From: Williamsia maris
GTDB taxonomy: Bacteria > Actinomycetota > Actinomycetes > Mycobacteriales > Mycobacteriaceae
Direction of reading: 5' to 3'
Assembly: GCF_024171815.1 (NCBI RefSeq)
Contig: NZ_JAMTCJ010000001.1
Coordinates: 806,001 to 870,000 of the forward strand
Length of the DNA: 64,000 bases
Part shown: positions 1 to 64,000 of the stretch, piece after piece
Numbering within the stretch: position 1 is the stretch's first letter
How the letters are laid out: every line of letters starts with the position of its first letter
Made by a program: the position numbers and the translations under genes
Notes under the pieces: generated by a model
Seen by the model: the letters and a program-made list of their open reading frames with translations, nothing else
Database searches by the model: none
What the model was told of the DNA's origin: nothing

Positions 1-2
1 CG

Positions 3-1379
3 AACCCGCTGGCGACACGGTCTCGGCCAGTCGCCCCGTCGGCGATCGCGGTGAACATCCCCGGTATCCCCGCGCCGCGCGCGCTCACCGACTCCGAGAT
101 CCGCGACATCATCGACCGGTTCGCCGAGGCCGCGGCGGTGGCCGAGAACGCCGGCTTCAACGGGGTGCAGATCCACGGCGCCCACGGGTACCTGATCTCG
201 CAGTTCCTCTCGCCGCTGGCCAATCACCGCACCGACCGGTGGGGCGGCAGCCCGGACGCGCGGATGCGTTTCGTCCTCGAGGTCGTCCGCGCCATCCGGG
301 GGGCGGTCTCCCCCGGATTCGCGGTGGGGATCAAGCTCAACTCCGCCGATTTCCAGAAGGGCGGGTTCGACGAAACCGAATCGCGTTCGGTCATAGAACA
401 TCTGGTGGGCGAGAAGATCGACCTCATCGAGATCAGCGGCGGCAGTTACGAGTCACCCGCCATGATGGGGCGCAGCGACGCGGCGACCTCGGAGAGCACC
501 CGCCGCCGAGAGGCGTACTTCCTCTCCTACGCCCACACCGTCCGCAGCGCCGCGGCGGACGTCCCTCTCGCGGTCACCGGTGGTTTCCGCACCGTCACCG
601 CGATGAGTGCGGCCGTGAGCTCGGGTGACTGCGACGTCGTCGGCCTGGGCCGACCGACCGCGATCTCCCCGACGGCGGCACGGTCGGTGATCGACGGTCA
701 CTCCGAGCGGCTCGAAGCACCCGCGATCTCGCTGGGGTTGCCGTCGAAGCTGGCGGCGACCAGCGCGGTGCGGTCGTTGGACGGGGCGCTGGACCTGCAA
801 TGGCACACCGATCAACTCCACCTGATCGGGTCCGGTGGGACACCCGACCCGGATCGGTCCGCCTGGCGCACCGCGGCGACCATTCTGCGGCGCAACGGCT
901 TCGACGCATTCCGCAGCCGACGCGGCGGCGGTTCGGCCGTCCCCGACCAGGCGGCGCTGACTCGGAAGTTCCGGCGGGAGCGGGCCATCGGGCGCTACGT
1001 GGCCAACCCTGCGATGCGCGGGCTGACCGCCGCGGGGATCCGGACGTCGTTGATGACCGACATCGAGACCACCGGACGCAGCACCGGTCTGCTGCGGCGT
1101 GTTCCCGTGTCGGCCACTTTCGACGAGGCCGGCGCATGGATCATCTCCCAGCACGGCACCCGCTCCGGCTGGGGCGCCAACATCACCGACAACCCCACGG
1201 TGCGGGTCCGCCAGGGCACGCGGTGGCGTTCGGCCATCGCCACGTTCGTCCCCGAGGACGATGTCATCGCCCGCGCACGCAGTTTCTCCGACAACCCCGT
1301 CCTCGGACGACTGATCGGCTCGACCTTCCGGGCGCTGCAGACCACCCCGGTCTCGGTACGCGTCACCTTCACCGACTGA
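3..1379 (+). CDS. OYE-family flavin oxidoreductase fused to a DDN-type F420 domain (5' partial)
   Basis: The frame is open from the first base, so the true start lies upstream; 458 residues are visible. A GTG at 51 is in frame, but the codons before it already read like Old Yellow Enzyme sequence (RPVAPSAIAV), so 51 is not the start. The first two thirds is an OYE/2,4-dienoyl-CoA reductase TIM barrel, with the HGAHGYL motif near nt 174-194 and NHRTDRWGGS just after it. From about nt 990 to the stop, the sequence matches the deazaflavin-dependent nitroreductase (DDN) family: RYVANPAMRGL, IETTGRSTG, HGTRSGWGANI and VRVRQGTRWR. Known OYE proteins use FMN and NAD(P)H to reduce activated alkenes; DDN proteins bind F420. 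One polypeptide would therefore hold two different deazaflavin/flavin redox modules. The domain calls are strong and the substrate is unknown. Confidence 0.85.
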   Translation, partial: NPLATRSRPVAPSAIAVNIPGIPAPRALTDSEIRDIIDRFAEAAAVAENAGFNGVQIHGAHGYLISQFLSPLANHRTDRWGGSPDARMRFVLEVVRAIRGAVSPGFAVGIKLNSADFQKGGFDETESRSVIEHLVGEKIDLIEISGGSYESPAMMGRSDAATSESTRRREAYFLSYAHTVRSAAADVPLAVTGGFRTVTAMSAAVSSGDCDVVGLGRPTAISPTAARSVIDGHSERLEAPAISLGLPSKLAATSAVRSLDGALDLQWHTDQLHLIGSGGTPDPDRSAWRTAATILRRNGFDAFRSRRGGGSAVPDQAALTRKFRRERAIGRYVANPAMRGLTAAGIRTSLMTDIETTGRSTGLLRRVPVSATFDEAGAWIISQHGTRSGWGANITDNPTVRVRQGTRWRSAIATFVPEDDVIARARSFSDNPVLGRLIGSTFRALQTTPVSVRVTFTD

Positions 1380-1388
1380 GCCGGTCCC

Positions 1389-2174
1389 TCAGCGCAGTTG
1401 GTCCACCGACTGCCTGGCCTGGGCGGCGTGGAGGTGGGTGGCGGCGCTGATCTCGAGGTGGGTGAGGTCGTTGGCGATGCAGGCGAAGGTGTAGCCCCGG
1501 CTCATGCGGTGCGCCGCGGTGAGACCGTCGGGAGCGTGGATACCGGCGGCGACGCCTGCGGTACGGGCGGCGTCGGCCACCGACCGCAGTGCCTGCTCGT
1601 ACTCGTCGTCGACCGACGGGTCGTAGGGGAACGCGCCGCCGAGCGCGATGGACAGATCCGACGGTCCGACGTACACACCGTCGAGACCGTCGACGGCACA
1701 GATCGATTCGATGTTCCGCACCGCCTCGAGCGTTTCGATCATTGCGATGACGAGGGTGGAATCGTTGGCGTCGGCCGGTCGCGGTCCGATGCGCAGGGCC
1801 GAGCGGGCGGGCCCGTAGGACCGGACTCCCTGGGGCGCATAGCGGGTCGCGGCGACGGCGTGCGCTGCCTGTTCCGGGGTGTTGATCATCGGGACGATGA
1901 CGCCGACAGCGCCCGCGTCGAGGGCGCGCTCGATCAGTCGTTCGGAGTTCTCCCCCACCCGCACCATGCCGACGGCGGAGCGCCCCGCGTCGATGGCGAG
2001 TATTCCGTTGAGGATTCCCGCATAGCCCATCATCCCGTGCTGCTCGTCGAGACAGACGAAGTCGTAGCCGAGTCGTGCGATCCGTTCGGTCGCCGGCGGC
2101 GCGTCGAGCGTCACCCAGTAGCCGATGGAGTCCTCGCGATTGCGAATGCGTCGAGCGAATGTGATGGCGTCCAC
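1389..2174 (-). CDS. HpcH/HpaI-family aldolase
   Basis: This 261-residue protein has the class II, metal-dependent HpcH/HpaI aldolase fold. Family members cleave or form 2-keto-3-deoxy or 4-hydroxy-2-oxo acids into pyruvate plus an aldehyde. Visible family features are GYDFVCLDEQHG near residue 40, the metal-ligand segment MIETLEAVRNI and YVGPSDLSIALG. The start is a GTG at 2174, with an AGAGAGG ribosome site 8 nt upstream; no ATG fits. It lies tail to tail with the OYE fusion gene, 9 nt away. Its upstream region carries a perfect 8-bp inverted repeat, annotated separately, that overlaps the leader. The precise substrate cannot be read from the sequence; a role in side-chain or aromatic-acid catabolism is an inference. 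Confidence 0.85.
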   Translation of the reverse strand: MDAITFARRIRNREDSIGYWVTLDAPPATERIARLGYDFVCLDEQHGMMGYAGILNGILAIDAGRSAVGMVRVGENSERLIERALDAGAVGVIVPMINTPEQAAHAVAATRYAPQGVRSYGPARSALRIGPRPADANDSTLVIAMIETLEAVRNIESICAVDGLDGVYVGPSDLSIALGGAFPYDPSVDDEYEQALRSVADAARTAGVAAGIHAPDGLTAAHRMSRGYTFACIANDLTHLEISAATHLHAAQARQSVDQLR

Positions 2175-2177
2175 GAT

Positions 2178-2204
2178 TGAGACCTCTCTATTGCGTAGGT
2201 CTCA
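2178..2204. promoter_or_regulatory. Inverted repeat, candidate operator of the HpaI-like gene
   Basis: TGAGACCT at 2178-2185 is repeated in perfect inverted form as AGGTCTCA at 2197-2204, with an 11-nt spacer. It begins 4 nt upstream of the aldolase GTG start and includes its ribosome-binding site. It could be a repressor operator or an RNA hairpin that masks the ribosome site. No regulator gene is adjacent. Confidence 0.4.
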
Positions 2205-2329
2205 CTGTGGCGTCATCGAGGCGCCGCGTCAACGAGTTGCCACTGAACATAATGAACTCAATGACGACGAGTGCGGTGGCGGCGCAGTAGGTTTGGGCTG
2301 TGCGCCTTGTGCGCACGTTCAGCGGTGTG

Positions 2330-3073
2330 TCACAACGAATCCCAGAACGCGGTCAGCGCTGCCGCGCCGCGGTGCGGATCCTGCACCATCCACCAGTGGC
2401 CGAGTCCGTCGAGCACCTCCGTCCGCGCTCCGGCGCGATCGGCTGCGCGCCGACGTATGTCTTCGGTGCCGACGTAGTGATCGTCGGTGGCGAGCAGACA
2501 CAGTCCTGGACGAGCGGCCGCGCGTTCGAGATGTCGACCGGCCTCAGACAACACGGGGTGCCGGGCCGACCGGTAGAGCAGCAGCAGAGCCCGACCCATC
2601 TCTGGCCCCTGGTCGGCCGCGACCTTCGCCGCGACCGGCGGTGTCATGCCCAGCGTGATCATGTTCTCGGTGCGCTCGTCGAGCGTGCCGCCCATCATCG
2701 CGTCGACGAGACGTTCACCGTCTCCGGGCGTCTGCCAGACACGGGCGACGTCGTGCCAGACGTACTCCGGGTCGAAGACGCCGATGATGTCGGTGGCCCA
2801 GCTGCGCACGAGCTCCGGTCGATGCATCATCAGGGTGACGACGTGGTTGCCGCCCCAGTCGTGTCCGACGAGGTCGATCGGACCGTCGATGCGGGTCAGC
2901 TCTGTCTCCAGCCAATCGCGGTGGTCGAGGAAGCCGCCCGGCCAACCGTCGGGCAGGGGCGCACCGAACCCCGGCGGCGACAATCGGATCACGTCATCGC
3001 GGTCGAGCGCCTCCGCCAGCGGATCCCAGACCGCATCGGTCTCCGGGTTTCCGTGCACGAGAACGACGGTCAT
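2330..3073 (-). CDS. Alpha/beta hydrolase, epoxide hydrolase/haloalkane dehalogenase type
   Basis: This 247-residue alpha/beta-hydrolase has HGNPETDAVW as its oxyanion-loop motif. The nucleophile elbow is GHDWGG, near residue 94, so the nucleophile is Asp rather than Ser; this is typical of epoxide hydrolases and haloalkane dehalogenases. The catalytic His is in GLGHWWM near the C-terminus, and an acidic residue is in ATDDHYVG. The ATG at 3073 fits the family's N-terminus, although no strong ribosome site precedes it. It lies upstream of the HpaI-like gene on the same strand, 155 nt away, so co-transcription is possible but not obvious. The substrate is unknown. Confidence 0.8.
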   Translation of the reverse strand: MTVVLVHGNPETDAVWDPLAEALDRDDVIRLSPPGFGAPLPDGWPGGFLDHRDWLETELTRIDGPIDLVGHDWGGNHVVTLMMHRPELVRSWATDIIGVFDPEYVWHDVARVWQTPGDGERLVDAMMGGTLDERTENMITLGMTPPVAAKVAADQGPEMGRALLLLYRSARHPVLSEAGRHLERAAARPGLCLLATDDHYVGTEDIRRRAADRAGARTEVLDGLGHWWMVQDPHRGAAALTAFWDSL

Positions 3074-3150
3074 GACCGCATGGTGGCACAGACGGTTCGT
3101 CGGCGTGTGTCACTCCGACGATCCACCTGCGCGTTCCGCGACCGATGAGG

Positions 3151-3363
3151 TCAGGACTCCTCGAGCTTGAACCCGACCTTCAGCGTCACCTGGAAGTGGG
3201 CGACCTGACCGTTCTCGATGTGTCCCCGGGTCTCGACGACCTCGAACCACTCGAGATTGCGGACGGTGCTGCTGGCGCGGGTGACGGCACCCTTGATGGC
3301 GTCATCGATGCTCGACGTCGACGATCCGACGATCTCGGTGATGCGGTAAACGCTGTCGCTCAT
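3151..3363 (-). CDS. Dodecin-family flavin-storage protein
   Basis: This 70-residue protein begins [15 protein letters not shown], the characteristic dodecin start, and continues through SIDDAI and NLEWFEV to a C-terminal [12 protein letters not shown] strand. Dodecins assemble into hollow dodecamers that bind flavins or CoA and buffer free flavin. An upstream in-frame ATG at 3438 would add 25 basic residues with no family counterpart. The ATG at 3363 has AGGGAGA about 6 nt upstream and is preferred. It is probably monocistronic. Confidence 0.92.
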
Positions 3364-3536
3364 GATGATTCTCCCTGTGTGGCGGGTGGCTACGGTCGTG
3401 CGCGACCTCCGGCCGCGCCCGCGTCTGGACATCGGCAACAGGTCGTACCTGGCGCTCTTTCACCCTAGGTCGGCCCGACGAACAGCCGCAGCGTTCTGGT
3501 CGGGCTGATCCGATCGCTGACAGACCTAGGAGTCGA

Positions 3537-4376
3537 TCAGCCCGGTTCGTCACCGGTGGCGGCCGGGCGACGGGGATCGGCCGACCACTGCGACCACGAT
3601 CCGGGATAGAGCGTGGCGTCGATGCCGGCGATGGCCAGAGCGGCGATCTGATGTGCGGCGGTCACGCCGGACCCGCAGTAGACCGTGGTCGGGGTGCCCG
3701 GCTCGACCCCCAGCGCGGCGAAGCGAGTACGTAGCTCCTCCGGTGAACGAAACCGGCCCTCGCCGTTCAGATTGTCCGACGTGGGCGCGCTGAGGGCGCC
3801 CGGGATGTGACCTGCGCGTGGATCGACGGGCTCGTTCTCGCCGCGGTAGCGTTCGCCGGCGCGGGCATCGAGCAGGATCCCGTCGGTGGTCGCGACCTCG
3901 TCCACGTCGACGGTCGGGGCATGCCCGGCCGCGAGTATCACGCCGCCCTGCGAGGACGCCGTCTCGTCACCGGACGCGAGGTCGAATCCTGCGTGTCGCC
4001 AGGACCGCAGGCCACCGTCGAGTAGGACCACATCGGTCAGACCCGCCCACCTCAGCAGCCACCAGGCACGAGCCGCCGCCTGGTTGCCGTTGTCGTCATA
4101 GGCGACGACGGTGGAGTCGGCGTCGATGCCCCATCGACGCGCCGTGTCCTGCAACGCAGCGATACCCGGTAGGGGGTGCCGTCCGTCCTGCGGTCCGGCC
4201 GGCGAGGCGAGGTCGCTGTTCAGATCGACGTAGATCGCGCCGGGGATGTGGGCGTCGCGATAGTGCTCGTCGCCGCGGTCATCGCCGAGTTGCCACCGCA
4301 CGTCGAGCAGAACCGGCGGGTCGGTTCCCGCGAGACGGGTGCGGAGTTCGTCGGCGGTGATTGTCACATCGGTCAT
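3537..4376 (-). CDS. Thiosulfate/3-mercaptopyruvate sulfurtransferase (two rhodanese domains)
   Basis: This 279-residue protein has two tandem rhodanese domains. The N-terminal, inactive domain carries VLLDVRWQLG and HIPGAIYVDL. The C-terminal, catalytic domain carries LLDARAGERYRGE, GHIPGAL and the active-site loop VYCGSGVTA, which holds the persulfide-forming cysteine. Such enzymes move sulfur from thiosulfate or 3-mercaptopyruvate to cyanide or thiol acceptors; the CGSGVTA loop is the form usual in actinobacterial SseA-like proteins. The ATG at 4376 gives the family's normal N-terminus. It diverges from the DUF1684 gene across about 120 bp. The preference between the two donors is not decided here. 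Confidence 0.9.
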   Translation of the reverse strand: MTDVTITADELRTRLAGTDPPVLLDVRWQLGDDRGDEHYRDAHIPGAIYVDLNSDLASPAGPQDGRHPLPGIAALQDTARRWGIDADSTVVAYDDNGNQAAARAWWLLRWAGLTDVVLLDGGLRSWRHAGFDLASGDETASSQGGVILAAGHAPTVDVDEVATTDGILLDARAGERYRGENEPVDPRAGHIPGALSAPTSDNLNGEGRFRSPEELRTRFAALGVEPGTPTTVYCGSGVTAAHQIAALAIAGIDATLYPGSWSQWSADPRRPAATGDEPG

Positions 4377-4496
4377 TGCGTGATGATGCCAGTGCGCCGA
4401 CGAGCGGACCAGGGCGCGCAGTCGGTCGGTGCGGGCGGAAGGATCTGTCGACGCACGACGTTGGATGCGGCTGAGCAGTTCTACGCCCACGAGAGG

Positions 4497-5270
4497 ATGA
4501 CCGTGACGATCACCCAGGACACCGACACCTTCACCACCGACTGGCAGCGCTGGCATGCCCAGCGGGTCGGTGCCGCGAAGGCCGCCTACGGCCTTGCTGC
4601 GGTCACAGGGACGCATTGGCTCGGTGCCGAACCCGCCGAATACCCCGGCGTCCCGGGCCGGTGGTCGGTGCGCGACGGTCGAGTCGTAGGAACCGATGTC
4701 GTCGGCGCGCCCCTCGACCTCGAGGTCGGTACGGCGTGGCGTCTCGGCGAGACGGACCTCGAGGTACGGGTGTTGTCCCGGGGTGATGACGTGGCCATCC
4801 GCGTCGTCGACCCCGCCGCCGAGACGCGGTCCGCGCTCGTCGACATCGACGCCTACGAACCCGATCCGGCCTGGGTGGTGCAGGGTCGGTTCGCCCCTGC
4901 CGACGCCGGCGCGACCATCACCATCGACCACGCCGACGGCGCGGTCCTTGACGATCCGCTCGCAGGCCGCATCGAGGTGGAGCTCGACGGCGAGACGCAT
5001 TCCCTCGCGGCGTTCCCGCAGGCGGACGGCGGCCTGCAGGTCTCGTTCAGCGACACGACGAGCGGGTCGGAGACCGCCCGGTTCCGGTTCGTGACCACGA
5101 CGGCGCCCGATGACCAGGGCAGGGTCTCGATCGACTTCAACCGTGCCTACCTGCCGCCGAGCACGTTCACGGCCCACTACCTGTGCCCGCTGCCCCCTGC
5201 GGGGAACCGGCTCGCGACCGCGATCCGGGCCGGCGAAAAGCTCCCTCGGACCAGCGCCGACGACGCGTAA
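4497..5270 (+). CDS. DUF1684 domain protein
   Basis: This 257-residue cytosolic protein matches the DUF1684 family, whose biochemical function is not established. Its C-terminal signature is clear: SIDFNRAYLPPSTF, then YLCPLPPAGNRLATAIRAGEK. No signal peptide or membrane segment is visible. The ATG at 4497 directly abuts GAGAGG. A GTG two codons later, at 4503, sits 6 nt from the same ribosome site and may be the real start, removing only two residues. A 43-codon reading frame follows 9 nt after the stop and may be translated with it. Confidence 0.75.
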   Translation: MTVTITQDTDTFTTDWQRWHAQRVGAAKAAYGLAAVTGTHWLGAEPAEYPGVPGRWSVRDGRVVGTDVVGAPLDLEVGTAWRLGETDLEVRVLSRGDDVAIRVVDPAAETRSALVDIDAYEPDPAWVVQGRFAPADAGATITIDHADGAVLDDPLAGRIEVELDGETHSLAAFPQADGGLQVSFSDTTSGSETARFRFVTTTAPDDQGRVSIDFNRAYLPPSTFTAHYLCPLPPAGNRLATAIRAGEKLPRTSADDA

Positions 5271-5279
5271 CATCACGCG

Positions 5280-5411
5280 ATGACCGACAATCGCTCCGAC
5301 CACCCGTCCGATCCCGACGACGTCGAGAAGAACCCGCCGGGCCCGGCCGACCACGGCGGTCATGGTGGCATGGCCACCCGCGAGAACAGCACCACCGACG
5401 ACGAGGACTGA
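5280..5411 (+). CDS. Small acidic hydrophilic protein (43 aa), hypothetical
   Basis: An ATG at 5280 opens a 43-codon frame beginning MTDNRSDHPSDPDDVEK, followed by a Pro/Gly/His-rich middle (GPADHGGHGG) and ending STTDDED. It begins 9 nt after the DUF1684 stop, which is consistent with translational coupling, but no clear ribosome site is visible. I do not recognise a family. The strong Asp/Glu bias and lack of hydrophobic residues suggest a disordered peptide, if it is expressed at all. Confidence 0.45.
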   Translation: MTDNRSDHPSDPDDVEKNPPGPADHGGHGGMATRENSTTDDED

Positions 5412-5424
5412 GTCGGCGTCCGAC

Positions 5425-5445
5425 TTACGACCTCACTCGTCGTAA
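5425..5445. promoter_or_regulatory. Perfect 7-bp inverted repeat upstream of the ferredoxin gene
   Basis: TTACGAC at 5425-5431 and GTCGTAA at 5439-5445 are perfect inverted arms around a 7-nt spacer. The symmetry and spacing resemble TetR-type operators. It lies 62 nt before the ferredoxin start and just after the small acidic frame. It is not a convincing terminator, because no T-tract follows. Confidence 0.4.
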
Positions 5446-5507
5446 CCCTTCTCCGCACGCCTGATCTCGGTTGCAATCGACCTCCACCCATGTGAGAGGC
5501 CGAGGAC

Positions 5508-5696
5508 TTGGACGTCACGATCGTTTCTGGCGCGTGCATCGGCAGCGGGCAGTGCACGCTGCTGGCGCCGCGCGTGTTCACCCGACGCGACGACGGGACG
5601 GCCGACGTGGCGCAGGCCCGTCCCTCGAAGGGGCAGCAGCGCCGAGCGGTGAAGGCCGCCGAGCACTGCCCGGAACGGGCGATCACCATCGCCTGA
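5508..5696 (+). CDS. Single-cluster (3Fe-4S type) ferredoxin
   Basis: This 62-residue protein has cysteines at positions 10, 16 and 54 in CIGSGQC and the later HCPE. This is the three-cysteine pattern of actinobacterial [3Fe-4S] ferredoxins, which usually pass electrons to cytochromes P450 or other oxygenases. The start is a TTG at 5508, with GAGAGG 8 nt upstream. A luciferase-like oxidoreductase gene follows 84 nt downstream. No P450 gene is present in this window, so its partner is elsewhere or is a different enzyme. Confidence 0.85.
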   Translation: MDVTIVSGACIGSGQCTLLAPRVFTRRDDGTADVAQARPSKGQQRRAVKAAEHCPERAITIA

Positions 5697-5780
5697 CGGC
5701 GTGGGTCCGCATCTGAAACCACCGTGATCGGAACGCCGCGGAGCCGGAATCCCCCGTCGCCACGCGTGGTTGGACCCCGC

Positions 5781-6707
5781 ATGACCCTGGGCGTGGCTCT
5801 CAATCCGTCAGGTACCGCCAACGCGGTCGACTCCACCGTGGCGCTGGCCCGTGAAGCAGCCGAGGCCGGCTTCGGCTCGGCGTGGTTCGGTCAGCGCCTC
5901 GACTACGACGCCATCACCCTTGCCGGCGTCGTCGGTCGCGAGGTCCCGTCGCTGACCGTCGGCACGTCGGCGGTGCCCATCTTCGGCCGGCATCCGCTGC
6001 TGGTCGTGTCGCAGGCGCAGACGGTGCAGGCCGCGACGGGCGGACGGTTCCAGCTCGGGTTGGCGCTCGGGGCACCGCATCTGGTCGAGGCCGCCTTCGG
6101 CATCCCCTACGAGCGACCGGTCGACCGTGTTCGCGAGTTCCTGACCGTTGCACGCTCGCTCGTGCAGACCGGGACCGCCGACCACCACGGCGAACTGATC
6201 ACCGCCGCCCCGCCGCTGTCGACGACGGTCGGCGGCGCGGGAACGGACCTGCCGCTGTTGGTCGCGGCCATGGGTCCCAGGGCATTACGCGCCAGTGGCG
6301 AGCTCGCGGACGGGATCCTGCCGTTCCTCGCCGGTCCGCGCACCCTCGACGAACAGATCATCCCCACGGTTGATCATGCCGCCCAGGACGCCGGTCGGCC
6401 GTCGGTCCGCGTGATCGCGTTCGTCGCCGCGGTAGTCACCGACGACATCGAGGCCGGGCGATCCGCGGCCGCGACGTCGATGTCGTTCTACGACGCCATC
6501 CCGTCGTACCAGAAAGTGGTGGCCGCCGAGGGTCTCGAGAGCGCGGCCGACCTCGTCCTGGTCGGATCGGCCGAGCATGTCCGGGCCGGTATCCGGCGCT
6601 ACTTCGATGCCGGCGCAACCGAAGTGGTGGTGACCCAGACCGATCTGCTGGGCAAGAACGTACAGCGAGAGACCATCGCCGGCCTGGGCGGCCACGCCGG
6701 CACCTGA
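5781..6707 (+). CDS. LLM-class F420/flavin-dependent oxidoreductase
   Basis: This 308-residue luciferase-like (bacterial luciferase superfamily) protein begins MTLGVALNPSG and carries SAWFGQRLDYDAIT, VPIFGRHPL and the C-terminal LVGSAEHVRAGIRRYFDAGATEVVV segment. The pattern is that of the MSMEG_4879-type F420-dependent subgroup, although the cofactor is inferred. A GTG at 5724 would add 19 Pro/Arg-rich residues without family support, so ATG 5781 was chosen. A strong hairpin follows the stop. The ferredoxin immediately upstream may be co-transcribed, but these enzymes do not normally need one. Confidence 0.8.
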   Translation: MTLGVALNPSGTANAVDSTVALAREAAEAGFGSAWFGQRLDYDAITLAGVVGREVPSLTVGTSAVPIFGRHPLLVVSQAQTVQAATGGRFQLGLALGAPHLVEAAFGIPYERPVDRVREFLTVARSLVQTGTADHHGELITAAPPLSTTVGGAGTDLPLLVAAMGPRALRASGELADGILPFLAGPRTLDEQIIPTVDHAAQDAGRPSVRVIAFVAAVVTDDIEAGRSAAATSMSFYDAIPSYQKVVAAEGLESAADLVLVGSAEHVRAGIRRYFDAGATEVVVTQTDLLGKNVQRETIAGLGGHAGT

Positions 6708-6714
6708 AGCTGCG

Positions 6715-6764
6715 CAAGCCCCTGTGGACAACCCCTGCTTGTCTGCCTGCGTTGTCGGGGCTTG
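6715..6764 (+). terminator. Long hairpin after the LLM gene, candidate terminator
   Basis: CAAGCCCC at 6715-6722 pairs with GGGGCTTG at 6757-6764, and GACAAC at 6727-6732 pairs with GTTGTC at 6751-6756. Together they form a 14-bp stem with a one-sided TGTG bulge and an 18-nt loop. It starts 8 nt after the LLM stop codon. There is no T-run, as is common for terminators in high-GC actinobacteria. Confidence 0.5.
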
Positions 6765-6839
6765 GGTGTAGCCTGTTGCGCGTTTCGGGCTCATCACCGA
6801 AATTCACTCACGTTCAACAACATTCACTGAAATCAACCC

Positions 6840-6867
6840 TTGCACTCCGTTCGAACATGTGTACGAT
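6840..6867 (+). promoter_or_regulatory. Sigma70-type promoter of the HNH gene
   Basis: TTGCAC at 6840-6845 and TACGAT at 6862-6867 form a -35/-10 pair separated by 16 nt. Transcription would then begin at about 6874, which is the A of the ATG start, so the mRNA is probably leaderless. The LexA-type box lies in the spacer and covers most of the -10 element. Confidence 0.6.
6851..6866. promoter_or_regulatory. LexA/SOS box
   Basis: TCGAACATGTGTACGA matches the mycobacterial-type SOS box (TCGAAC, 4 nt, GTTCGA) with one mismatch in the right arm. It overlaps the spacer and -10 of the promoter just described, an ideal position for LexA repression. Confidence 0.75.
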
Positions 6868-6873
6868 GGAGTC

Positions 6874-8175
6874 ATGAGTCGGGGGACGCTGATCGAGATC
6901 GCCAACGATCTGGTCGATCAATACGGTTGCAGGGAAACAGTTGTCGACGACGTAGACGATCTGATCGTGGATTCGCTCAGGGGTGCGGTCGCGTTACGTG
7001 CGGTCGCTGACGACCTCATGGCGAGGTTGACCGCCCAGGCCGAGCGGGTCGGGCTGTCGAAACGGGCGGGGATGTCGCTACGGGAGTGGTTGTGTACCAA
7101 TGGTGTCGCGCCCGCGGTCGCAGCCCGGTTGATCCGACTCGGTCGGGCGATCCAGGTACTGCAACGGCTGGCGCGGCACAGTCGTGACGGGAGCCTGTCC
7201 GCGGAACATCTCGATGCCGTCGCACGGGGAGTCGAGCACGTGGCCCACCGAACCGGAGAACCCGTCGACTCCGCTGCGATCGATCAACTCGAGGGCAGTC
7301 TGATCGGACGCGCCATCGCCGGGATGGCACCCGCGGAGATCGTCGAGCACGCACGTGCGATTGCCATCGAGAGAACTGCGCAGCGGGACGATCCGGGGAA
7401 TGACGAGGCCCCCGACCGACTGCCGTCCGCGGAGGACTCGACGATGAACGAGCTGGGGTGGAATCAGACCGGTGACGGCCGTTTGCACGGCATGTTCGAT
7501 CTGGACGCACTGACCGGGGAACGATTGATAACCGCGCTCGACACCGCATCTCGCCCGCGCCCCGAGCCCAACGGGTCCGACGACCTTCGTCCGATCGGTC
7601 GTCGTCGCGCGGACGCCTTCGCCCAGCTGCTCGAGTGCGGAGTCCGCGGTCTGGCGCCGGATGCGTTGTCCGCCCCGCCACGTACCGAGGTGATCGTGAC
7701 CCTTCCGCTGGGCGCGGAGGGTACCGGCGGCGACGCCGCCCGCCTGCAGTGGATGGGGCCGATCACCGACCGCACCGCGCGATTGGCCGCCTGCGACGCG
7801 GGCGTGACGTCAGTCGGCCTCGACATCAACGGGGTGCCACTGGACATCTCGATCACGAAGCGGTTGTTCACCGGCGCGGTTCGTAAGGCCGTCCACGTCC
7901 GCGACCAATGCTGCGTGAAATGTGGCGGGCCCGCGTCGTGGACCGATGTGCACCACATCAAGCGCCACGCCGACGGTGGAGCCACAACACTCGACAACGG
8001 CTGCCTGCTGTGCCGTACATGCCATACCGCGGTTCACCACGCGGGATGGGACATCATCATGGGCCCCGACCGCCATCCCTGGCTCATCCCACCTGCGAGC
8101 GTCGACCCGAGACGCCGAAGACTTCCTGCCTACAACCGACGAACGATGCGACTCGACGATCCCGTCGCCGCCTGA
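6874..8175 (+). CDS. DUF222 / HNH endonuclease domain protein (13E12 repeat family)
   Basis: This 433-residue protein has an N-terminal DUF222 region (about residues 20-300) and a C-terminal HNH nuclease domain. The HNH domain contains CVKCGGPASW, DVHHIKRHADGG, NGCLLCRTCH and AVHHAGWDI, so both zinc-binding Cys pairs and the catalytic His are present. The family is the 13E12 repeat family of mycobacteria and Gordonia; its biological role is unsettled, and members have been linked to DNA damage and mobile DNA. ATG 6874 is preferred to the in-frame GTG 6859, which lies inside the SOS box. The gene appears intact and stands alone. Confidence 0.88.
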   Translation: MSRGTLIEIANDLVDQYGCRETVVDDVDDLIVDSLRGAVALRAVADDLMARLTAQAERVGLSKRAGMSLREWLCTNGVAPAVAARLIRLGRAIQVLQRLARHSRDGSLSAEHLDAVARGVEHVAHRTGEPVDSAAIDQLEGSLIGRAIAGMAPAEIVEHARAIAIERTAQRDDPGNDEAPDRLPSAEDSTMNELGWNQTGDGRLHGMFDLDALTGERLITALDTASRPRPEPNGSDDLRPIGRRRADAFAQLLECGVRGLAPDALSAPPRTEVIVTLPLGAEGTGGDAARLQWMGPITDRTARLAACDAGVTSVGLDINGVPLDISITKRLFTGAVRKAVHVRDQCCVKCGGPASWTDVHHIKRHADGGATTLDNGCLLCRTCHTAVHHAGWDIIMGPDRHPWLIPPASVDPRRRRLPAYNRRTMRLDDPVAA

Positions 8176-8294
8176 CCCAGACCATCCGAATACATGCGCC
8201 CGCCCAGGCGGGACCGCATCAGCACCTTGACAACTCCACAGAGTGAACCGGCCGAATGGTTGCGGAGCCGGGGGTGATCGACCACTGTGTTCCC

Positions 8295-8870
8295 ATGACC
8301 TGGGAGACGCATCCGGTCACCCCCGACCGCTTCGATGACTTCGCCGACGTGATCAACCCGAATCGCCGCGCGACGCACTGCTGGTGCCTGTCGCACCGGA
8401 TCCAGCCCGCGGAGATCGAGGAACTGGGCGACGGGAGTCGTGAGCAGGCGATGCGTCGTCTCACCGAACGTGAGCACCCGCCCGGGGTCGTCGCCTATCG
8501 CGACGGCGTCCCTGTTGGCTGGTGCAACATCGGGCCCCGATCGGAGATACCGCGACTGGTCAAGAGTCGGCTCATCCGTCCCATCGACGACGTGCCGGTC
8601 TGGAGCATCATCTGCGTCGTCGTGCGCAGCGGGCATCGCAAGCAGGACGTGACCAGCAGACTGATCGAGGGCGCGGTCGAGTTCGCGGCATCGCACGGCG
8701 CACCCGCGGTGGAGACGTATCCGGTCGACCCGCCGGGCCGGATGGATCTGACGATGGCGTTCGTGGGTACGCGATCGATGTTCGAGAACGTCGGCTTCGA
8801 GGTCGTCGGTCAGACCGACGCCGTCGCCTCGAAGATGCCGCGGCTGATCATGCGGCGACAGCTCGTCTGA
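8295..8870 (+). CDS. GNAT-family acetyltransferase
   Basis: This protein of about 191 residues carries a GNAT fold: WSIICVVVRSGHRKQDVTSRL is the acetyl-CoA-binding motif A region, followed by EGAVEFAASHGAPAVETYPVD and a FENVGFEVV motif. The N-terminal HCWCLSHR segment, with two cysteines, is typical of the YoaP/'GNAT with HCWCL' actinobacterial subgroup. ATG 8295 starts at MTWETHPV; an upstream ATG at 8256 would add 13 residues. Neither has a clear ribosome site. The substrate is unknown. Confidence 0.75.
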   Translation: MTWETHPVTPDRFDDFADVINPNRRATHCWCLSHRIQPAEIEELGDGSREQAMRRLTEREHPPGVVAYRDGVPVGWCNIGPRSEIPRLVKSRLIRPIDDVPVWSIICVVVRSGHRKQDVTSRLIEGAVEFAASHGAPAVETYPVDPPGRMDLTMAFVGTRSMFENVGFEVVGQTDAVASKMPRLIMRRQLV

Positions 8871-8894
8871 CCGCTGACCGCTGACCGCTGACCG
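8867..8894 (+). repeat. Four tandem copies of a 7-mer
   Basis: CTGACCG is repeated four times without interruption from 8867 to 8894. The first copy overlaps the acetyltransferase stop codon. It lies between two convergent genes and has the form of a slippage-prone microsatellite. Confidence 0.9.
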
Positions 8895-8902
8895 CCGACG
8901 CC

Positions 8903-10507
8903 TCAGCCGGTGGTGGTCCGCGCCTGTCCGGGGACGGCACTGCGCAGCTCGCGGGTGTACGGGTGCGTGGGCGTATCGAACACCGACGACACCTCACCGT
9001 GCTCGACGATCTGCCCGCCCCGCATGACCGCGACCTCGTCGCTGATCTGCCGGACCACGGCCAGATCGTGCGAGATGAACAGGTACGTCAGCCCGAGGTC
9101 GCGTTGCAGCTCGTCCAGCAGCTCGAGGATCGTCGCCTGCACCGACACGTCGAGCGCGGACACGGGCTCATCGAGGATCACCAGATCGGGCTCCAACGCG
9201 AGTGCCCGCGCGATCGCAACGCGCTGACGCTGCCCCCCGGAGAGGCGGGCGGGCCGACGGTCGGCGACGTCGCCCGAGAGTGACACGCTTGCGAGGAGTT
9301 CGGCGACCCGCGTCCGGCGACCGGCCCGGTCGCCGATACCGAAGGCTCGCAACGGCTCCGCGACGATGTCGCCGACGGAGAGGCTCGGGTCGAGCGACAG
9401 ATACGGGTTCTGGTGCACGAACTGGACCCGACGACGGAAGTCCCGCAACTGCTTGCCGCGCGCGGAGCTGATGTCGGTGTCATCGAACCGAACCGATCCC
9501 GTGGTCGGTGTCTCGAGCCGCGCGGCGATGCGCGCGGTGGTCGATTTACCCGACCCGCTCTCCCCCACCAGCGACACCGTCTGCCCGCGCCGGATCTCCA
9601 GTGACACACTGTCGACCGCGACGAGCTTCTCGCCACCGGCCCGGAACGTCTTGCCCACGTCCTGTAGCGAGAGCAGGGGCGATCCGTCCACCCGCGGCGC
9701 CGTCCGACGGGTCCGCGGCTGAGAGAGACTCGGAGCCGCGGCCAACAGGTGCGCGGTGTACTCGTGCGCCGGCGAGGTCAGGATCTGTGCCGTCGGACCG
9801 TCCTCGACGATGACGCCGTCACGCAGCACGACGATGCGGTCGGCCCGATCGGCCGCGACCCCGAGGTCGTGGGTGATGAACAGGACTGCAGCGCCGGTGG
9901 AGTCGACACGCTCGTCGAGGTGATCGAGAATCCGCTTCTGCACGGTGACATCGAGTGCGCTGGTGGGCTCGTCTGCGATCACCAACTCGGGCGAGCACGC
10001 CAGCGCGATACCGATGAGGACGCGCTGCCGCTGTCCACCGGACAGCTCCGACGGGTGCTGCCGGGCGCGGATCTCCGGGCGGTCGATACCCGCCTCGTCC
10101 AGGATGCGGATCGCGTCGAGGGCCGCGGTACGACGGTTGGCCCGACCATGGATCCGCAGGATCTCGGCCACCTGGTCGCCGATGCGCCGCACCGGGTTGA
10201 GTGCCGACGTCGGATCCTGCGGGACGACACCGATGTGCGAGCCGCGTAGTTTCTCCAGTCGGCGCACGGGCGCGGAGTCGATGCGCTCGCCGTCGAACCG
10301 GATCTCTCCGCCGACGACCTCGCCGCCCGCCGGGAGGAGTCCCACCACCGCGTGCGCCAGAGTTGTCTTACCCGAACCGGATTCACCGACCAGCGCAACG
10401 ACCTCACCCCGCTCGACGGTGAGGTCGACACCATGCACGACCTCGGTCTCACCGTAGGCGACCCGCAGCCCGTTGATCACCAGCAGCGGCTCGCGCTCGC
10501 GGGTCAC
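8903..10507 (-). CDS. ABC importer ATPase, two fused ATP-binding domains (DppD-DppF type)
   Basis: This 534-residue cytoplasmic protein carries two complete ABC domains. The first has GESGSGKT, LSGGQRQRV and LVIADEPTSALD; the second has GESGSGKS, LSGGQRQRV and LVILDEPVSALD, followed by the oligopeptide-transporter C-terminal segment (HPYTRELRSAVPG). It powers the permeases encoded upstream. The start is GTG 10507, with AGGAG 8 nt upstream, and it overlaps the preceding permease stop by 4 nt (GTGA). It is the last gene of a five-gene minus-strand operon (15067 to 8903). Confidence 0.9.
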   Translation of the reverse strand: MTREREPLLVINGLRVAYGETEVVHGVDLTVERGEVVALVGESGSGKTTLAHAVVGLLPAGGEVVGGEIRFDGERIDSAPVRRLEKLRGSHIGVVPQDPTSALNPVRRIGDQVAEILRIHGRANRRTAALDAIRILDEAGIDRPEIRARQHPSELSGGQRQRVLIGIALACSPELVIADEPTSALDVTVQKRILDHLDERVDSTGAAVLFITHDLGVAADRADRIVVLRDGVIVEDGPTAQILTSPAHEYTAHLLAAAPSLSQPRTRRTAPRVDGSPLLSLQDVGKTFRAGGEKLVAVDSVSLEIRRGQTVSLVGESGSGKSTTARIAARLETPTTGSVRFDDTDISSARGKQLRDFRRRVQFVHQNPYLSLDPSLSVGDIVAEPLRAFGIGDRAGRRTRVAELLASVSLSGDVADRRPARLSGGQRQRVAIARALALEPDLVILDEPVSALDVSVQATILELLDELQRDLGLTYLFISHDLAVVRQISDEVAVMRGGQIVEHGEVSSVFDTPTHPYTRELRSAVPGQARTTTG

Positions 10508-11391
10508 GATCGACGCTCCTGGACGGCGCGACCGAGGCGATGGGCGCTGAGCACGACGGCGATGATGACCAGACCGGGCACGGTGGTCAACCACCACGCG
10601 GTCGCGAGATAGTTCCGGCCCTCCGACACCAGTGATCCCCATTCCGGTGTCGGCGGTTTGGCGCCGTAGCCCAGGAAGCTCAGGGCCGACACGGCGAGAA
10701 CCGCCATCCCGAACTGGACCGCGGCGAGACCGATGACGGGCGCATACGAGTTGCGCAGGATGTGGTGGATCAGGACGTGGGGCCACCGCGAACCGACCGC
10801 GAACGCCGCCTCGACGTAGGGAGCCCGTCGCACCCGCAGCACCTCCGAACGCATGACCCGGGCGAAACTCGCGACCATGGTCACGCCGACGGCGATCGCG
10901 ACGTTGATGGTGCCGAACCCGAGAGCGGTGACCAGGGCCAGCGACAGCAGCAGCAGCGGGATCGACAGCAGCACGTCGACGACGCGCATCAGCAATGCAT
11001 CGACCGCTCCACCGATCGCGCCGGCCAGCAGCCCGATCAGCGACCCGACGACGAGTGCGATGCCGACGGCGAGCAGCGTCGCGGTCAGCGACAACTGCGA
11101 CCCGTGGACGACGCGGGTGTAGACGTCGCGCCCGATGTTGTCGGTCCCGAACCAGTGCGACGCACTCGGCGGTTGCAACTTGTCACGTGGGGTGCCGGTG
11201 AGCGGATCGCCGCTCGCGAACAGCGACGGCAGCAACGCCCACCCGATGACGAGGAGCACCACGAGACCTGACAGGGCCACCGACACGCGCCCACCCCACT
11301 GCGACAACGACGGTCTCCGGACGCGGCGCGTCGGTTGCGCCGGTGTCGGCTCGTCGAGCCGGGGCGGATCGATCACCAGATGGTCAGACAT
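10504..11391 (-). CDS. Peptide/nickel-type ABC permease (DppC-like)
   Basis: This 295-residue permease has an N-terminal transmembrane segment (VALSGLVVLLVIGWALL), the DppC hallmark HWFGTDNIGRDVYTRVVHG, and several further helices. The EAA loop reads EAAFAVGSRWPHVLIHHILRN. The ATG at 11391 overlaps the end of the DppB-like gene by 8 nt, and its own stop overlaps the ATPase start. It forms the heterodimeric channel with the next protein upstream. Confidence 0.9.
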   Translation of the reverse strand: MSDHLVIDPPRLDEPTPAQPTRRVRRPSLSQWGGRVSVALSGLVVLLVIGWALLPSLFASGDPLTGTPRDKLQPPSASHWFGTDNIGRDVYTRVVHGSQLSLTATLLAVGIALVVGSLIGLLAGAIGGAVDALLMRVVDVLLSIPLLLLSLALVTALGFGTINVAIAVGVTMVASFARVMRSEVLRVRRAPYVEAAFAVGSRWPHVLIHHILRNSYAPVIGLAAVQFGMAVLAVSALSFLGYGAKPPTPEWGSLVSEGRNYLATAWWLTTVPGLVIIAVVLSAHRLGRAVQERRS

Positions 11392-12382
11392 GAGCCTCCT
11401 CCGACGTCTCCTCGGTCTTCGTGGTGGCGGACTCGCGGCGACTCCGCTTGCCCTCGATGATCCGCGGATCGATGAACGGGTAGACGATGTCAACAGCCAG
11501 GGTCACGACCACGTACACCAGCGACGTCAGCACGACGACGCCCTGGACGACCGGGATGTCCTGCGACAGAACCGATGTCTGCGTCAACCGCCCCACCCCG
11601 GCCCGCGCGAACACGGTCTCGACCACCACCGACCCGGCCAGCAGTTCGCCGACGAGGACGCCGGCGATGGTCAGCGTCGGCACGGTGGCGAGGCGGAACA
11701 CGTGCCGGGTGTGGATGTACCAGCGCGACGCGCCCTTGGTCGCCGCGACCTCGACGAACGGTTCACGCCAGGTCGAGATCAACGAGTTGGCCAGTACCTG
11801 CGCGATCACTGCCCCGGTCGGAATGGCCAGGGTGATCGCGGGCAGCACCACCGCCGCCGGCGTGCGATCGCCGAATGCCGGGAACACCGGGAGCCCGAAC
11901 GAGAAGCACTGCAGCAGGATCAGTCCGACCCAGAAGGTCGGGACGGCCACGCCGAGGGGTGGCAGAGACAGCAGCAGGGTGCGCAGCCAGCGGACGCGGG
12001 TGTAGACACCGAGGAATGCGAGCAGACCGCCGCCGACGACGGCGAGGGCCAAGGCCGTCGTCGCGAGCGCGAGGGTGCTCGGGATCGCGGCCGCGATGGC
12101 GCCGGTCACCGTCTGTCCGGTCGAGATGGAGAACCCGAGGTCGCCGCGGACGGCGTGCGTGAGTGCCATCCAGTACTGCTCCCACACGGGCTGGTCGAGG
12201 CCGTAGCGGGCCTGCAGCTCGGCGATCGCCGCCTTGTCGACCGGCGTGCCTGCGCCACCGCCCTCGGCGGCCAAGCTGACCGGGTCCGACGGCAGCAGGA
12301 ACAGCACGATGAACGACACCGTGAACGCCGCCCACAGCACGCCGATCGCCTGCAGCACACGCAGAATCAGATATCGGGCCAT
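11384..12382 (-). CDS. Peptide/nickel-type ABC permease (DppB-like)
   Basis: This 332-residue permease begins MARYLILRVLQAIGVLW, the typical DppB N-terminal helix. A periplasmic segment with LQARYGLDQPVWEQYW precedes the BPD_transp_1 domain, and the EAA loop is EVAATKGASRWYIHTRHVFR. The C-terminal tail is basic then acidic (KRSRRESATTKTEETSEE). It begins 4 nt after the binding-protein gene and overlaps the DppC-like gene. Confidence 0.9.
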   Translation of the reverse strand: MARYLILRVLQAIGVLWAAFTVSFIVLFLLPSDPVSLAAEGGGAGTPVDKAAIAELQARYGLDQPVWEQYWMALTHAVRGDLGFSISTGQTVTGAIAAAIPSTLALATTALALAVVGGGLLAFLGVYTRVRWLRTLLLSLPPLGVAVPTFWVGLILLQCFSFGLPVFPAFGDRTPAAVVLPAITLAIPTGAVIAQVLANSLISTWREPFVEVAATKGASRWYIHTRHVFRLATVPTLTIAGVLVGELLAGSVVVETVFARAGVGRLTQTSVLSQDIPVVQGVVVLTSLVYVVVTLAVDIVYPFIDPRIIEGKRSRRESATTKTEETSEEAHV

Positions 12383-12386
12383 GTCG

Positions 12387-14009
12387 TCAGCCTCCGTTCA
12401 CCCAGGTGTCGTAGAACTGCAGCCGGGCCGACGCGTCGAAGGTGACGGCGTGCGCTCGCGGCCCAACACCGATCGCCTGGGACAACTCGATCGTGGGGAT
12501 CCACAGGCCGTCGTCGAGGATCTGCTGCTGCGCCTGCGCGAAGAAGCGATTGCGCGCGGCGACGTCGGTGGTCGACAGCTCCCCCACGAATGCCTGCTCC
12601 AGCGCCGGGATCGGCGCGGGCTGCTGGTTCAGGTTTCTCTGATCCACCGAGAACGACGTCCGCAGGATGTCACCGTCGCCACGGGTCGAGTTGTAGTACG
12701 TGGCGTCGAAGTCGCCGCTGTTCTGCCGCGATGTCGACTCGGGTAGCGACACCAGGTCGAGCTGCGCGTCCACCCCGACCTTGCGCAGCTGCTGCTGCAC
12801 GAGTTCGAGGATCGTCTGGTTGCCTGCGAACACCGCGCTGAACAGGATGGAGAAGCTCAGACGCGTGCCGTTCTTCTCCCGGACCCCGTCCGATCCCGGC
12901 GTCCAGCCGGCCTGCTGCAGTATCGATTTCGCGCGCTCGGGGTCGAAGGTCACGTCGGCAGAGCGCTGGTAGCCCGGGGTCTTGACCGACAGCACACCCG
13001 TCGCGGGAAGGAAGTCCTTGCCGAGGACGGTGTCGACGAGTTCCTGGCGGTCGATGGCCGGGATCAGCGCGCGTCGCACGGCCGGATCGGCGAGGACCCC
13101 GCGCGAGACGTTGGGTTGGATCCCGAACGTCACACCGGGATTCGGCGTCGTCCGGATGGAACCGCCGGTGTTCTCGATCAACGGCGCGTCCTGCGGCAGC
13201 GCGTCGCTCACGGCGTCGAGCTGACCCGAGGACACACTGCCGGTGCGCACACCGGACTCCGGGACCACGGTGAACTGGATGGCGTCGAGATACGGCTCCC
13301 CGGTGTGTCCGAACGCGGCCGAGCCCCAGGCATATCCGGCCCGGCGGACCAGCTTGGCCGAGCGGTCCTGCTGGTAGTCGGCGTAGGTGAAGGGCCCGGA
13401 CCCGACGATCCCGGATTGGCACCGGGTCTCGGCCGACTCCGCGTTCGTCGACGCCGCGAGGATGCCGAGCTGTGGTGTCGACGACGCCTGCAGGAACTGC
13501 GCATTGGGGGTGGCGAACGTGACCCGCACGGTGAGGGGGTCGACGACGGTGGTCCCGGTGTACCCGGCGAGGTAGCTCGCAGGCAACGGCGCCTTCACCC
13601 CGCCCAGCTTCTTCACGATCGCGTCGAAGGTGCGCTGCACCGCGGTGGCGTCGACCGGGGTGCCGTCGCTGAAGGTGACTCCGGGGCGCAGGCGGAAGGT
13701 GAACTCGCGCGAGGTGGGATCGACCTGCCAGCTCTGCGCGAGCCACGGGACGATCTCGCCGGTCTTCGGGTTCTGATCGGTCAGGGAGTCGACGACCTGC
13801 CGGGTCACGTAGATGGTCTGATTGCTCGACGACTGCGCGGGATCGGCACAGGTCGGCGCCAGCGAGAGACCGTACTTCAGGGTGCCCCCGCGCTGGGGCG
13901 GACCGCTGTCGTCACCGGAGACACCGGTGCCCGCGCACGCCGTCGCGACGGCGGTGATCAGACCGAGCGCACCGACAGCGACCAGTCGCGTCCGGCGCGT
14001 GCCGATCAC
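12387..14009 (-). CDS. ABC solute-binding lipoprotein, peptide/nickel family (SBP family 5)
   Basis: This 540-residue lipoprotein has a signal peptide with a lipobox-like VATAC ending at Cys25, so it should be anchored on the outer face of the membrane. Family-5 features include GGTLKYGLS, the DNQNPKTGEIVPWLAQSW region and TFRLRPGVTFSDGTPVDA. The start is GTG 14009, which overlaps the stop of the luciferase-like gene by 4 nt (GTGA). The ligand is not known. Linkage to an LLM monooxygenase suggests that the imported compound is oxidised by it, for example a sulfur- or nitrogen-containing compound; this is inference. Confidence 0.88.
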   Translation of the reverse strand: MIGTRRTRLVAVGALGLITAVATACAGTGVSGDDSGPPQRGGTLKYGLSLAPTCADPAQSSSNQTIYVTRQVVDSLTDQNPKTGEIVPWLAQSWQVDPTSREFTFRLRPGVTFSDGTPVDATAVQRTFDAIVKKLGGVKAPLPASYLAGYTGTTVVDPLTVRVTFATPNAQFLQASSTPQLGILAASTNAESAETRCQSGIVGSGPFTYADYQQDRSAKLVRRAGYAWGSAAFGHTGEPYLDAIQFTVVPESGVRTGSVSSGQLDAVSDALPQDAPLIENTGGSIRTTPNPGVTFGIQPNVSRGVLADPAVRRALIPAIDRQELVDTVLGKDFLPATGVLSVKTPGYQRSADVTFDPERAKSILQQAGWTPGSDGVREKNGTRLSFSILFSAVFAGNQTILELVQQQLRKVGVDAQLDLVSLPESTSRQNSGDFDATYYNSTRGDGDILRTSFSVDQRNLNQQPAPIPALEQAFVGELSTTDVAARNRFFAQAQQQILDDGLWIPTIELSQAIGVGPRAHAVTFDASARLQFYDTWVNGG

Positions 14010-15067
14010 ATCCCCACCAACGACGCCGAGCCGATGGGGCGGCTCGAGATCTGCGACCGCAGGACGGGGGCGACGTCGGACTGGAACAGTTCGACACTGC
14101 GCCGGTGGTCCTGCGCGGTCAGTCCGTCGCCGTCGGCGGACAGGTGCGTGATCTCGTGCCCGAGACGGTCGTGGTAGCGGCCCACCTTGTCGATGACCTG
14201 CTCCGGGCTGCCGATCAGGGCGGAACTGCGCTCGACGAAATCGGCGAGGTCGCCGAACACGACCGGCAGTCCGGTGCGCTGCGCGAAGGCGTGCCGCGCG
14301 GCGAAGATCGGCTCGTAGGCGGCCAGCGCCTCCTGCGAGGTGGGGGCGACGAAGAACCCGGCGGTGCCCGCGCCGACGAGGGCGTCGGCCGGGTCGTGCC
14401 CGTTGTCCGCCCAGGAGCGGCGGTAGTGGTCGATCAGCTCCGCATAGGGCTCGATCGGGTAGGTGACGTTGGCCGAGAACACCGGGTCCCCGTGCCGCGC
14501 CGCCACTTCCACCGAGGCGGTGCTCGTCGCGCTGCCGTGCCAGATCCGGATGTCGGACTGCAGCGGCCTGGGCAGGACCTTCGCGTCGGACAGGGACGGT
14601 CGGAACTGCCCGCTCCACGTGACACTGTCACTCCGCCACAGCGCGCGGAAGAGGTCATATCCCTCGCGGTTGCGGTCCCACTGGTCGTCCGGGGTGACGT
14701 GGAACAGCTCGGCCTGCGCCGCACCGTTCCCCTTGCCGATGATCAGCTCGAGCCGACCACCGGACAGGTTGTCGAGCGTCGAGTAGTCCTCGACGGCGCG
14801 TACCGGGTCGAGCAGGCTCAGCGTCGTCACCGCGGTGAACAACGCGATCCGGTCGGTGAGCGCGGCGATGTGGCTCAACACCACCGGTGGCACCGAGGAG
14901 ATGAACGGATCCTCGTGCCGCTCACCGACGGCGAAGCCGTCGTAGCCGAGTTCCTCACCGAGACGCGCGGTGTCGATCACCCGGCGAAGCCGCTCGGCGG
15001 GCGATTCCCGGACACCGGTGATCGGATCGGGCTGGTGGGTGATCAGGGTCATCAGCAGAAACTTCAC
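14006..15067 (-). CDS. LLM-class flavin-dependent monooxygenase
   Basis: This 353-residue bacterial-luciferase-like protein includes GYDGFAVGERHEDPFISSVPPVVLSHIAALT, LDNLSGGRLELIIGKG and RIWHGSATST in order. It is the first gene of a five-gene operon with a peptide-type ABC importer and overlaps the binding-protein gene by 4 nt. The start is GTG 15067 (reading MKFLLMTL). The close linkage implies a shared substrate, taken up by the transporter and then oxygenated with reduced FMN and O2. The 137 bp upstream must hold the operon promoter, but I could not assign one. Confidence 0.85.
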   Translation of the reverse strand: MKFLLMTLITHQPDPITGVRESPAERLRRVIDTARLGEELGYDGFAVGERHEDPFISSVPPVVLSHIAALTDRIALFTAVTTLSLLDPVRAVEDYSTLDNLSGGRLELIIGKGNGAAQAELFHVTPDDQWDRNREGYDLFRALWRSDSVTWSGQFRPSLSDAKVLPRPLQSDIRIWHGSATSTASVEVAARHGDPVFSANVTYPIEPYAELIDHYRRSWADNGHDPADALVGAGTAGFFVAPTSQEALAAYEPIFAARHAFAQRTGLPVVFGDLADFVERSSALIGSPEQVIDKVGRYHDRLGHEITHLSADGDGLTAQDHRRSVELFQSDVAPVLRSQISSRPIGSASLVGM

Positions 15068-15204
15068 CCGAGCACCGCGCCATCACATCGTGAGTTCATC
15101 GCTTCCCATTCATCCACCACGCGGACGGGGCGAACAGGGTTTGATTCACGATGACGACATCCCGGTCGTCGATTTGACCGCGGCGCGGGGCCGATGTCGC
15201 GCCG

Positions 15205-15651
15205 TCAGTTGCTGTAGACGCGCCCCACCCGCACGAGAACGATCGCGCGACGCTGTTCGGCCATCACCTGGTCGTAGGCGTCCCAGTCGTCGTGAGTGCC
15301 GCCCGCCGCGGTGAACACCTCGCGCCGCAGGATGCGCAGTCGTTCGTCGTCCAGCCAGGGCTGCGGATCGTCGGGGCCCGCGATCTCAGCGGTCCCCTCG
15401 ACGGTCGCCCACTTCCACCCCTGACGGAACGTCGTGGTGATCTGCGGGCGGGCGCGGAGGTTGGTCAACTTCACGGTCCCGTACGTGACGAACCCGAGCA
15501 CCGGCTCGGACGTCTCGGGGTGGGCGAGCAGACCGAGGTTGACCACCGAGGACTGGATCGTGCCGTCGGCACGCAGCGTGGCGACCACCGCGAGACCGCT
15601 GTCGTCACGGGCGAGTGCGACCGCATCGTCGAGTGATGGCGAGTTCGTCAT
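15205..15651 (-). CDS. PPOX-class F420-dependent protein
   Basis: This 148-residue split-barrel protein of the pyridoxamine-5'-phosphate-oxidase-like superfamily carries VVATLRADGTIQSSVVNLG, YGTVKLTNLRARPQITTTF and WKWATVEGTAEIAGPDD. This is the TIGR03618-type actinobacterial group, usually considered F420-dependent. ATG 15651 overlaps the stop of the upstream exporter gene by 4 nt, so the two are co-transcribed. Its substrate is unknown. Confidence 0.85.
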   Translation of the reverse strand: MTNSPSLDDAVALARDDSGLAVVATLRADGTIQSSVVNLGLLAHPETSEPVLGFVTYGTVKLTNLRARPQITTTFRQGWKWATVEGTAEIAGPDDPQPWLDDERLRILRREVFTAAGGTHDDWDAYDQVMAEQRRAIVLVRVGRVYSN

Positions 15652-17057
15652 GCCGTGATCCTCGCATCTCCGTGCCTGCGCGGAGGGCTCATCGCCGGCG
15701 CCACGATCGCGGCCAGCACGGCCACGGTGGCCAGCGCCCACCACGCGTGCTGGAACGCCGGATGCGCCTCGTCGAATCCGCGCGGTGTCCCCAACACCGC
15801 AACCAGCAGGGCGACACCGAGCGCCGTGCCGATCTGCCTGCTCATGTTGACCACCGCGCTACCGGTCGCGGTCTGCGCCGGCGGCAGATCGGAGGTGGCC
15901 GACGACAGGATGGTGGGGAGGGCGAGACCGATACCGGCACCACCGATCAGCAGGCTGGGCAGGAGGTCGGTCAGGTAGTCGGGCTGTGCGCCGACCTGTA
16001 GCGAGACCAACACCGCGCTGCACGCCATGAGAGAGCACCCCGCGGCGACGATCACCCCGACCGGGACCCGTGCCGCCAGTTTGTGTCCCACGATCGTGAA
16101 CAGCGGGACCATCAGCGGTCCGGGGACCACCGCGAACCCCGTCTTGATCGCCGAGTAGTCCCACACCTGTTGCATCCAGAGGATGTTCGTCAGGAGCGAT
16201 GCGGCGAACGGTACCGAGAACAGCACCGCGGTGATGTTGGCGAACGAGAACGCCCGCACCCGCATCAGCGCCGGGTCGATGACCGGCGAGGGGTGCCGAC
16301 CGGATCGGAGGACGAACCCGATCAGCGCGGCGGCCGCGATGACCCACGACGTGGTGATCCTGGGGTCGGTCCACCCCCAGGTGGTGCCCTCGACCAACGC
16401 CAAAGTCAACGCCGCGATCGCGATCGCCAGCAACACCGCGCCCAGCACGTCGGGGATGCGCGTGACCTTCTCGTCGCGGGAACGGGGAACCACCACGGCG
16501 GCCGCGACCAGTGCGGCGACACCGATCGGCACGTTCACCAGGAACACCCAGCGCCACGACGCCTCGACGAGGACCCCACCCACCGCGGGCCCCAGGGCCG
16601 CGGCGAGCGCGCCGGTGGCCGCCCAGATCCGTACCGACCTCGCCCGCAGCTCCGGCGGGGCCGCAGCCACGACCAGCCCGAGGCTCGCGGGGGTGAGGAT
16701 GGCCGCGCCGATGGCCTGCACCGCACGGAACGCGACCAGCCACCAGATCCCGCCACTGGCCGCACACGCTGCACTCGCGACCACGAACAGGGCCAGGCCG
16801 AACAGGAAGCTCCCCTTGCGGCCGTAACGATCGGCAAGTCGACCCGCTGGCACCAGCAGCGCGGCGTAGATGATGGTGTACGCGTTGAGGATCCAGGACA
16901 GCTCGGACAGGCCGACCCCGTCGAAGTCACGCCCGATGTCGTCGAACGCGACGTTGACGATGAAGACGTCGAGGCTGGCCATGAACGCCGCCAACGAGAG
17001 AACACCGAGGATCACACCGGGCCGCCGTGTCCGCACGGGGTCCGCGACCACGGTCAC
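15648..17057 (-). CDS. DHA2-family MFS exporter
   Basis: This protein of about 469 residues has around 14 transmembrane helices. The DHA2 hallmarks are LDVFIVNVAFDDIGRDF in helix 1, LADRYGRKGSFLFG between helices 2 and 3, and LGPAVGGVLVEASWRWVFLVNVPIG. It is a probable proton-driven drug or metabolite exporter. The start was placed at GTG 17057 (VTVVADPV); another in-frame GTG lies at 17051. Neither has a strong ribosome site. A nine-codon upstream frame (17054-17080) ends in the GTGA at this start, which would couple the two. It diverges from the HxlR gene across a region with a 14-bp palindrome, the likely operator. Confidence 0.85.
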   Translation of the reverse strand: MTVVADPVRTRRPGVILGVLSLAAFMASLDVFIVNVAFDDIGRDFDGVGLSELSWILNAYTIIYAALLVPAGRLADRYGRKGSFLFGLALFVVASAACAASGGIWWLVAFRAVQAIGAAILTPASLGLVVAAAPPELRARSVRIWAATGALAAALGPAVGGVLVEASWRWVFLVNVPIGVAALVAAAVVVPRSRDEKVTRIPDVLGAVLLAIAIAALTLALVEGTTWGWTDPRITTSWVIAAAALIGFVLRSGRHPSPVIDPALMRVRAFSFANITAVLFSVPFAASLLTNILWMQQVWDYSAIKTGFAVVPGPLMVPLFTIVGHKLAARVPVGVIVAAGCSLMACSAVLVSLQVGAQPDYLTDLLPSLLIGGAGIGLALPTILSSATSDLPPAQTATGSAVVNMSRQIGTALGVALLVAVLGTPRGFDEAHPAFQHAWWALATVAVLAAIVAPAMSPPRRHGDARITA

Positions 17058-17110
17058 CGGTCGCGCATCGCTTCGCTCATGCGAGGACGCTATCCATACC
17101 GATCCTCTTT

Positions 17111-17124
17111 CGCAACTGGTTGCG
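17111..17124. promoter_or_regulatory. Palindrome in the exporter/HxlR divergent promoter
   Basis: CGCAAC at 17111-17116 and GTTGCG at 17119-17124 form perfect 6-bp arms around TG. The site lies midway between the divergent starts at 17057 and 17187. It is the natural candidate binding site for the adjacent HxlR-type repressor. Confidence 0.45.
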
Positions 17125-17186
17125 CTACGGGTACGGGGTACGTAGTGTGGCGTCGCCATCGCACCCGACCGGTTGGGAGATGAGGT

Positions 17187-17699
17187 ATGGCCACCACTGC
17201 GCGCTCGGCGTGCCCGTTGAACATGTCACTCGAACTGGTCGGGGACCGCTGGACGCTGCTGATTCTGCGCGACATGATCTTTCGCGACCGTCGACAGTTC
17301 CGTGAGCTGCTCGCGAACTCCACCGAGGGCATCGCGTCCAACGTCCTCGCGACCCGACTCGAGTCCCTTGTCGACGCCGACATCCTCACCAAGGCACCGC
17401 ACCTCGGACACAAGCAGAAGATCGTCTACAGCCTCACCGACCGTGGGGTGGACCTGCTGCCGGCGATGATCCAGCTCGGGGCGTGGGGCGCGACGCACAC
17501 CTCGTCACCGGCGCCCATCGCGCTGTGGTTCCGGATCGCCGCGGCAGCAGGGCCCGAGGTCTGGCACCAGCTCACCGACGAACTGCGTGCCCGGCATCGC
17601 GATCAACAGCCGGCCGACCCGAGCGTGGAACCGACGTTCTCTCGCCTGGCGGCCGAGTTCCGCAGGGCGACGACAGCCGGAACCTCCTCGGCTACCTGA
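17187..17699 (+). CDS. HxlR-family winged-helix regulator
   Basis: This 170-residue protein has the HxlR signature: ACPLNMSLELVGDRWTLLILRDMIF, RRQFRELLANSTEGIASNVLATRLESLVDADIL and YSLTDRGVDLLP. The near-N-terminal Cys9 is the position that often senses thiol or electrophile stress in this family. ATG 17187 has GGGAGATGAGG just upstream. It is divergent from the DHA2 exporter, which it probably represses. Its 3' end overlaps the convergent OpuB binding-protein gene by 8 nt. Confidence 0.88.
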   Translation: MATTARSACPLNMSLELVGDRWTLLILRDMIFRDRRQFRELLANSTEGIASNVLATRLESLVDADILTKAPHLGHKQKIVYSLTDRGVDLLPAMIQLGAWGATHTSSPAPIALWFRIAAAAGPEVWHQLTDELRARHRDQQPADPSVEPTFSRLAAEFRRATTAGTSSAT

Positions 17700-18678
17700 C
17701 CAGCTTCTCGCTCTTCAGCCAGTCCCAGGCGACCGTTGCCGGGTCCTCACCATCGATGTCGACCTTGCCGTTGAGGTCCTGCATCAGCGAGTCGTTCAAC
17801 CGCGTGGAGATCTTGGCGATCAGTGGTGCGATCTCCGGGTACTTCTCGTTGATCGAGGACCGCAGGACGGCAGTCCCGCTGTAGGGCAGGAAGTACTTCT
17901 TGTCGTCGTCGAGCACCGTGAGGCTGAGGTTCTTCACCCGGCCGTCGGTGGTGTAGACCTCGCCGAAGTTGCAGGGCGCGCTCCTGGCCACCGACGTGTA
18001 GATGACGCCGGCGTCCATCCGGGTCACGTTGCCTGCAGGCACCCCGTCGGGTGAGTTGTACGGGATCCCGTACTTCTCGAGCATCGGCAGGAATCCGTCC
18101 GAGCGACTGAAGAACTCGTCGTCGACGCAGAACGTGCGGTCGCGGACCGGCAGCTTCGCGACATCGGACAACGACTTCACCTTGCGACGCCCAGCCGTGG
18201 GCCCCGACGCCGCGAAGGCGTACGTGTCGTTGAAGTTCGCCGGCGGCAACCAGTCGAGGTCGTGGGTCTTCTTCTCGATGTCGCGGACCTTCTGCCACAG
18301 TTCGGTCGGATCCGCGATCGTCTCGGTCTGCCCCTGATAGGTGACCCAGCCGGTACCGGTGTACTCCCACAGGATGTCGGCGTCACCGTTGAGCTGCGCC
18401 TGACGCGAGGACGCCGAGCCGGGTGCACCGGTCAGGTCGGTGACCTCCGCGCCTGCAGAGGCGAGGTAGGAGGCGGTGATCTTGCCCAGCAGGACGCCCT
18501 CGGTGAAGCTCTTCGAGGTGACGACGATCTTCGCGCCGTCCAGCGGCTTCTGGCCGTCGGCCAACGAGCCCTTGGTGAACGTGCCCGAGGAGCTGACGAG
18601 TCCACATCCGGCGACGAGCATCAACGACGCGGCGAGCACCGCGATCGCTGCGGTGGTCCTTGTACGACGCGAGGTCAT
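17692..18678 (-). CDS. Glycine betaine/choline-type ABC binding lipoprotein (OpuBC/OsmX type)
   Basis: This 328-residue lipoprotein has the lipobox LVAGC (Cys25). The mature part has the OpuAC/OsmF-type features KIVVTSKSFTEGVLLGKI, QLNGDADILWEYTGTGW and VYTTDGRVKNLSLTVLDDDKKYFLPY. It should bind quaternary amines such as glycine betaine, choline or carnitine on the cell surface. It is the last gene of a four-gene operon in which every junction is an ATGA overlap. Confidence 0.9.
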   Translation of the reverse strand: MTSRRTRTTAAIAVLAASLMLVAGCGLVSSSGTFTKGSLADGQKPLDGAKIVVTSKSFTEGVLLGKITASYLASAGAEVTDLTGAPGSASSRQAQLNGDADILWEYTGTGWVTYQGQTETIADPTELWQKVRDIEKKTHDLDWLPPANFNDTYAFAASGPTAGRRKVKSLSDVAKLPVRDRTFCVDDEFFSRSDGFLPMLEKYGIPYNSPDGVPAGNVTRMDAGVIYTSVARSAPCNFGEVYTTDGRVKNLSLTVLDDDKKYFLPYSGTAVLRSSINEKYPEIAPLIAKISTRLNDSLMQDLNGKVDIDGEDPATVAWDWLKSEKLVR

Positions 18679-19412
18679 GCCACTCCTCGTGGGGTTGCGA
18701 CGAGTTCGAACAGTCGTCCGAGCCAGTCGATCGTCATCGCCAGCAGGCCCACCAGGATGGCGCCGGAGATGAGCAGTTTCGGTAGGAACAACGTCACACC
18801 GGTCGTGATCAGGGTGCCGAGGCTCGTCGCGCCGATGAAGGTGCTGAGCGTGGCGGTACCGACGAGGATCACCAGCGCGGTACGGACGCCGTTGAGGATG
18901 ACCGGGACGGCCAGCGGCAGTTCGACCTGGATCAGGGTGCGGAACGACGAGTAGCCGATACCGCGGGAGGCCTCGATGGTGCGTTGGTCGACCTGACGCA
19001 GCCCGATGATCGTGTTCTGCAGGATCGGCAGGATCGCGTAGACCACCAGACCCAGTACCGCGGTGCGGAATCCGGTGCCCAGCCAGAACGTGAACAGCAC
19101 GATGAGGCCGACGGCGGGAGCCGCCTGACCGATGTTGGCGATGTTGACCACGATCGGGCTGAGCCACTTGGCCGCCTCCCGCGTGAGCAGGATCCCGAGC
19201 GGGATGGCGATCACGACCACGATGACCGTGGAGACCAGGGTCAGCTTGATGTGGTCGACGATGGTCGACTCCAGGGTCGACCAGGCCAGCGAGGCGTTCT
19301 CGGTCGTGGTGAACGTCGTCGAGTTGTACCAGATCGCGTATCCGACACCGATGACGATGATGATCAGCGGCTCGAACCAGACGTCGACCGGAATGCGGCG
19401 CAACCGGTTCAT
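18675..19412 (-). CDS. OpuB/ProW-type ABC permease
   Basis: This 245-residue membrane protein begins MNRLRRIPVDVWFEPL. It has about six helices, with RGIGYSSFRTLIQVELPLAVPVILNGVRTALVI as the EAA-type loop and GATSLGTLITTG after it. It pairs with the second permease at 20668-21312 and the ATPase. ATG 19412 overlaps the ATPase stop, and its own stop overlaps the binding-protein start. Confidence 0.9.
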   Translation of the reverse strand: MNRLRRIPVDVWFEPLIIIVIGVGYAIWYNSTTFTTTENASLAWSTLESTIVDHIKLTLVSTVIVVVIAIPLGILLTREAAKWLSPIVVNIANIGQAAPAVGLIVLFTFWLGTGFRTAVLGLVVYAILPILQNTIIGLRQVDQRTIEASRGIGYSSFRTLIQVELPLAVPVILNGVRTALVILVGTATLSTFIGATSLGTLITTGVTLFLPKLLISGAILVGLLAMTIDWLGRLFELVATPRGVA

Positions 19413-20671
19413 GACGCCGAGGTCGGATCGGCCGGTTCGCCGGATCCGTCCTGGTAGTTCGCGTAGGAGGTCTGCGCCTCGTCGGACCGTGCGTCCGCGA
19501 GCTGACCGCGGATCACGTCCATCACGACGGCGATCGTCAGGGCGCCCTTGACCGCGCCGCGCCCGTCGGTGACCAGCACGCCGCCCTGACTGGCGGCGAG
19601 CATCGAGTCCAACGCGTCGTTGAGCGTGGCGGACTGGGCCACCGTCGGCAGGCGACGGTCGACGTAGTCGGAGACGGCGTCTTTGGTCTTCAGTTCGTCG
19701 AGCGACGGCCACGCGCGCGGGGTCCCGTCCTCGTTGACGACGACGACCCAGGTGTGGCCCTCGGCGCGGGCCTGGTTGATCACCTCGGTCGAGGACTGCC
19801 CGACGCGGGCGGTCAGCACCGGGTTGTGGTTCACGTCCTTGACCCTCGACAGCGTGAGGTGCGCGAGCGTCGCGCCGGAGCCGACGAACTCCTCGACGAA
19901 CGGCGTCGCCGGGTTGGCGAGGATCTCCTCGGGGGCTGCGAACTGCTCGACGTGGCCACCCTCGGAGAAGATGCAGACCTTGTCGCCGAGCTTCGTCGCC
20001 TCCTCGAAGTCGTGGGTCACGATGGCGATGGTCTTGCCCAGCTCGTGCTGGATCGCGATGAGGCTGTCCTGCAACCGAACCCGGGTGATCGGGTCGACGG
20101 CGCCGAACGGCTCGTCCATCAGCAACACGGGCGGGTCGGCGGCGAGTGCCCGCGCCACGCCGACACGCTGCTGCTGGCCGCCGGACATGTCCTTCGGCAG
20201 GCGGTCGGCGAAGGTCGCGGCGTCGAGTCCGACCAGGTCGAGCAGGTACTCGGTGCGGTCGGCGATCTTCTTCTTGTCCCAGCCCAGCACGCGGGGCAGC
20301 GCTCCGATGTTCTTCGACACCGACCAGTGCGGGAAGAGGCCGCCCGACTGGATGACGTAGCCGATGGACTGCCGCAGCTTGTCGGGGTTCTCCCCCGTCA
20401 CGTCCCGGTCGCCGATGTAGATGCGACCCTGCGTGGGCTCGATGAGCCGGTTGATCATCTTCAGCGTCGTGGTCTTGCCACACCCCGACGGTCCGACGAA
20501 AGCGACGATGTCGCCGGCGTCGAGCTGCAGGTCGAGCTTCTCCACGGCCGGTGCGTCGGTTCCCTTGTACTGCTTGACGACACCGTCGAGTCGGATCGTG
20601 GCGCCGGTGACCGTACGCTCTGTCTTCCCGGCCCCCGCGGGGGTGTTCGGCGAGGTGCTCGCTGCGGTCAT
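19409..20671 (-). CDS. OpuB/ProV-type ABC ATPase with CBS domain
   Basis: This 420-residue protein has the Walker A GPSGCGKTTT, MSGGQQQRVGVARA and LLMDEPFGAVDP in its ABC domain (about residues 28-265). A C-terminal CBS region follows, with TVAQSATLNDALDSML and GGVLVTDGRGAVKGALT. In this family CBS domains sense ionic strength or c-di-AMP and gate transport. The last 40 residues are polar. ATG 20671 overlaps the upstream permease stop by 4 nt. Confidence 0.9.
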   Translation of the reverse strand: MTAASTSPNTPAGAGKTERTVTGATIRLDGVVKQYKGTDAPAVEKLDLQLDAGDIVAFVGPSGCGKTTTLKMINRLIEPTQGRIYIGDRDVTGENPDKLRQSIGYVIQSGGLFPHWSVSKNIGALPRVLGWDKKKIADRTEYLLDLVGLDAATFADRLPKDMSGGQQQRVGVARALAADPPVLLMDEPFGAVDPITRVRLQDSLIAIQHELGKTIAIVTHDFEEATKLGDKVCIFSEGGHVEQFAAPEEILANPATPFVEEFVGSGATLAHLTLSRVKDVNHNPVLTARVGQSSTEVINQARAEGHTWVVVVNEDGTPRAWPSLDELKTKDAVSDYVDRRLPTVAQSATLNDALDSMLAASQGGVLVTDGRGAVKGALTIAVVMDVIRGQLADARSDEAQTSYANYQDGSGEPADPTSAS

Positions 20672-21312
20672 GACAGTCCCTTTGCAATCGTGAGGCGTCC
20701 GAGGAGCACCAGCAGTGCGTCGAACACCAAGGCGATGATGACGATGAGAATCGTTCCGGTGAGGGCCATCGCGAGAGCGTTGGCGCCACCGAGTCGTGAG
20801 AGTCCGTTGAAGATCAGGGAGCCGAGTCCGGGTCCGAGCACGTAGGCGACGATCGCGGCCACGCCGACGATCATCTGCGTCGACACGCGGATGCCGGTGA
20901 GGATGATCGGCCACGCGATGGGCAGCTCGACGGTGAGCAGGATCCGCCAGCGCGACAACCCGATCCCCTGGGCCGACTCCACCACGGTCGCGGGCACCGA
21001 CCGCAGGCCGACGATCGCGTTGCCGATCACGGGGAGCGCCGCGAAGAACGCCAGCATGATGAACGACGGGACGACGCCGAGGCCGAACGGCACGATCAGC
21101 AGCGCGAGCAGCGCCAGCGACGGGATCGTCAGTGCGACGCGGCTCGTCGTCAGCGTCAGCGCGGAGGCCAACGGCAGTCGGTAGACGGCGGCGGCGATGA
21201 CCACCGCGATCACCGAACCCACCACCAGGGTCTGTAGTGCGAGCGACGCGTGTTGGTAGGTCAGGAAGGCGAGGAACCCCACCCGCCCGTGTATGTAGCC
21301 CCAGAGATCCAC
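20668..21312 (-). CDS. OpuB/ProW-type ABC permease, first gene of the operon
   Basis: This 214-residue permease carries GLRSVPATVVESAQGIGLSRWRILLTVELPIAWPIILTG, the EAA loop, and about six helices. The start is GTG 21312 (MDLWGYIHGR). It is the first gene of the minus-strand operon permease, ATPase, permease, binding protein. That order matches OpuB/ProU-like solute importers with two different permease subunits. Confidence 0.88.
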   Translation of the reverse strand: MDLWGYIHGRVGFLAFLTYQHASLALQTLVVGSVIAVVIAAAVYRLPLASALTLTTSRVALTIPSLALLALLIVPFGLGVVPSFIMLAFFAALPVIGNAIVGLRSVPATVVESAQGIGLSRWRILLTVELPIAWPIILTGIRVSTQMIVGVAAIVAYVLGPGLGSLIFNGLSRLGGANALAMALTGTILIVIIALVFDALLVLLGRLTIAKGLS

Positions 21313-21601
21313 TGGCTTCCCGTCATTGGTGCATCATCGAGCGCCGCGGCCGCGGAGACGTCTGACTCCGGACGTGGGGCGTTGAGTGAAGAGAACGTAT
21401 CCAACGGCCGCATGATCGGGCACTATTTACCGAGGGTCACGATTGGGTCGACGGGGCAAGGCCCCCAGCACCTCCCGCAGCTACCTGCGGCGATGTTGGC
21501 GCCCGCAATTGGTCAATATTTTCGATCAGACTGATCGCAATGTGGGCTGTCGCGCACGGTGATTCACTCCCGACGGTGCGGGGACCGAGTGCCCGCCGAG
21601 G
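21313..21601 (-). promoter_or_regulatory. Leader/promoter region of the OpuB-type operon
   Basis: This 289-bp stretch holds no convincing gene. It contains a perfect palindrome, CGATCAG-A-CTGATCG, at 21523-21537, with a TTGCGA element on its distal (minus-strand upstream) side. Two hairpins lie further down the leader: CCGCAG/CTGCGG at 21475-21490 and GGGGC/GCCCC at 21453-21465. The palindrome is a candidate operator. The hairpins could fold in the untranslated leader, but I could not match them to a known riboswitch. Confidence 0.4.
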
Positions 21602-22465
21602 TCAGGCGGCGATGGCCACGAAGCGGGTGAGGGCGGCGGCCAGTTCATCCGGTTGCTCCAACGGGATGATGTGACCGCAGTCGGGTATCGACGCCCTGGA
21701 CAGGTTGTCGGCTACGCACACCAGTTGGTCGCCGATCGCCTCTCCGACGACACCGCCCGCCACAGCAAGTGTGGGCGCGGTCAGCCGGCGCGTCTGCAGT
21801 GCCGAGGACAGCAGTTCGGCGTTGCGCTCTGCCACACGGTAGGTCTCGAATCCAGCCCGTAGCGACGCCGCTCCGGAGTGGGCACGGATGAAGGCGGACC
21901 GCGCCTGCGCACCGATGTCGTGTCGCACGCTCGGACCCTGCAGAAACCAGCTGAGGTACTCGGCCTCGTGCCCTTCCACCACGGCCTCGGCGAGTCCCGG
22001 CACCGCATGGAATCCGAACCACCACGGCGGGCCTGCGGACAGGAACGCCTCGGCCCCCGGCAGTCCCGGCAGGAGTCCTTCCATCACCACGAGTCGATGG
22101 ACCCGGTCGGGAGCTGTCAGACCGACGTGGACCGCCGGTGCGACACCGGCATCGATCCCGACCACGCTCGCGGTGGTGACGTCGAGGGCGTCGAGGAGAC
22201 CGGTGACGTCAGCGGCGAGTGTCGCCATGTCGTAGCCGAAGCGTGGACGGTCGCCGCCACCGATGCCGCGTCGGTTCGGCGCGATCACCCGGAATCCGTT
22301 CCGGGCGAGGACTCGACCCACCGGTCGCCACACTTCCCAGGTGTGTGGCCATCCGTGCAGCAGCACAACGTGTGCGCCGTCGACCGGTCCGGCGAGGGCC
22401 ACCTCCACCGTCACACCGTTCGTTCCGATCATCTGCGTGGTGAAATCGTCGTCCGGTTGAGACAT
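21602..22465 (-). CDS. Alpha/beta hydrolase (epoxide-hydrolase-like, Asp nucleophile)
   Basis: This 287-residue alpha/beta-hydrolase has the oxyanion motif LLHGWPHTWEVWRPV, then RRGIGGGDRP. The nucleophile elbow VVGIDAGVAP provides Asp, and the catalytic His is in IPDCGHIIPLEQP. The Asp nucleophile and HGWP motif point to an epoxide hydrolase-like or fluoroacetate-dehalogenase-like enzyme. It is divergent from an HxlR-type regulator 100 bp away, which probably controls it. The substrate is not known. Confidence 0.82.
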   Translation of the reverse strand: MSQPDDDFTTQMIGTNGVTVEVALAGPVDGAHVVLLHGWPHTWEVWRPVGRVLARNGFRVIAPNRRGIGGGDRPRFGYDMATLAADVTGLLDALDVTTASVVGIDAGVAPAVHVGLTAPDRVHRLVVMEGLLPGLPGAEAFLSAGPPWWFGFHAVPGLAEAVVEGHEAEYLSWFLQGPSVRHDIGAQARSAFIRAHSGAASLRAGFETYRVAERNAELLSSALQTRRLTAPTLAVAGGVVGEAIGDQLVCVADNLSRASIPDCGHIIPLEQPDELAAALTRFVAIAA

Positions 22466-22486
22466 ATCGGTAACTCGCCTTCATCA

Positions 22487-22503
22487 GGTATCCATTGGTT
22501 ACC
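22487..22503. promoter_or_regulatory. Imperfect palindrome between hydrolase and HxlR genes
   Basis: GGTATCC at 22487-22493 and GGTTACC at 22497-22503 are inverted arms with one mismatch around ATT. A further half site, GGTAAC, lies at 22469-22474, next to the hydrolase start. The repeated half sites in a divergent promoter suggest the operator of the neighbouring HxlR regulator. Confidence 0.4.
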
Positions 22504-22565
22504 CTCATGGTTCGCGACCGTTGCGGTCGTCACAAGAAGGCACTTCGGAGGAAGGTGGTGAGCCC

Positions 22566-22943
22566 GTGGTCACCGCCTCGTGTGCCGTCGGAGATTTGTT
22601 CGATCCCGCCTGCCCGACCCGTCAACTCCTCGATCGCATCGGGGACAAGTGGACATCGATGATCGTCAAGCAGCTGTCCGAACGCCACCCTGATGGCGCC
22701 CGGTTCGCCGAACTCCGTCGGGCCACTCCCGGCATCAGTCAGAAGATGCTCTCGCAGACCCTGCAGCGCCTCGTGGCCGATGGCCTGGTGGACCGCGAGG
22801 TCACCCCGTCGACGCCGCCGGCTGTTCGGTATCGCCTGACATCGCTCGGCCTGTCCCTCGACGGCCCACTGTCGGTCGTTCGAGCCTGGGCCGAAGAACA
22901 CATGCGCGAGATCGACGACCATCGGCGTTCGACGGCGGACTGA
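22566..22943 (+). CDS. HxlR-family winged-helix regulator
   Basis: This 125-residue protein carries DPACPTRQLLDRIGDKWTSMIVKQLSERH, RFAELRRATPGISQKMLSQTLQRLVADGLVDREV and YRLTSLGLSL, the full HxlR winged helix. Cysteines occur at the N-terminus (ASCAVG, PACP), as in redox-sensing relatives. GTG 22566 was chosen because GGAGGAAGG lies upstream; a TTG at 22521 would add 15 residues. It probably regulates the divergent hydrolase. Confidence 0.82.
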   Translation: MVTASCAVGDLFDPACPTRQLLDRIGDKWTSMIVKQLSERHPDGARFAELRRATPGISQKMLSQTLQRLVADGLVDREVTPSTPPAVRYRLTSLGLSLDGPLSVVRAWAEEHMREIDDHRRSTAD

Positions 22944-22950
22944 GGTCCCG

Positions 22951-24828
22951 TCAGCCGGTGGCGGCCGCCCTGGCCGCCGCATCTCCGGTCGACGCCGCGT
23001 TCCCGGTCGACGCCGCTTCGGCGGTGGCGGTGGCACTCTGCGTTGCGTTCACGCTCGGTGCGGGCATTGCGGTCGCGGGCGCTGTCGCCGTGGGGGCCGC
23101 GGTCGCGGGGTCGACGGAATCCGTTGTGGGCGTCGTCGCCTCGGCCGATGAAGAGGTCTCCCCGCTCGGTGCGGTGGCCGTCTCGGCCGGAGTCTGCGTT
23201 GTCGGTACCGCCGTGGTCCCGGGAGTCTCCGTCGTTCCCGGATCGGTCGGCGCAGCGGGGGTCGCGCTCGTCGACGGTGTCGGGTCGGCAGTCGAGGTGG
23301 CCGTCCGAGCCGCGTCGGTCGTGGCGGTCGCGGTGGCGGTCGGCGCCGTGGCCGTCGTCGGTGCGGTGGTGGCTGCGGTGGTATCGGTTGTCGAGGTCGT
23401 TGCTGCCGGGCTGGTCGCGGAAGGATCGGTGGTCGCCGACTCCGTGCGCGCCGCATCGGTCGTCGGCGCCTGCGTGGCCGCCGTCTGATCCGTCGCGACG
23501 GTGTCCGACTGTGCCGCAGCCTGATCGGCCGCATCCGCGGCAGCGGACGCTATGGCGTCGGAGATGGCCTGCACGTAGTTCTGCATGGCCGTGCCGACGG
23601 TCTCGGCGACCGTCTGCGCGGCGGCGTCCATGGCGAGCGCGGGGCTCGCGGTGGTCGGGAGCGCCGACTGGTCGGCGACCGCGGTGGCCGCCGCGAGCTT
23701 CATCGCCGACGGGGTGCCGTGCTGCGCGATGAAGTCGCTGATGACCTGCGCGGCGGGTTTCGGTGTCCACGTGTCGGTGTAGACGCCGAACGTGGCCTCC
23801 GGATCGGTGGTGTCGGCGGAGTTGGTGTCCTGCAACGTGTACAGGAACGCGGGGCCCGCGTACGACAGCGTGCTCCAGTTGTCCAGGAAGTCGCTGATGT
23901 AGTCGGCCTGCTGCTGGTCGCCAACGATCCCGGTCGGGAGTCCGTACTCCGACGACCAGATCTGCTTCGTCCCGTCACCGTTGGCCACCATCAACTGGTG
24001 GATGTCGGTGACCTGGTTGAGCGGCGAGTTGGCGAGGTTCGCGCCCTGCGAGAACTCGGTCGTGTTCTGGTACGGGTGGAACGAGAGCGCGTCGAAGTAT
24101 CCGGCCGCGCCGTCGGCGTACATCTGCTGCACGAAATCGACCGGGTTCAGCGTGTAGTTGCCCCACGTGACCGTGGACCCGAGCACGCCGCCGATGACGG
24201 TGGCCGACGGGTTCGCCGCCTTGATGGCCGGGTACGCGGCCTTGAGCAGCGCGGTGTAGCCGGACGGATCGGGTGCGGGCGAGTAGCCGATGAAGGCGTT
24301 GGGCTCGTTCCACACCTCGAAGTCCGACATCTTCCCGGCGTAGCGGGAGGCGAGGGCGCCCATGAAGTCGCCATAGTCGGCGGCGTTCGTCGGCGGCGTG
24401 TAGTAGCCGGTGCCTGCGGCACGCGCCCAGTCCGGCGTCGTGTTGACGACGCCGAGGATGCCCATACCGCGGGCGTCGGCGGCGTTGACCATGTTGTCGA
24501 TGGCCGTCCAGTTGTATTGGCCGTTCGCAGGCTCGGTCGTCGCCCAGGGGACCGCGATCCGGATGTCCTGGATACCGAGCGCCTGCATCTCGTCGAGATG
24601 CTTCGCGATGACGGCGGGGTCGGTCGCGGAGAACAGCAGGTTGTTGTCGGAGATGCCGACGGTGTCGGAGTTCGGATCGACCGCTGCCGCGTTGACGATG
24701 GCGTAGTGCGGAGCCGAAGGCGCGATGAGAGTCGCCGTACCGAACGTCGCGAACATCGACAGCGCGGTCACGGCGACGATGGAACGTCCGGCGTGAGCTC
24801 GCAGGAAAGAAGCTGATGAAGGGGGCAC
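22951..24828 (-). CDS. Secreted clan-A glycoside hydrolase with Thr/Ala-rich tail
   Basis: This 625-residue protein starts at GTG 24828, with GGAGA 6 nt upstream. A hydrophobic signal segment (SIVAVTALSMFATFGTATLIAPS) spans about residues 18-40. The TIM barrel has the clan-A acid/base motif FEVWNEPNAF and a nucleophile in WSSEYGLPTG, and resembles GH39/GH5 cellulase-type enzymes such as PslG. From about residue 420, the last 200 residues are almost only Thr, Ala, Pro, Ser, Asp and Glu, probably disordered and possibly O-mannosylated. The polysaccharide it cleaves is unknown; a cell-envelope or biofilm glycan is a reasonable inference. It lies tail to tail with the HxlR gene, 7 nt apart. Confidence 0.82.
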   Translation of the reverse strand: MPPSSASFLRAHAGRSIVAVTALSMFATFGTATLIAPSAPHYAIVNAAAVDPNSDTVGISDNNLLFSATDPAVIAKHLDEMQALGIQDIRIAVPWATTEPANGQYNWTAIDNMVNAADARGMGILGVVNTTPDWARAAGTGYYTPPTNAADYGDFMGALASRYAGKMSDFEVWNEPNAFIGYSPAPDPSGYTALLKAAYPAIKAANPSATVIGGVLGSTVTWGNYTLNPVDFVQQMYADGAAGYFDALSFHPYQNTTEFSQGANLANSPLNQVTDIHQLMVANGDGTKQIWSSEYGLPTGIVGDQQQADYISDFLDNWSTLSYAGPAFLYTLQDTNSADTTDPEATFGVYTDTWTPKPAAQVISDFIAQHGTPSAMKLAAATAVADQSALPTTASPALAMDAAAQTVAETVGTAMQNYVQAISDAIASAAADAADQAAAQSDTVATDQTAATQAPTTDAARTESATTDPSATSPAATTSTTDTTAATTAPTTATAPTATATATTDAARTATSTADPTPSTSATPAAPTDPGTTETPGTTAVPTTQTPAETATAPSGETSSSAEATTPTTDSVDPATAAPTATAPATAMPAPSVNATQSATATAEAASTGNAASTGDAAARAAATG

Positions 24829-25119
24829 AATGGTCTCCGTTTCGCCCCCCAAGGGTTTCCCGACCGTGTTCAACGGTAAACACAGCCGGGGGGATATCCA
24901 CAAGTAAGGCGCGGTTAACTCAACTGAATTTGCCGAAATTCAGAGAGCCAAACATGTTGTGAAGTAACATCATTCGAAATCGGATTTACTGATGTTAAAT
25001 CGAAACAAATTTATCAATCTGTCGGTTTGGGCGGAATTGTCGACGAAACACATCGCCGTGAGGATGACTATCGAATTTCCTTCACAATGCGAATGACAAC
25101 GTGTTCATTCGGAGGAACT
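24829..25119. promoter_or_regulatory. AT-rich intergenic region with perfect inverted repeat
   Basis: This 291-bp stretch holds no gene and is unusually AT-rich for the window between 24915 and 25080. CTGAATTT at 24924-24931 and AAATTCAG at 24936-24943 form a perfect 8-bp inverted repeat with a 4-nt spacer, about 100 bp upstream of the glycoside hydrolase start. A weaker repeat, ATGTT/AACAT, follows at about 24953-24970. It probably holds the promoter and operators of the hydrolase gene. Confidence 0.45.
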
Positions 25120-25950
25120 TCAGCTGACGATGACGAGGACCGCGTCGACACCGGCCACGACGATCGCGCCGTAGAACGGCGTCCGCCCCCGACCACGCAC
25201 GGTCGCCGCGATGATGGCGATCACGGCGGCCAGCGCCACCCAGTGCATCCACGAAGGACTCGTCGCGGCGACGCAGACCGCGGTGGCCGCGAGCAGCAGT
25301 ACGGCGGCCACACCCGGGATACGTCGACGACCCAGCCGATGCGGCAGTCCGCGTACGCCGGTGGCCTCGTCGTCGTCGAGGTCGGGGAAGACGTTGAGCA
25401 GATGTGCGCCGACCCCGAGCAGTCCGGCCACGACCACCATCCACACCGGCGGCAGCCGACCGGGGTCGGCTGCCAGCATGACCACGACGGGCAGTGACCC
25501 GAACGCGACGAGATAGGGCACCGCGGAGAAGACGGTCGACTTCACGCCGGCGTTGTAGAGCAGGCCCGCGCCGACACCGAGCACCAGATGCACCGAGCCC
25601 GCCGCGACCCCGCACGCCATGGACGCCACGACGCACACGACCCCGAACACCGCGGCGGTCCCGGCGACGGCACGTGGTGTCAGTTCTCCCGCGGCCAACG
25701 GCTTGTCGGGTCGGCCCACCTGGACGTCGCGACCGCGGTCGAACAGATCGTTCGTCCAGCCGACCACGAGCTGTCCGGCGAAGACCGCCACCGCCAGGGC
25801 GACCGAGACGAGTGCCGACACACCGTTCGTCAGTGCGAGCGCCACGGTCAGCAGGGTCACGGCGGTACCGGGGACCGGGTGCGACGCGCGCGCCAGAGCC
25901 AGCGTCGTGCGGATCGCGCGCTGGGGTTGGCCCACCCCGACCGGCCTCAT
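25120..25950 (-). CDS. UbiA-family prenyltransferase
   Basis: This 276-residue membrane protein has about eight to nine helices. The first Asp-rich motif is WTNDLFDRGRD (NDxxDxxxD) and the second is FPDLDDDEATG; both bind the Mg-diphosphate of the prenyl donor. An additional GRPDKPLAAGELT segment is also typical of the family. It transfers a prenyl chain to an aromatic or polyene acceptor. It is divergent from a CrtI-like desaturase (118 bp between the starts), so the two may act on the same isoprenoid. Lycopene-elongase-type and quinone-type roles are both possible. Confidence 0.85.
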   Translation of the reverse strand: MRPVGVGQPQRAIRTTLALARASHPVPGTAVTLLTVALALTNGVSALVSVALAVAVFAGQLVVGWTNDLFDRGRDVQVGRPDKPLAAGELTPRAVAGTAAVFGVVCVVASMACGVAAGSVHLVLGVGAGLLYNAGVKSTVFSAVPYLVAFGSLPVVVMLAADPGRLPPVWMVVVAGLLGVGAHLLNVFPDLDDDEATGVRGLPHRLGRRRIPGVAAVLLLAATAVCVAATSPSWMHWVALAAVIAIIAATVRGRGRTPFYGAIVVAGVDAVLVIVS

Positions 25951-26067
25951 CCACCGACCGTATCCGCATTCTCGGGCCCACCCCCGGGACACGACGGCCC
26001 CGACCGGTGGTGGCCGAGGACATCGGGCTCGACCACACTGGTCTGCAACGGTAGGAGCAACGCGTAC

Positions 26068-27585
26068 ATGAGTCATGTGATCGTCATCGGCGCCGGTGTC
26101 GGCGGCCTCGCCGCGACCACCCGCCTTGCCGCGATGGGCCATCGCGTCACCCTTGTCGAGCAGGCCGCACAGGTGGGCGGCAAGCTCGGTCGGGACGACA
26201 TCGACGGGTTTCTGTTCGACACCGGCCCGTCGCTGCTGACGCTGCCGCAGGTACTCGCAGAACTGTTCGGCGCCACCGGCGCGCCCCTGGCCGAGTCCGG
26301 TATCGACCTGCAACGCCTCGACATCGCGTGTCGCTATCGATTCCCCGACGGCGCCACCGTCGACCTGCCCGGCGACATGGACGCGATCCCCGGCGCGCTC
26401 GACGCCGCTCTGGGTGCGGGCCGCGGCGCGCAGTGGTCGGCCTTCCTCACGCGGGCCGCACGCATCTGGGACGTCACCGAGCAGCCCTTCCTGCGCTCCC
26501 CCATCGACGTGGGCACGATGGTGCGACTCGCGCGCAGCCTCGCCGATGTGGTGACCGTCGCGCCGTGGCGATCGCTGCGCGGCATCGGCGCGCGGCACCT
26601 GTCGGATCCGCGTCTGCGCATGCTCCTCGATCGGTACGCCACGTACACGGGCTCGGACCCGCGGCGCGCACCCGCCGCGCTGGCCACCGTCCCGTACGCC
26701 GAACAGGCCTTCGGGTCCTGGTACATCCCCGGCGGCCTCTACCGGCTCGCCGAAGAGCTCGTGGCCCGCGCGGAAGCCCTCGGGGTCGAGGTCCGCCTCG
26801 GGACCGAGGTGGCCGAGGTGCTCACGTCGTCGACCGGGGTGCGAGGCGTGCGACTGACCGACGACACCGTGATCGACGCCGATGTCGTCGTCGCCAACGC
26901 CGATGCGCGTGTGGTCTATGAGCAGCTGTTGCCCGCGCCCGACAGGGCGACGCGCGCGGTGGCCCGCCGAGTGCGGCGCTCGACGCGATCGTTCTCGGGG
27001 TTCGTGTTGCTGCTGGCCCTCGACGACGCCCCGTCCGATCAGCCCCACCACACTGTGCTCTTCGCCGACGATTACGACGCCGAATTCGACGCGGTCTTCG
27101 GTCGAGGCGGTCCACCGCGTCCCGTGCACCGACCGACGGTCTACATCAGCGCACCCAGCGATCCTGCCGTCGCACCAGAATCGGGTAGCGGCGCATGGTT
27201 CGTCCTGGTGAATGCCCCACCCCACGACCCGGACGGTGGCACCGACTGGGATGCGCCCGGTCGGCGCGAGAGCTACGCCGACCACATCCTGGATGTGATG
27301 GCCGATCGCGGCGTCGACATCGCCGACCGCATCCGACACCGACGCATCATCACCCCGGCCGATCTCGAGCGCCGGACCCACACACCGGGCGGGTCGATCT
27401 ACGGCACCGCGTCCAACAGCGCGTCGGCCGCGTTCCTCCGTCCGGCGAACCGCTCGCCGGTGCCGGGCCTGTACCTGGTCGGTGGGTCGTCGCACCCCGG
27501 TGGCGGGCTACCCCTGGTGATGATGTCGGCCGAGATCGTGGCCGCCATGATCGGCCCGGCCACATCCCCGCCGAAAGTGCCCTAA
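26068..27585 (+). CDS. CrtI-like phytoene-desaturase-family FAD oxidoreductase
   Basis: This 505-residue flavoprotein begins with the dinucleotide-binding motif VIVIGAGVGGLAATTRLAAMG. It continues with TGPSLLTLPQVL and ends with the family's C-terminal signature LYLVGGSSHPGGGLPLVMMSAEIV. The family desaturates, isomerises or oxidises carotenoid precursors. ATG 26068 has AGGAG 10 nt upstream. The final codons, PPKVP and the TAA stop, lie inside the first unit of the repeat island that begins at 27568, so the natural C-terminus may have been rewritten by that repeat. No other carotenoid gene is adjacent apart from the UbiA gene. Confidence 0.85.
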   Translation: MSHVIVIGAGVGGLAATTRLAAMGHRVTLVEQAAQVGGKLGRDDIDGFLFDTGPSLLTLPQVLAELFGATGAPLAESGIDLQRLDIACRYRFPDGATVDLPGDMDAIPGALDAALGAGRGAQWSAFLTRAARIWDVTEQPFLRSPIDVGTMVRLARSLADVVTVAPWRSLRGIGARHLSDPRLRMLLDRYATYTGSDPRRAPAALATVPYAEQAFGSWYIPGGLYRLAEELVARAEALGVEVRLGTEVAEVLTSSTGVRGVRLTDDTVIDADVVVANADARVVYEQLLPAPDRATRAVARRVRRSTRSFSGFVLLLALDDAPSDQPHHTVLFADDYDAEFDAVFGRGGPPRPVHRPTVYISAPSDPAVAPESGSGAWFVLVNAPPHDPDGGTDWDAPGRRESYADHILDVMADRGVDIADRIRHRRIITPADLERRTHTPGGSIYGTASNSASAAFLRPANRSPVPGLYLVGGSSHPGGGLPLVMMSAEIVAAMIGPATSPPKVP

Positions 27586-27655
27586 CCATCCGCCGAACGT
27601 GCCCTAACCAACCGCCGAACGTGCCGAAATGACCCGTCGAACGTGCCGCTCCTGG
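27568..27655 (-). repeat. Left array of four 22-nt repeats
   Basis: Units lie at 27568-27589, 27590-27611, 27612-27633 and 27634-27655. Each begins CCGCCGAACGTGCC or a close variant; two continue CTAACCA. Read on the minus strand, they match the right array. The first unit includes the stop codon of the CrtI-like gene. Confidence 0.85.
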
Positions 27656-27903
27656 CGCCTGACGGCGAAAAGATGCTGTGGACGGAGTCGGGTGACGCGC
27701 AAGTTCCGGTCCCGGCTCGCGTTCGCACACTCCTGTGTCGTTCGCACGGTTGTGTGCTGTTCGCATCGCGCCGGGAGCGTGCGAACAGCACGTGACGATG
27801 CGAACGGCACGACAGGGTGCGAACGATTACCCGGCACGCGAACGCACGCCGCACCGGACTTCGTCCTCAGCATCTTGTCGCCGTCAGGCGTCAGGAGCGG
27901 CAC
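27643..27903. repeat. Core inverted repeat with 36-bp arms and 19-nt subrepeats
   Basis: Positions 27643-27678 and 27868-27903 are inverted copies of each other with 34 of 36 matches. Between them, GTTCGCA begins at 27721, 27740 and 27759, each 19 nt apart. The inverted form TGCGAAC begins at 27780, 27799 and 27818, and CGCGAAC at 27837, again 19 nt apart. At the centre, 12-bp perfect arms (GTGCTGTTCGCA at 27754-27765, TGCGAACAGCAC at 27780-27791) flank a 14-nt loop. Confidence 0.88.
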
Positions 27904-27946
27904 GGTTGGAGGATGGTTGTCGGCGGCCTGCTCGGCGGGCGGTTTC

Positions 27947-28100
27947 GGCACGGTCGGCGGGCGGTTACGGCACGGTCGGCGGGCGGTTACGGCACGGTCG
28001 ACGGGTGATTTCGGCACGTTCGACGGGCGGTTACGGCACGGTCGGCGGGTTGTTTCGGCACGTTCGGCGGGTGGTTAGGGCACGGTCGGTGGATGGCGCG
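27947..28100 (+). repeat. Right array of seven 22-nt repeats
   Basis: Units start at 27947, 27969, 27991, 28013, 28035, 28057 and 28079. The consensus is GGCACGGTCGGCGG followed by GCGGTTAC; the first two units are identical, and the later ones vary at a few positions (GTTCG for GGTCG, TTTC for TTAC). Partial units precede it at 27900-27946. At 22 nt, the period is close to two helical turns. Confidence 0.9.
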
Positions 28101-28112
28101 GGCGCGGCGGCG

Positions 28113-28118
28113 TATGGT
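28113..28118 (+). promoter_or_regulatory. Candidate -10 element of the DUF3072 gene
   Basis: TATGGT lies 6 nt upstream of the ATG at 28125, which would give a leaderless mRNA. No good -35 is visible; the upstream sequence is the last repeat unit of the island. Confidence 0.35.
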
Positions 28119-28124
28119 CGAGAC

Positions 28125-28370
28125 ATGACTACTTCGAACAACAGTTCGACCCCCGATGAAAGCGGCGAGGTTCTCGGAGCCGACGCCGGAAACACCACCG
28201 AGAAGGATCCGTCGAACTGGGTGACCGGTGACGAGCCGATGACCGGTGCGCAGCGCAGTTACCTCGACACCCTCGCCCGCGACGCAGGCGAGACCATCTC
28301 GGCCGATCTCAACAAGGCGGAGGCATCCGAGGAGATCGATCGACTGCAGGGCAAGACCGACCGCGGCTGA
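28125..28370 (+). CDS. DUF3072 domain protein
   Basis: This 81-residue protein has a disordered acidic N-terminus (about residues 1-28). The DUF3072 core NWVTGDEPMTGAQRSYLDTLARDAGE follows, then SADLNKAEASEEIDRLQ. The family is common in actinobacteria and has no established function. It sits directly downstream of the palindromic repeat island, which must contain or adjoin its promoter. It is convergent with the dehydrogenase-like gene, with 1 nt between the stop codons. Confidence 0.85.
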   Translation: MTTSNNSSTPDESGEVLGADAGNTTEKDPSNWVTGDEPMTGAQRSYLDTLARDAGETISADLNKAEASEEIDRLQGKTDRG

Positions 28371-28371
28371 T

Positions 28372-29460
28372 TCACCGCTTGAAGCGACCGGCGAAGCCGC
28401 GCAACGGCAGGTCTGCGCTGGTGAGTATCCCGGGCGGTGCATCGACGACCGCGCGGATCGAGTTCAGTGCCGGCAGGCCGGTGACGGTCATGCCGATCGA
28501 CGCGAAATCCTCCGGGTTGTCGAGTCGAACACCGGGTTTCGGGAAGATCATGTGCTTGTTGTAGATGCACGGGTCACCCTGGATCTGAGTGATGTAGCAG
28601 CCCTTGATGTCCCAGCTCGGCTCGGTGTGCGGCGTCATCTGCCATTCGAGGTGCGTCTCGATGCGCGGCACGCCGTCGACCATGCCCTGGTACTTGATGT
28701 AGTTGCCGCCCAATGAGCCCTTGGGCATCTGGTACCAGCCCAGGTCGACGTCCTCGGTGCACGCGCCGAGTGCGTAGCTGAACGTCACCTCGTCGAGTTC
28801 GAGGCCGAAGCAGTCGGCCATCAGCAGCACGCTGTCGGCGAAGACCCGCGTGTACTTCTCGAGTTTCCCCGGGATGGTCGGGTCGTCGACGGGTAGTCCG
28901 TAGCCGACCTCGATCCAGGTGTCGCGCGAGTGGTGGCAGGAAACGTCCACCGATTCCAGCGTGATGATGTTCTCGATGTCGGCGACATCGGCCGAACAGA
29001 CCACTCCCAGAATCTGATTGACCCCAGGGTTCATGCCGGTCCCGTAGAACGTCGACCCTCCGCGCTCGCACGCCGCCTGCAACACCTCGGTGACCTTTCG
29101 GCCCGAGGGATGCGGATGGTTCTCGTCGCGATGGTGCCCGGTGATGAAGTCGGCGGTGGTGACGATGTCGATGCCGGCCTCGAGCACCTTCTCGTAGAGT
29201 TCCTCGTCGGGGAACACGCCGTGGAAGGTCAGGACGTCCGGCTCAGCGGCGATGATCTCGTCAACCGTTTCCGTCGCGACCACCCCGACGGGCTCGATCC
29301 CGACGATCTCGCCGGCGTCGCGACCGATCTTGTCGGCCGAATAGCAGTGCAGGCCCACCAGTTCGAGATCGCGGTGTGCTCTGATCCGCTTGATCATCTC
29401 CGACCCGACGTTGCCGGTCGCGACCTGGAAGACCCGGATGGGTGGGGTGGATGTCGACAT
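28372..29460 (-). CDS. Dihydrodipicolinate-reductase/diaminopentanoate-dehydrogenase-like NAD(P) oxidoreductase
   Basis: This 362-residue protein has an N-terminal Rossmann motif RVFQVATGNVGSEMIKRI and the DapB-like TTADFITGHH segment. Its C-terminal domain resembles 2,4-diaminopentanoate dehydrogenase-type proteins. ATG 29460 has GAGAGG 6 nt upstream. It lies 11 nt downstream of a Rieske oxygenase gene and is surely co-transcribed with it. This enzyme type is frequent in actinobacterial steroid or terpenoid catabolic clusters, but the substrate here is not evident. Confidence 0.75.
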   Translation of the reverse strand: MSTSTPPIRVFQVATGNVGSEMIKRIRAHRDLELVGLHCYSADKIGRDAGEIVGIEPVGVVATETVDEIIAAEPDVLTFHGVFPDEELYEKVLEAGIDIVTTADFITGHHRDENHPHPSGRKVTEVLQAACERGGSTFYGTGMNPGVNQILGVVCSADVADIENIITLESVDVSCHHSRDTWIEVGYGLPVDDPTIPGKLEKYTRVFADSVLLMADCFGLELDEVTFSYALGACTEDVDLGWYQMPKGSLGGNYIKYQGMVDGVPRIETHLEWQMTPHTEPSWDIKGCYITQIQGDPCIYNKHMIFPKPGVRLDNPEDFASIGMTVTGLPALNSIRAVVDAPPGILTSADLPLRGFAGRFKR

Positions 29461-29471
29461 GGGAGAGCCTC

Positions 29472-30485
29472 TCAGCGGGCGGCCGCGACAGCCGCGGTCT
29501 GATCGAAATCGGCGGGATAGAACTGCGTGGCCCACGCGCGGATCGCGGTGAAACCCGCGAACTCCGCGGGCGAGAGTGCGGGCGGGTCGGAGTACCGCTG
29601 GTGTTTCCAGATGTGGATGTCGTTGCCGAACTGCTCGATCACCCCGGCCGCGTGCGCCAACGCCCTGCTCGTGGGTTGATCGCTCGTGTCGCCGGGCTTG
29701 CGTCCGATCCACACGGTGAACCGGACGTCGGAGGTCGTCTCGTCGATCGGGGTGACACAGGTCTGCGTCCGGTTGTCGATCATCCCCCAACTCTTGGTGC
29801 TGGCGACGCCGATCCCACTGTTGATGGCCTGCACGCCGCTGTTGATCTCGTCGGCGGGGACATCGTCGAAGGCGATGGTGAAGTCCACGTAGGACACGGG
29901 TTGATCGAAGTCGTGGCGGGTGAACTCGGGCACCAGCGGGGTGTTGTGGACGTACTTGAAGTGCGCGAAGTCGACGCCGTTCTCCATGACGTACTGCGGA
30001 TGGATCTCGACAGACTGCTCGAACAGTGTGCTGTGCCCGTGGGCCGGGTAGTAGTCGGCGGCGCTGCGCCCGTCGTCGAAGCCCGAGAGCGCCTCGGCCA
30101 CCGGAAAATACGGTTCGCGACGGTCGGCGTCGTACCAGATGAAGATCGACTCACTGTGCTCGGTGACGGGATAGGTCCGGATGCGCCGACCCCGGTTCGG
30201 GTTCTTCTCGTACGGGATACACACGTTGCGCCCCTGCCGATTCCACTCCCATCCGTGGAACGGACACCGCAGGATCTCACCGTCGACGGTGCCGCCGAAC
30301 CCGAGGTGCGCGCCGAGGTGCTCGCAGTAGGCATCCATCACGGTGACCTTCCCCGAGGCCGACCGCCACGCGATCATGTCGGTCCCGAAGTACGTCATCC
30401 GGTGGACGTCGTTCACGCCGATCTCGGCGGACCACGCCACCTGGAACCAGCCGGTGGGTCTCATCGGCAACGGCGTCCTCGCCAT
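29472..30485 (-). CDS. Rieske non-heme iron oxygenase (alpha-subunit type)
   Basis: This 337-residue protein has the Rieske cluster motif CEHLGAH then CPFHGWEW (about residues 60-85). The mononuclear-iron ligands are in the ENGVDFAHFKYVHNT segment. Such enzymes hydroxylate rings or alkyl groups and need an external reductase, which is not encoded nearby. Similar architecture occurs in KshA-like and other steroid-type oxygenases. ATG 30485 was chosen because AGGAGG lies 6 nt upstream; a GTG at 30506 would add seven residues. It is divergent from a TetR gene. Confidence 0.85.
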   Translation of the reverse strand: MARTPLPMRPTGWFQVAWSAEIGVNDVHRMTYFGTDMIAWRSASGKVTVMDAYCEHLGAHLGFGGTVDGEILRCPFHGWEWNRQGRNVCIPYEKNPNRGRRIRTYPVTEHSESIFIWYDADRREPYFPVAEALSGFDDGRSAADYYPAHGHSTLFEQSVEIHPQYVMENGVDFAHFKYVHNTPLVPEFTRHDFDQPVSYVDFTIAFDDVPADEINSGVQAINSGIGVASTKSWGMIDNRTQTCVTPIDETTSDVRFTVWIGRKPGDTSDQPTSRALAHAAGVIEQFGNDIHIWKHQRYSDPPALSPAEFAGFTAIRAWATQFYPADFDQTAAVAAAR

Positions 30486-30586
30486 CTTCGGCCTCCTCCG
30501 CGACACCGCTCCTGCGGTGGTGAGGAGAACGGTAACCGCGCGCCGATCAGAATGAAAGAGGGTTCTACGAATTAGTGGGGCTCCGC

Positions 30587-30592
30587 TAGCAT
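30587..30592 (+). promoter_or_regulatory. Candidate -10 of the tetR gene
   Basis: TAGCAT lies 6 nt upstream of ATG 30599, predicting a leaderless transcript. A weak -35-like TTCTAC lies 18 nt further upstream. Confidence 0.4.
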
Positions 30593-30598
30593 CGGCGA

Positions 30599-31222
30599 AT
30601 GACCGATGCGGGCGTCACCGGCCGACGCACCAACCGACGCGGCACCGCCACGCGCGAGAGCATGCTCGACGCCGCCGTGAGCTCACTCGCCTCGGGAGAC
30701 CCGGGATCGGTCTCGGGCAACCGGATCGCCAAGGACATCGGCGCCACCTGGGGGACGATCAAGTATCAGTTCGGCGACATCGACGGGTTCTGGGCGGCGG
30801 TGTTGCGGCACACCGCGCTTCGGCGCGGCGATCTGCCTGCGAGCGCCCCGGACAAAGCCCCGCTGCAGGCACGGGTGTCGGCCATCATCGACAACCTCTA
30901 CGCGGGGCTGGCCGGCACCGACTCCCGCGCCATCGAGACGCTACGGGCCGCGATGCCGCGCGATCGTGACGAGTTCGAGCGTCGATTCCCCGCCACCGCA
31001 GGCGAGTTCGCCTCCTGGCGGCAGGCTTGGCTCGACACCTGCATGCGGGCCTTCGCCGGGTTGGACGTCGACCCCGACCGCGTCGCGGAGGTCGCCGCCT
31101 TCATCCCCGGCGCGATGCGGGGCATCACCTCGGAGAAGCAGCTCGGTACCTACACCGACCTCGACCTCGCCCGGCGTGGCATCACCAACGCGATCGTCGC
31201 CTACCTCCAACCGAGTCCGTGA
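30599..31222 (+). CDS. TetR-family regulator
   Basis: This 207-residue protein has the N-terminal HTH of the TetR family (RESMLDAAVSSLASGDPGSVSGNRIAKDIGATWGTIKYQFGDIDGFWAAVL). Its C-terminal half is helical and ligand-binding. It is divergent from the Rieske oxygenase/dehydrogenase pair across 113 bp, so it is their probable repressor. Its ligand would presumably be their substrate or an intermediate. Confidence 0.85.
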   Translation: MTDAGVTGRRTNRRGTATRESMLDAAVSSLASGDPGSVSGNRIAKDIGATWGTIKYQFGDIDGFWAAVLRHTALRRGDLPASAPDKAPLQARVSAIIDNLYAGLAGTDSRAIETLRAAMPRDRDEFERRFPATAGEFASWRQAWLDTCMRAFAGLDVDPDRVAEVAAFIPGAMRGITSEKQLGTYTDLDLARRGITNAIVAYLQPSP

Positions 31223-31239
31223 CGTCCTGACACACGCCA

Positions 31240-31272
31240 GCACCCGACGCCGCGGGTGCGGTCGTCGGGTGC
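31240..31272. terminator. Hairpin between convergent tetR and car genes
   Basis: GCACCCGACG at 31240-31249 pairs perfectly with CGTCGGGTGC at 31263-31272 around a 13-nt loop. It lies between two convergent stop codons and can serve both strands. There is no T-tract. Confidence 0.55.
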
Positions 31273-31294
31273 CGGGGTCCGAACGTGGATCGTC

Positions 31295-34200
31295 TCAGAG
31301 CAGTCCGAGCACCTCGAGGTTGGTGGCGTACTTGACGATGATCTGCGGCGTGATGTGCGGGATGTCCTTGTCGGGACCGATCTTCGCGTCCTGGACCGCC
31401 GCGCGGAACCGATCGGTCGGCGCCATCGCCCCGTTGAGCGGCGGCACGGGCTGCTGGTAGTTGTGCAGCAACGGCAGCAGCGACGCGGACCGCTGCTTGG
31501 CGGGCAGCGCGCGGACCGCGGTCTCGAACCGCTGGAGCCAGGTGTCGTAGGAGTCGACACGCTGGATCGAGTACCCGGCGTCGACCAGCCAGTCGACGAA
31601 CTCGTCCTGACCGATCCCGTCGTCGTACGGGTTCATCACGTGGTACGTCTCGAACCCGTCGAGCAGCTGGACCGACAGGGTGGAGATCGCCTCGGAGATG
31701 AAGTCGACCGGCAGCCCGTCATAGTGTGCGCGTTGACGATTGCCGTCGGCGTCGAGGTCGTAGAACGACTTCGGCGCGACGCCGGTGGCCACCAGGCTCA
31801 GCATCAACCGGGTGAACATGTCCGGCACGTTGAGCTGACCGACGAACTGGGTGTCGGCCAGGATCATGTCGCAACGGAACACCGCGACCGGCAGGCCACA
31901 CAGGTCGTGGGCCTCCCGCAGCAGCACCTCGCCCGCCCACTTGCTCGTGCCGTATCCGTTGGCGTAGGTCTCGTCGACCGCGCGGGTGGCGCTGATCTCG
32001 CGGATGTCGGCGTCCTCGACGAACGCCGAGGCCGGCTCGATCCCGCCCCCGACACCGATGGTCGAGACGTAGGCGAACTGCTTGAGCTTGCTGGTCAGCG
32101 CGATGCGGATCAGCTCGGCCGTGCCCAGGGCGTTGGGGCCGAACAGCTGGGCGTACGGCAGGACGTGGTTGACCAGTGCGGCCGGGTCGACGATGAGATC
32201 GACGGTGTCGGCGATGCGCTGCCACGTCTGCGTGTCGAGGCCGAGGTCGGCCTCGCTCTTGTCGCCGGCCACGACCTGGAGGTGCTCGGCGGCGAGCTTC
32301 TGGTAGCGCGCCAGCAGTTGCGGGTCGCCGCTGTCGAAGGTGGCGTCGAGTCGAGCCCGGGCGGCCGCGTCGTCCTTGGCGCGCACGATGCAGATCAGCG
32401 TGCCGTCGACGAGATCCATCCGCTCGAGCCATTCGAGTGCGAGGAACCGCCCGAGGAAGCCGGTCGCACCGGTGAGCAGGACGGTGCGGACCTGCTCGCT
32501 GGGCCGCGGCAGGTTCGGCGCCGCGGCGATGGTCGCGTCGTCGAGGAACTTGTCCAGGGTGAGGTCTCGTGCGTGCACCTCGGTCGCGTCGGCTCCGTGC
32601 ACCGTCGCGAACGTGGGTCGGGTCGCGCCCGAGGTCCGCTCGTTCTCGATGTACTCGGCGATGGCCGCGAGATCGGCGGCCGGGTTGACGATGACGCCGA
32701 CGGGGACCTCGATGTCGAAGATCTCGCGCAGGAGGTTGGCGAAGGTCACCGCCGACAGCGAGTCACCACCGAGATCGGTGAAGTGCGCGTCCGCCTGCAC
32801 ATCCGAGGCCGATGCACTGAGCAGTGCTGCGGCTGCTCGGCTCACGGACTCGAGAACCGGTGCGCTGTCGCCGTCGCGGCGCAGCGCCTGCAACTCGTTG
32901 GTCTGACCGTCGGCGAGATCGGCGTACCGCTGTTCGAGCGCCTCGCCGTACTGCTCCTTCAACCGCGGACGCGCCAGCTTGCGGATACCGGTCAGCAGAC
33001 CGTTCTCCAGCGTGAACGGCGTTGTCTCGACGATGAAGTCGCGCGGGATCTCGTAGGACTGCAGGCCGGCGGCCTTTGCGGCCCGCTGCACGGACTCGCC
33101 GAGGATCGGCTTGACCGCGTCGACGTCGCCGTCGACCTGGGCCAGGGCGTCGTCGGTCGGCACGATCACGGCCAGCAGGAACGCGCGGGCGGAGTTGCCG
33201 TAGATGTAGATCTGCCCGATGACCGGGCTGTCGGCGAAGACGGCCTCCACTTTCGACACCGTGACGAACTCACCCTGGGAGAGCTTGAGGACGTTGTTGC
33301 GACGGTCGAGGTAGACCAACTGGTCGGGTCCGGTCTCGGCGACCACGTCACCGGTGCGGTAGTAGCCGTCCTCGTCGAAGACGTCGGCCGTGGCGTCGGG
33401 ACGGTTGAAGTAGCCCGGGAACATGGTGTCGGACTTGACGAGCAGCTCGCCACGCGGGTTCGGGCGATCGGTACGGAAGTACCCGAGATCGGGCACGTCG
33501 ACGAGCTTGTAGTCGACCACCGGCGGACGACGCACGGCTCCGTCGATGAACACCATTCCGGCCTCGGTGGATCCGTATCCCTCGACCAGGTGCAGTCCGA
33601 GCAGCGATTCGACGAACGCAGTCATCTCGGCGGAGATCGGCGCCGAACCCGTCAGTGCGGCAACGTATCGGCCGCCGAGCAGGTTGTCGCGCAGGTCCGC
33701 CGAGACCGCCTCGCTCGCGGTGGCCTCGTCCCCACCCGCGTTCACGCGACGGCTCAGGGCGCTCTGGTGCTCGGTGAAGATCATCTCCCAGATGCGGGGG
33801 ACGAAGCTGAGCAACGTCGGCCGCACCAGCGCCATGTCCTCGAGGAAGGTCGACAGGTCGCTGGTCGCGGCGAAGTAGGTCGTACCGCCCGACGCGAGCG
33901 TCTCGAACAGGATGTGTCGCCCCATGACGTGGCTCATGGGCATGAAGCTCAACGTGATCGACGGACCGGTGGTGCCCTGCGCACCGACCATGTTCGTCGA
34001 CCGCCGCCATGCGTTGGTGACCAGGCTCTCCGGGTACATCGCGCCCTTGGGACGGCCGGTGCTGCCCGAGGTGTAGATCAGCAGCGACAGCGGATCGCCT
34101 TCGCCCACAACGGGAACCGGTCCGGTCACGGCAGACTCGCCGCGTGCGATCACGTCGGCCAGGGTCTCGACGGTCACCGCGTTCTTGCCCTCGGCGAGGC

Positions 34201-34822
34201 GTCGCTGCGCACCGGCGACCGCGTCACGGTGGTCGTCGACCTCGGAACGCAGATCGAACACGACCAGCCGGGCGAGTGCTCCGCTGTTCGCGCTGAGCTC
34301 GACCGCGTCGTCGAGGCGGTCGACGCTCGCGGCGATCAGGGTGGGTTCGGTCTCGTCGACGATGGGTTGCAGCTGGGTCAGCGGCGCGCTGGTCTGCAGC
34401 GGGACACACACCGCACCCAGGAGCACGGTCGCCATGTCGATGACCGTGTAGTCGACACTGGTGAAGCCCAGGACCCCGACGCGGTCGCCGGGCGACACCG
34501 CGCCGCCGGCGAGCGCCGCGGCGACCGAACGCACTCGGGCCCACAACTCGCGGTAGGTGATGGTCTCGAAGCGCGGCAGCAACGTGGTGGTGGTCCGACC
34601 CGATGCCGGGTCGGTCACGAGGTCCACGGCGCGCGCACCGAGGGCGGGCCGATCGGCGTAACCGTCGGCGAGGGTCTCCATGATCTGGGCGAGTCGCAGC
34701 GACGGCTCGTTGACCGCTTCGGTCACGGCATCGTCGGGAAGAGCGGCGGCGAACTGCGGGTCGTCACGGACCAGATCGGCAATGCGTCGGGCGAGTTCGT
34801 CGTCCTGGGTATCGATCGACAT
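31295..34822 (-). CDS. car: Carboxylic acid reductase (adenylation - carrier - thioester reductase)
   Basis: This 1175-residue multidomain enzyme reduces carboxylic acids to aldehydes using ATP and NADPH. The adenylation domain has [11 protein letters not shown] at residues 250-260 and GYGSTEAG later. The carrier domain has LGGDSLS with the phosphopantetheine serine at residue 688. The reductase domain has [11 protein letters not shown] near residue 780 and YGTSKWAGE near 955. Length and order match Nocardia-type CAR. The carrier must be charged by a phosphopantetheinyl transferase, which is not adjacent. ATG 34822 has AAGGAG 7 nt upstream. It is divergent from a lipid-type operon beginning with a related NAD-binding reductase. 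Whether its natural substrate is a fatty or an aryl acid cannot be told here. Confidence 0.95.
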
Positions 34823-35235
34823 GAGTGGTACTCCTTCGAACTATGGCCGGACGGTGATGATGAGGAAAGACCTCGGAACACCTGTACAGGCGCTTGCATA
34901 GCCTAACGATGTAAACGTTAGCAGCGCTTCACACCCACCGGCCACCACAGTGTGGCGAACCCGACAGGTAGCGCAGGCCGTCGCGACCGCTTCGTCGCAT
35001 TCGCGCGATCCGCAACGGCATCATCCGCGACCGCAACGCTTTTCAGGACTCGCGGATGGACGGCGAATTCTGATTCTCGACCACCATTCGTCACTTCCGT
35101 TGGGAGATGTCATCGAACTCAACATGTGTTGCGAACGTCGGTTGTGGGCGGTCACAGCGGATGCGGCAACTCCTTCGGTGACGTCGGCCACTCGCTTACG
35201 GTCTGTCTCGGACATCAACAGGAAGAGGCGGGGAA
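34823..35235. promoter_or_regulatory. Divergent promoter region between car and the SDR-PSD-GNAT-MMPL operon
   Basis: This 413-bp region holds no convincing gene. Near the car side, it has a perfect 10-bp palindrome, CCTGTACAGG, at 34881-34890. An inverted repeat, CTAACG at 34903-34908 and CGTTAG at 34916-34921, follows with a 7-nt spacer, typical in size of a TetR-type operator. No regulator gene is adjacent. The operon side has GGAAGAGG about 7 nt before its TTG start. Confidence 0.5.
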
Positions 35236-36477
35236 TTGAGCGTGGGCAAGCTGTCATCCGAAGAATCACTGCGGCCGCTGTGGCCTCACGCCGACGCGAT
35301 CATGTCGTCGGAGTGTCGCGGACTCAGGTTCAACGGTAAGTACGCCGATGTCGTGGCCCTGAGCACCGGTGACCCGACCGCGCTGCGGCCGGCCGTCGAC
35401 CCGGACACCCGGCGACGCGTCGCCCTGATGCCCGAGGCGCGTCGCGACACGGCTCTGATCCTCGGCGCCAACGGCTTTCTCGGCGCCCACCTCATCGGTC
35501 AGCTGACCCGCGACCCGTCGATCACCCGCGTGTACGCGATGATCCGGCCCACCGCGGATCGAACCGCGGAGCAGCGCCTGCAGGAGACGTTGGACGCGTA
35601 CGAGATCTCGGCCAACTCCTCCAAGATCACGTTCGTCGAGGGCAACCCGACCGAGCGTCACTTCGGCCTGTCAAAGGACGTCTTCTTCGATCTCGCCGAG
35701 AACGTCGGCCTCATCTTCAACTGCGCCAGCTCGACCGACTACACGTCGACCTACCTCGACCTGCGCAGCGACTGGTTCCTGAGCCTGCTGCGGGCACTCG
35801 AGTTCTCCATCACCACGACCCGCAAGCACCTCACCTACGTCGGCAGCATCGGCGCACATCTCTACCAGCGGCCGGAGGACTTCCGTCGTCACGACGGTTG
35901 GTGGTATTCGGGCTACGCGCAGATGAAGTGGGTCAACGCAGCACTTCTGGGCTGGCTGGCCGACTCCGACACCTACTCGGTCACGCTGTGCGAGGCCCCG
36001 TACATCCTCGGCAGCACGCAGCGGGGACTCGATCCCGGTCGGGCGTACAGCTTCTGGCGCATCGTCGAGGTCGCGAAGGCCGTCGGCGCGATCTGGGACG
36101 GACCCGGGATGAACTACGTCCCGGTCGACGTGATCTGTGAGGTGATGGCGCACAACGCGACATCGACCGATCCACTGTCCCGACTGCTGCCCAGCAACCC
36201 CGAGGACTACGACCACAGCCTGTACGCCGAACTCCTCGGCCTGGATCTGGTGTCGTGGGACGAGTTCTACGTGCGGGTCTCGGAGATGGCCGGCGAGAAG
36301 TTCGCCCAGACGGTCCTCGGCGACAACATCGACATCCTCATGCGCAAGGTGCACAAGCCCGAGGCCATCCTGCCCGCCGGGCACGACGCCTCGTGGTGCG
36401 ATCACCGTCGGCTGTTCGAGCTCTACTTCAGCAACGTGGCGCTGAAGGACATGGCTCCCGCCGTCGCATCGGCATGA
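35236..36477 (+). CDS. Thioester-reductase-like SDR (NAD_binding_4 / fatty acyl reductase type)
   Basis: This 413-residue protein has a Rossmann motif TALILGANGFLGAHLIGQL, a FNCASSTDYTSTYLDL segment, and the catalytic pair Y-x-x-x-K in SGYAQMKWVNAAL. This is the 'male sterility'/NAD_binding_4 type found in fatty acyl reductases and in the C-terminal domain of CAR. It lacks adenylation and carrier domains, so it would act on an acyl thioester or another pre-made substrate. The start is TTG 35236; GTG 35242 is an alternative. It is the first gene of five, joined by ATGA to the next. Confidence 0.75.
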   Translation: MSVGKLSSEESLRPLWPHADAIMSSECRGLRFNGKYADVVALSTGDPTALRPAVDPDTRRRVALMPEARRDTALILGANGFLGAHLIGQLTRDPSITRVYAMIRPTADRTAEQRLQETLDAYEISANSSKITFVEGNPTERHFGLSKDVFFDLAENVGLIFNCASSTDYTSTYLDLRSDWFLSLLRALEFSITTTRKHLTYVGSIGAHLYQRPEDFRRHDGWWYSGYAQMKWVNAALLGWLADSDTYSVTLCEAPYILGSTQRGLDPGRAYSFWRIVEVAKAVGAIWDGPGMNYVPVDVICEVMAHNATSTDPLSRLLPSNPEDYDHSLYAELLGLDLVSWDEFYVRVSEMAGEKFAQTVLGDNIDILMRKVHKPEAILPAGHDASWCDHRRLFELYFSNVALKDMAPAVASA

Positions 36478-36677
36478 CCGCCGGTTCTCGCGTCGAACCG
36501 TCGACCGCCTCGCGACGCGACGTCCGGTTCCTGCCGGAGTTCGTCGACTTCGTCTACGCGCTGGGTTTCTATCTGGCCTGTGGATTCCTCGGGTTGCTGC
36601 CGAGCACCATCGGACGACCGCTGCTGCTGCGGTACGTGACGTGGGCGGCCGCGATGGACGAGGAGCGAGCACGGTGA
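36474..36677 (+). CDS. Small membrane protein (67 aa)
   Basis: The ATG at 36474 overlaps the preceding stop (ATGA), and its own stop overlaps the next start (GTGA). The protein has one clear hydrophobic segment (FVDFVYALGFYLACGFLGLLPSTIG, about residues 23-47) and a short charged tail, MDEERAR. I do not recognise a family. The tight overlaps on both sides make translation very likely. It could be a subunit or membrane tether for the lipid enzymes encoded around it. Confidence 0.75.
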   Translation: MTAGSRVEPSTASRRDVRFLPEFVDFVYALGFYLACGFLGLLPSTIGRPLLLRYVTWAAAMDEERAR

Positions 36678-37456
36678 TCGTCTCCGTCCGCCGACTGCTC
36701 GTGGTCGTCGCGGCGATCGTCGGCGCACTGTTCGCAACGTTCGCCTACTGGCGGCTGCGGTTCTTCTTCCGGGATCCCGAACGCACTCCCCCGGCCGACC
36801 CGCGCGTCGTCGTGGCGCCCGCCGACGGTTTCATCACCTACGTCAAACGGGTCGACCGCGGTCAGATCCCGTTCGCGGTGAAGAAGGCCAGGACCATCCC
36901 CCTCGAAGAGTTCGGGGTGGCCGCCTCGGCAGCCGGTGACGGTGCGAGCGGCTTCCTGATCGGCGTCTACATGTCGGAGTACTCGGTGCACCGCAACCGG
37001 ATCCCGGTCGCGGGGACCATCTGCTTCCGTGAGCACCGGTCGGCCGCGCCGTTCAATCGGTCGATGGCACGGATGGGCGCCAACCTGCTCGCGCGTCAGA
37101 CGCCCTACGACGAGGGGTGCGACTACCTGCTCAGCAACGAGCGACTGACGATCGGCATCGAGCACGAGAGCGGGGCCATCGCGACGGTGACCCAGATCGC
37201 CGACCTGTGGGTCAACCGCATTGTGGCGCACGTCGGGATCGGAGACGAGGTGGGCCGCGGCGATCAGTACGGCATGATCCGTTTCGGTTCGCAGTGCGAC
37301 GTGTTCCTGCCCGACGAGTTGGTGTCGGCGATCACCGTCACCCCGGGCCAATACGTGTTCGCGGGCAAGACCCCGATCTGTGTCTCCCCGGTGTCGGTGG
37401 AACGCGGGCCCGGTGTCGGAACCGTTGCGGTCGCCGCCGCCACGGGGGCGCCGTGA
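36674..37456 (+). CDS. Phosphatidylserine decarboxylase-family proenzyme
   Basis: This 260-residue protein starts at GTG 36674, overlapping the previous stop. It has an N-terminal membrane anchor (LLVVVAAIVGALFATFAYW) and the PSD start motif FFFRDPERTPP. The catalytic-type motif SEYSVHRNRIPVAG and the self-cleavage site MIRFGSQCDVFLP follow; Gly-Ser cleavage there generates the pyruvoyl group. The key His and Gly-Ser are intact, so it is probably active. It may decarboxylate phosphatidylserine or a related lipid head group. No phosphatidylserine synthase gene is adjacent, unlike usual psd operons, which suggests a specialised substrate. Confidence 0.85.
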   Translation: MIVSVRRLLVVVAAIVGALFATFAYWRLRFFFRDPERTPPADPRVVVAPADGFITYVKRVDRGQIPFAVKKARTIPLEEFGVAASAAGDGASGFLIGVYMSEYSVHRNRIPVAGTICFREHRSAAPFNRSMARMGANLLARQTPYDEGCDYLLSNERLTIGIEHESGAIATVTQIADLWVNRIVAHVGIGDEVGRGDQYGMIRFGSQCDVFLPDELVSAITVTPGQYVFAGKTPICVSPVSVERGPGVGTVAVAAATGAP

Positions 37457-38613
37457 TCACGGTCGTACCGGTCCAATCGTCCTCGGACTGGGACGATTTC
37501 GAGTCGGTGTACTCCCACGTCTACGCGAACGACCCCAACGGTCTGCCGGACGAGATCATCGACGTGGGAACGACGTTGCGGTCGCCCGCGGACGCGCTGG
37601 CGGCCACGCGTCGGGTGCAGGCGTTCGTCGCCCTCGACGACCATCGCCCGGTCGGCCGGGTGGCGGCCATCCACGATCTGGCGTTCACCGAGTACACCGG
37701 TGAATCGCTGGGGTTCTTCGGTTTCTACGAGGCCGTCGACGACCACCGGGTCGCCGAGGTGTTGCTCGACGCGGCGTCGACCTGGCTCACCGAGCAGGGA
37801 CTCGCGCAGATGGCGGGGCCGTTCAGTCCATCGATGTTCTACAGCGCGGGCATCGTCGTCGACCCGGAGCCCAAACTCCCGCTGATCGGCATGCCACACA
37901 ACCCACCTCACTACGCGGCGCAATTCGAGAAGTGGGGACTCACCGGGATCAAGGATTTCTACAGCTACCGTTTCGACGAGCCGTACCAGATGTTCTGCAG
38001 CGAGAAGTTCGCACGTCACAAGCAGCTCTACGAACGCGTCAGCACACGCTCGGAGGTCACCTTCCGGACGATGAAGTACCGCACCCTGCGCAAGGATTCG
38101 GAGATAGTGCGCGAGCTGTACAACACCACGTTCAAGGACTTCTGGGGGTTCTCACCGCTGTCGTCGGAGGAGATGCTCTCGCTGCAGAAGATGATGTTGC
38201 CCGTCCTCGACCGGCGGCTGACCATCCTCGCCGAGTACCGGGGCAAGCCGGTCGGCTTCTTCATGGGCTTCCCCGACGCCAACCAGGCGATCGCACGCGC
38301 GGCACGGTTTCGCCGACGATGGGTTCGCGACGTCGCCACGCTCTGGTACGTCAAGGGCCCCCGACGCAAGCACCTGATCGACGGTGCGCGCGTGGACATG
38401 ATGCTCGTCGACTCGTCCTGCCCCGATCGCTCGGTGGCGTCACAGATGATCGTCGAGATGTGGCGGCGAATCGAGGAACGCGGGTACACCCGCATGGAGG
38501 GTGCGCCCATCCTCGACGACAGCGAGTGGATGAAGGGATCGGTGCTCGCCCGCGTCGAGATGAGTCCGTACCGGACGTACCGCATCTACCGCTGCGAGTT
38601 GGCGATTCGGTGA
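37453..38613 (+). CDS. GNAT-like acyltransferase family protein (386 aa)
   Basis: The GTG at 37453 overlaps the PSD stop by 4 nt. The N-terminal half carries VGRVAAIHDLAFTEYTGESLGFFGFYEAVDD, then MAGPFSPSMFYSAGIVVDPEPKLPLIGMPHNPPHYAAQF. The C-terminal half carries ILAEYRGKPVGFFMGFPD and VASQMIVEMWRRIEERGYTRMEGAPILDDSEWM. The layout fits two GNAT-type lobes, as in YghO-like proteins. There is no signal peptide. In context it may N-acylate an amino head group produced by the PSD homologue; that role is inference. Confidence 0.65.
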   Translation: MITVVPVQSSSDWDDFESVYSHVYANDPNGLPDEIIDVGTTLRSPADALAATRRVQAFVALDDHRPVGRVAAIHDLAFTEYTGESLGFFGFYEAVDDHRVAEVLLDAASTWLTEQGLAQMAGPFSPSMFYSAGIVVDPEPKLPLIGMPHNPPHYAAQFEKWGLTGIKDFYSYRFDEPYQMFCSEKFARHKQLYERVSTRSEVTFRTMKYRTLRKDSEIVRELYNTTFKDFWGFSPLSSEEMLSLQKMMLPVLDRRLTILAEYRGKPVGFFMGFPDANQAIARAARFRRRWVRDVATLWYVKGPRRKHLIDGARVDMMLVDSSCPDRSVASQMIVEMWRRIEERGYTRMEGAPILDDSEWMKGSVLARVEMSPYRTYRIYRCELAIR

Positions 38614-40817
38614 TCGGCGTGCGTTGGGGCGAGTTCGTCGCCCGACACCGGTACGGCGTCATCGCGATCGGTGTCCTCCTCGCGATCGGTGCCGCGGTGC
38701 TCTACCCCACCCTGCAGTCAAAGCTCGTCGGCGTCGATTTCTCGGTGTCGCAGACGGATTCGAGTCGGTCCGACGATCTCGTCGCCCGACACTTCACCGA
38801 CTTCGGATCCGAACAACTCGCGGTGACCTTCTCGTCGGACACCGCGCGGACCGACCAGCCGGGCTTCCGGGCCCGGGTGACCGACGTCGTCGCGGAGCTT
38901 CGCGCCTCCCCCGATGTCGTCACGGTCATCGACCCCTATGAGGCGCAGGGGTTCTCGCCGCAGATCTCCGCCGACAAGACCGCCGCACTGGCCCTGGTCG
39001 GGGTCCGGGGCAACGCCAGCGAACGGATCGGGGTCGCCGAACGACTGCAGGACATGCTCTCCGACGCGTCACGCGCGGGCGTCACGGTGTCGATGACCGG
39101 GTACTCGCCGATGACGGTGGACCTCACCACGGTCGAGTCCCGCGACGCGACCCGCGCCGAGAGCGTCGGCATCCCGATCGCACTGCTGGTCCTGGTTCTG
39201 GCGCTCGGCGGTCTCATCGCCGGCGTGATCCCGCTGATCTCCACCGGCATCGGACTTCTCATCGCCTTCGGTGTCATCACCCTGCTGACCCACGTCATGA
39301 CCTTCGACATCCTCGTCACCACGGTGGCGTCGATGATCGGACTCGGCCTGGGTATCGACTACTCGCTGTTCATCGTCAGCCGCTTCCGTGAGGAGCTCGC
39401 CCGCGGATCGGTGCGCAGCCGCGCCGACCGCTCGGGGATCGAACGGGCCACCGGCGTGGCGATGGGCACCGCGGGGCACACCATCGCGATCTCCGGCCTG
39501 GTGGTGATGATCGCGCTGGGGGCACTGACGATCGTCGACGTCCCGGCGGTACGCACCATCTCGTTGGTCGTGGCGCTCACGGTCATCTGCGTCCTGCTGG
39601 TTGCGTGGACCATGCTGCCGGCCGCGTTGGCGGTGCTCGGCCCGGACATCGACCGGTGGGGACTGCCGGCGCGGTTCCGCCCGCGGGACACGCAGATCGA
39701 TGCGAGCGGGCCCAGTCGATGGCATCGATGGGCGCACCATGTGATGCGGCGGCCGTGGGTCTACGCCATCGCCGGCACACTGCTGTTGGCGATCTGCATA
39801 ATTCCCATCGGGTCGATCCGCTACGGCGTCGACATCGGCACCGCCGCGCTGCGGGATCAGCCGAGCGGCACCGCGAACACCGTCCTCACCGAGAAGTTCG
39901 CCGCCGGCACCATCTCACCGATCACCACGGTGTTGACCGGTCCGAGCGGCGGCGAGATGTCCGATGCACAGGCCGAGCGCGCGGTCGAGTTCGAGTACGG
40001 GCTGCGCGCCGACAAGCGGGTCGCGTTCACGTCGTCGCAGACCAACGACGGCCGATCCATGCTCGTGGTCATACCGGCGGTGCCGATCGACTCCACCGAC
40101 GCCATCGACCTGGTCGAGTCCATCCGGGACAAGGCGTCGGTGATGACCGCCGACGGTGGGCCCCGCGCCTACGTCGGCGGCACCACCGCACTGGTCGTCG
40201 ACGCGTCCGACGAGATCTCGTCGAAGCTGCCCTGGGTGGTCGGGCTGATCCTGGGCTTCTCGTTCCTCTACCTCGCGGTGGTGTTCCGCAGCGTGGTCAT
40301 CCCGATCAAGGCCGTCATCATGAACCTACTGGTGACCGGCGCCTCGCTGGGTCTGACCGTCGCAGTCTTCCAATGGGGTTGGGGGGCCGGGCCACTCGGG
40401 TTCACCAGTGCCGGCTACATCCAGTCGTATCTGCCGGTGACGGTGTTCGCAGTCGTGTTCGGGTTGTCGATGGACTACGAGGTGTTCCTCATCGGACGGA
40501 TGCGGGAGGTGTTCGCGAAAACCGGCGACAACGTGTCCGCGGTGGCCGACGGTATCGAACACACCGCGCGTCCCATCACCGCCGCGGCCGCGATCATGGT
40601 GGCGGTGTTCGCGAGCTTCATGTCGGCTGATGTGTTGGAGCTCAAGCAGTTCGGGTTCGCGTTGGCGGTCGCGGTGATCTTCGACGCCGTCCTGGTCCGG
40701 ATGATGCTGGTACCTGCGATGATGAAGCTCTTCGGCACCCGCAACTGGTGGCCGGGCGGGCGGAACCGGGTCGGGGAGAGCGTCGAGGACCGGCTCGAAC
40801 CGGCCGGTTCCCGATAG
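38610..40817 (+). CDS. MMPL-family RND lipid transporter
   Basis: This 735-residue membrane protein has two MMPL/RND repeats. Each contains the hallmark helix motif G-x-x-x-D-Y-x-x-F: LGLGIDYSLFIVSRFREE near residue 245 and GLSMDYEVFLIGRMREVF near 620. The two Asp-Tyr pairs form the proton relay. A periplasmic loop precedes each bundle. MMPL proteins export cell-envelope lipids in mycobacteria and relatives. The start is GTG 38610, overlapping the GNAT stop. It closes the operon and probably exports the product of the upstream enzymes. Confidence 0.9.
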   Translation: MIGVRWGEFVARHRYGVIAIGVLLAIGAAVLYPTLQSKLVGVDFSVSQTDSSRSDDLVARHFTDFGSEQLAVTFSSDTARTDQPGFRARVTDVVAELRASPDVVTVIDPYEAQGFSPQISADKTAALALVGVRGNASERIGVAERLQDMLSDASRAGVTVSMTGYSPMTVDLTTVESRDATRAESVGIPIALLVLVLALGGLIAGVIPLISTGIGLLIAFGVITLLTHVMTFDILVTTVASMIGLGLGIDYSLFIVSRFREELARGSVRSRADRSGIERATGVAMGTAGHTIAISGLVVMIALGALTIVDVPAVRTISLVVALTVICVLLVAWTMLPAALAVLGPDIDRWGLPARFRPRDTQIDASGPSRWHRWAHHVMRRPWVYAIAGTLLLAICIIPIGSIRYGVDIGTAALRDQPSGTANTVLTEKFAAGTISPITTVLTGPSGGEMSDAQAERAVEFEYGLRADKRVAFTSSQTNDGRSMLVVIPAVPIDSTDAIDLVESIRDKASVMTADGGPRAYVGGTTALVVDASDEISSKLPWVVGLILGFSFLYLAVVFRSVVIPIKAVIMNLLVTGASLGLTVAVFQWGWGAGPLGFTSAGYIQSYLPVTVFAVVFGLSMDYEVFLIGRMREVFAKTGDNVSAVADGIEHTARPITAAAAIMVAVFASFMSADVLELKQFGFALAVAVIFDAVLVRMMLVPAMMKLFGTRNWWPGGRNRVGESVEDRLEPAGSR

Positions 40818-40871
40818 GTCCTGTTACGTTCGGGCTGAGCCCAACCGGTGCGCGGTCGAGGTCGCCGTCGG

Positions 40872-40877
40872 TATACA
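40872..40877 (+). promoter_or_regulatory. Candidate -10 of the DszC/SfnC-like gene
   Basis: TATACA ends 6 nt before ATG 40884, predicting a leaderless transcript. No clear -35 element is visible. Confidence 0.45.
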
Positions 40878-40883
40878 CGTCGC

Positions 40884-42107
40884 ATGACGACGACCCACGC
40901 CCCCGCCGCGACCACCCCACGACTGCTACCCGGCACCCCCGAGTTCACCGACCTGCTCGCCCGGATCGCCGAGGGCGCGCGGGACCGAGACCGCGACGAC
41001 GAGAACCCTTTCGACCAGGTCCGCGCACTGAAGGAGGCCGGGTTCGGCACGCTGCGCCTGCCCGAGGAGTTGGGTGGGGCGGGGTTCACCGTGCGTCAGC
41101 TGTTCTCGACCGTGATCGACGTCGCGCATGCCGATCCGATTGTCGCGCACATCTTCCGCACCCATTTCTGGTTCACCGAGGAGCGTCTGCGCACCTCCGC
41201 CGACCCCAATTCACAGAGGTGGCTCGACGAGATCGCGGCGGGCAAGATCGTCGGCAACGCGTTCAGCGAGAAGGGATCCACGGCGGTCGGCAGTCCCGTC
41301 TTCGCCACGACGCTGACCGGGTCCGACGGCGACCGCCGACTGAACGGCGAGAAGTTCTACAGCACCGGAACGCTGTTCGCGGACCACCTCACCGTCGCCA
41401 CGTCCACCGACCGCGAGTCCGTCGCCACCGTGGTGGTGCCGACCGACCGCGACGGTGTGCAGATCATCGACGACTGGGACGGTTTCGGCCAACGCCGCAC
41501 CGGCACGGGAACGACGATCTTCACCGACGTCGCCGTTCACCCTGAGGAGATCCTGTCCGACGCGACCGCCGACGACGAGGCGATCCCCACCGTGCAGTTC
41601 GCGTCCCTACAGCTCTACATCCACGCCGTCGTGGCCGGGATCCTCGCGGCCGTCGTCGACGACGGGGTCGAGCTGTTGCGTTCACGCACACGGAGCTTCG
41701 CGCACGCGAGCGCCGAGAACCCGACCGACGACCCGCTGCTGCAGCGGGCGTTGGGTGAGCTCGCGGCCACCGCGAACGCCGTGCGGGCGGTTGTCCTCGA
41801 CGCGGCCGATGCACTGGACGCGGCCACCGCCTCGGAGGTCGACGGGGTCCCTGACGCCGCCCTGGCCGCGCAGGCACAGCTGAAGGCGACGAAGGTCAAG
41901 GTGTTCGTGGACGCGATCGCCCCGAAGGCGGCGACTGACCTGCTGGAGCTCGGTGGCGCGAGCGCGTCGAGCAGGCAGCGCAACCTCGATCGGCACTGGC
42001 GCAACATCCGCACCATCACGCTGCACAACCCGGTGGCCTACAAGGCGCGGGTGATCGGCGAGAACCTGTTGCACGGGACGCCGGTGCCGGCGAACCCCTA
42101 CTTCTGA
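40884..42107 (+). CDS. Acyl-CoA-dehydrogenase-like flavin monooxygenase (DszC/SfnC type)
   Basis: This 407-residue protein has the acyl-CoA dehydrogenase fold: LKEAGFGTLRLPEELGGAGFTVRQLF, GNAFSEKGST, DDWDGFGQRRTGTGTTIF and the C-terminal LLELGGASASSRQRNLDRHWRNIRTITLHNP. That last segment, with HWRNIRT, marks the DszC/SfnC/SfnB group of FMNH2-dependent monooxygenases rather than true acyl-CoA dehydrogenases. Relatives oxidise organosulfur compounds such as dibenzothiophene or dimethyl sulfone. It stands alone, and a strong terminator follows. The substrate is inferred only at group level. Confidence 0.8.
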   Translation: MTTTHAPAATTPRLLPGTPEFTDLLARIAEGARDRDRDDENPFDQVRALKEAGFGTLRLPEELGGAGFTVRQLFSTVIDVAHADPIVAHIFRTHFWFTEERLRTSADPNSQRWLDEIAAGKIVGNAFSEKGSTAVGSPVFATTLTGSDGDRRLNGEKFYSTGTLFADHLTVATSTDRESVATVVVPTDRDGVQIIDDWDGFGQRRTGTGTTIFTDVAVHPEEILSDATADDEAIPTVQFASLQLYIHAVVAGILAAVVDDGVELLRSRTRSFAHASAENPTDDPLLQRALGELAATANAVRAVVLDAADALDAATASEVDGVPDAALAAQAQLKATKVKVFVDAIAPKAATDLLELGGASASSRQRNLDRHWRNIRTITLHNPVAYKARVIGENLLHGTPVPANPYF

Positions 42108-42170
42108 CCACGGGTCTTGTTCTGAAACACCAGCACTCGCCCCGCACCCCTGCCGCGGTGTTGTGGACAT

Positions 42171-42207
42171 GAATCGACCGGCCTGCCCAGAGGAGGCCGG
42201 TCGATTC
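42171..42207. terminator. Strong bidirectional hairpin terminator
   Basis: GAATCGACCGGCCT at 42171-42184 pairs perfectly over 14 bp with AGGCCGGTCGATTC at 42194-42207 around a 9-nt loop. It lies between the convergent DszC/SfnC-like gene and the 34-residue peptide gene and can end transcription from both sides. The T-tract is weak. Confidence 0.75.
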
Positions 42208-42235
42208 TTGCGTCTGGTCTGGTTCTGCGCTCGAT

Positions 42236-42340
42236 CTAGCTCGAACCGAACAATCCTCCGACCAGCCCCAACAGCAGGTTGTCGACACCGAGACCGCCCA
42301 GCAGACCACCGAGCAGAGTTCCCACAGCTCCGAGCAACAT
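42236..42340 (-). CDS. Gly/Leu-rich hydrophobic peptide (34 aa)
   Basis: On the minus strand, ATG 42340 is preceded by AAAGGA about 7 nt upstream and opens a 34-codon frame that ends at a TAG. The peptide begins MLLGAVGTLLGGLLGG and ends LLLGLVGGLFGSS, with an Asp-Asn pair in the middle and no Lys or Arg. The regular GG pairs every four to five residues look like glycine-zipper membrane helices. I do not recognise a family. It has its own ribosome site and a strong terminator downstream, so I consider it a real gene. Toxin-like, membrane or peptide-signal roles are all possible. Confidence 0.6.
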   Translation of the reverse strand: MLLGAVGTLLGGLLGGLGVDNLLLGLVGGLFGSS

Positions 42341-42546
42341 TGTGATTCCTTTCGCAACACACATCGCACGGCCCCGACGACCGCACGTCGAAATGTCAGA
42401 TACTGAAGTGAAGCATCGATATATTAACTTCGAGCGGGTCGGGATCGGCGGCTTTTTCGCAACCCGCGGTCGCATGAGGACCATCGCCGGTTCATCACGC
42501 ACAATGTGCGCATGCGCGTCGGCACCCACCTCTCCAGGTCGCTCCG

Positions 42547-43497
42547 GTGAGGCGGCCTTTTCTGGCCGCCCTCGCGACGATGGTGGCGATCGTGGTGGTG
42601 GCGCTGATCGCGACCCTTGTGCCGTGGTCTGATCTCGCCGGCAGCACGTCTGAGAAGGCCGCGGTACCAAGCACTCCGACAGAGAGCGGAACTCCGGCAA
42701 TCGGGGCACCGCGGTACGTCGCACTCGGTAGTTCCTACGCATCCGGGCCCGATTCCAGCGGTGTGATCGACACCCGCTGTCTACGCACCGGTGACGACTA
42801 CCCCCACCAGGTCGCCGCGGCGCTACGCCTCACCCTGACCGACGTGTCGTGCTCGGGATCGATCATCCCCGACATCCTGCACCGGGCTCAGCCGCACCGC
42901 GCCGATGCGCCCCAGATCGATGCGGTGACCGCCGACACCGACCTCGTCACCATCACCACCGGCGGCAACGACGTCCAGTACATCGGCCGTCTGACCGCGA
43001 TCAGCTGCGCGAACCAGCTCGCCCGCGCGGCGACAAAGGGCGTCGGCGGACACTGCCGCAACGAGCCACCCCGCAACCCGCCGACCGCTCCGGACTTCGC
43101 GCGCCTCGAACGCGAGATGATCGACGTCGTCGACGCCGTTCATCTGCGCGCCCCGAACGCGGTGGTCGTCATCGTCAACTACCCCCCGGTGCTCGACTCC
43201 CGGGCGACCACCTGTGCGTCGGTGCCGTTGACCCCCGCCGAGGCCGCGACCACCGTGGCGACCTTCGACGGTCTGCGCCAGGCCACCGATACGGCGGCGC
43301 GGGCAACGGACGCGATCCTCGTCGACACCGCGTCGTCCGGCGCCGACCACACCGCGTGTTCGGCGTCGCCATGGGTGTACGGATACCGCCCACCTGCGCC
43401 GTATCACCCCAACGCCGACGGTCGCCAGGCCATGGCTCGCCTGACGACCGCGGCTATCGAGGCGTCCGGCTTCACTGCGCCCTCGATTCCGCGCTGA
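42547..43497 (+). CDS. Exported SGNH/GDSL-family hydrolase
   Basis: This 316-residue protein has an N-terminal membrane segment (ALATMVAIVVVALIATLVPW) followed by a Ser/Thr/Pro linker. The SGNH blocks are all visible: YVALGSSYASGPD (block I, nucleophile Ser), a Ser-Gly segment (SCSGSI, block II), TTGGNDV (block III, Asn) and YHPNADG (block V, His). Four or more cysteines suggest disulfides outside the membrane. It is likely a cell-surface lipase or esterase. The start is GTG 42547, at which the signal sequence begins. Confidence 0.85.
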   Translation: MRRPFLAALATMVAIVVVALIATLVPWSDLAGSTSEKAAVPSTPTESGTPAIGAPRYVALGSSYASGPDSSGVIDTRCLRTGDDYPHQVAAALRLTLTDVSCSGSIIPDILHRAQPHRADAPQIDAVTADTDLVTITTGGNDVQYIGRLTAISCANQLARAATKGVGGHCRNEPPRNPPTAPDFARLEREMIDVVDAVHLRAPNAVVVIVNYPPVLDSRATTCASVPLTPAEAATTVATFDGLRQATDTAARATDAILVDTASSGADHTACSASPWVYGYRPPAPYHPNADGRQAMARLTTAAIEASGFTAPSIPR

Positions 43498-43545
43498 GTT
43501 CACAGCCCCCTGACGACATCGGGCCGCGGCGCGTAGCGTGAAACG

Positions 43546-44757
43546 ATGAATCCCGAAATTGACAGCGCGCGGTCACATTTCGACGTGATCGTGGTGGGTG
43601 GGGGTAACGCGGGTATCGGTGCGGCGGCGCATCTGCGGCGTCAGGGCGTCACCGACGTGGCCGTCATCGAACCTCAGCTGGTGCACACCTACCGTCCCAT
43701 GCTGTCCTATGTCGGTTCCGGTCAGGCACCCCTGGCGCACGCGGAACGCACGCAACGCTCGGTCACACCGAAAGGCATCTCCTGGCTGCGTGACTCGGTG
43801 GTCGCCGTCGACCCCGACGCCAAGCAGGTGCACTGCGCCTCGGGCCGTGTGCACGGTTACAACGACCTGATCCTGGCGACCGGCCTCGTACCCGACCACG
43901 ACGACCTGCCCGGGATCGACGACGCCCTCGCCACTCCCGCCGTGGCGAGCAACTACCTCGACGCAGCGGAGAAGACCTGGCAGCTGGTGCAGGACATCCC
44001 GCGGGGCGGCCACGCGGTGTTCACCGTCCCCAGACCGCCGGTGAGCTGTACCGGTACGACCATCAAGCCCCTGTTCCTCGCGGCCGGACAGTGGAAACGG
44101 GAGCGTCGACTCCCGGGCATCACGATGACCCTGGTCGTCGACCGCACCGACCTCACCGGGATCCCGAAGCTCGACGACGCGCTGCGCGCGCAACTGAAGG
44201 ACCTGAATGTGCGGGTGCTGCACGGGACCGCGGTGACGGGCATCGACACCGCGAAGCAGGCGATCGACGTCTCGGGGCCGGACGGAGCACGCGAGTCCAT
44301 CGCCTACGACATGCTCCACCTGGTGCCGCCGTTCCGTGGACCGGAATGGCTGACCACGTCCGGGCTGGCGGGCGCGTCTCCGCACGGTCTCGCCGACATC
44401 GACTACACCACGTTTCGTCACCGCACCCGTCGGACCGTCTGGGCGATCGGCGACGGCGCCGCGGTCGACACCGACCCCTCGGGCGGCGCACTCCGCATGC
44501 AGGCGAAGATCGTCGCGAAGAACCTCGTCGCGCAACGCTCCGGCGGATCGATGACCTCGTACGACGGGTACACCGTGTCCCCGATCGCCACCGACGCACA
44601 CCAGCTGATCGCGGCCGAGTTCGATCGCACGAAGAAGGTGTCGTCGTCACTGCCGACGTTCTTCGACCCGGTCCGTCCGCGTCGCCGAGCCTGGGTCTTC
44701 GACCGCTACGGCCTACCCGTCCTCTACTGGAATCTGATCCTCAAGGGCCTCATCTGA
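43546..44757 (+). CDS. SQR-like NAD(P)/FAD-dependent oxidoreductase
   Basis: This 403-residue flavoprotein has the FAD motif VIVVGGGNAGIGAAAHL, TYRPMLSYVGSGQA and the second FAD motif RTVWAIGDGAAVDTDPSGGALRMQAKIVAKNL. The overall pattern is that of the sulfide:quinone oxidoreductase-like family. A Cys in PPVSCTGTTIKP sits where SQR redox cysteines lie, but the full cysteine pair is not evident, so sulfide oxidation is uncertain. ATG 43546 was chosen for the FAD motif spacing. It overlaps the convergent idi gene by 8 nt. Confidence 0.8.
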   Translation: MNPEIDSARSHFDVIVVGGGNAGIGAAAHLRRQGVTDVAVIEPQLVHTYRPMLSYVGSGQAPLAHAERTQRSVTPKGISWLRDSVVAVDPDAKQVHCASGRVHGYNDLILATGLVPDHDDLPGIDDALATPAVASNYLDAAEKTWQLVQDIPRGGHAVFTVPRPPVSCTGTTIKPLFLAAGQWKRERRLPGITMTLVVDRTDLTGIPKLDDALRAQLKDLNVRVLHGTAVTGIDTAKQAIDVSGPDGARESIAYDMLHLVPPFRGPEWLTTSGLAGASPHGLADIDYTTFRHRTRRTVWAIGDGAAVDTDPSGGALRMQAKIVAKNLVAQRSGGSMTSYDGYTVSPIATDAHQLIAAEFDRTKKVSSSLPTFFDPVRPRRRAWVFDRYGLPVLYWNLILKGLI

Positions 44758-45361
44758 CGCTCGGCGCGGCCGCGGGTTCGAGGCCGTTGCGAGCAGCGGG
44801 CGGGAGACTGTCGTCCGGTGCCGTCGCCCACGCGAGCGGGTCCGGTCCGAGCCGGTCGAGCTGCTCGATCTGGTCGCGACACCAGGGCGAGATCGGTCGT
44901 ACGCCGGCGAGCACCTCCCGGACGAACTCCGTCCACGCGACCCATTCGAGGTCGACGACCTCGGCCGGGTCGGGAGCCGGCGCGGGACCGTCGTAGCGGA
45001 CCGCGTAGACCGGGCAGATCTCGTTCTCGACCAGTCCGTTGTCCATCACCGCGCGGTAGCGGAACAGCGGCAGGACCAGCTGCACCGACCCGCCATCGAT
45101 CCCCAGTTCGGTGGAGAGCCGACGCAGGATCGCCTCGTCCATCGGCTCACCGGGCGCGGGGTGGCCGCAGCAACTGTTGGTCCAGGCCCCTGGCCAGGTC
45201 ACCTTCTCGTACGCGCGCTGCGTGACAAGCACGCGCGCCTCGGAATCGAACACGTAACTCGAGAACGCGAGGTGCAGGGGCGTCTCGCGGGTGTGGACCT
45301 CGTATTTCGGGTGGACGCCGATCGGATTACCGGCGTCGTCGAGGAGCACTACGTTTTCCAT
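44750..45361 (-). CDS. idi: Isopentenyl-diphosphate delta-isomerase, type I
   Basis: This 203-residue enzyme interconverts isopentenyl and dimethylallyl diphosphate. It has the family metal- and substrate-binding residues HPKYEVHTRETPLHLAFS, the catalytic Cys in TNSCCGHPAPGE, and the catalytic Glu in GLVENEICPVY. ATG 45361 has GGGA about 6 nt upstream; an ATG two codons earlier, at 45367, is also possible. It supplies prenyl precursors, which fits the UbiA and CrtI-like genes elsewhere in the window. Confidence 0.93.
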   Translation of the reverse strand: MENVVLLDDAGNPIGVHPKYEVHTRETPLHLAFSSYVFDSEARVLVTQRAYEKVTWPGAWTNSCCGHPAPGEPMDEAILRRLSTELGIDGGSVQLVLPLFRYRAVMDNGLVENEICPVYAVRYDGPAPAPDPAEVVDLEWVAWTEFVREVLAGVRPISPWCRDQIEQLDRLGPDPLAWATAPDDSLPPAARNGLEPAAAPSVR

Positions 45362-45467
45362 CAGCATCCCAACAACGATCGACTGCAATGTGCGGGCGCC
45401 TTCTGCACCACGTCCGACGCTAGTCGTTCGAGGTCGACGGGGCCGCCCATCGTGCTTGACTGACCGC

Positions 45468-46070
45468 GTGATCAACCGGCGCGGAGCAGCCCGCGGTCGC
45501 ACGGTTGGACTCGTACTGATCGTGCTCACCACGATGATGCTGGCCGGACCGGTCGCCGTCCTCACGGCGGGACCCGCGAGTGCCTGTTCGTGCGCGACCA
45601 TCGGAACACCGACCGAAGCCGTCTCGCGGGCCTCGGGAGTGTTCGTCGCGCGCGCCACCGACAAGCTCTCCGACGGGACGAGCGACATCTACGAGTTCTC
45701 GGTGTCGACCGTCTACAAGGGTGATGTCGGGACTAGGACGACGGTGCGCACATCGTCACAGGGGGCGAGCTGCGGCGCCGAGTACCGCGTCGGTGACGAG
45801 TACCTGCTGTTCGTCGGCCGCACCCGCGGGATCCACCCCACGTGGGAGGCATCGCTGTGCAGTCCGGGAGCGGGCGGCGCGTTCGACGTGCGAGCGGTCA
45901 CCGAGCAGGTCTATGGCCCTGGACATCCTCCGGACGGGCCGAGTCGCGAGATCGGCCGGTGGACCAGGATGACGGCGGGGATCCCCGACTTCGTCCTGCT
46001 GTTCGTCGGCGTCATCGTCCTGGGTGTCGGGTGGGCCGGGGTCGTCCACCTCCGACGCCGTCGCAGCTAA
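45468..46070 (+). CDS. Membrane-anchored NTR/TIMP-like surface protein
   Basis: This 200-residue protein has a signal peptide ending ...AGPASA, after which the mature N-terminus begins CSC. It continues with SGVFVARATDKLSDGTSDIYEFSVSTVYKGD, SQGASCGAEYRVGDEYLLFV and a further Cys pair, then a C-terminal helix (FVLLFVGVIVLGVGWAGVV) and basic tail. The Cys-Ser-Cys start and beta-rich body resemble the netrin/TIMP-like fold. Function in bacteria is not established. The start is GTG 45468, with a poor ribosome site. Confidence 0.7.
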   Translation: MINRRGAARGRTVGLVLIVLTTMMLAGPVAVLTAGPASACSCATIGTPTEAVSRASGVFVARATDKLSDGTSDIYEFSVSTVYKGDVGTRTTVRTSSQGASCGAEYRVGDEYLLFVGRTRGIHPTWEASLCSPGAGGAFDVRAVTEQVYGPGHPPDGPSREIGRWTRMTAGIPDFVLLFVGVIVLGVGWAGVVHLRRRRS

Positions 46071-46189
46071 CCCGTCGCCGGCGGACCGGTAGTCCGATCG
46101 GTGGACAGCGCCGGAGCCGTTAGCTGTGGTCACATATCTCGTCGATGCACCCGCCCGGGGCCTCGAGACGACATGAGAGGGATCGCGAC

Positions 46190-46549
46190 GTGCCGTATCT
46201 GGGTCTGATCATCCTGGTGCTGATGATCGCTGCGCTGGTGGACATCATCAGCAGCGACGAGGTGTCGGTGCGCGGACTGCCGCGGTGGGGTTGGCTCCTT
46301 CTGGTCGTCATCCTGCCGCTGGCTGGATCGGTCGTGTGGTTCTTCGCCGGGCGCCCGCTCGCAGGCGGGTCGGCACATCGGCCCGGACAGGCATCGGCAC
46401 TCGGCTACCCCGAGTACGACCAGCCGGGGCGGTTCATCCCACAGGATCCTGAAGCCGACGCCGCATTCCTGAAGCAGGTCCGCGAGCGCGCCGAACAGCA
46501 ACGCCGCATGGGCGAGGTCGAGCGCCGTCGGCGCGAACAGGAACAGTGA
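46190..46549 (+). CDS. PLDc_N domain membrane protein
   Basis: This 119-residue protein has two transmembrane segments (LGLIILVLMIAALVDII and WGWLLLVVILPLAGSVVWFFAGRP). The WxLLVVILPLxGxxxWxxxGRP motif is that of the PLDc_N (phospholipase D nuclease N-terminal) domain, here without a nuclease. A C-terminal cytoplasmic tail is rich in Arg, Glu and Gln and may form a coiled coil. GTG 46190 has AGAGGGA 8 nt upstream. Function is unknown. Confidence 0.8.
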   Translation: MPYLGLIILVLMIAALVDIISSDEVSVRGLPRWGWLLLVVILPLAGSVVWFFAGRPLAGGSAHRPGQASALGYPEYDQPGRFIPQDPEADAAFLKQVRERAEQQRRMGEVERRRREQEQ

Positions 46550-46752
46550 ACCGCCGCCTCACCCTCGCCGTGTGACGGGATCGACCCGTACCCGCGCGCC
46601 TCGCACCGCCTCCTCTCCCACCGTTCATCCCGCCTGATGAACAACCGTGCGACCATCGCTCCGAGCGACGTCGTGTCCGACGTGATTAAGGTTGAAGCGG
46701 ACGCAGGCAGACGACGACGTCGAGACAACGGAAATTGAGGCGAAGGCGAAAC

Positions 46753-48990
<2,238 letters not shown>

Positions 48991-50648
48991 GGCTCGTCGG
49001 GCGGAGCACGACCACGGTCGCGAAGCTGGGATCGCTCGCGCCGTGCAGGCGTGCTCCCCCGTCGACGACCTGCTGCAGGTAACTCACGGCGTCCGCGGTG
49101 ATCTCCTCGCCGGGCAGCAGCGTCGGCACACCCGGTGGGTACGCCGCGACGGCCTCGCAGGAGATCCGGCCGACGGCGTCGGATATCGACACACGCTCCG
49201 ACGCCCCGAGGAACGCGGTTCGCGGTGACACCGACACCCCGTGCCCGAAGATCCCCGTTCCCGCGGACAACGGTTCGGTGGTGACGCCCGGACGGGCCAG
49301 ACGGCTGACCGCCTCCTCGATGTCGCCCGCCAGTCGGCGCAGCGCAGGCGCCGACTCGCCGAGACCGACCACGAGAACGATGGTCGCCCGCATCGGCAGT
49401 TCGACGTGGACGTCGTAGCTGCGTCGTAGTTCGTCGGCGATCTCATAACCGGTACAACCGGTTCCGCGGACATCGAGCACGATGCGCAGCGGATCGTATG
49501 CGTGCACGCCCATGCGCCCGACGAGTCGCTGGTCCACGAGATCCACTCCGGGGATGGTGCGGAGCTTCACGTGGGCGAGTTCGATGGCCTCGAGTGTCTC
49601 GTGCAGGAGCTGCTCACCGTGCATCGACAACTGTCGACGGGCGCTGTCGAGCGATGCGATCAGCAACGACGACGGACTGGTGCTGCGCAGGAGCCTCAGC
49701 ACGCGGGCCAGAGCGTCGGCGTCGACCCGCCCGGTGGACCCGACGTGCAGCATCGCGCTCTGGGTGAGCGACCCGGCGATCTTGTGGGTGCTGGTGAGCA
49801 TGGCGTCGGCGCCGGCGGCGAGCGCGGTGGCCGGCAGCGCGGGATGGAAGCCGAAATGCGGGCCCCACGACTGATCGACCACGAGCGGGATGTCGCGGGC
49901 GTGCGCGATCTCGGCCAGGGCGGCGATGTCGGCGGTCATCCCGTAGTAGGTCGGCGACACCACGAACACCGCTCGTGCCTCCGGGTCCGCGATCAGCGCC
50001 GCCTCCAACGACTCGGGCGTCACGCAGTGGGCGATGCCGAGATCCTCGTCGTACTCGGGTGCCACGAACGTCGGGACACCACCCGAGAGCACCAGACCGT
50101 CGACGACGGAGCCGTGCGAATTGCGTTGCGCGACAATATGTACGTCCGGACCTGCGAGCGCGAGGCACAGAGCGTGGTTGCCCTGGGTGGCTCCGTTGGT
50201 GAGGAAGAACGACCGGTCCGCGCCGAATGCATCGGCGGCGAGCGTTTCCGCCCGCTCGTACGCCGAGGGCGACTGCCCGATGTCGATGCCGTGGATGTCC
50301 TGGGGGACATCGGCCGCCAGAGCGTCGACCCCGATCGCCTTGCGCAGAGCGGGATCTGCTCCGGGACCGCCCTTGTGGCCGGGGACGTGATACCGCGCCG
50401 GCCCGCGGAAGGCGTAGGCGACCACGGCGTCGAGATAGGGCGAACTGTGCTGCGGCTCGGGAAGCATGGCGGGATGGTATCCGTGCGACCGGCAACACCG
50501 CGTGAGAGCACACGAGACACGCCTTCGCAACCCGGTGACCAGCGCAGACTCGGTGGCGCCGCCAGTTTGTCCTCGGCGCCGGAGTCGATCTACCGTTGCG
50601 AGCGAGGCGGTCCGCTTCGAGTGATCCGACACCACGATGGGGGAACGC

Positions 50649-52139
50649 GTGAGTGACGCGACCGAGGCACACCAGCACACATCCGACGCGGCGTCGAGCC
50701 CGTCGAACTACGCGCGTCGATGGCTGGTCCTGTCGATCATTGCCATCACGCAGCTGATGATCGTGTTGGACGCGACCATCGTGAACATCGCACTGCCGCA
50801 GGCTCAGGCAGACCTGCAGATCAGCGACGGCGCCCGCACCTGGGTGGTCACCGCCTACGCGCTGGCGTTCGGCGCCCTGCTGCTCCTCGGTGGCCGCATC
50901 TCCGACTACTGGGGCCGTAAGCGTTCGTTCGTCGTCGGCATGGCCGGCTTCGCGATCGCGTCCGCGATCGGTGGACTGGCCCAGGCGCCGTGGCAGCTGT
51001 TCCTCGCCCGCGGCGGCCAGGGTGTCTTCGCCGCGTTGCTCGCACCCGCTGCGCTGGCGATCCTGACGGTGACGTTCACCGATCCCAAGGAGCGTTCCAC
51101 CGCGTTCGGTGTCTTCGGCGCGATCGCCGGTGGTGGCGCCGCGGTCGGCCTGCTGCTCGGAGGCGTGCTGACCGAATACGCCAACTGGCGCTGGTGCCTG
51201 CTGGTCAACGTCCCGGTGGTCGCGGTGGCGATCATCGCGGCCCTGCTGGTCGTGAAGGAGAGCAAGGCACACGGAGACACCCGATACGACCTGCCGGGAG
51301 CGATTCTCGTGGCGCTCGGACTGGGTTCGCTCGTCTACGGATTCACCAAGGCCGAGGACGGATGGGGACAGGCGTCGACGGTGTCGTTCATCGTCGCCGG
51401 CGTCGTCCTGCTGATCGTGTTCGGGTTCGTCGAGTCGCGTTCGGCCAATCCGCTGCTGCCGCTGAGGATCCTGTTCCACCGCGATCGCGGCCCGGCCTTC
51501 TTCGGTTCCGCCGTGGCCGGCACGGTTCTCGTGGGTGCGACGTTGTTCCTGACCTTCTACTTCCAGATCGTGCTGGAGATGAGCCCGGTCATCTCCGGTG
51601 TCGCGTCGCTGCCCATCACGGGCGGCATCCTCATCACCGCCGGCGTCGCCTCGGCGCTCGCGCCGCGGATCGGGCCGAAACCGCTGATGACCGTCGGTCC
51701 GATCATCTCGGTCATCGGCCTCGTGCTGCTCACCCAGATCGGCGTGGACACGTCCTACTGGTCGCACGTCCTGCCCGGACTGGTCCTCCTCGGCCTCGGC
51801 CTCGGTCTGCTGATCATCCCGCAGCAGAACGTGGCGCTGATCGGCGTGCCCGACCACGACGCCGGCGCGGCCAGCGCGCTGATCAACGCGTCGCTGCAGA
51901 TCGGCGGGGCACTCGGTGCAGCCGTCTTCACCACGGTGTACGCCTCGGGGAAGTCGTCGTACCTGGAGGACAACCCGGCACGGTCGATGTTCAACGCCTT
52001 CTCGGCCGAGGTCTCCGGGTACACCAATGTCTTCGCCCTCGCCGCGATCTTCGTCGCCCTGGTCACGCCCGTGGTGTTCTTCCTGGTGCGAGCAAAGAAG
52101 GACGACCTGCCCACCGACGCCGCGGTGCCGGTCGGCTGA
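50649..52139 (+). CDS. DHA2-family MFS exporter
   Basis: This 496-residue protein has about 14 transmembrane helices, with LDATIVNIALPQAQADLQIS in helix 1, GGRISDYWGRKRSFVVG, and NWRWCLLVNVPVVAVAI. It belongs to the EmrB/QacA-type drug:proton antiporter group. GTG 50649 is preferred, with GGGGGA 6 nt upstream; ATG 50637 is an alternative. No regulator gene is next to it, and its substrate is unknown. Confidence 0.85.
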   Translation: MSDATEAHQHTSDAASSPSNYARRWLVLSIIAITQLMIVLDATIVNIALPQAQADLQISDGARTWVVTAYALAFGALLLLGGRISDYWGRKRSFVVGMAGFAIASAIGGLAQAPWQLFLARGGQGVFAALLAPAALAILTVTFTDPKERSTAFGVFGAIAGGGAAVGLLLGGVLTEYANWRWCLLVNVPVVAVAIIAALLVVKESKAHGDTRYDLPGAILVALGLGSLVYGFTKAEDGWGQASTVSFIVAGVVLLIVFGFVESRSANPLLPLRILFHRDRGPAFFGSAVAGTVLVGATLFLTFYFQIVLEMSPVISGVASLPITGGILITAGVASALAPRIGPKPLMTVGPIISVIGLVLLTQIGVDTSYWSHVLPGLVLLGLGLGLLIIPQQNVALIGVPDHDAGAASALINASLQIGGALGAAVFTTVYASGKSSYLEDNPARSMFNAFSAEVSGYTNVFALAAIFVALVTPVVFFLVRAKKDDLPTDAAVPVG

Positions 52140-52159
52140 CCGCGCCGCGCCGCGGCGCC

Positions 52160-53827
52160 TCAGCCGCGGGTCTCGGTCCGCATGGTGATCGCGATCTCGT
52201 CGGCGTCGAGGTTGGCGAGCATGCGGGCGAGGACCTCGGCATCGAACGTGCCGTCGTCGCGTGCGTCGAGCAACGCCGACCTCTGCGCAGCGAGCACCGC
52301 CAGTCGGTAGTCGCGCTGCTCGGCGAACTGTTGTGGCCGCGGGGTGTCGGACGATGCAGTCGGTGACGGTACGTCGCCCGTGACCGCGCGCAGCAACTCG
52401 TTGAGCCGAGTGCGTTCCGCGGCCTCCGTCTCGTCGGGCGCATCGGGTCCGGGCGACGGCGTGATGGACCGCAGGAGCGGACCGATGGTGCCGCCCTGAA
52501 CCAGCAGCGACATCGTTGCGACGGCGAAGGCGATCAAGACCAGCACCGACCGCTGCGGGGTGTCCTCGGGCAGGGTCTGCGCCGCGGCCACGGTGACCGC
52601 ACCGCGCATCCCCGCCCACACGACGGCCGTCCCCTCGCGCCAGCCCAACGGTTCTCGCAGGAAGTAGTCGATGTCGGCCAGTCCCCGGGTGACCCGGACG
52701 GCGATACGGTCCAACCTGCGATCGGAAACCTTCCGGCCGCGGCTCACCTCGGCGAACGCCTCACGTTTGTCGTCGCTCGAGTTGAACTTCTCCTGCATGC
52801 CCTGCAGGCGTTCTCGCATGTTCTGACCGTGCCGCGACCGGGCTTGCAGGATGCGTAGCAGCGGCGCGATGTAGGCCGCCCGCACGAGGATGGTGAGCAG
52901 CAGAGCGCCGGCGGCGATCAGCACCGCCGTCCCCACGCCACCGTGGTCGTTCTCGACATTGGTGACGATCGCCTTGATCTGCAGGCCCATGGTGAGGAAC
53001 ACGGCGCCCTCGAGGACGAGTTCGACGGTGCGCCAGTTCTGCCCGTCGGACAGACGGTGCTGCGGCGAGAGTTCGCGCGGCGCGCGGAACCCGGTCACCA
53101 GGCCCGCCACCACCGCAGCGACCAACCCGGACGCCTCCAACAGTTCCGCGGGTACCGCGGCCGCGAACGGAACCGCGAACGAGATCACCGTGTTGGCGGT
53201 CGGATCGGTGATCCGGGAACGCACCGCGAGATTGAGCCATCCGATCACCGCGCCCAGGACGACCGCGATGACCACCGAGTACGCGAACTGCCCGAGCGCA
53301 CCCCAGAAGGAGAACGACGCGGCGGTCGCGACGATCGCGGTCCGCAGGATGACCAGGGCGGTCGCGTCGTTGAGAAGGCTCTCGCCGTCGAGCATCGCGA
53401 CGACCCGTTTCGACACCGACGTCTGCTTGATGATCGACGTCGCCACCGCGTCGGTGGGACTGACGATCGCCCCGATGGCAACACCCCACGCGAAGCCGAG
53501 ATCGGGCAGCACGAGCATGAAGAACAGCCCCAGTACGAGCGCGCTGGCGATGACCAGCAGCACCGACAGGCCGCTGATCGCTCCGAACTCGCGGCGGAAG
53601 TTCATCGACGGCATCGACACGGCCGTGGAGTACAGCAGCGGAGGCAGGATGCCCGCCAGGATCCACTCGGGATCGATCTCGACCGACCCGAAGGTGGGCA
53701 GAAAACTGGCCGCGACACCGATGGCGACGAGCAACAGCGGCGCCGCGATCCCCAGACGCGGACCGACGACGGTGGCGGCGGCGATGGTCACGAGTCCGAT
53801 CACGATGATGATGAGCGGTTCGGTCAT
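52160..53827 (-). CDS. CPA1-family Na+/H+ antiporter
   Basis: This 555-residue protein has about 12 helices in its first 430 residues. The cation-binding helix contains GAIVSPTDAVATSIIK, with the next helix bearing MLDGESLLNDATALVI; these Asp pairs are the NhaP/CPA1 signature. The hydrophilic C-terminal 120 residues are cytoplasmic and regulatory. The ATG at 53827 is preferred. It lies tail to tail with the DHA2 exporter, 20 nt away. Confidence 0.9.
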   Translation of the reverse strand: MTEPLIIIVIGLVTIAAATVVGPRLGIAAPLLLVAIGVAASFLPTFGSVEIDPEWILAGILPPLLYSTAVSMPSMNFRREFGAISGLSVLLVIASALVLGLFFMLVLPDLGFAWGVAIGAIVSPTDAVATSIIKQTSVSKRVVAMLDGESLLNDATALVILRTAIVATAASFSFWGALGQFAYSVVIAVVLGAVIGWLNLAVRSRITDPTANTVISFAVPFAAAVPAELLEASGLVAAVVAGLVTGFRAPRELSPQHRLSDGQNWRTVELVLEGAVFLTMGLQIKAIVTNVENDHGGVGTAVLIAAGALLLTILVRAAYIAPLLRILQARSRHGQNMRERLQGMQEKFNSSDDKREAFAEVSRGRKVSDRRLDRIAVRVTRGLADIDYFLREPLGWREGTAVVWAGMRGAVTVAAAQTLPEDTPQRSVLVLIAFAVATMSLLVQGGTIGPLLRSITPSPGPDAPDETEAAERTRLNELLRAVTGDVPSPTASSDTPRPQQFAEQRDYRLAVLAAQRSALLDARDDGTFDAEVLARMLANLDADEIAITMRTETRG

Positions 53828-53902
53828 GTCCTCACAGTGGCAGGGCCGGCACCGGTTCTCGAATCGGGAGCGCCATCGGAACGGTTCGGTTCCGGGCGCA
53901 GA

Positions 53903-54193
53903 TCAGAAGCGGAAGCGGTTCACCTTGTCCGGGTGGATCACGAGTCGCAGCTGTTCCTGGGACAGGATCGCCGCCAACTCGTCGGCGCGGGTCGGATCGG
54001 TGCGGAGCCGCCGAACCTTGACCGCGTCCGGTTCGGTGAACAGCTCGACGGCGCCGCTCTCGGTGACCTCGAACCACACCGGTCGTGGCTGCGCTGGGAT
54101 CGGACCTGCGGCGACCGACAAGAACCCGTGCAGGGGTCGGCGGAGGAGCTCGAGGTCTTCGGCGGTCACCGACGTGGCGGTGTCATCGTTCAT
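53903..54193 (-). CDS. PPOX-like protein with apparent internal deletion (96 aa)
   Basis: The N-terminal two thirds (RRPLHGFLSVAAGPIPAQPRPVWFEV, VELFTEPDAVKVRRLRTDP) is a typical pyridoxamine-oxidase-like actinobacterial sequence. It then jumps to the family's C-terminal end (DELAAILSQEQLRLVIHPDKVNRFRF). The middle strands found in full-length relatives of 130-150 residues seem to be missing, in frame. The reading frame is still open, so it may be a functional short variant or a decayed gene. Its cofactor-binding capability is doubtful. Confidence 0.6.
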   Translation of the reverse strand: MNDDTATSVTAEDLELLRRPLHGFLSVAAGPIPAQPRPVWFEVTESGAVELFTEPDAVKVRRLRTDPTRADELAAILSQEQLRLVIHPDKVNRFRF

Positions 54194-54241
54194 GGGCTCC
54201 AGTGAACGCGGTCGATTCGGGCGAATCCACCCCCGAATTGC

Positions 54242-54469
54242 TCAGGCGGAACAGACCGCGATGAACGTGAGGATCGCGTACATGTCCTCGCTGCGATCGT
54301 CGAGGTGGTTGTGGCGCACCGTCTCCGCGCCCGGCGGGAGTTCGATCTGACAGACCTCGAACGTGGTCAGCCCGAGTGACTCGCTGATCCGTTTGTCGTA
54401 TGGACTCGCCGCGGGATGCGGACCGTTCCCGGTCGGCACCGCCGCGGCGTCGATGATGCAGTGGGACAT
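54242..54469 (-). pseudogene. Truncated cupin-domain protein (75 aa)
   Basis: From ATG 54469, the protein has SHCIIDAAAVPTGNGPHPAASP, LTTFEVCQIELPPGAETVRHNHLDDRSEDMYAI. The metal-binding HNH and Glu of cupin motif 1 are present. The frame then goes directly to LTFIAVCSA and stops, where complete cupins have motif 2 and a second barrel half. A deletion is the simplest explanation. It lies 48 bp from the similarly shortened PPOX-like gene. Confidence 0.55.
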
Positions 54470-54529
54470 GGCCCGACACCAAGGTCTCGCCCTGACACCC
54501 ACAACGGTCCCGCCCTGGTCGGCTGGTGG

Positions 54530-55828
54530 TCAGTCGGACGTCGGCAGCAGCGAGTCGCGCGCCAACAGGTGGGGCATGTCGGCGGCGGGGACGGCCGCGG
54601 ACCAGTAGAAGCCCTGCCCGCGACGCGCCCCGATCTCGTACGCGCGGCGTGCCTGCTCGGCGGTCTCGATGCCCTCGACGATGAGATAGATGCCGAGTCG
54701 TTCGGCGATGGTCGCCAGAGCGGAACCCAACGCGTGACCGATCGGGGTCTGCAGTGCCCCACCGATACTGCGGTCGGCCTTGATCCCGTCGAACGCCAGA
54801 CTCAGCAGATGTTTGGCGGGGAGCCAGTCACCCCCGATGTCGTCGAGGATCACCGTGTAACCGCGGGCACGGAGTTCGTCGATAACGTGCGCGTCGATGA
54901 GCGCCCGGGTGGGGACGGTGGATGTCTCGGTGACCTCCAGGATGACCGAAGTCGGCTCGCCGCCGGTCTCCTGCACGACAGCGTCGATACGTTCGACGCA
55001 CCCTCGGCGGTAGAAGTGATGGGCCGAGAAGTTCACTGTCACCATCAGATCCGCAGCTGCCGAACCGATCTCGATCCACCGGTGGAGGTCGGTCAGCGAA
55101 TGCCGCAACATCGCCAGATCGAAATCGATGATGAGCTCGGTGTTCTCGATGCGCGGCAGGAAGGCGTCGGGAGGAGTGATCTCGCCACCCGGACGCATCC
55201 AGCGCGCCAATGCCTCGACGGCATACAGCTGGTTGGTGCCGAGGTCGACGATGGGCATGTACCACGGCGCGATCTCGCCGGAGTCGACGGCGTCGGTGAT
55301 GTCGGTGACGGTCAGCGACGAGTCGCGGATGTCGCGCGCGGCCAACACCTCGCGTCCGGAACGTTCCACCTCGAGCGCCTGCTCGGCGAGCTTCGCGTAT
55401 TGACGTAGCGCGGCGAGGTCGACATCGTCGACGGTCAGTGGGATCAGCCCGAGGACGCACAGGGTGCCGACCGGAAGTCCTTCCCGACCCAGGATCGGCA
55501 TGCCCACGTAGGAGCGAAACCCTGCGTGCTCGATGAGTTTGGCGATGTCGCGACGAGAGGTCTCGGCGAGCACATCTCCGATGACGACGGGCGCCGCATC
55601 GTCGACGACGGCAGCGCACACCGACTCCGAGAGAGGAACACTCGTCCCCGCGAGTTCCATTCCGTGGGCCACGATCGTGTATTGCGTCGAGGCGCCGATG
55701 ACATTGACCATCGCCAGCGGGACGCGCACGGTCTGCGCGGTCAGATCGACGACCGCTTGCAGCGCATCGCTTGCTGCCAGCCCCTCGTAATTGGCCGCAG
55801 ATCGTTCGCGGCGGGCTTCTTCTACCAC
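54530..55828 (-). CDS. GAF-EAL cyclic-di-GMP phosphodiesterase-type protein
   Basis: This 432-residue protein has an N-terminal GAF domain (about residues 15-175, with VPLSESVCAAVVDD and FRSYVGMPILGREGLPVGTLCVLG). A C-terminal EAL domain follows (about 195-425). Catalytic positions are YAVEALARW (Glu of EAL), TVNFSA (Asn), LEVTET (Glu), DGIKADRS (Lys), IVEGIET (Glu) and GQGFYWS (Gln). The loop that usually reads DDFGTG is ILDDIGGDW here. It should hydrolyse or sense c-di-GMP under control of the GAF domain. GTG 55828 has GAGGGG 8 nt upstream. Confidence 0.88.
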   Translation of the reverse strand: MVEEARRERSAANYEGLAASDALQAVVDLTAQTVRVPLAMVNVIGASTQYTIVAHGMELAGTSVPLSESVCAAVVDDAAPVVIGDVLAETSRRDIAKLIEHAGFRSYVGMPILGREGLPVGTLCVLGLIPLTVDDVDLAALRQYAKLAEQALEVERSGREVLAARDIRDSSLTVTDITDAVDSGEIAPWYMPIVDLGTNQLYAVEALARWMRPGGEITPPDAFLPRIENTELIIDFDLAMLRHSLTDLHRWIEIGSAAADLMVTVNFSAHHFYRRGCVERIDAVVQETGGEPTSVILEVTETSTVPTRALIDAHVIDELRARGYTVILDDIGGDWLPAKHLLSLAFDGIKADRSIGGALQTPIGHALGSALATIAERLGIYLIVEGIETAEQARRAYEIGARRGQGFYWSAAVPAADMPHLLARDSLLPTSD

Positions 55829-55895
55829 TGCCGCATCCCCTCGTTGTCGTCTCAGGCTACCGCTGATCAGACACCGCGTACGGGCCTCGGAGATC

Positions 55896-56054
55896 TCAGG
55901 TCTCGGCGCGCGAATCCTCCGACATCCGTGGATCGTTCTCCGGGTCGGTCGTGCGCTCGGCACTGCTGTGGCGCCGCAGTCCGGCGAGGTCGATCGACAA
56001 CCCGCTCTGGGGGTCGTAGACAAGGCGGCTCGAGTTGCGTCGTTGCTCACTCAT
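55896..56054 (-). CDS. Small hydrophilic protein (52 aa), hypothetical
   Basis: ATG 56054 opens a 52-codon frame beginning MSEQRRNSSRLVYDPQSGLSI and ending MSEDSRAET. It is charged and has no membrane segment. The purine-rich GCGAGAAGATCGAGAG before it may include a ribosome site. I do not recognise a family. It lies between catC and the EAL gene on the same strand, so it could be read from its own promoter in the 263-bp gap upstream. Confidence 0.5.
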   Translation of the reverse strand: MSEQRRNSSRLVYDPQSGLSIDLAGLRRHSSAERTTDPENDPRMSEDSRAET

Positions 56055-56213
56055 CTCTCGATCTTCTCGCAAGCACCGCCAGAGCGTCTACCACCTCGAA
56101 TCATCGCAAATCGCGGCAATGCCACACGTACGACGTCCGAGGCGTTACCTTTGCTAAGAACCTCCCGGCGCCACGAATGCCCCACGCTTTCGCAGGCGCC
56201 ATCGGTTCAGGCG

Positions 56214-56292
56214 GTAGCGCGGCGGCATCGGTTCGTTCCCTCTGTCGCCGCGCTACCCGCCCCGGTGGCCGACCGGCGAGCACAACGGCCAC
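56214..56292 (-). terminator. Two hairpins downstream of catC
   Basis: GTAGCGCGGCG at 56214-56224 pairs perfectly with CGCCGCGCTAC at 56246-56256. GTGGCCG at 56265-56271 pairs with CGGCCAC at 56286-56292. Both lie within about 100 nt after the catC stop on the minus strand and probably end the cat operon. The gap 56055-56317 holds no gene. Confidence 0.5.
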
Positions 56293-56317
56293 ACCCCTCA
56301 GACCGACCTCGCCTCGA

Positions 56318-56602
56318 TCACCCCGCGGCGATGTCGGAGGGGTGTTGCGCGAGTGGGGTGACCTGAATGGTCATGAACGGGAACAACGGGAGATTCCAGA
56401 GGATCTCGTGCAGCCGTTCGTTGTCCCGGACATCGAAGATGCTCAGGTTGGAGTACTGCCCGACGCATCGCCAGATGCTCACCCACTCCCCCGCGCGCTG
56501 CAGGTCCTGCGAGTACGCCTTCTCCCGCGCGAGGGTGTCGGCACGGAGGTCGGACTCCATGTCCTGCGGGAGCGCCACGTCCATGGTCACCGCGAAAAGC
56601 AT
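56318..56602 (-). CDS. catC: Muconolactone delta-isomerase
   Basis: This 94-residue protein converts muconolactone to 3-oxoadipate enol-lactone. It carries the family start MLFAVTMDVALPQDM, then REKAYSQDLQRAGEWVSIWRCVGQYSNLSIFDV and LPLFPFMTIQVTPLAQHPSD, and has the usual length. It is the third gene of the catB-catA-catC series, 16 nt after catA. It has GGGAG about 10 nt upstream. Confidence 0.95.
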   Translation of the reverse strand: MLFAVTMDVALPQDMESDLRADTLAREKAYSQDLQRAGEWVSIWRCVGQYSNLSIFDVRDNERLHEILWNLPLFPFMTIQVTPLAQHPSDIAAG

Positions 56603-56618
56603 TGCTCTGCAACTCCCT

Positions 56619-57479
56619 TCAGGACTTGTCGTCGACTTCGGGGTCGAGCACGAAGTCGTAGGTCACCTGTTGTCCACCGTCGACCTCGGTGGGCGCGAGG
56701 ATCAGCTCGGGCTTCACCGCGTTGGCGACGTCGTCATCGTTGTGCGAGTCACCGGGGAAATAGAGCTGTGTGGTGATCTGCTGATGTCCGGCAGCGGCAA
56801 CCTTGAGGTGCAGGTGCGCCGGACGCCACGGATGCCAGCCCGCAGCCGAGATCAGCTTGCCGCAGGCCCCGTCGGTCGGGATCTGGTAGGGCGCCGGCTT
56901 GACGGTGTGGATGTGGAAGCGGCCCTCGGTGTCCGCGGTGACGGTGCCGCGCAGGTTCCACTCCGGGATGCCCGGGGCGAACTGAGAGTAGAAACCGTCG
57001 GCGTCGGCGTGCCAGATCTCCAGCACCGCTTCGGGGAGCGGCGTTCCGTCGACCCCGCGGACCTGCCCCTGGAACAGCAGCGGAGTGCCGGCCTCGTCAT
57101 CGCGGGTGGGAAGTGTTGCCTCGAAGCCGAGTTCGGGTGCATCGGGAACGTAGTACGGCCCCTCGATGGTCCCCTTGCTGCCCTCACGACTTTGCGCTGC
57201 GACCTCCTCCACGACGTGCTCGACCCACACGTCGAGGAACAGCGGCCACTCACCGTCCTGACCGACCATGATCAGCCACGACTTCAACGCGTTGTACTCG
57301 TCGTAGGTGACGTTGTGATCGCGGATCGTCTTGTGCACAGATGCGAGGACCTCGCGCGCGAGTTCACTGACCCGTTCCGGCGGCGTCTGCGCGCCACCGA
57401 TCTTGTCGGTGGTGAAACGCTGCGTCGCGTTGGCACCGGACGCGGCGGCGGTGGCGGTGATCGTCTGGTCGACGCTCAT
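56619..57479 (-). CDS. catA: Catechol 1,2-dioxygenase
   Basis: This 286-residue intradiol dioxygenase cleaves catechol to cis,cis-muconate. The Fe(III) ligands are visible as Tyr164 (DGFYSQF), Tyr198 (PAPYQIP) and His222/His224 (RPAHLHLK). The N-terminal helical dimerisation domain is complete. ATG 57479 has GGAG about 7 nt upstream. It lies 54 nt after catB and 16 nt before catC. Confidence 0.96.
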   Translation of the reverse strand: MSVDQTITATAAASGANATQRFTTDKIGGAQTPPERVSELAREVLASVHKTIRDHNVTYDEYNALKSWLIMVGQDGEWPLFLDVWVEHVVEEVAAQSREGSKGTIEGPYYVPDAPELGFEATLPTRDDEAGTPLLFQGQVRGVDGTPLPEAVLEIWHADADGFYSQFAPGIPEWNLRGTVTADTEGRFHIHTVKPAPYQIPTDGACGKLISAAGWHPWRPAHLHLKVAAAGHQQITTQLYFPGDSHNDDDVANAVKPELILAPTEVDGGQQVTYDFVLDPEVDDKS

Positions 57480-57533
57480 GGTGGATCTCCTTGTTCTTCG
57501 TGGGCTGTTGGATGGAGAAGTCGTGGGGCGGGG

Positions 57534-58637
57534 TCAACCGTCGATGCGATACGCGGCCAGCTTGTCGTCGTCGATCTCGACGCCGATGCCGGCACCGGAC
57601 GGGACCACCAGTTCGCCGTCGGCGATCGTCAGCGACTCGGTGAGCAGGTCGTCGGACATGTCCAGGAAGTTCGACAGTTCGCCCGCGCGACGTGAGGTGA
57701 GCGCGAACGCGGCGCCGAACGCCACCGTGCACGCGGTGCCCAGCTGGCCGTCGATCTGGTTACCCATGACCACCTCGAGTCCGAGGCCCTCGCAGAGATG
57801 GTGCGTGCGCAGCGAACCGGTGAAACCGGTGCGCGCGGTCTTGATGCTGATCGCGGTCGCGGCACCGGACAGGACCTCTCGGGTGACCTCGGCCGGTGTC
57901 GTCGCGGATTCGTCTGCGACGAAGGGGATGTCGAGTTGCCCGACGAGCCACTTACGACCTAGGACGTCATCGGCCGGACACAGTTCCTCGGCCAGGGTCA
58001 GACCCAGGTCCGACATCTCTGCCATTGCCCGCGCCGACTCCGAGGCCGTCCACCCGCGGTTGCCGTCGACGTAGAGCTCGACGTCATCGCCGAGACCCTC
58101 GCGCAGTGCGCGGACGACGGCGGTGTCGAGGCCGACCGGACGGCGCCCCACCTTCACCTTGAACACGCTGATGCCGTGGACATCCCGCACGCGGTTGGCC
58201 TCGTCGACCATCGCCGCGGGGGTGTCGAAGCCGAGCATGTGACAGACCCGCATACGGTCGGTGTATCCGCCGAGAAGATCGCCGACCGGCAGATCCAACG
58301 TCCGACCCAGTGCGTCCCAGATGGCCATGTCGATGGCGGCCTTGGCCACCGGGTTACCCACGGTACGACCGAGACGAGCATGGACGACCTCGCGTTCGAC
58401 CAGGGTCAGCCCGACGATCTGCGGCGCGAAGATGGTCTCGATGACGGCGACGAGGCCCCGCTGGGTCTCGCCGTAGGTGAAGGGTCGCGGCGGCGCGTCG
58501 GCGACACCCACGATCCCGTCGTCGGTGTGTACCCGCACCAGGACGTGTTCGGCCGCGTGCACCTCGCCGCTGGCGAACCGAAGTGGTTTCCGGTAACCGA
58601 TCCGGTACGGAATGGCGTCGATCCGGGTGATCTTCAT
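57534..58637 (-). CDS. catB: Muconate cycloisomerase
   Basis: This 367-residue enolase-superfamily enzyme cyclises cis,cis-muconate to muconolactone. FKVKVG carries the K-x-K base, YVDGNRGW the first metal Asp, FVADES and the Glu/Asp that follow the other ligands, and ISIKTARTGF the second Lys. ATG 58637 has GGAGA 5 nt upstream. It overlaps the stop of the LysR gene by 4 nt (ATGA), so regulator and pathway share at least one transcript. Confidence 0.95.
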   Translation of the reverse strand: MKITRIDAIPYRIGYRKPLRFASGEVHAAEHVLVRVHTDDGIVGVADAPPRPFTYGETQRGLVAVIETIFAPQIVGLTLVEREVVHARLGRTVGNPVAKAAIDMAIWDALGRTLDLPVGDLLGGYTDRMRVCHMLGFDTPAAMVDEANRVRDVHGISVFKVKVGRRPVGLDTAVVRALREGLGDDVELYVDGNRGWTASESARAMAEMSDLGLTLAEELCPADDVLGRKWLVGQLDIPFVADESATTPAEVTREVLSGAATAISIKTARTGFTGSLRTHHLCEGLGLEVVMGNQIDGQLGTACTVAFGAAFALTSRRAGELSNFLDMSDDLLTESLTIADGELVVPSGAGIGVEIDDDKLAAYRIDG

Positions 58638-59584
58638 CGGTTCTCCTTCGAGCCAGTGGTGATCGGCATCGCGATACCGGTGTGTCGGGCGCCGATCTCG
58701 CGGGGGATCACCTCGGCGTCCTCCAGCGCCTCGACCAGCGCCGCGACCAGGGCGGACGGCTGTTCGCGAGACCACGCCAACGCGAGCTGGATGGACCCCG
58801 CGCCGCCGAGGTCACGGAAGACCACACCGTTGAGCTGCAGTGCGCGCACCGACTCGGGAACGATCGCGACACCCAGGCCGGCGGCGATCAACGCCAGCAA
58901 CACCGACGTACCCGGCGCCTCGTGCTCACGTCGCGGGGTGAATCCTGCTGCGCGACAGGCCGTGACGACCGCATCGTTGACCGCCGAGTGCGAGTCCGCG
59001 TACATGACGAAGTCGTCGTGGGCCAGGTCGGCCACCTCGAGGGCGGGCTCGGCGGCCAACCGGTGGTCCGCAGGCAGGGCCAGGACCAGACTCTCCGACC
59101 TGATCGGCCGCACCTCCACGTCGTCGCCGGCGACCGGAGGTCGCAGCACCGCGAGATCGAGACCACCCGTGCGCAATCCGTCGAGCTGCGCCGGCGTCAA
59201 CAGGTCGCCGTGGACCTCCAGTGCGATTCCCGGTAGTCGCTGGGAGATGATTCGCGCGATCGACGGGAGCTGGTCGAAAGCCGCTGTCCCGGTGAATCCG
59301 ATCCGGACGAGTCCGAGCCTGCCGTCGGCGATCCGCCGCACCCCCTGCACGCTCTGCTCGACTCCCCGGAGCAGGCGCACGCTCTCCCGGTAGAAGAAGT
59401 CACCGGCCGGGGTGAGGCTCACCGCACGGGTCGTGCGCGCCATCAGGGTGACGCCGAGTTCGGCCTCGAGCTGTCGTATCGAATGCGACAGCGCCGGCTG
59501 GGCCAGATGCAGTCGCTGCGCGGCGCGTCCGAAGTGACAGGTCTCGGCGACGGCCACGAAGTGGTGCAGATGTCGAAGCTCCAT
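58634..59584 (-). CDS. LysR-family regulator of the cat/ben genes
   Basis: This 316-residue protein has the N-terminal winged helix MELRHLHHFVAVAETCHFGRAAQRLHLAQPALSHSIRQLEAELGV and a type 2 periplasmic-binding-like effector domain. It resembles CatR/BenM-like activators. ATG 59584 has AGGG close upstream. Unusually, it is on the same strand as catBAC and overlaps catB, while CatR-type genes are usually divergent from their catabolic operon. It diverges from benA, so it can still act on the shared promoter region. Confidence 0.85.
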   Translation of the reverse strand: MELRHLHHFVAVAETCHFGRAAQRLHLAQPALSHSIRQLEAELGVTLMARTTRAVSLTPAGDFFYRESVRLLRGVEQSVQGVRRIADGRLGLVRIGFTGTAAFDQLPSIARIISQRLPGIALEVHGDLLTPAQLDGLRTGGLDLAVLRPPVAGDDVEVRPIRSESLVLALPADHRLAAEPALEVADLAHDDFVMYADSHSAVNDAVVTACRAAGFTPRREHEAPGTSVLLALIAAGLGVAIVPESVRALQLNGVVFRDLGGAGSIQLALAWSREQPSALVAALVEALEDAEVIPREIGARHTGIAMPITTGSKENR

Positions 59585-59657
59585 GTGCCCTCCCGTCTGC
59601 GGTGTCGGTCGCGCGACGAGCATCTTGCGCGGTGATGCAGACCACAGTAGGTGCGGA

Positions 59658-59717
59658 ATCGATTAATGGCAAAGACTTAATGGTCGCTGATTGAGAGATT
59701 TAATCGATCAATCACAC
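59658..59717. promoter_or_regulatory. Divergent lysR/ben promoter with LysR-type inverted repeats
   Basis: ATCGATTA at 59658-59665 is inverted as TAATCGAT at 59701-59708. TGATTGA (59688-59694) is inverted as TCAATCA (59708-59714), and ATTAA/TTAAT arms lie around 59662-59681. These AT-rich dyads stand out in a high-GC region between the LysR and benA starts, and are the expected binding sites for the LysR protein. Confidence 0.6.
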
Positions 59718-59806
59718 CCTGGCCCAGGCCTAGCGCTATGCCTGGTGTGACGAGGGCCACTCGCTGCCAGCATCGGGGTACCGCACCACATCTTCTGGAG
59801 GAAACG

Positions 59807-61171
59807 ATGACCGAGATCGCGGACCACGTCCACGCAACACTGGAGAACGCAGTCATCGATGACGCGGAGGCCGGCGTCTACCGGGCGAACCGCCGCATCT
59901 TCACCGACGAAGAGATCTTCGAATTGGAGATGAAGCACATCTTCGAGGGCAACTGGATCTACCTCGCCCACGAGAGTCAGATGGCCGATCCGGGCGACTA
60001 CTTCACCGTGTACATGGGTCGGCAGCCCGTGGTCATCACCCGCGACAAGGCCGGCGACCTGCACTGCCTCATCAACGCCTGCGCACACCGGGGCGCGATG
60101 ATCTGCCGGCGCAAGACCGACAATCGGACCACACTCACCTGCCCGTTCCACGGGTGGACGTTCCGCAACGACGGCACACTGCTCAAGGTCAAAGACCCCG
60201 AGGGAGCCGGCTACCCCGACACCTTCGACGTCGATGGTTCACACAACCTGACCAAGGTGCCGAAGTTCGAGAGCTACCGCGGGTTCCTGTTCGGCAGCCT
60301 GAACCCCGACGTGCCCTCGCTCGCCGAGCACCTCGGTGACACGACCAAGGTGATCGACATGCTCGTCGACCAGTCGCCCGACGGCCTCGAGGTACTGCGG
60401 GGATCGTCGTCCTACACCTTCGACGGCAACTGGAAGGTGCAGGCGGAGAACGGCGCCGACGGCTACCACGTGACCGCGACGCACTGGAACTACGCCGCGA
60501 CGACCTCGCGCCGCAACAACGGCGAGTCGAAGAACACCACCAAGGCACTCGACGCCGGCGGATGGGGCAAGTCCGGCGGTGGGTACTGGTCCTATCCCAA
60601 CGGCCATCTGTGCCTCTGGACATGGGCCGCGAACCCCCAGGACCGCCCACTGTGGGATCAGATGGACACGCTCAAGGAACAGTTCGGCGACGCCAAGGGC
60701 GAGTTCATGGTCAAGGGTTCTCGCAACCTGTGCCTCTATCCGAACGTCTACCTGATGGATCAGTTCAGCACTCAGATCCGCCACTTCCGACCGATCGCGC
60801 CGGACAAGACCGAGGTCACCATCTACTGCATCGCGCCGAAGGGTGAGAGCAAGCAGGCCCGGTCGCACCGCATCCGGCAGTACGAGGACTTCTTCAACGC
60901 CTCAGGCATGGCGACGCCGGACGATCTGGAGGAGTTCCGCTCCTGCCAGCTGACCTTCCGCGCCACCAACGCACCGTGGAACGACATGAGCCGCGGCGCC
61001 GAGCACTGGCTGACCGGACCCGATCCGGTCGCCGAGGCACTCGACATGCCCAACGTCATATCGGCGGGTGTGAAGAACGAGGACGAGGGTTTGTTCGGGG
61101 TACAGCACGGATATTGGCGTTCGACCCTGCTCGCCGCCGTCGATGGCGACACCACCGGCAAGGGGGCGTGA
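59807..61171 (+). CDS. benA: Benzoate 1,2-dioxygenase, large subunit
   Basis: This 454-residue protein is the Rieske/non-heme-iron catalytic subunit that forms the benzoate cis-diol. The Rieske ligands are Cys92/His94 (CAHRG) and Cys112/His115 (CPFHGW). The mononuclear iron His pair is in NGADGYHVTATHW. ATG 59807 has GGAGGA 6 nt upstream. It begins the ben operon, divergent from the LysR/cat genes. Confidence 0.94.
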   Translation: MTEIADHVHATLENAVIDDAEAGVYRANRRIFTDEEIFELEMKHIFEGNWIYLAHESQMADPGDYFTVYMGRQPVVITRDKAGDLHCLINACAHRGAMICRRKTDNRTTLTCPFHGWTFRNDGTLLKVKDPEGAGYPDTFDVDGSHNLTKVPKFESYRGFLFGSLNPDVPSLAEHLGDTTKVIDMLVDQSPDGLEVLRGSSSYTFDGNWKVQAENGADGYHVTATHWNYAATTSRRNNGESKNTTKALDAGGWGKSGGGYWSYPNGHLCLWTWAANPQDRPLWDQMDTLKEQFGDAKGEFMVKGSRNLCLYPNVYLMDQFSTQIRHFRPIAPDKTEVTIYCIAPKGESKQARSHRIRQYEDFFNASGMATPDDLEEFRSCQLTFRATNAPWNDMSRGAEHWLTGPDPVAEALDMPNVISAGVKNEDEGLFGVQHGYWRSTLLAAVDGDTTGKGA

Positions 61172-61172
61172 G

Positions 61173-61706
61173 ATGACGACAACCGAGACCGGTCGCGACA
61201 CCGCACGGTCGTCGACGTTGATCACTCAGACGAGCATCGAGCAGTTCCTCTACCGCGAGGCCCGCTACCTCGACGACCGCGAGTTCGAACTCTGGCTGAC
61301 CTGCTACGCCGACGACGTCGAGTACTGGATGCCGTGCTGGGACGACAACGACCTGCTGACCGAGGATCCCGAGACCGACATCTCGCTGATCTATTACCCC
61401 AACAAAGGCGGGCTCGAGGACCGGGTGTTCCGCATCCGCACCGAACGATCCAGCGCCACATCGCTCCCCGAGCCGCGAACCAGCCACAACATCAGCAACG
61501 TCGAGGTCATCGAACGTCGCGGCGACATCGTCGACATCCGGTTCAACTGGCACACCATGTACTTCCGGTACAAGACCGTCGATCCGTATTACGGGACCTC
61601 GTTCTACACGATCGACTTCTCCGGGGAATCCCCGCTGATCCGCCGGAAGACGGTGGTGCTCAAGAACGACTACATCCACCACGTCGTCGACGTGTATCAC
61701 TTCTGA
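61173..61706 (+). CDS. benB: Benzoate 1,2-dioxygenase, small subunit
   Basis: This 177-residue beta subunit has the SnoaL-like fold: QFLYREARYLDDREFELWLTCYADDVEYWMPCW, then RVFRIRTERSSATSLPEPRTSHNISNVEV. It is structural in the alpha3-beta3 dioxygenase. ATG 61173 lies 1 nt after the benA stop. Confidence 0.94.
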   Translation: MTTTETGRDTARSSTLITQTSIEQFLYREARYLDDREFELWLTCYADDVEYWMPCWDDNDLLTEDPETDISLIYYPNKGGLEDRVFRIRTERSSATSLPEPRTSHNISNVEVIERRGDIVDIRFNWHTMYFRYKTVDPYYGTSFYTIDFSGESPLIRRKTVVLKNDYIHHVVDVYHF

Positions 61707-61744
61707 ACGCGCCGACCCCACTTCTGATCTCGAAGGGTTCTGTC

Positions 61745-64000
61745 ATGAGTCACCGCGTAGCACTGTCGTTCGAGGACGGTGTGACCCGCTTCGTCACCTG
61801 CGAGGTCGGCCAGACCGTCGCCGACGCCGCCTACCGGGCGCGGATCAACATCCCGCTCGACTGCCGCGACGGTGCCTGCGGAACCTGCAAAGCGCAGTGC
61901 GAGTCCGGGGAGTACGACGGTGGTGACTACATCGACGACGCCCTGACCGCCGACGAGGCCGACGACGGGTTCTGCCTGCCCTGCAGCATGACCCCCGAAT
62001 CGGATCTGGTCCTACAGATCGCCAGTACCTCAGCGGTGGCCAAGACCCAGGCGGCGACGCACACGACCACGGTCAGCGCGGTGGAGAAGCTGTCCCCGAC
62101 CACGGTGCGCCTGGCGGTCGCAGCACCCACGGGCAGCGGGTTGGCCTTTCTCCCCGGGCAGTACGTCAACATCGCGGTACCCGGGAGCGACGAGACGCGG
62201 TCGTACTCGTTCAGCTGCCCTCCCGGATCAGAGGAGCTGGAGTTCCTCATCAAGCTGATCCCGGGCGGGCTCATGTCGGCCTATCTCGACCGCGCCGCCG
62301 TGGGCGACGAGATCTCGTTCACCGGGCCGAACGGGAGCTTCTTCCTGCGCGAGGCCGAACGTCCCGCCCTGCTGCTCGCAGGCGGAACCGGTCTCGCACC
62401 GGTCCTGTCGATCCTCCGCAAGCTCGAGCGCGATTCGGATCCCCGACGCACACATCTCGTGTACGGGGTCAGCACCGACGACGATCTGGTGGAGCTGGAC
62501 ACTCTCGCCGAACTCGCGAAGAGCCTGCAGTCGTTCACCTTCGAGCACTGCGTGTCCGACGAGAAGTCCACAGCGGAGAACAAGGGATACGTCACCAGCC
62601 TGATCCGTCCCGAGCATCTCAACGACGGAGATGTTGCGGTCTACCTGTGCGGTCCACCGCCGATGGTCGAATCCGTGCGCACACACTTCTCCGACGAGGG
62701 CGTCGAACCCACCGGCTTCTACTACGAGAAATTCGCGCCCTCGTCTGCAGTGGCCCCACGACCCGATGCCGGCGACGACGACCCCGACACCGGAGTCGAG
62801 GCGGAAGAAGCCGCCGACGTCGACACCGCGGAGAGCCCTCCGGCGCCGCAGGTGGTCGTGTCCGCCGACGTGCTGCTGATCGCACCCGATCCGGTCGCAC
62901 GAACCATCGCCGGACAGAACGCTTTCGGCTCTCGGGACCTCGAGAGCCCCTCCCGCGCAGCATCACCGGTGTCGCCGGCGGACGAGATGATCGCCATGCG
63001 ATCGGTGGCCGGGCAACGCGTGGCCCGGGCCGGCTCCGACGCCGAGGTCGTGTCACTCGACCGCGACGGGGGGTTGACAGAGAACCGCGAGGCACGTGCC
63101 ATCGCGGGTCAGCAGGCCTGGCCCGCCCGCGACATCGCTCCGCTGGTACCGCGACCGGAACCGGTCGCCGCTCCTGCCGACGCGGTCGCCGGAGGCACCT
63201 ACGAGATCGGCGAGGAACACCCGTCGGTGCACGAGTCCGACGCGGTGTTCGAAGCGCGGCGCGCTCTCGAACTCGGTGCGTTGGAACTCGTGATCGGCCG
63301 CATGTCGTCGCAGAAGATCGCCGGCTACCGCCTGCTCGCCGAGGTCACCACCCGTTACGTCGACGGAGACCGATTCGTCGACGCCGCCGCGTACACCGAG
63401 ACCAACGCCGCGTTCCACGACTACCTGTTCACGCAGACCGGCAACGAGCATCTCCTGCAGGCGTATCAGGCCCTGGGCGTGAAAGCCGCGATGGCCGAGG
63501 CGCTCCGGAATGCGACATGGTGCGATCCGCTGTGCGCGCAGGATCATCTCGACATCGTCGACGCCTTCGAGGCGCAGGACCGGGAGCGGGCGCGCACCCT
63601 CATCGCCGAGCACGCCGAACGGTCGAAGATCACGATGAAGCGCGCCATGCAGGACACCGTGGCGGCCAAGCGACCCGCCTTCGTCAGCCCCGGCCGCTTC
63701 GCAGGCAAGGTCGTCCTGATCACCGGGGCGGCACAGGGTATCGGCGAATGGGTCGCGAGACGAGTGAGTGCCGAGGGCGGATCGGTCGTCCTGGCCGACC
63801 GCTCCGAGCTCGTCGAGGCGCTCGCCCTCGAACTCGCCGACGGGGAGATCTCGGCGACCGGCGTGATGGCCGACCTCGAGACCTGGGACGGCGCATCGAA
63901 GGTCGTCGACGCCGCACTCGCCGAGCACGGCCGCATCGATGTCGCCGTACATGTCGTCGGCGGGACCATCTGGGCCAAGCCGTTCGCCGAGTACCCGCCC
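61745..64000 (+). CDS. BenC-FCD-BenD fusion: dioxygenase reductase, GntR-type sensor domain, cis-diol dehydrogenase (3' partial)
   Basis: From ATG 61745 (AAGGG 7 nt upstream), the frame is open for 752 codons to the window edge. Residues 1-331 are BenC: a 2Fe-2S ferredoxin (LDCRDGACGTCKAQC, CLPC), an FAD domain (RSYSFSCPPG) and an NAD domain (LLLAGGTGLAPVLSIL, YLCGPPPMV). Residues about 333-490 are a Pro/Asp/Glu-rich linker holding three R-x-[IV]-A-G-Q motifs. Residues about 494-635 match the FCD effector domain of GntR regulators (VFEARRALELGALEL, AAFHDYLFTQTGNEHLL, DHLDIVDAFEAQDRERARTLIAEH), without any DNA-binding domain. From about 648, an SDR begins (GKVVLITGAAQGIGEWVARRVSAEGG), as expected for BenD, which oxidises the benzoate diol to catechol. 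All three activities would be in one polypeptide. Confidence 0.85.
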   Translation, partial: MSHRVALSFEDGVTRFVTCEVGQTVADAAYRARINIPLDCRDGACGTCKAQCESGEYDGGDYIDDALTADEADDGFCLPCSMTPESDLVLQIASTSAVAKTQAATHTTTVSAVEKLSPTTVRLAVAAPTGSGLAFLPGQYVNIAVPGSDETRSYSFSCPPGSEELEFLIKLIPGGLMSAYLDRAAVGDEISFTGPNGSFFLREAERPALLLAGGTGLAPVLSILRKLERDSDPRRTHLVYGVSTDDDLVELDTLAELAKSLQSFTFEHCVSDEKSTAENKGYVTSLIRPEHLNDGDVAVYLCGPPPMVESVRTHFSDEGVEPTGFYYEKFAPSSAVAPRPDAGDDDPDTGVEAEEAADVDTAESPPAPQVVVSADVLLIAPDPVARTIAGQNAFGSRDLESPSRAASPVSPADEMIAMRSVAGQRVARAGSDAEVVSLDRDGGLTENREARAIAGQQAWPARDIAPLVPRPEPVAAPADAVAGGTYEIGEEHPSVHESDAVFEARRALELGALELVIGRMSSQKIAGYRLLAEVTTRYVDGDRFVDAAAYTETNAAFHDYLFTQTGNEHLLQAYQALGVKAAMAEALRNATWCDPLCAQDHLDIVDAFEAQDRERARTLIAEHAERSKITMKRAMQDTVAAKRPAFVSPGRFAGKVVLITGAAQGIGEWVARRVSAEGGSVVLADRSELVEALALELADGEISATGVMADLETWDGASKVVDAALAEHGRIDVAVHVVGGTIWAKPFAEYPP

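Follow-up and report, generated by a model that had tools for sequence, protein, structure and literature searches.

Opposed 22-nt and 19-nt repeat arrays in Williamsia suggest a dispersed repeat system linked to putative AbiEi-like nuclease genes

The window, a 64,000-nt stretch of the Williamsia maris genome, contains a 533-bp island (27568-28100) with nested mirror symmetry about a centre near 27773. The island and its two flanking genes are laid out as follows.

26068..27585, plus strand: upstream gene, FAD-dependent amine oxidase/phytoene desaturase-like
27568..27647, plus strand: left 22-nt array, core CCGCCGANCGTGCC read on the plus strand, 3.6 copies
27642..27715, plus strand: left inner arm, type A
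27721..27765, plus strand: left 19-nt array, GTTCGCA at 27721, 27740 and 27759
27766..27779, no strand: 14-nt centre of the 19-nt family
27780..27843, minus strand: right 19-nt array, TGCGAAC at 27780, 27799 and 27818, CGCGAAC at 27837
27831..27904, minus strand: right inner arm, type A here and type B in the G005 orthologue
27899..28092, minus strand: right 22-nt array, core read on the minus strand, with units that are weak at 27899 and 27925 and become clear at 27947
28125..28370, plus strand: downstream gene, DUF3072 small protein

The island is a composite of two dispersed families, with 22-nt units on the outside and 19-nt units (GTTCGCA-N12) on the inside. The initial annotation had described opposed tandem arrays of both kinds, and both are borne out: the left 22-nt array faces a main repeat stretch of 7.2 copies at 27932-28089, with weaker units beginning at 27899, and the GTTCGCA and TGCGAAC repeats oppose each other about the same centre. 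The inner arms are 74 nt long and 82% complementary. The 36-bp arms, reported to match at 34 of 36 positions, hold for W. maris, where the best 36 positions differ at two by inspection, but are absent from the related genomes G001 and G005. The island is indeed flanked by two genes, but it does not lie wholly between them: the left array overlaps the 3' end of the upstream gene, whose TAA stop codon (27583-27585) falls within the first 22-nt unit. We agree with the earlier reading that the island is neither an insertion sequence nor a coding region, and that it is not a CRISPR array: the tandem units are opposed, and no cas gene was found among the seven window genes scanned. Searches of Rfam gave three matches up to an E value of 1, all far under the gathering scores, and phage sequences gave no match to the island. 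The one plasmid match fell within a Streptomyces coding gene (69.9% identity) and was set aside. Elsewhere in the window, a large gene at 31295-34822 encodes AMP-binding, phosphopantetheine and NAD_binding_4 domains and resembles a carboxylic acid reductase.

In W. maris, G001 and G005, the island is present between the upstream gene and the DUF3072 gene. These two genes match at different places in G002, G004, G006 and G007, no DUF3072 gene is among the matches listed for G003, and in all five of these genomes the upstream gene has no island after it. The flanking genes are thus separated, and lack the island, in distant congeners; the island therefore lies at a lineage-specific rearrangement. 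The inner arms are both of type A in W. maris, B on the left and A on the right in G001, and A on the left and B on the right in G005, while the orientation of the loop is unchanged despite the differing arms. This pattern indicates that species have exchanged arms while the loop kept its direction. Within each of the two sister islands the arms do not match (scores of 16 in G001 and 14 in G005; shuffled maximum 15.5). Because arm types differ among the three genomes, the strong arm match in W. maris is recent and local. Separately, the record L101, titled Kitasatospora arboriphila NRRL B-24581, carries near-Williamsia muralis sequence after the amine-oxidase gene (by inspection), which suggests that it is mislabelled or contaminated.

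The island family is not single-copy and, in the Rfam, phage and plasmid searches, corresponds to no known annotated element. At least 53 BLAST matches in the W. maris genome were grouped by us into at least 26 islands, a lower bound, with 40 of 125 candidates scored. Of these islands, 25 carry 22-nt units and one (C1:575039) carries 19-nt units alone; an additional array at C2:183850 stands outside the 26. Both families recur in all eight genus genomes searched. Island matches were found in 7/7 congeners (lowest in G004) and in 15/41 genomes overall; outside the genus, they came from G017 of the W. muralis group (19 matches), G023 (4 weak matches) and five genomes of other families with 1-3 weak matches each. 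These copies across genome and genus support a non-autonomous dispersed repeat, one of the options that the initial annotation had raised. That annotation did not note the division into two families, the position at gene ends, the spread through the genus or the copies that enclose a nuclease-like gene. In 400 kb of evenly spaced W. maris sequence there was no 22-nt array, only six isolated intergenic hits with two mismatches, so a larger single-copy count reflects coding background; an estimate of hundreds of single 22-nt copies, made with an unfair reversed-pattern control, was withdrawn.

The 19-nt family is similarly concentrated in the genus. The motif GTTCGCA-N14-TGCGAAC occurs at 3-10 sites per genome in 8/8 genus genomes and at one site each in 4/143 other family genomes; W. 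maris has four exact centres. A third family, GTTGGGC with a 21-nt period, follows the same design as the other two. Its pair matches number 24-132 per genus genome on both strands, versus 0-2 for the reversed control, and 1-2 in 4/33 genomes outside the genus; a subtype with the core AGTTGGGCA is found in 4/8 genus genomes and 0/33 others. The short core CCGAGCGTGCC was uninformative across the order, most genomes showing a similar excess, and periodic arrays in other genera were of mixed quality and are kept as a lead only.

Between W. maris and G001, island positions are conserved. The window island apart, 17 of 25 W. maris islands have both flanks among the G001 loci compared, and all 17 counterparts carry units, though their lengths differ: 16 have 22-nt units and one has 19-nt units. 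Present-day mobility is therefore low. Of the 13 G017 islands tested, none has both flanks in common with a W. maris island, and one has a single neighbour gene in common. At one convergent junction compared across eight genomes, two-sided arrays are present in W. maris, G001 and G002, a one-sided array in G007 and about one unit in G003 and G005; G004 has another hairpin there, and G006 about 1.5 kb of different sequence.

The arrangement of the units is strict. Two-sided 22-nt islands are head-to-head in 31/31 cases (13 in W. maris, 9 in G017, 8 in G001, mostly orthologues of W. maris islands, and 1 in G003), the same mirror order as in the window. Neighbouring units lie 22 nt apart in 99/107 intervals of the W. 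maris genome, and we concur with the earlier description of arrayed sites with a period close to two helical turns; the corresponding family in G017 has a 21-nt interval in 83/84. In the 19-nt family, 56/66 same-orientation neighbours are 19 nt apart, a spacing that is fixed although the spacers have diverged, and facing exact GTTCGCA/TGCGAAC pairs enclose a 14-nt centre in 20/21 cases among the genus loci examined. No set distance separates the two 22-nt arms. Back-to-back 22-nt core pairs from a permissive scan (up to three mismatches) were taken as chance hits because array-level scans found none.

Both families lie outside genes, for the most part close to gene 3' ends. On gene calls from our own codon model, 11 of the 26 W. 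maris islands occupy convergent junctions, 14 tandem and one divergent; among the remaining junctions that measure 30 bp or more, 6/114 are convergent. In evenly spaced stretches, arrays with a period of 17-24 nt were found at 4/14 convergent, 3/124 tandem and 0/46 divergent junctions. The 19-nt elements examined (21) are all intergenic, though less strictly placed: 6 at convergent, 12 at tandem and 3 at divergent junctions. In 12 of the 25 W. maris islands with 22-nt units, all units at the junction point the same way. By our reading, single-orientation arrays at tandem junctions read in the sense direction in 5/7 cases in W. maris and 3/4 in G017; these cases are too few to establish a bias, and some are halves of gene-bracketing pairs. 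At another convergent junction (L190:636-972; G000:C3:400001-420000), an opposed array with a 21-nt period is flanked by two copies of one hairpin that resembles an ordinary intrinsic terminator, so arrays can coexist with terminators.

Some opposed arrays enclose a gene. We picked 14 loci where opposed arrays lie 0.4-1.0 kb apart; each has one called gene between the arrays, and 12/14 are at convergent junctions. Pfam searches on 10 of these genes matched five to MTES_1575 REase/DUF559 and five to other proteins, namely DUF308 (twice), flavin reductase, DUF11 and bestrophin-like proteins (L329, L334, L337, L328, L066). For MTES_1575, G017 L233 alone scored above the curated cut-off of 38.2 (42.6), the other matches ranging from 23.8 to 36.5; the DUF559 cut-off of 20.6 was exceeded in L327, L233, L188 and L333. 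PADLOC recognized AbiEi-like N-termini in 6/6 proteins submitted. L200 and L181 match neither MTES_1575 nor DUF559; G007 L200, a protein of the 19-nt family, has no Pfam match at all but was recovered by our own profile (E 2.5e-24) and by PADLOC as AbiEi. The PDB holds no relative of the nuclease-like protein by sequence. In an alignment of eight proteins, D221, D234, G235 and H239 are invariant in the C-terminal part, and we infer that they are catalytic. The probable enzyme thus combines an AbiEi-like N-terminal part with a MTES_1575/DUF559 C-terminal part of the PD-(D/E)XK type. The annotated records examined name these proteins only as hypothetical, DUF559 or AbiEi antitoxin-domain proteins, and no description of their linkage to repeats was found in the literature searched, most subscription papers lying outside its scope.

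The same array family stands on both sides in 9/9 nuclease loci of the genus and G017, a biased set, since these loci were reached via their arrays. Units of the 21- and 22-nt families read toward the nuclease gene from both sides, and the 19-nt family places a two-armed element on each side. CCGNCGA arrays accompany the W. maris, G001 and G017 nucleases of the 22-nt clade (clade support only 0.606), and CAGTTGGGCACGTAA arrays accompany a clade from W. maris, G001 and G004 (support 0.964). Arrays of GTTGGGCC are found with W. maris L326, GTTGGGC[GA] arrays with G007 L339, and GTTCGCA with G007 L200, a member of another subfamily. These pairings indicate that the repeat core follows the nuclease clade. 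The W. maris gene for the nuclease-like protein of the 22-nt family lies near 64.5 kb of C2.

As an unbiased set, we took 14 relatives chosen by protein similarity alone: L181 and L188 of W. maris, L252 of G015 and 11 from a plasmid collection. The bracket score compares the left 260 bp with the reverse-complemented right 260 bp; gene limits were estimated for L345, L346/L358 and L356. Eight of the 14 relatives exceed the maximum of 16 in a background of 649 genes, drawn from Williamsia and four same-family genomes and not from Arthrobacter or Collinsella.

Tsukamurella: L342 47.5, L347 28, L344 18
Arthrobacter: L356 36, L343 24, L345 23.5
W. maris: L188 19.5
Collinsella: L357 22.5
Not above 16: L181 8, L252 8, L348 11.5, L349 11, L350 12, Nonomuraea L346/L358 14.5

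Four of the six non-bracketed relatives (L181, L348, L349, L350) belong to one subfamily or its likeness, and none of 14 Tsukamurella genes in the neighbourhood scores above 12. Among the loci chosen by their arrays, 6/7 are above 16; the W. maris locus at C1:1102k scores 15 despite its array bracket. A weak nuclease relative in G015 (genus g9) lies about 2 kb from a convergent junction with an opposed 19-nt array, core CGTGCTGGCGAATCTAGAC (L252:14632-15528). Several of the plasmid-collection relatives come from records that resemble chromosome contigs deposited as plasmids. The Tsukamurella tyrosinosolvens NCTC13231 'plasmid' records (L344, L347, L354) contain the housekeeping genes purB, gatA and ftsH and so look like chromosome contigs.

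A similar linkage of repeat and nuclease is thus seen beyond the genus: in Tsukamurella, in Arthrobacter, which belongs to another order, and in Collinsella, a member of another class. Searched against 72,556 plasmid records, five bracket repeats from outside the genus each gave hits solely in the organism they came from (17, 7, 30, 12 and 12 places, counting the copies beside the gene itself). In the Tsukamurella family with 17 places, 4/4 copies examined lie between convergent annotated genes; in another family, one copy directly follows a stop codon.

Could the island instead be a long RNA hairpin that acts as a bidirectional intrinsic terminator? It folds far better than any of 100 dinucleotide shuffles (z = -20.85), islands sit at gene ends, 8 of the 11 convergent islands leave at most 16 bp on either side, and the sense strand has a folding advantage of 48 kcal/mol at the window and 20 kcal/mol at the G001 orthologue. 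Yet just 7/12 tandem islands fold better on the sense strand, and the single-orientation islands and the unmatched arms of G001 and G005 do not fit a paired stem. The cores of opposite arms have an identity of 0.774 inside islands versus 0.789 between islands (permutation p = 0.99 for higher identity), and the 19-nt spacers give 0.461 versus 0.457; no conserved stem pairing between arms was found. A U-tract follows the stem at 3/22 gene ends of convergent islands, compared with 2/20 at array-free convergent junctions. With opposite arms matching no better within than between islands, the comparison indicates that the island is not a conserved hairpin. The large RNA hairpin of the initial annotation, taken as a conserved function, is thus not supported by cross-arm identity or by the swapped arms, and we regard a hairpin terminator as very improbable here. 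In Tsukamurella and Arthrobacter, however, some of the brackets are genuine short hairpins, and a terminator reading may apply to those. Two further candidates were rejected. Rho loading on a C-rich sense strand would suit just the 22-nt units; by inspection, neither the 19-nt units nor those of the GTTGGGC family are C-rich. The ClgR operator consensus, as quoted in PMC2905415, does not match the N14 spacing.

Alternatively, directional arrays of protein-binding sites might stop RNA polymerase at gene ends, the nuclease genes being merely one sort of gene insulated in this way. The excess at convergent junctions, the proximity to stop codons, the lack of arrays at divergent junctions in the sampled stretches and the five non-nucleases among the ten bracketed genes tested are all consistent with such punctuation, as is the precedent of phage stoperators, asymmetric sites oriented with transcription. 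It does not account for the head-to-head order that persists at tandem and divergent junctions, nor for arrays that are present, shrunken or lost at a single junction across eight genomes, and it gives no reason to expect brackets around the nuclease relatives of Tsukamurella, Arthrobacter and Collinsella; we consider it unlikely. Neutral repeats that spread through slippage during replication and through ectopic recombination, without a dedicated enzyme, would explain changes in copy number and the exchange of arms between close species, but the strict spacing, the conserved cores and the linkage to cognate nucleases make this reading highly doubtful.

We therefore favour, as somewhat likely, the view that the island, in which two families are nested, is a nuclease-less, non-autonomous member of a dispersed repeat system with a putative AbiEi-like/MTES_1575-DUF559 enzyme. 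The AbiEi-like domain would bind the conserved core at fixed spacing, and the nuclease domain would cut or nick between facing arrays. Repair from array-bearing copies could then spread, expand and shrink arrays and exchange arms, with gene ends tolerating the inserted copies. Such a partnership would resemble REP/RAYT or homing systems but rest on a different enzyme; a function for the host, for example in separating transcription units, may have been added.

REP/BIME elements and REPINs with RAYTs are likewise extragenic inverted repeats, present in many copies per genome and favouring the 3' ends of genes. The RAYT is a Y1 transposase whose gene is flanked by its own REP repeats. The Williamsia families share the dispersed extragenic inverted repeats, and an enzyme gene flanked by its own repeats is also found (8/14 in the unbiased set), although the enzyme differs. 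The placement of REPs at gene ends is described in PMC1590033. A Y1 transposase (PF01797) was detected in 0/8 genus genomes by a search that was positive in 5/14 control genomes. Instead, the Williamsia enzyme is AbiEi-like with MTES_1575/DUF559, and the repeats are 19-, 21- or 22-nt arrays and not single hairpins. We rate the system as new because its enzyme and its repeat architecture are both unlike REP/RAYT; more cautiously, it could be a variant form of repeat-plus-enzyme systems.

Other comparisons are less close. Tn7-like ends carry several binding sites of roughly 22 bp, inverted at the two ends; in Williamsia, by contrast, unit number varies and most of the islands examined contain no gene. 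Mycobacteriophage stoperators are short asymmetric intergenic sites whose orientation correlates with transcription (PMC9283540), whereas the Williamsia units are tandem, head-to-head, chromosomal and dispersed, without a known repressor gene. The TAACTGA heptamers of Beggiatoaceae are abundant intergenic direct repeats; in the main genome described, most lie just upstream of start codons, and there are 169 direct sets and one inverted (PMC4679880).

Taken together, the results suggest an unrecognised repeat-and-enzyme partnership in actinobacteria. In its general form, which we hold to be an evenly balanced proposition, paralogous AbiEi-like nucleases with DUF559/MTES_1575 domains would each maintain and spread their own dispersed family of opposed repeats across actinobacteria, as a counterpart of REP/RAYT that is unrelated to it; the enzyme's recognition core and the repeats would co-evolve, and the window island would combine two of these families. 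The dispersed opposed repeats offer a testable substrate for these uncharacterised nuclease-like proteins. Should the enzyme prove not to act on them, the strict spacing, order and core conservation of the repeats would call for another binding protein. If it does, the linkage would explain otherwise anonymous palindromes between actinobacterial genes, and would be an independent case of a genome keeping an enzyme and its repeats together.
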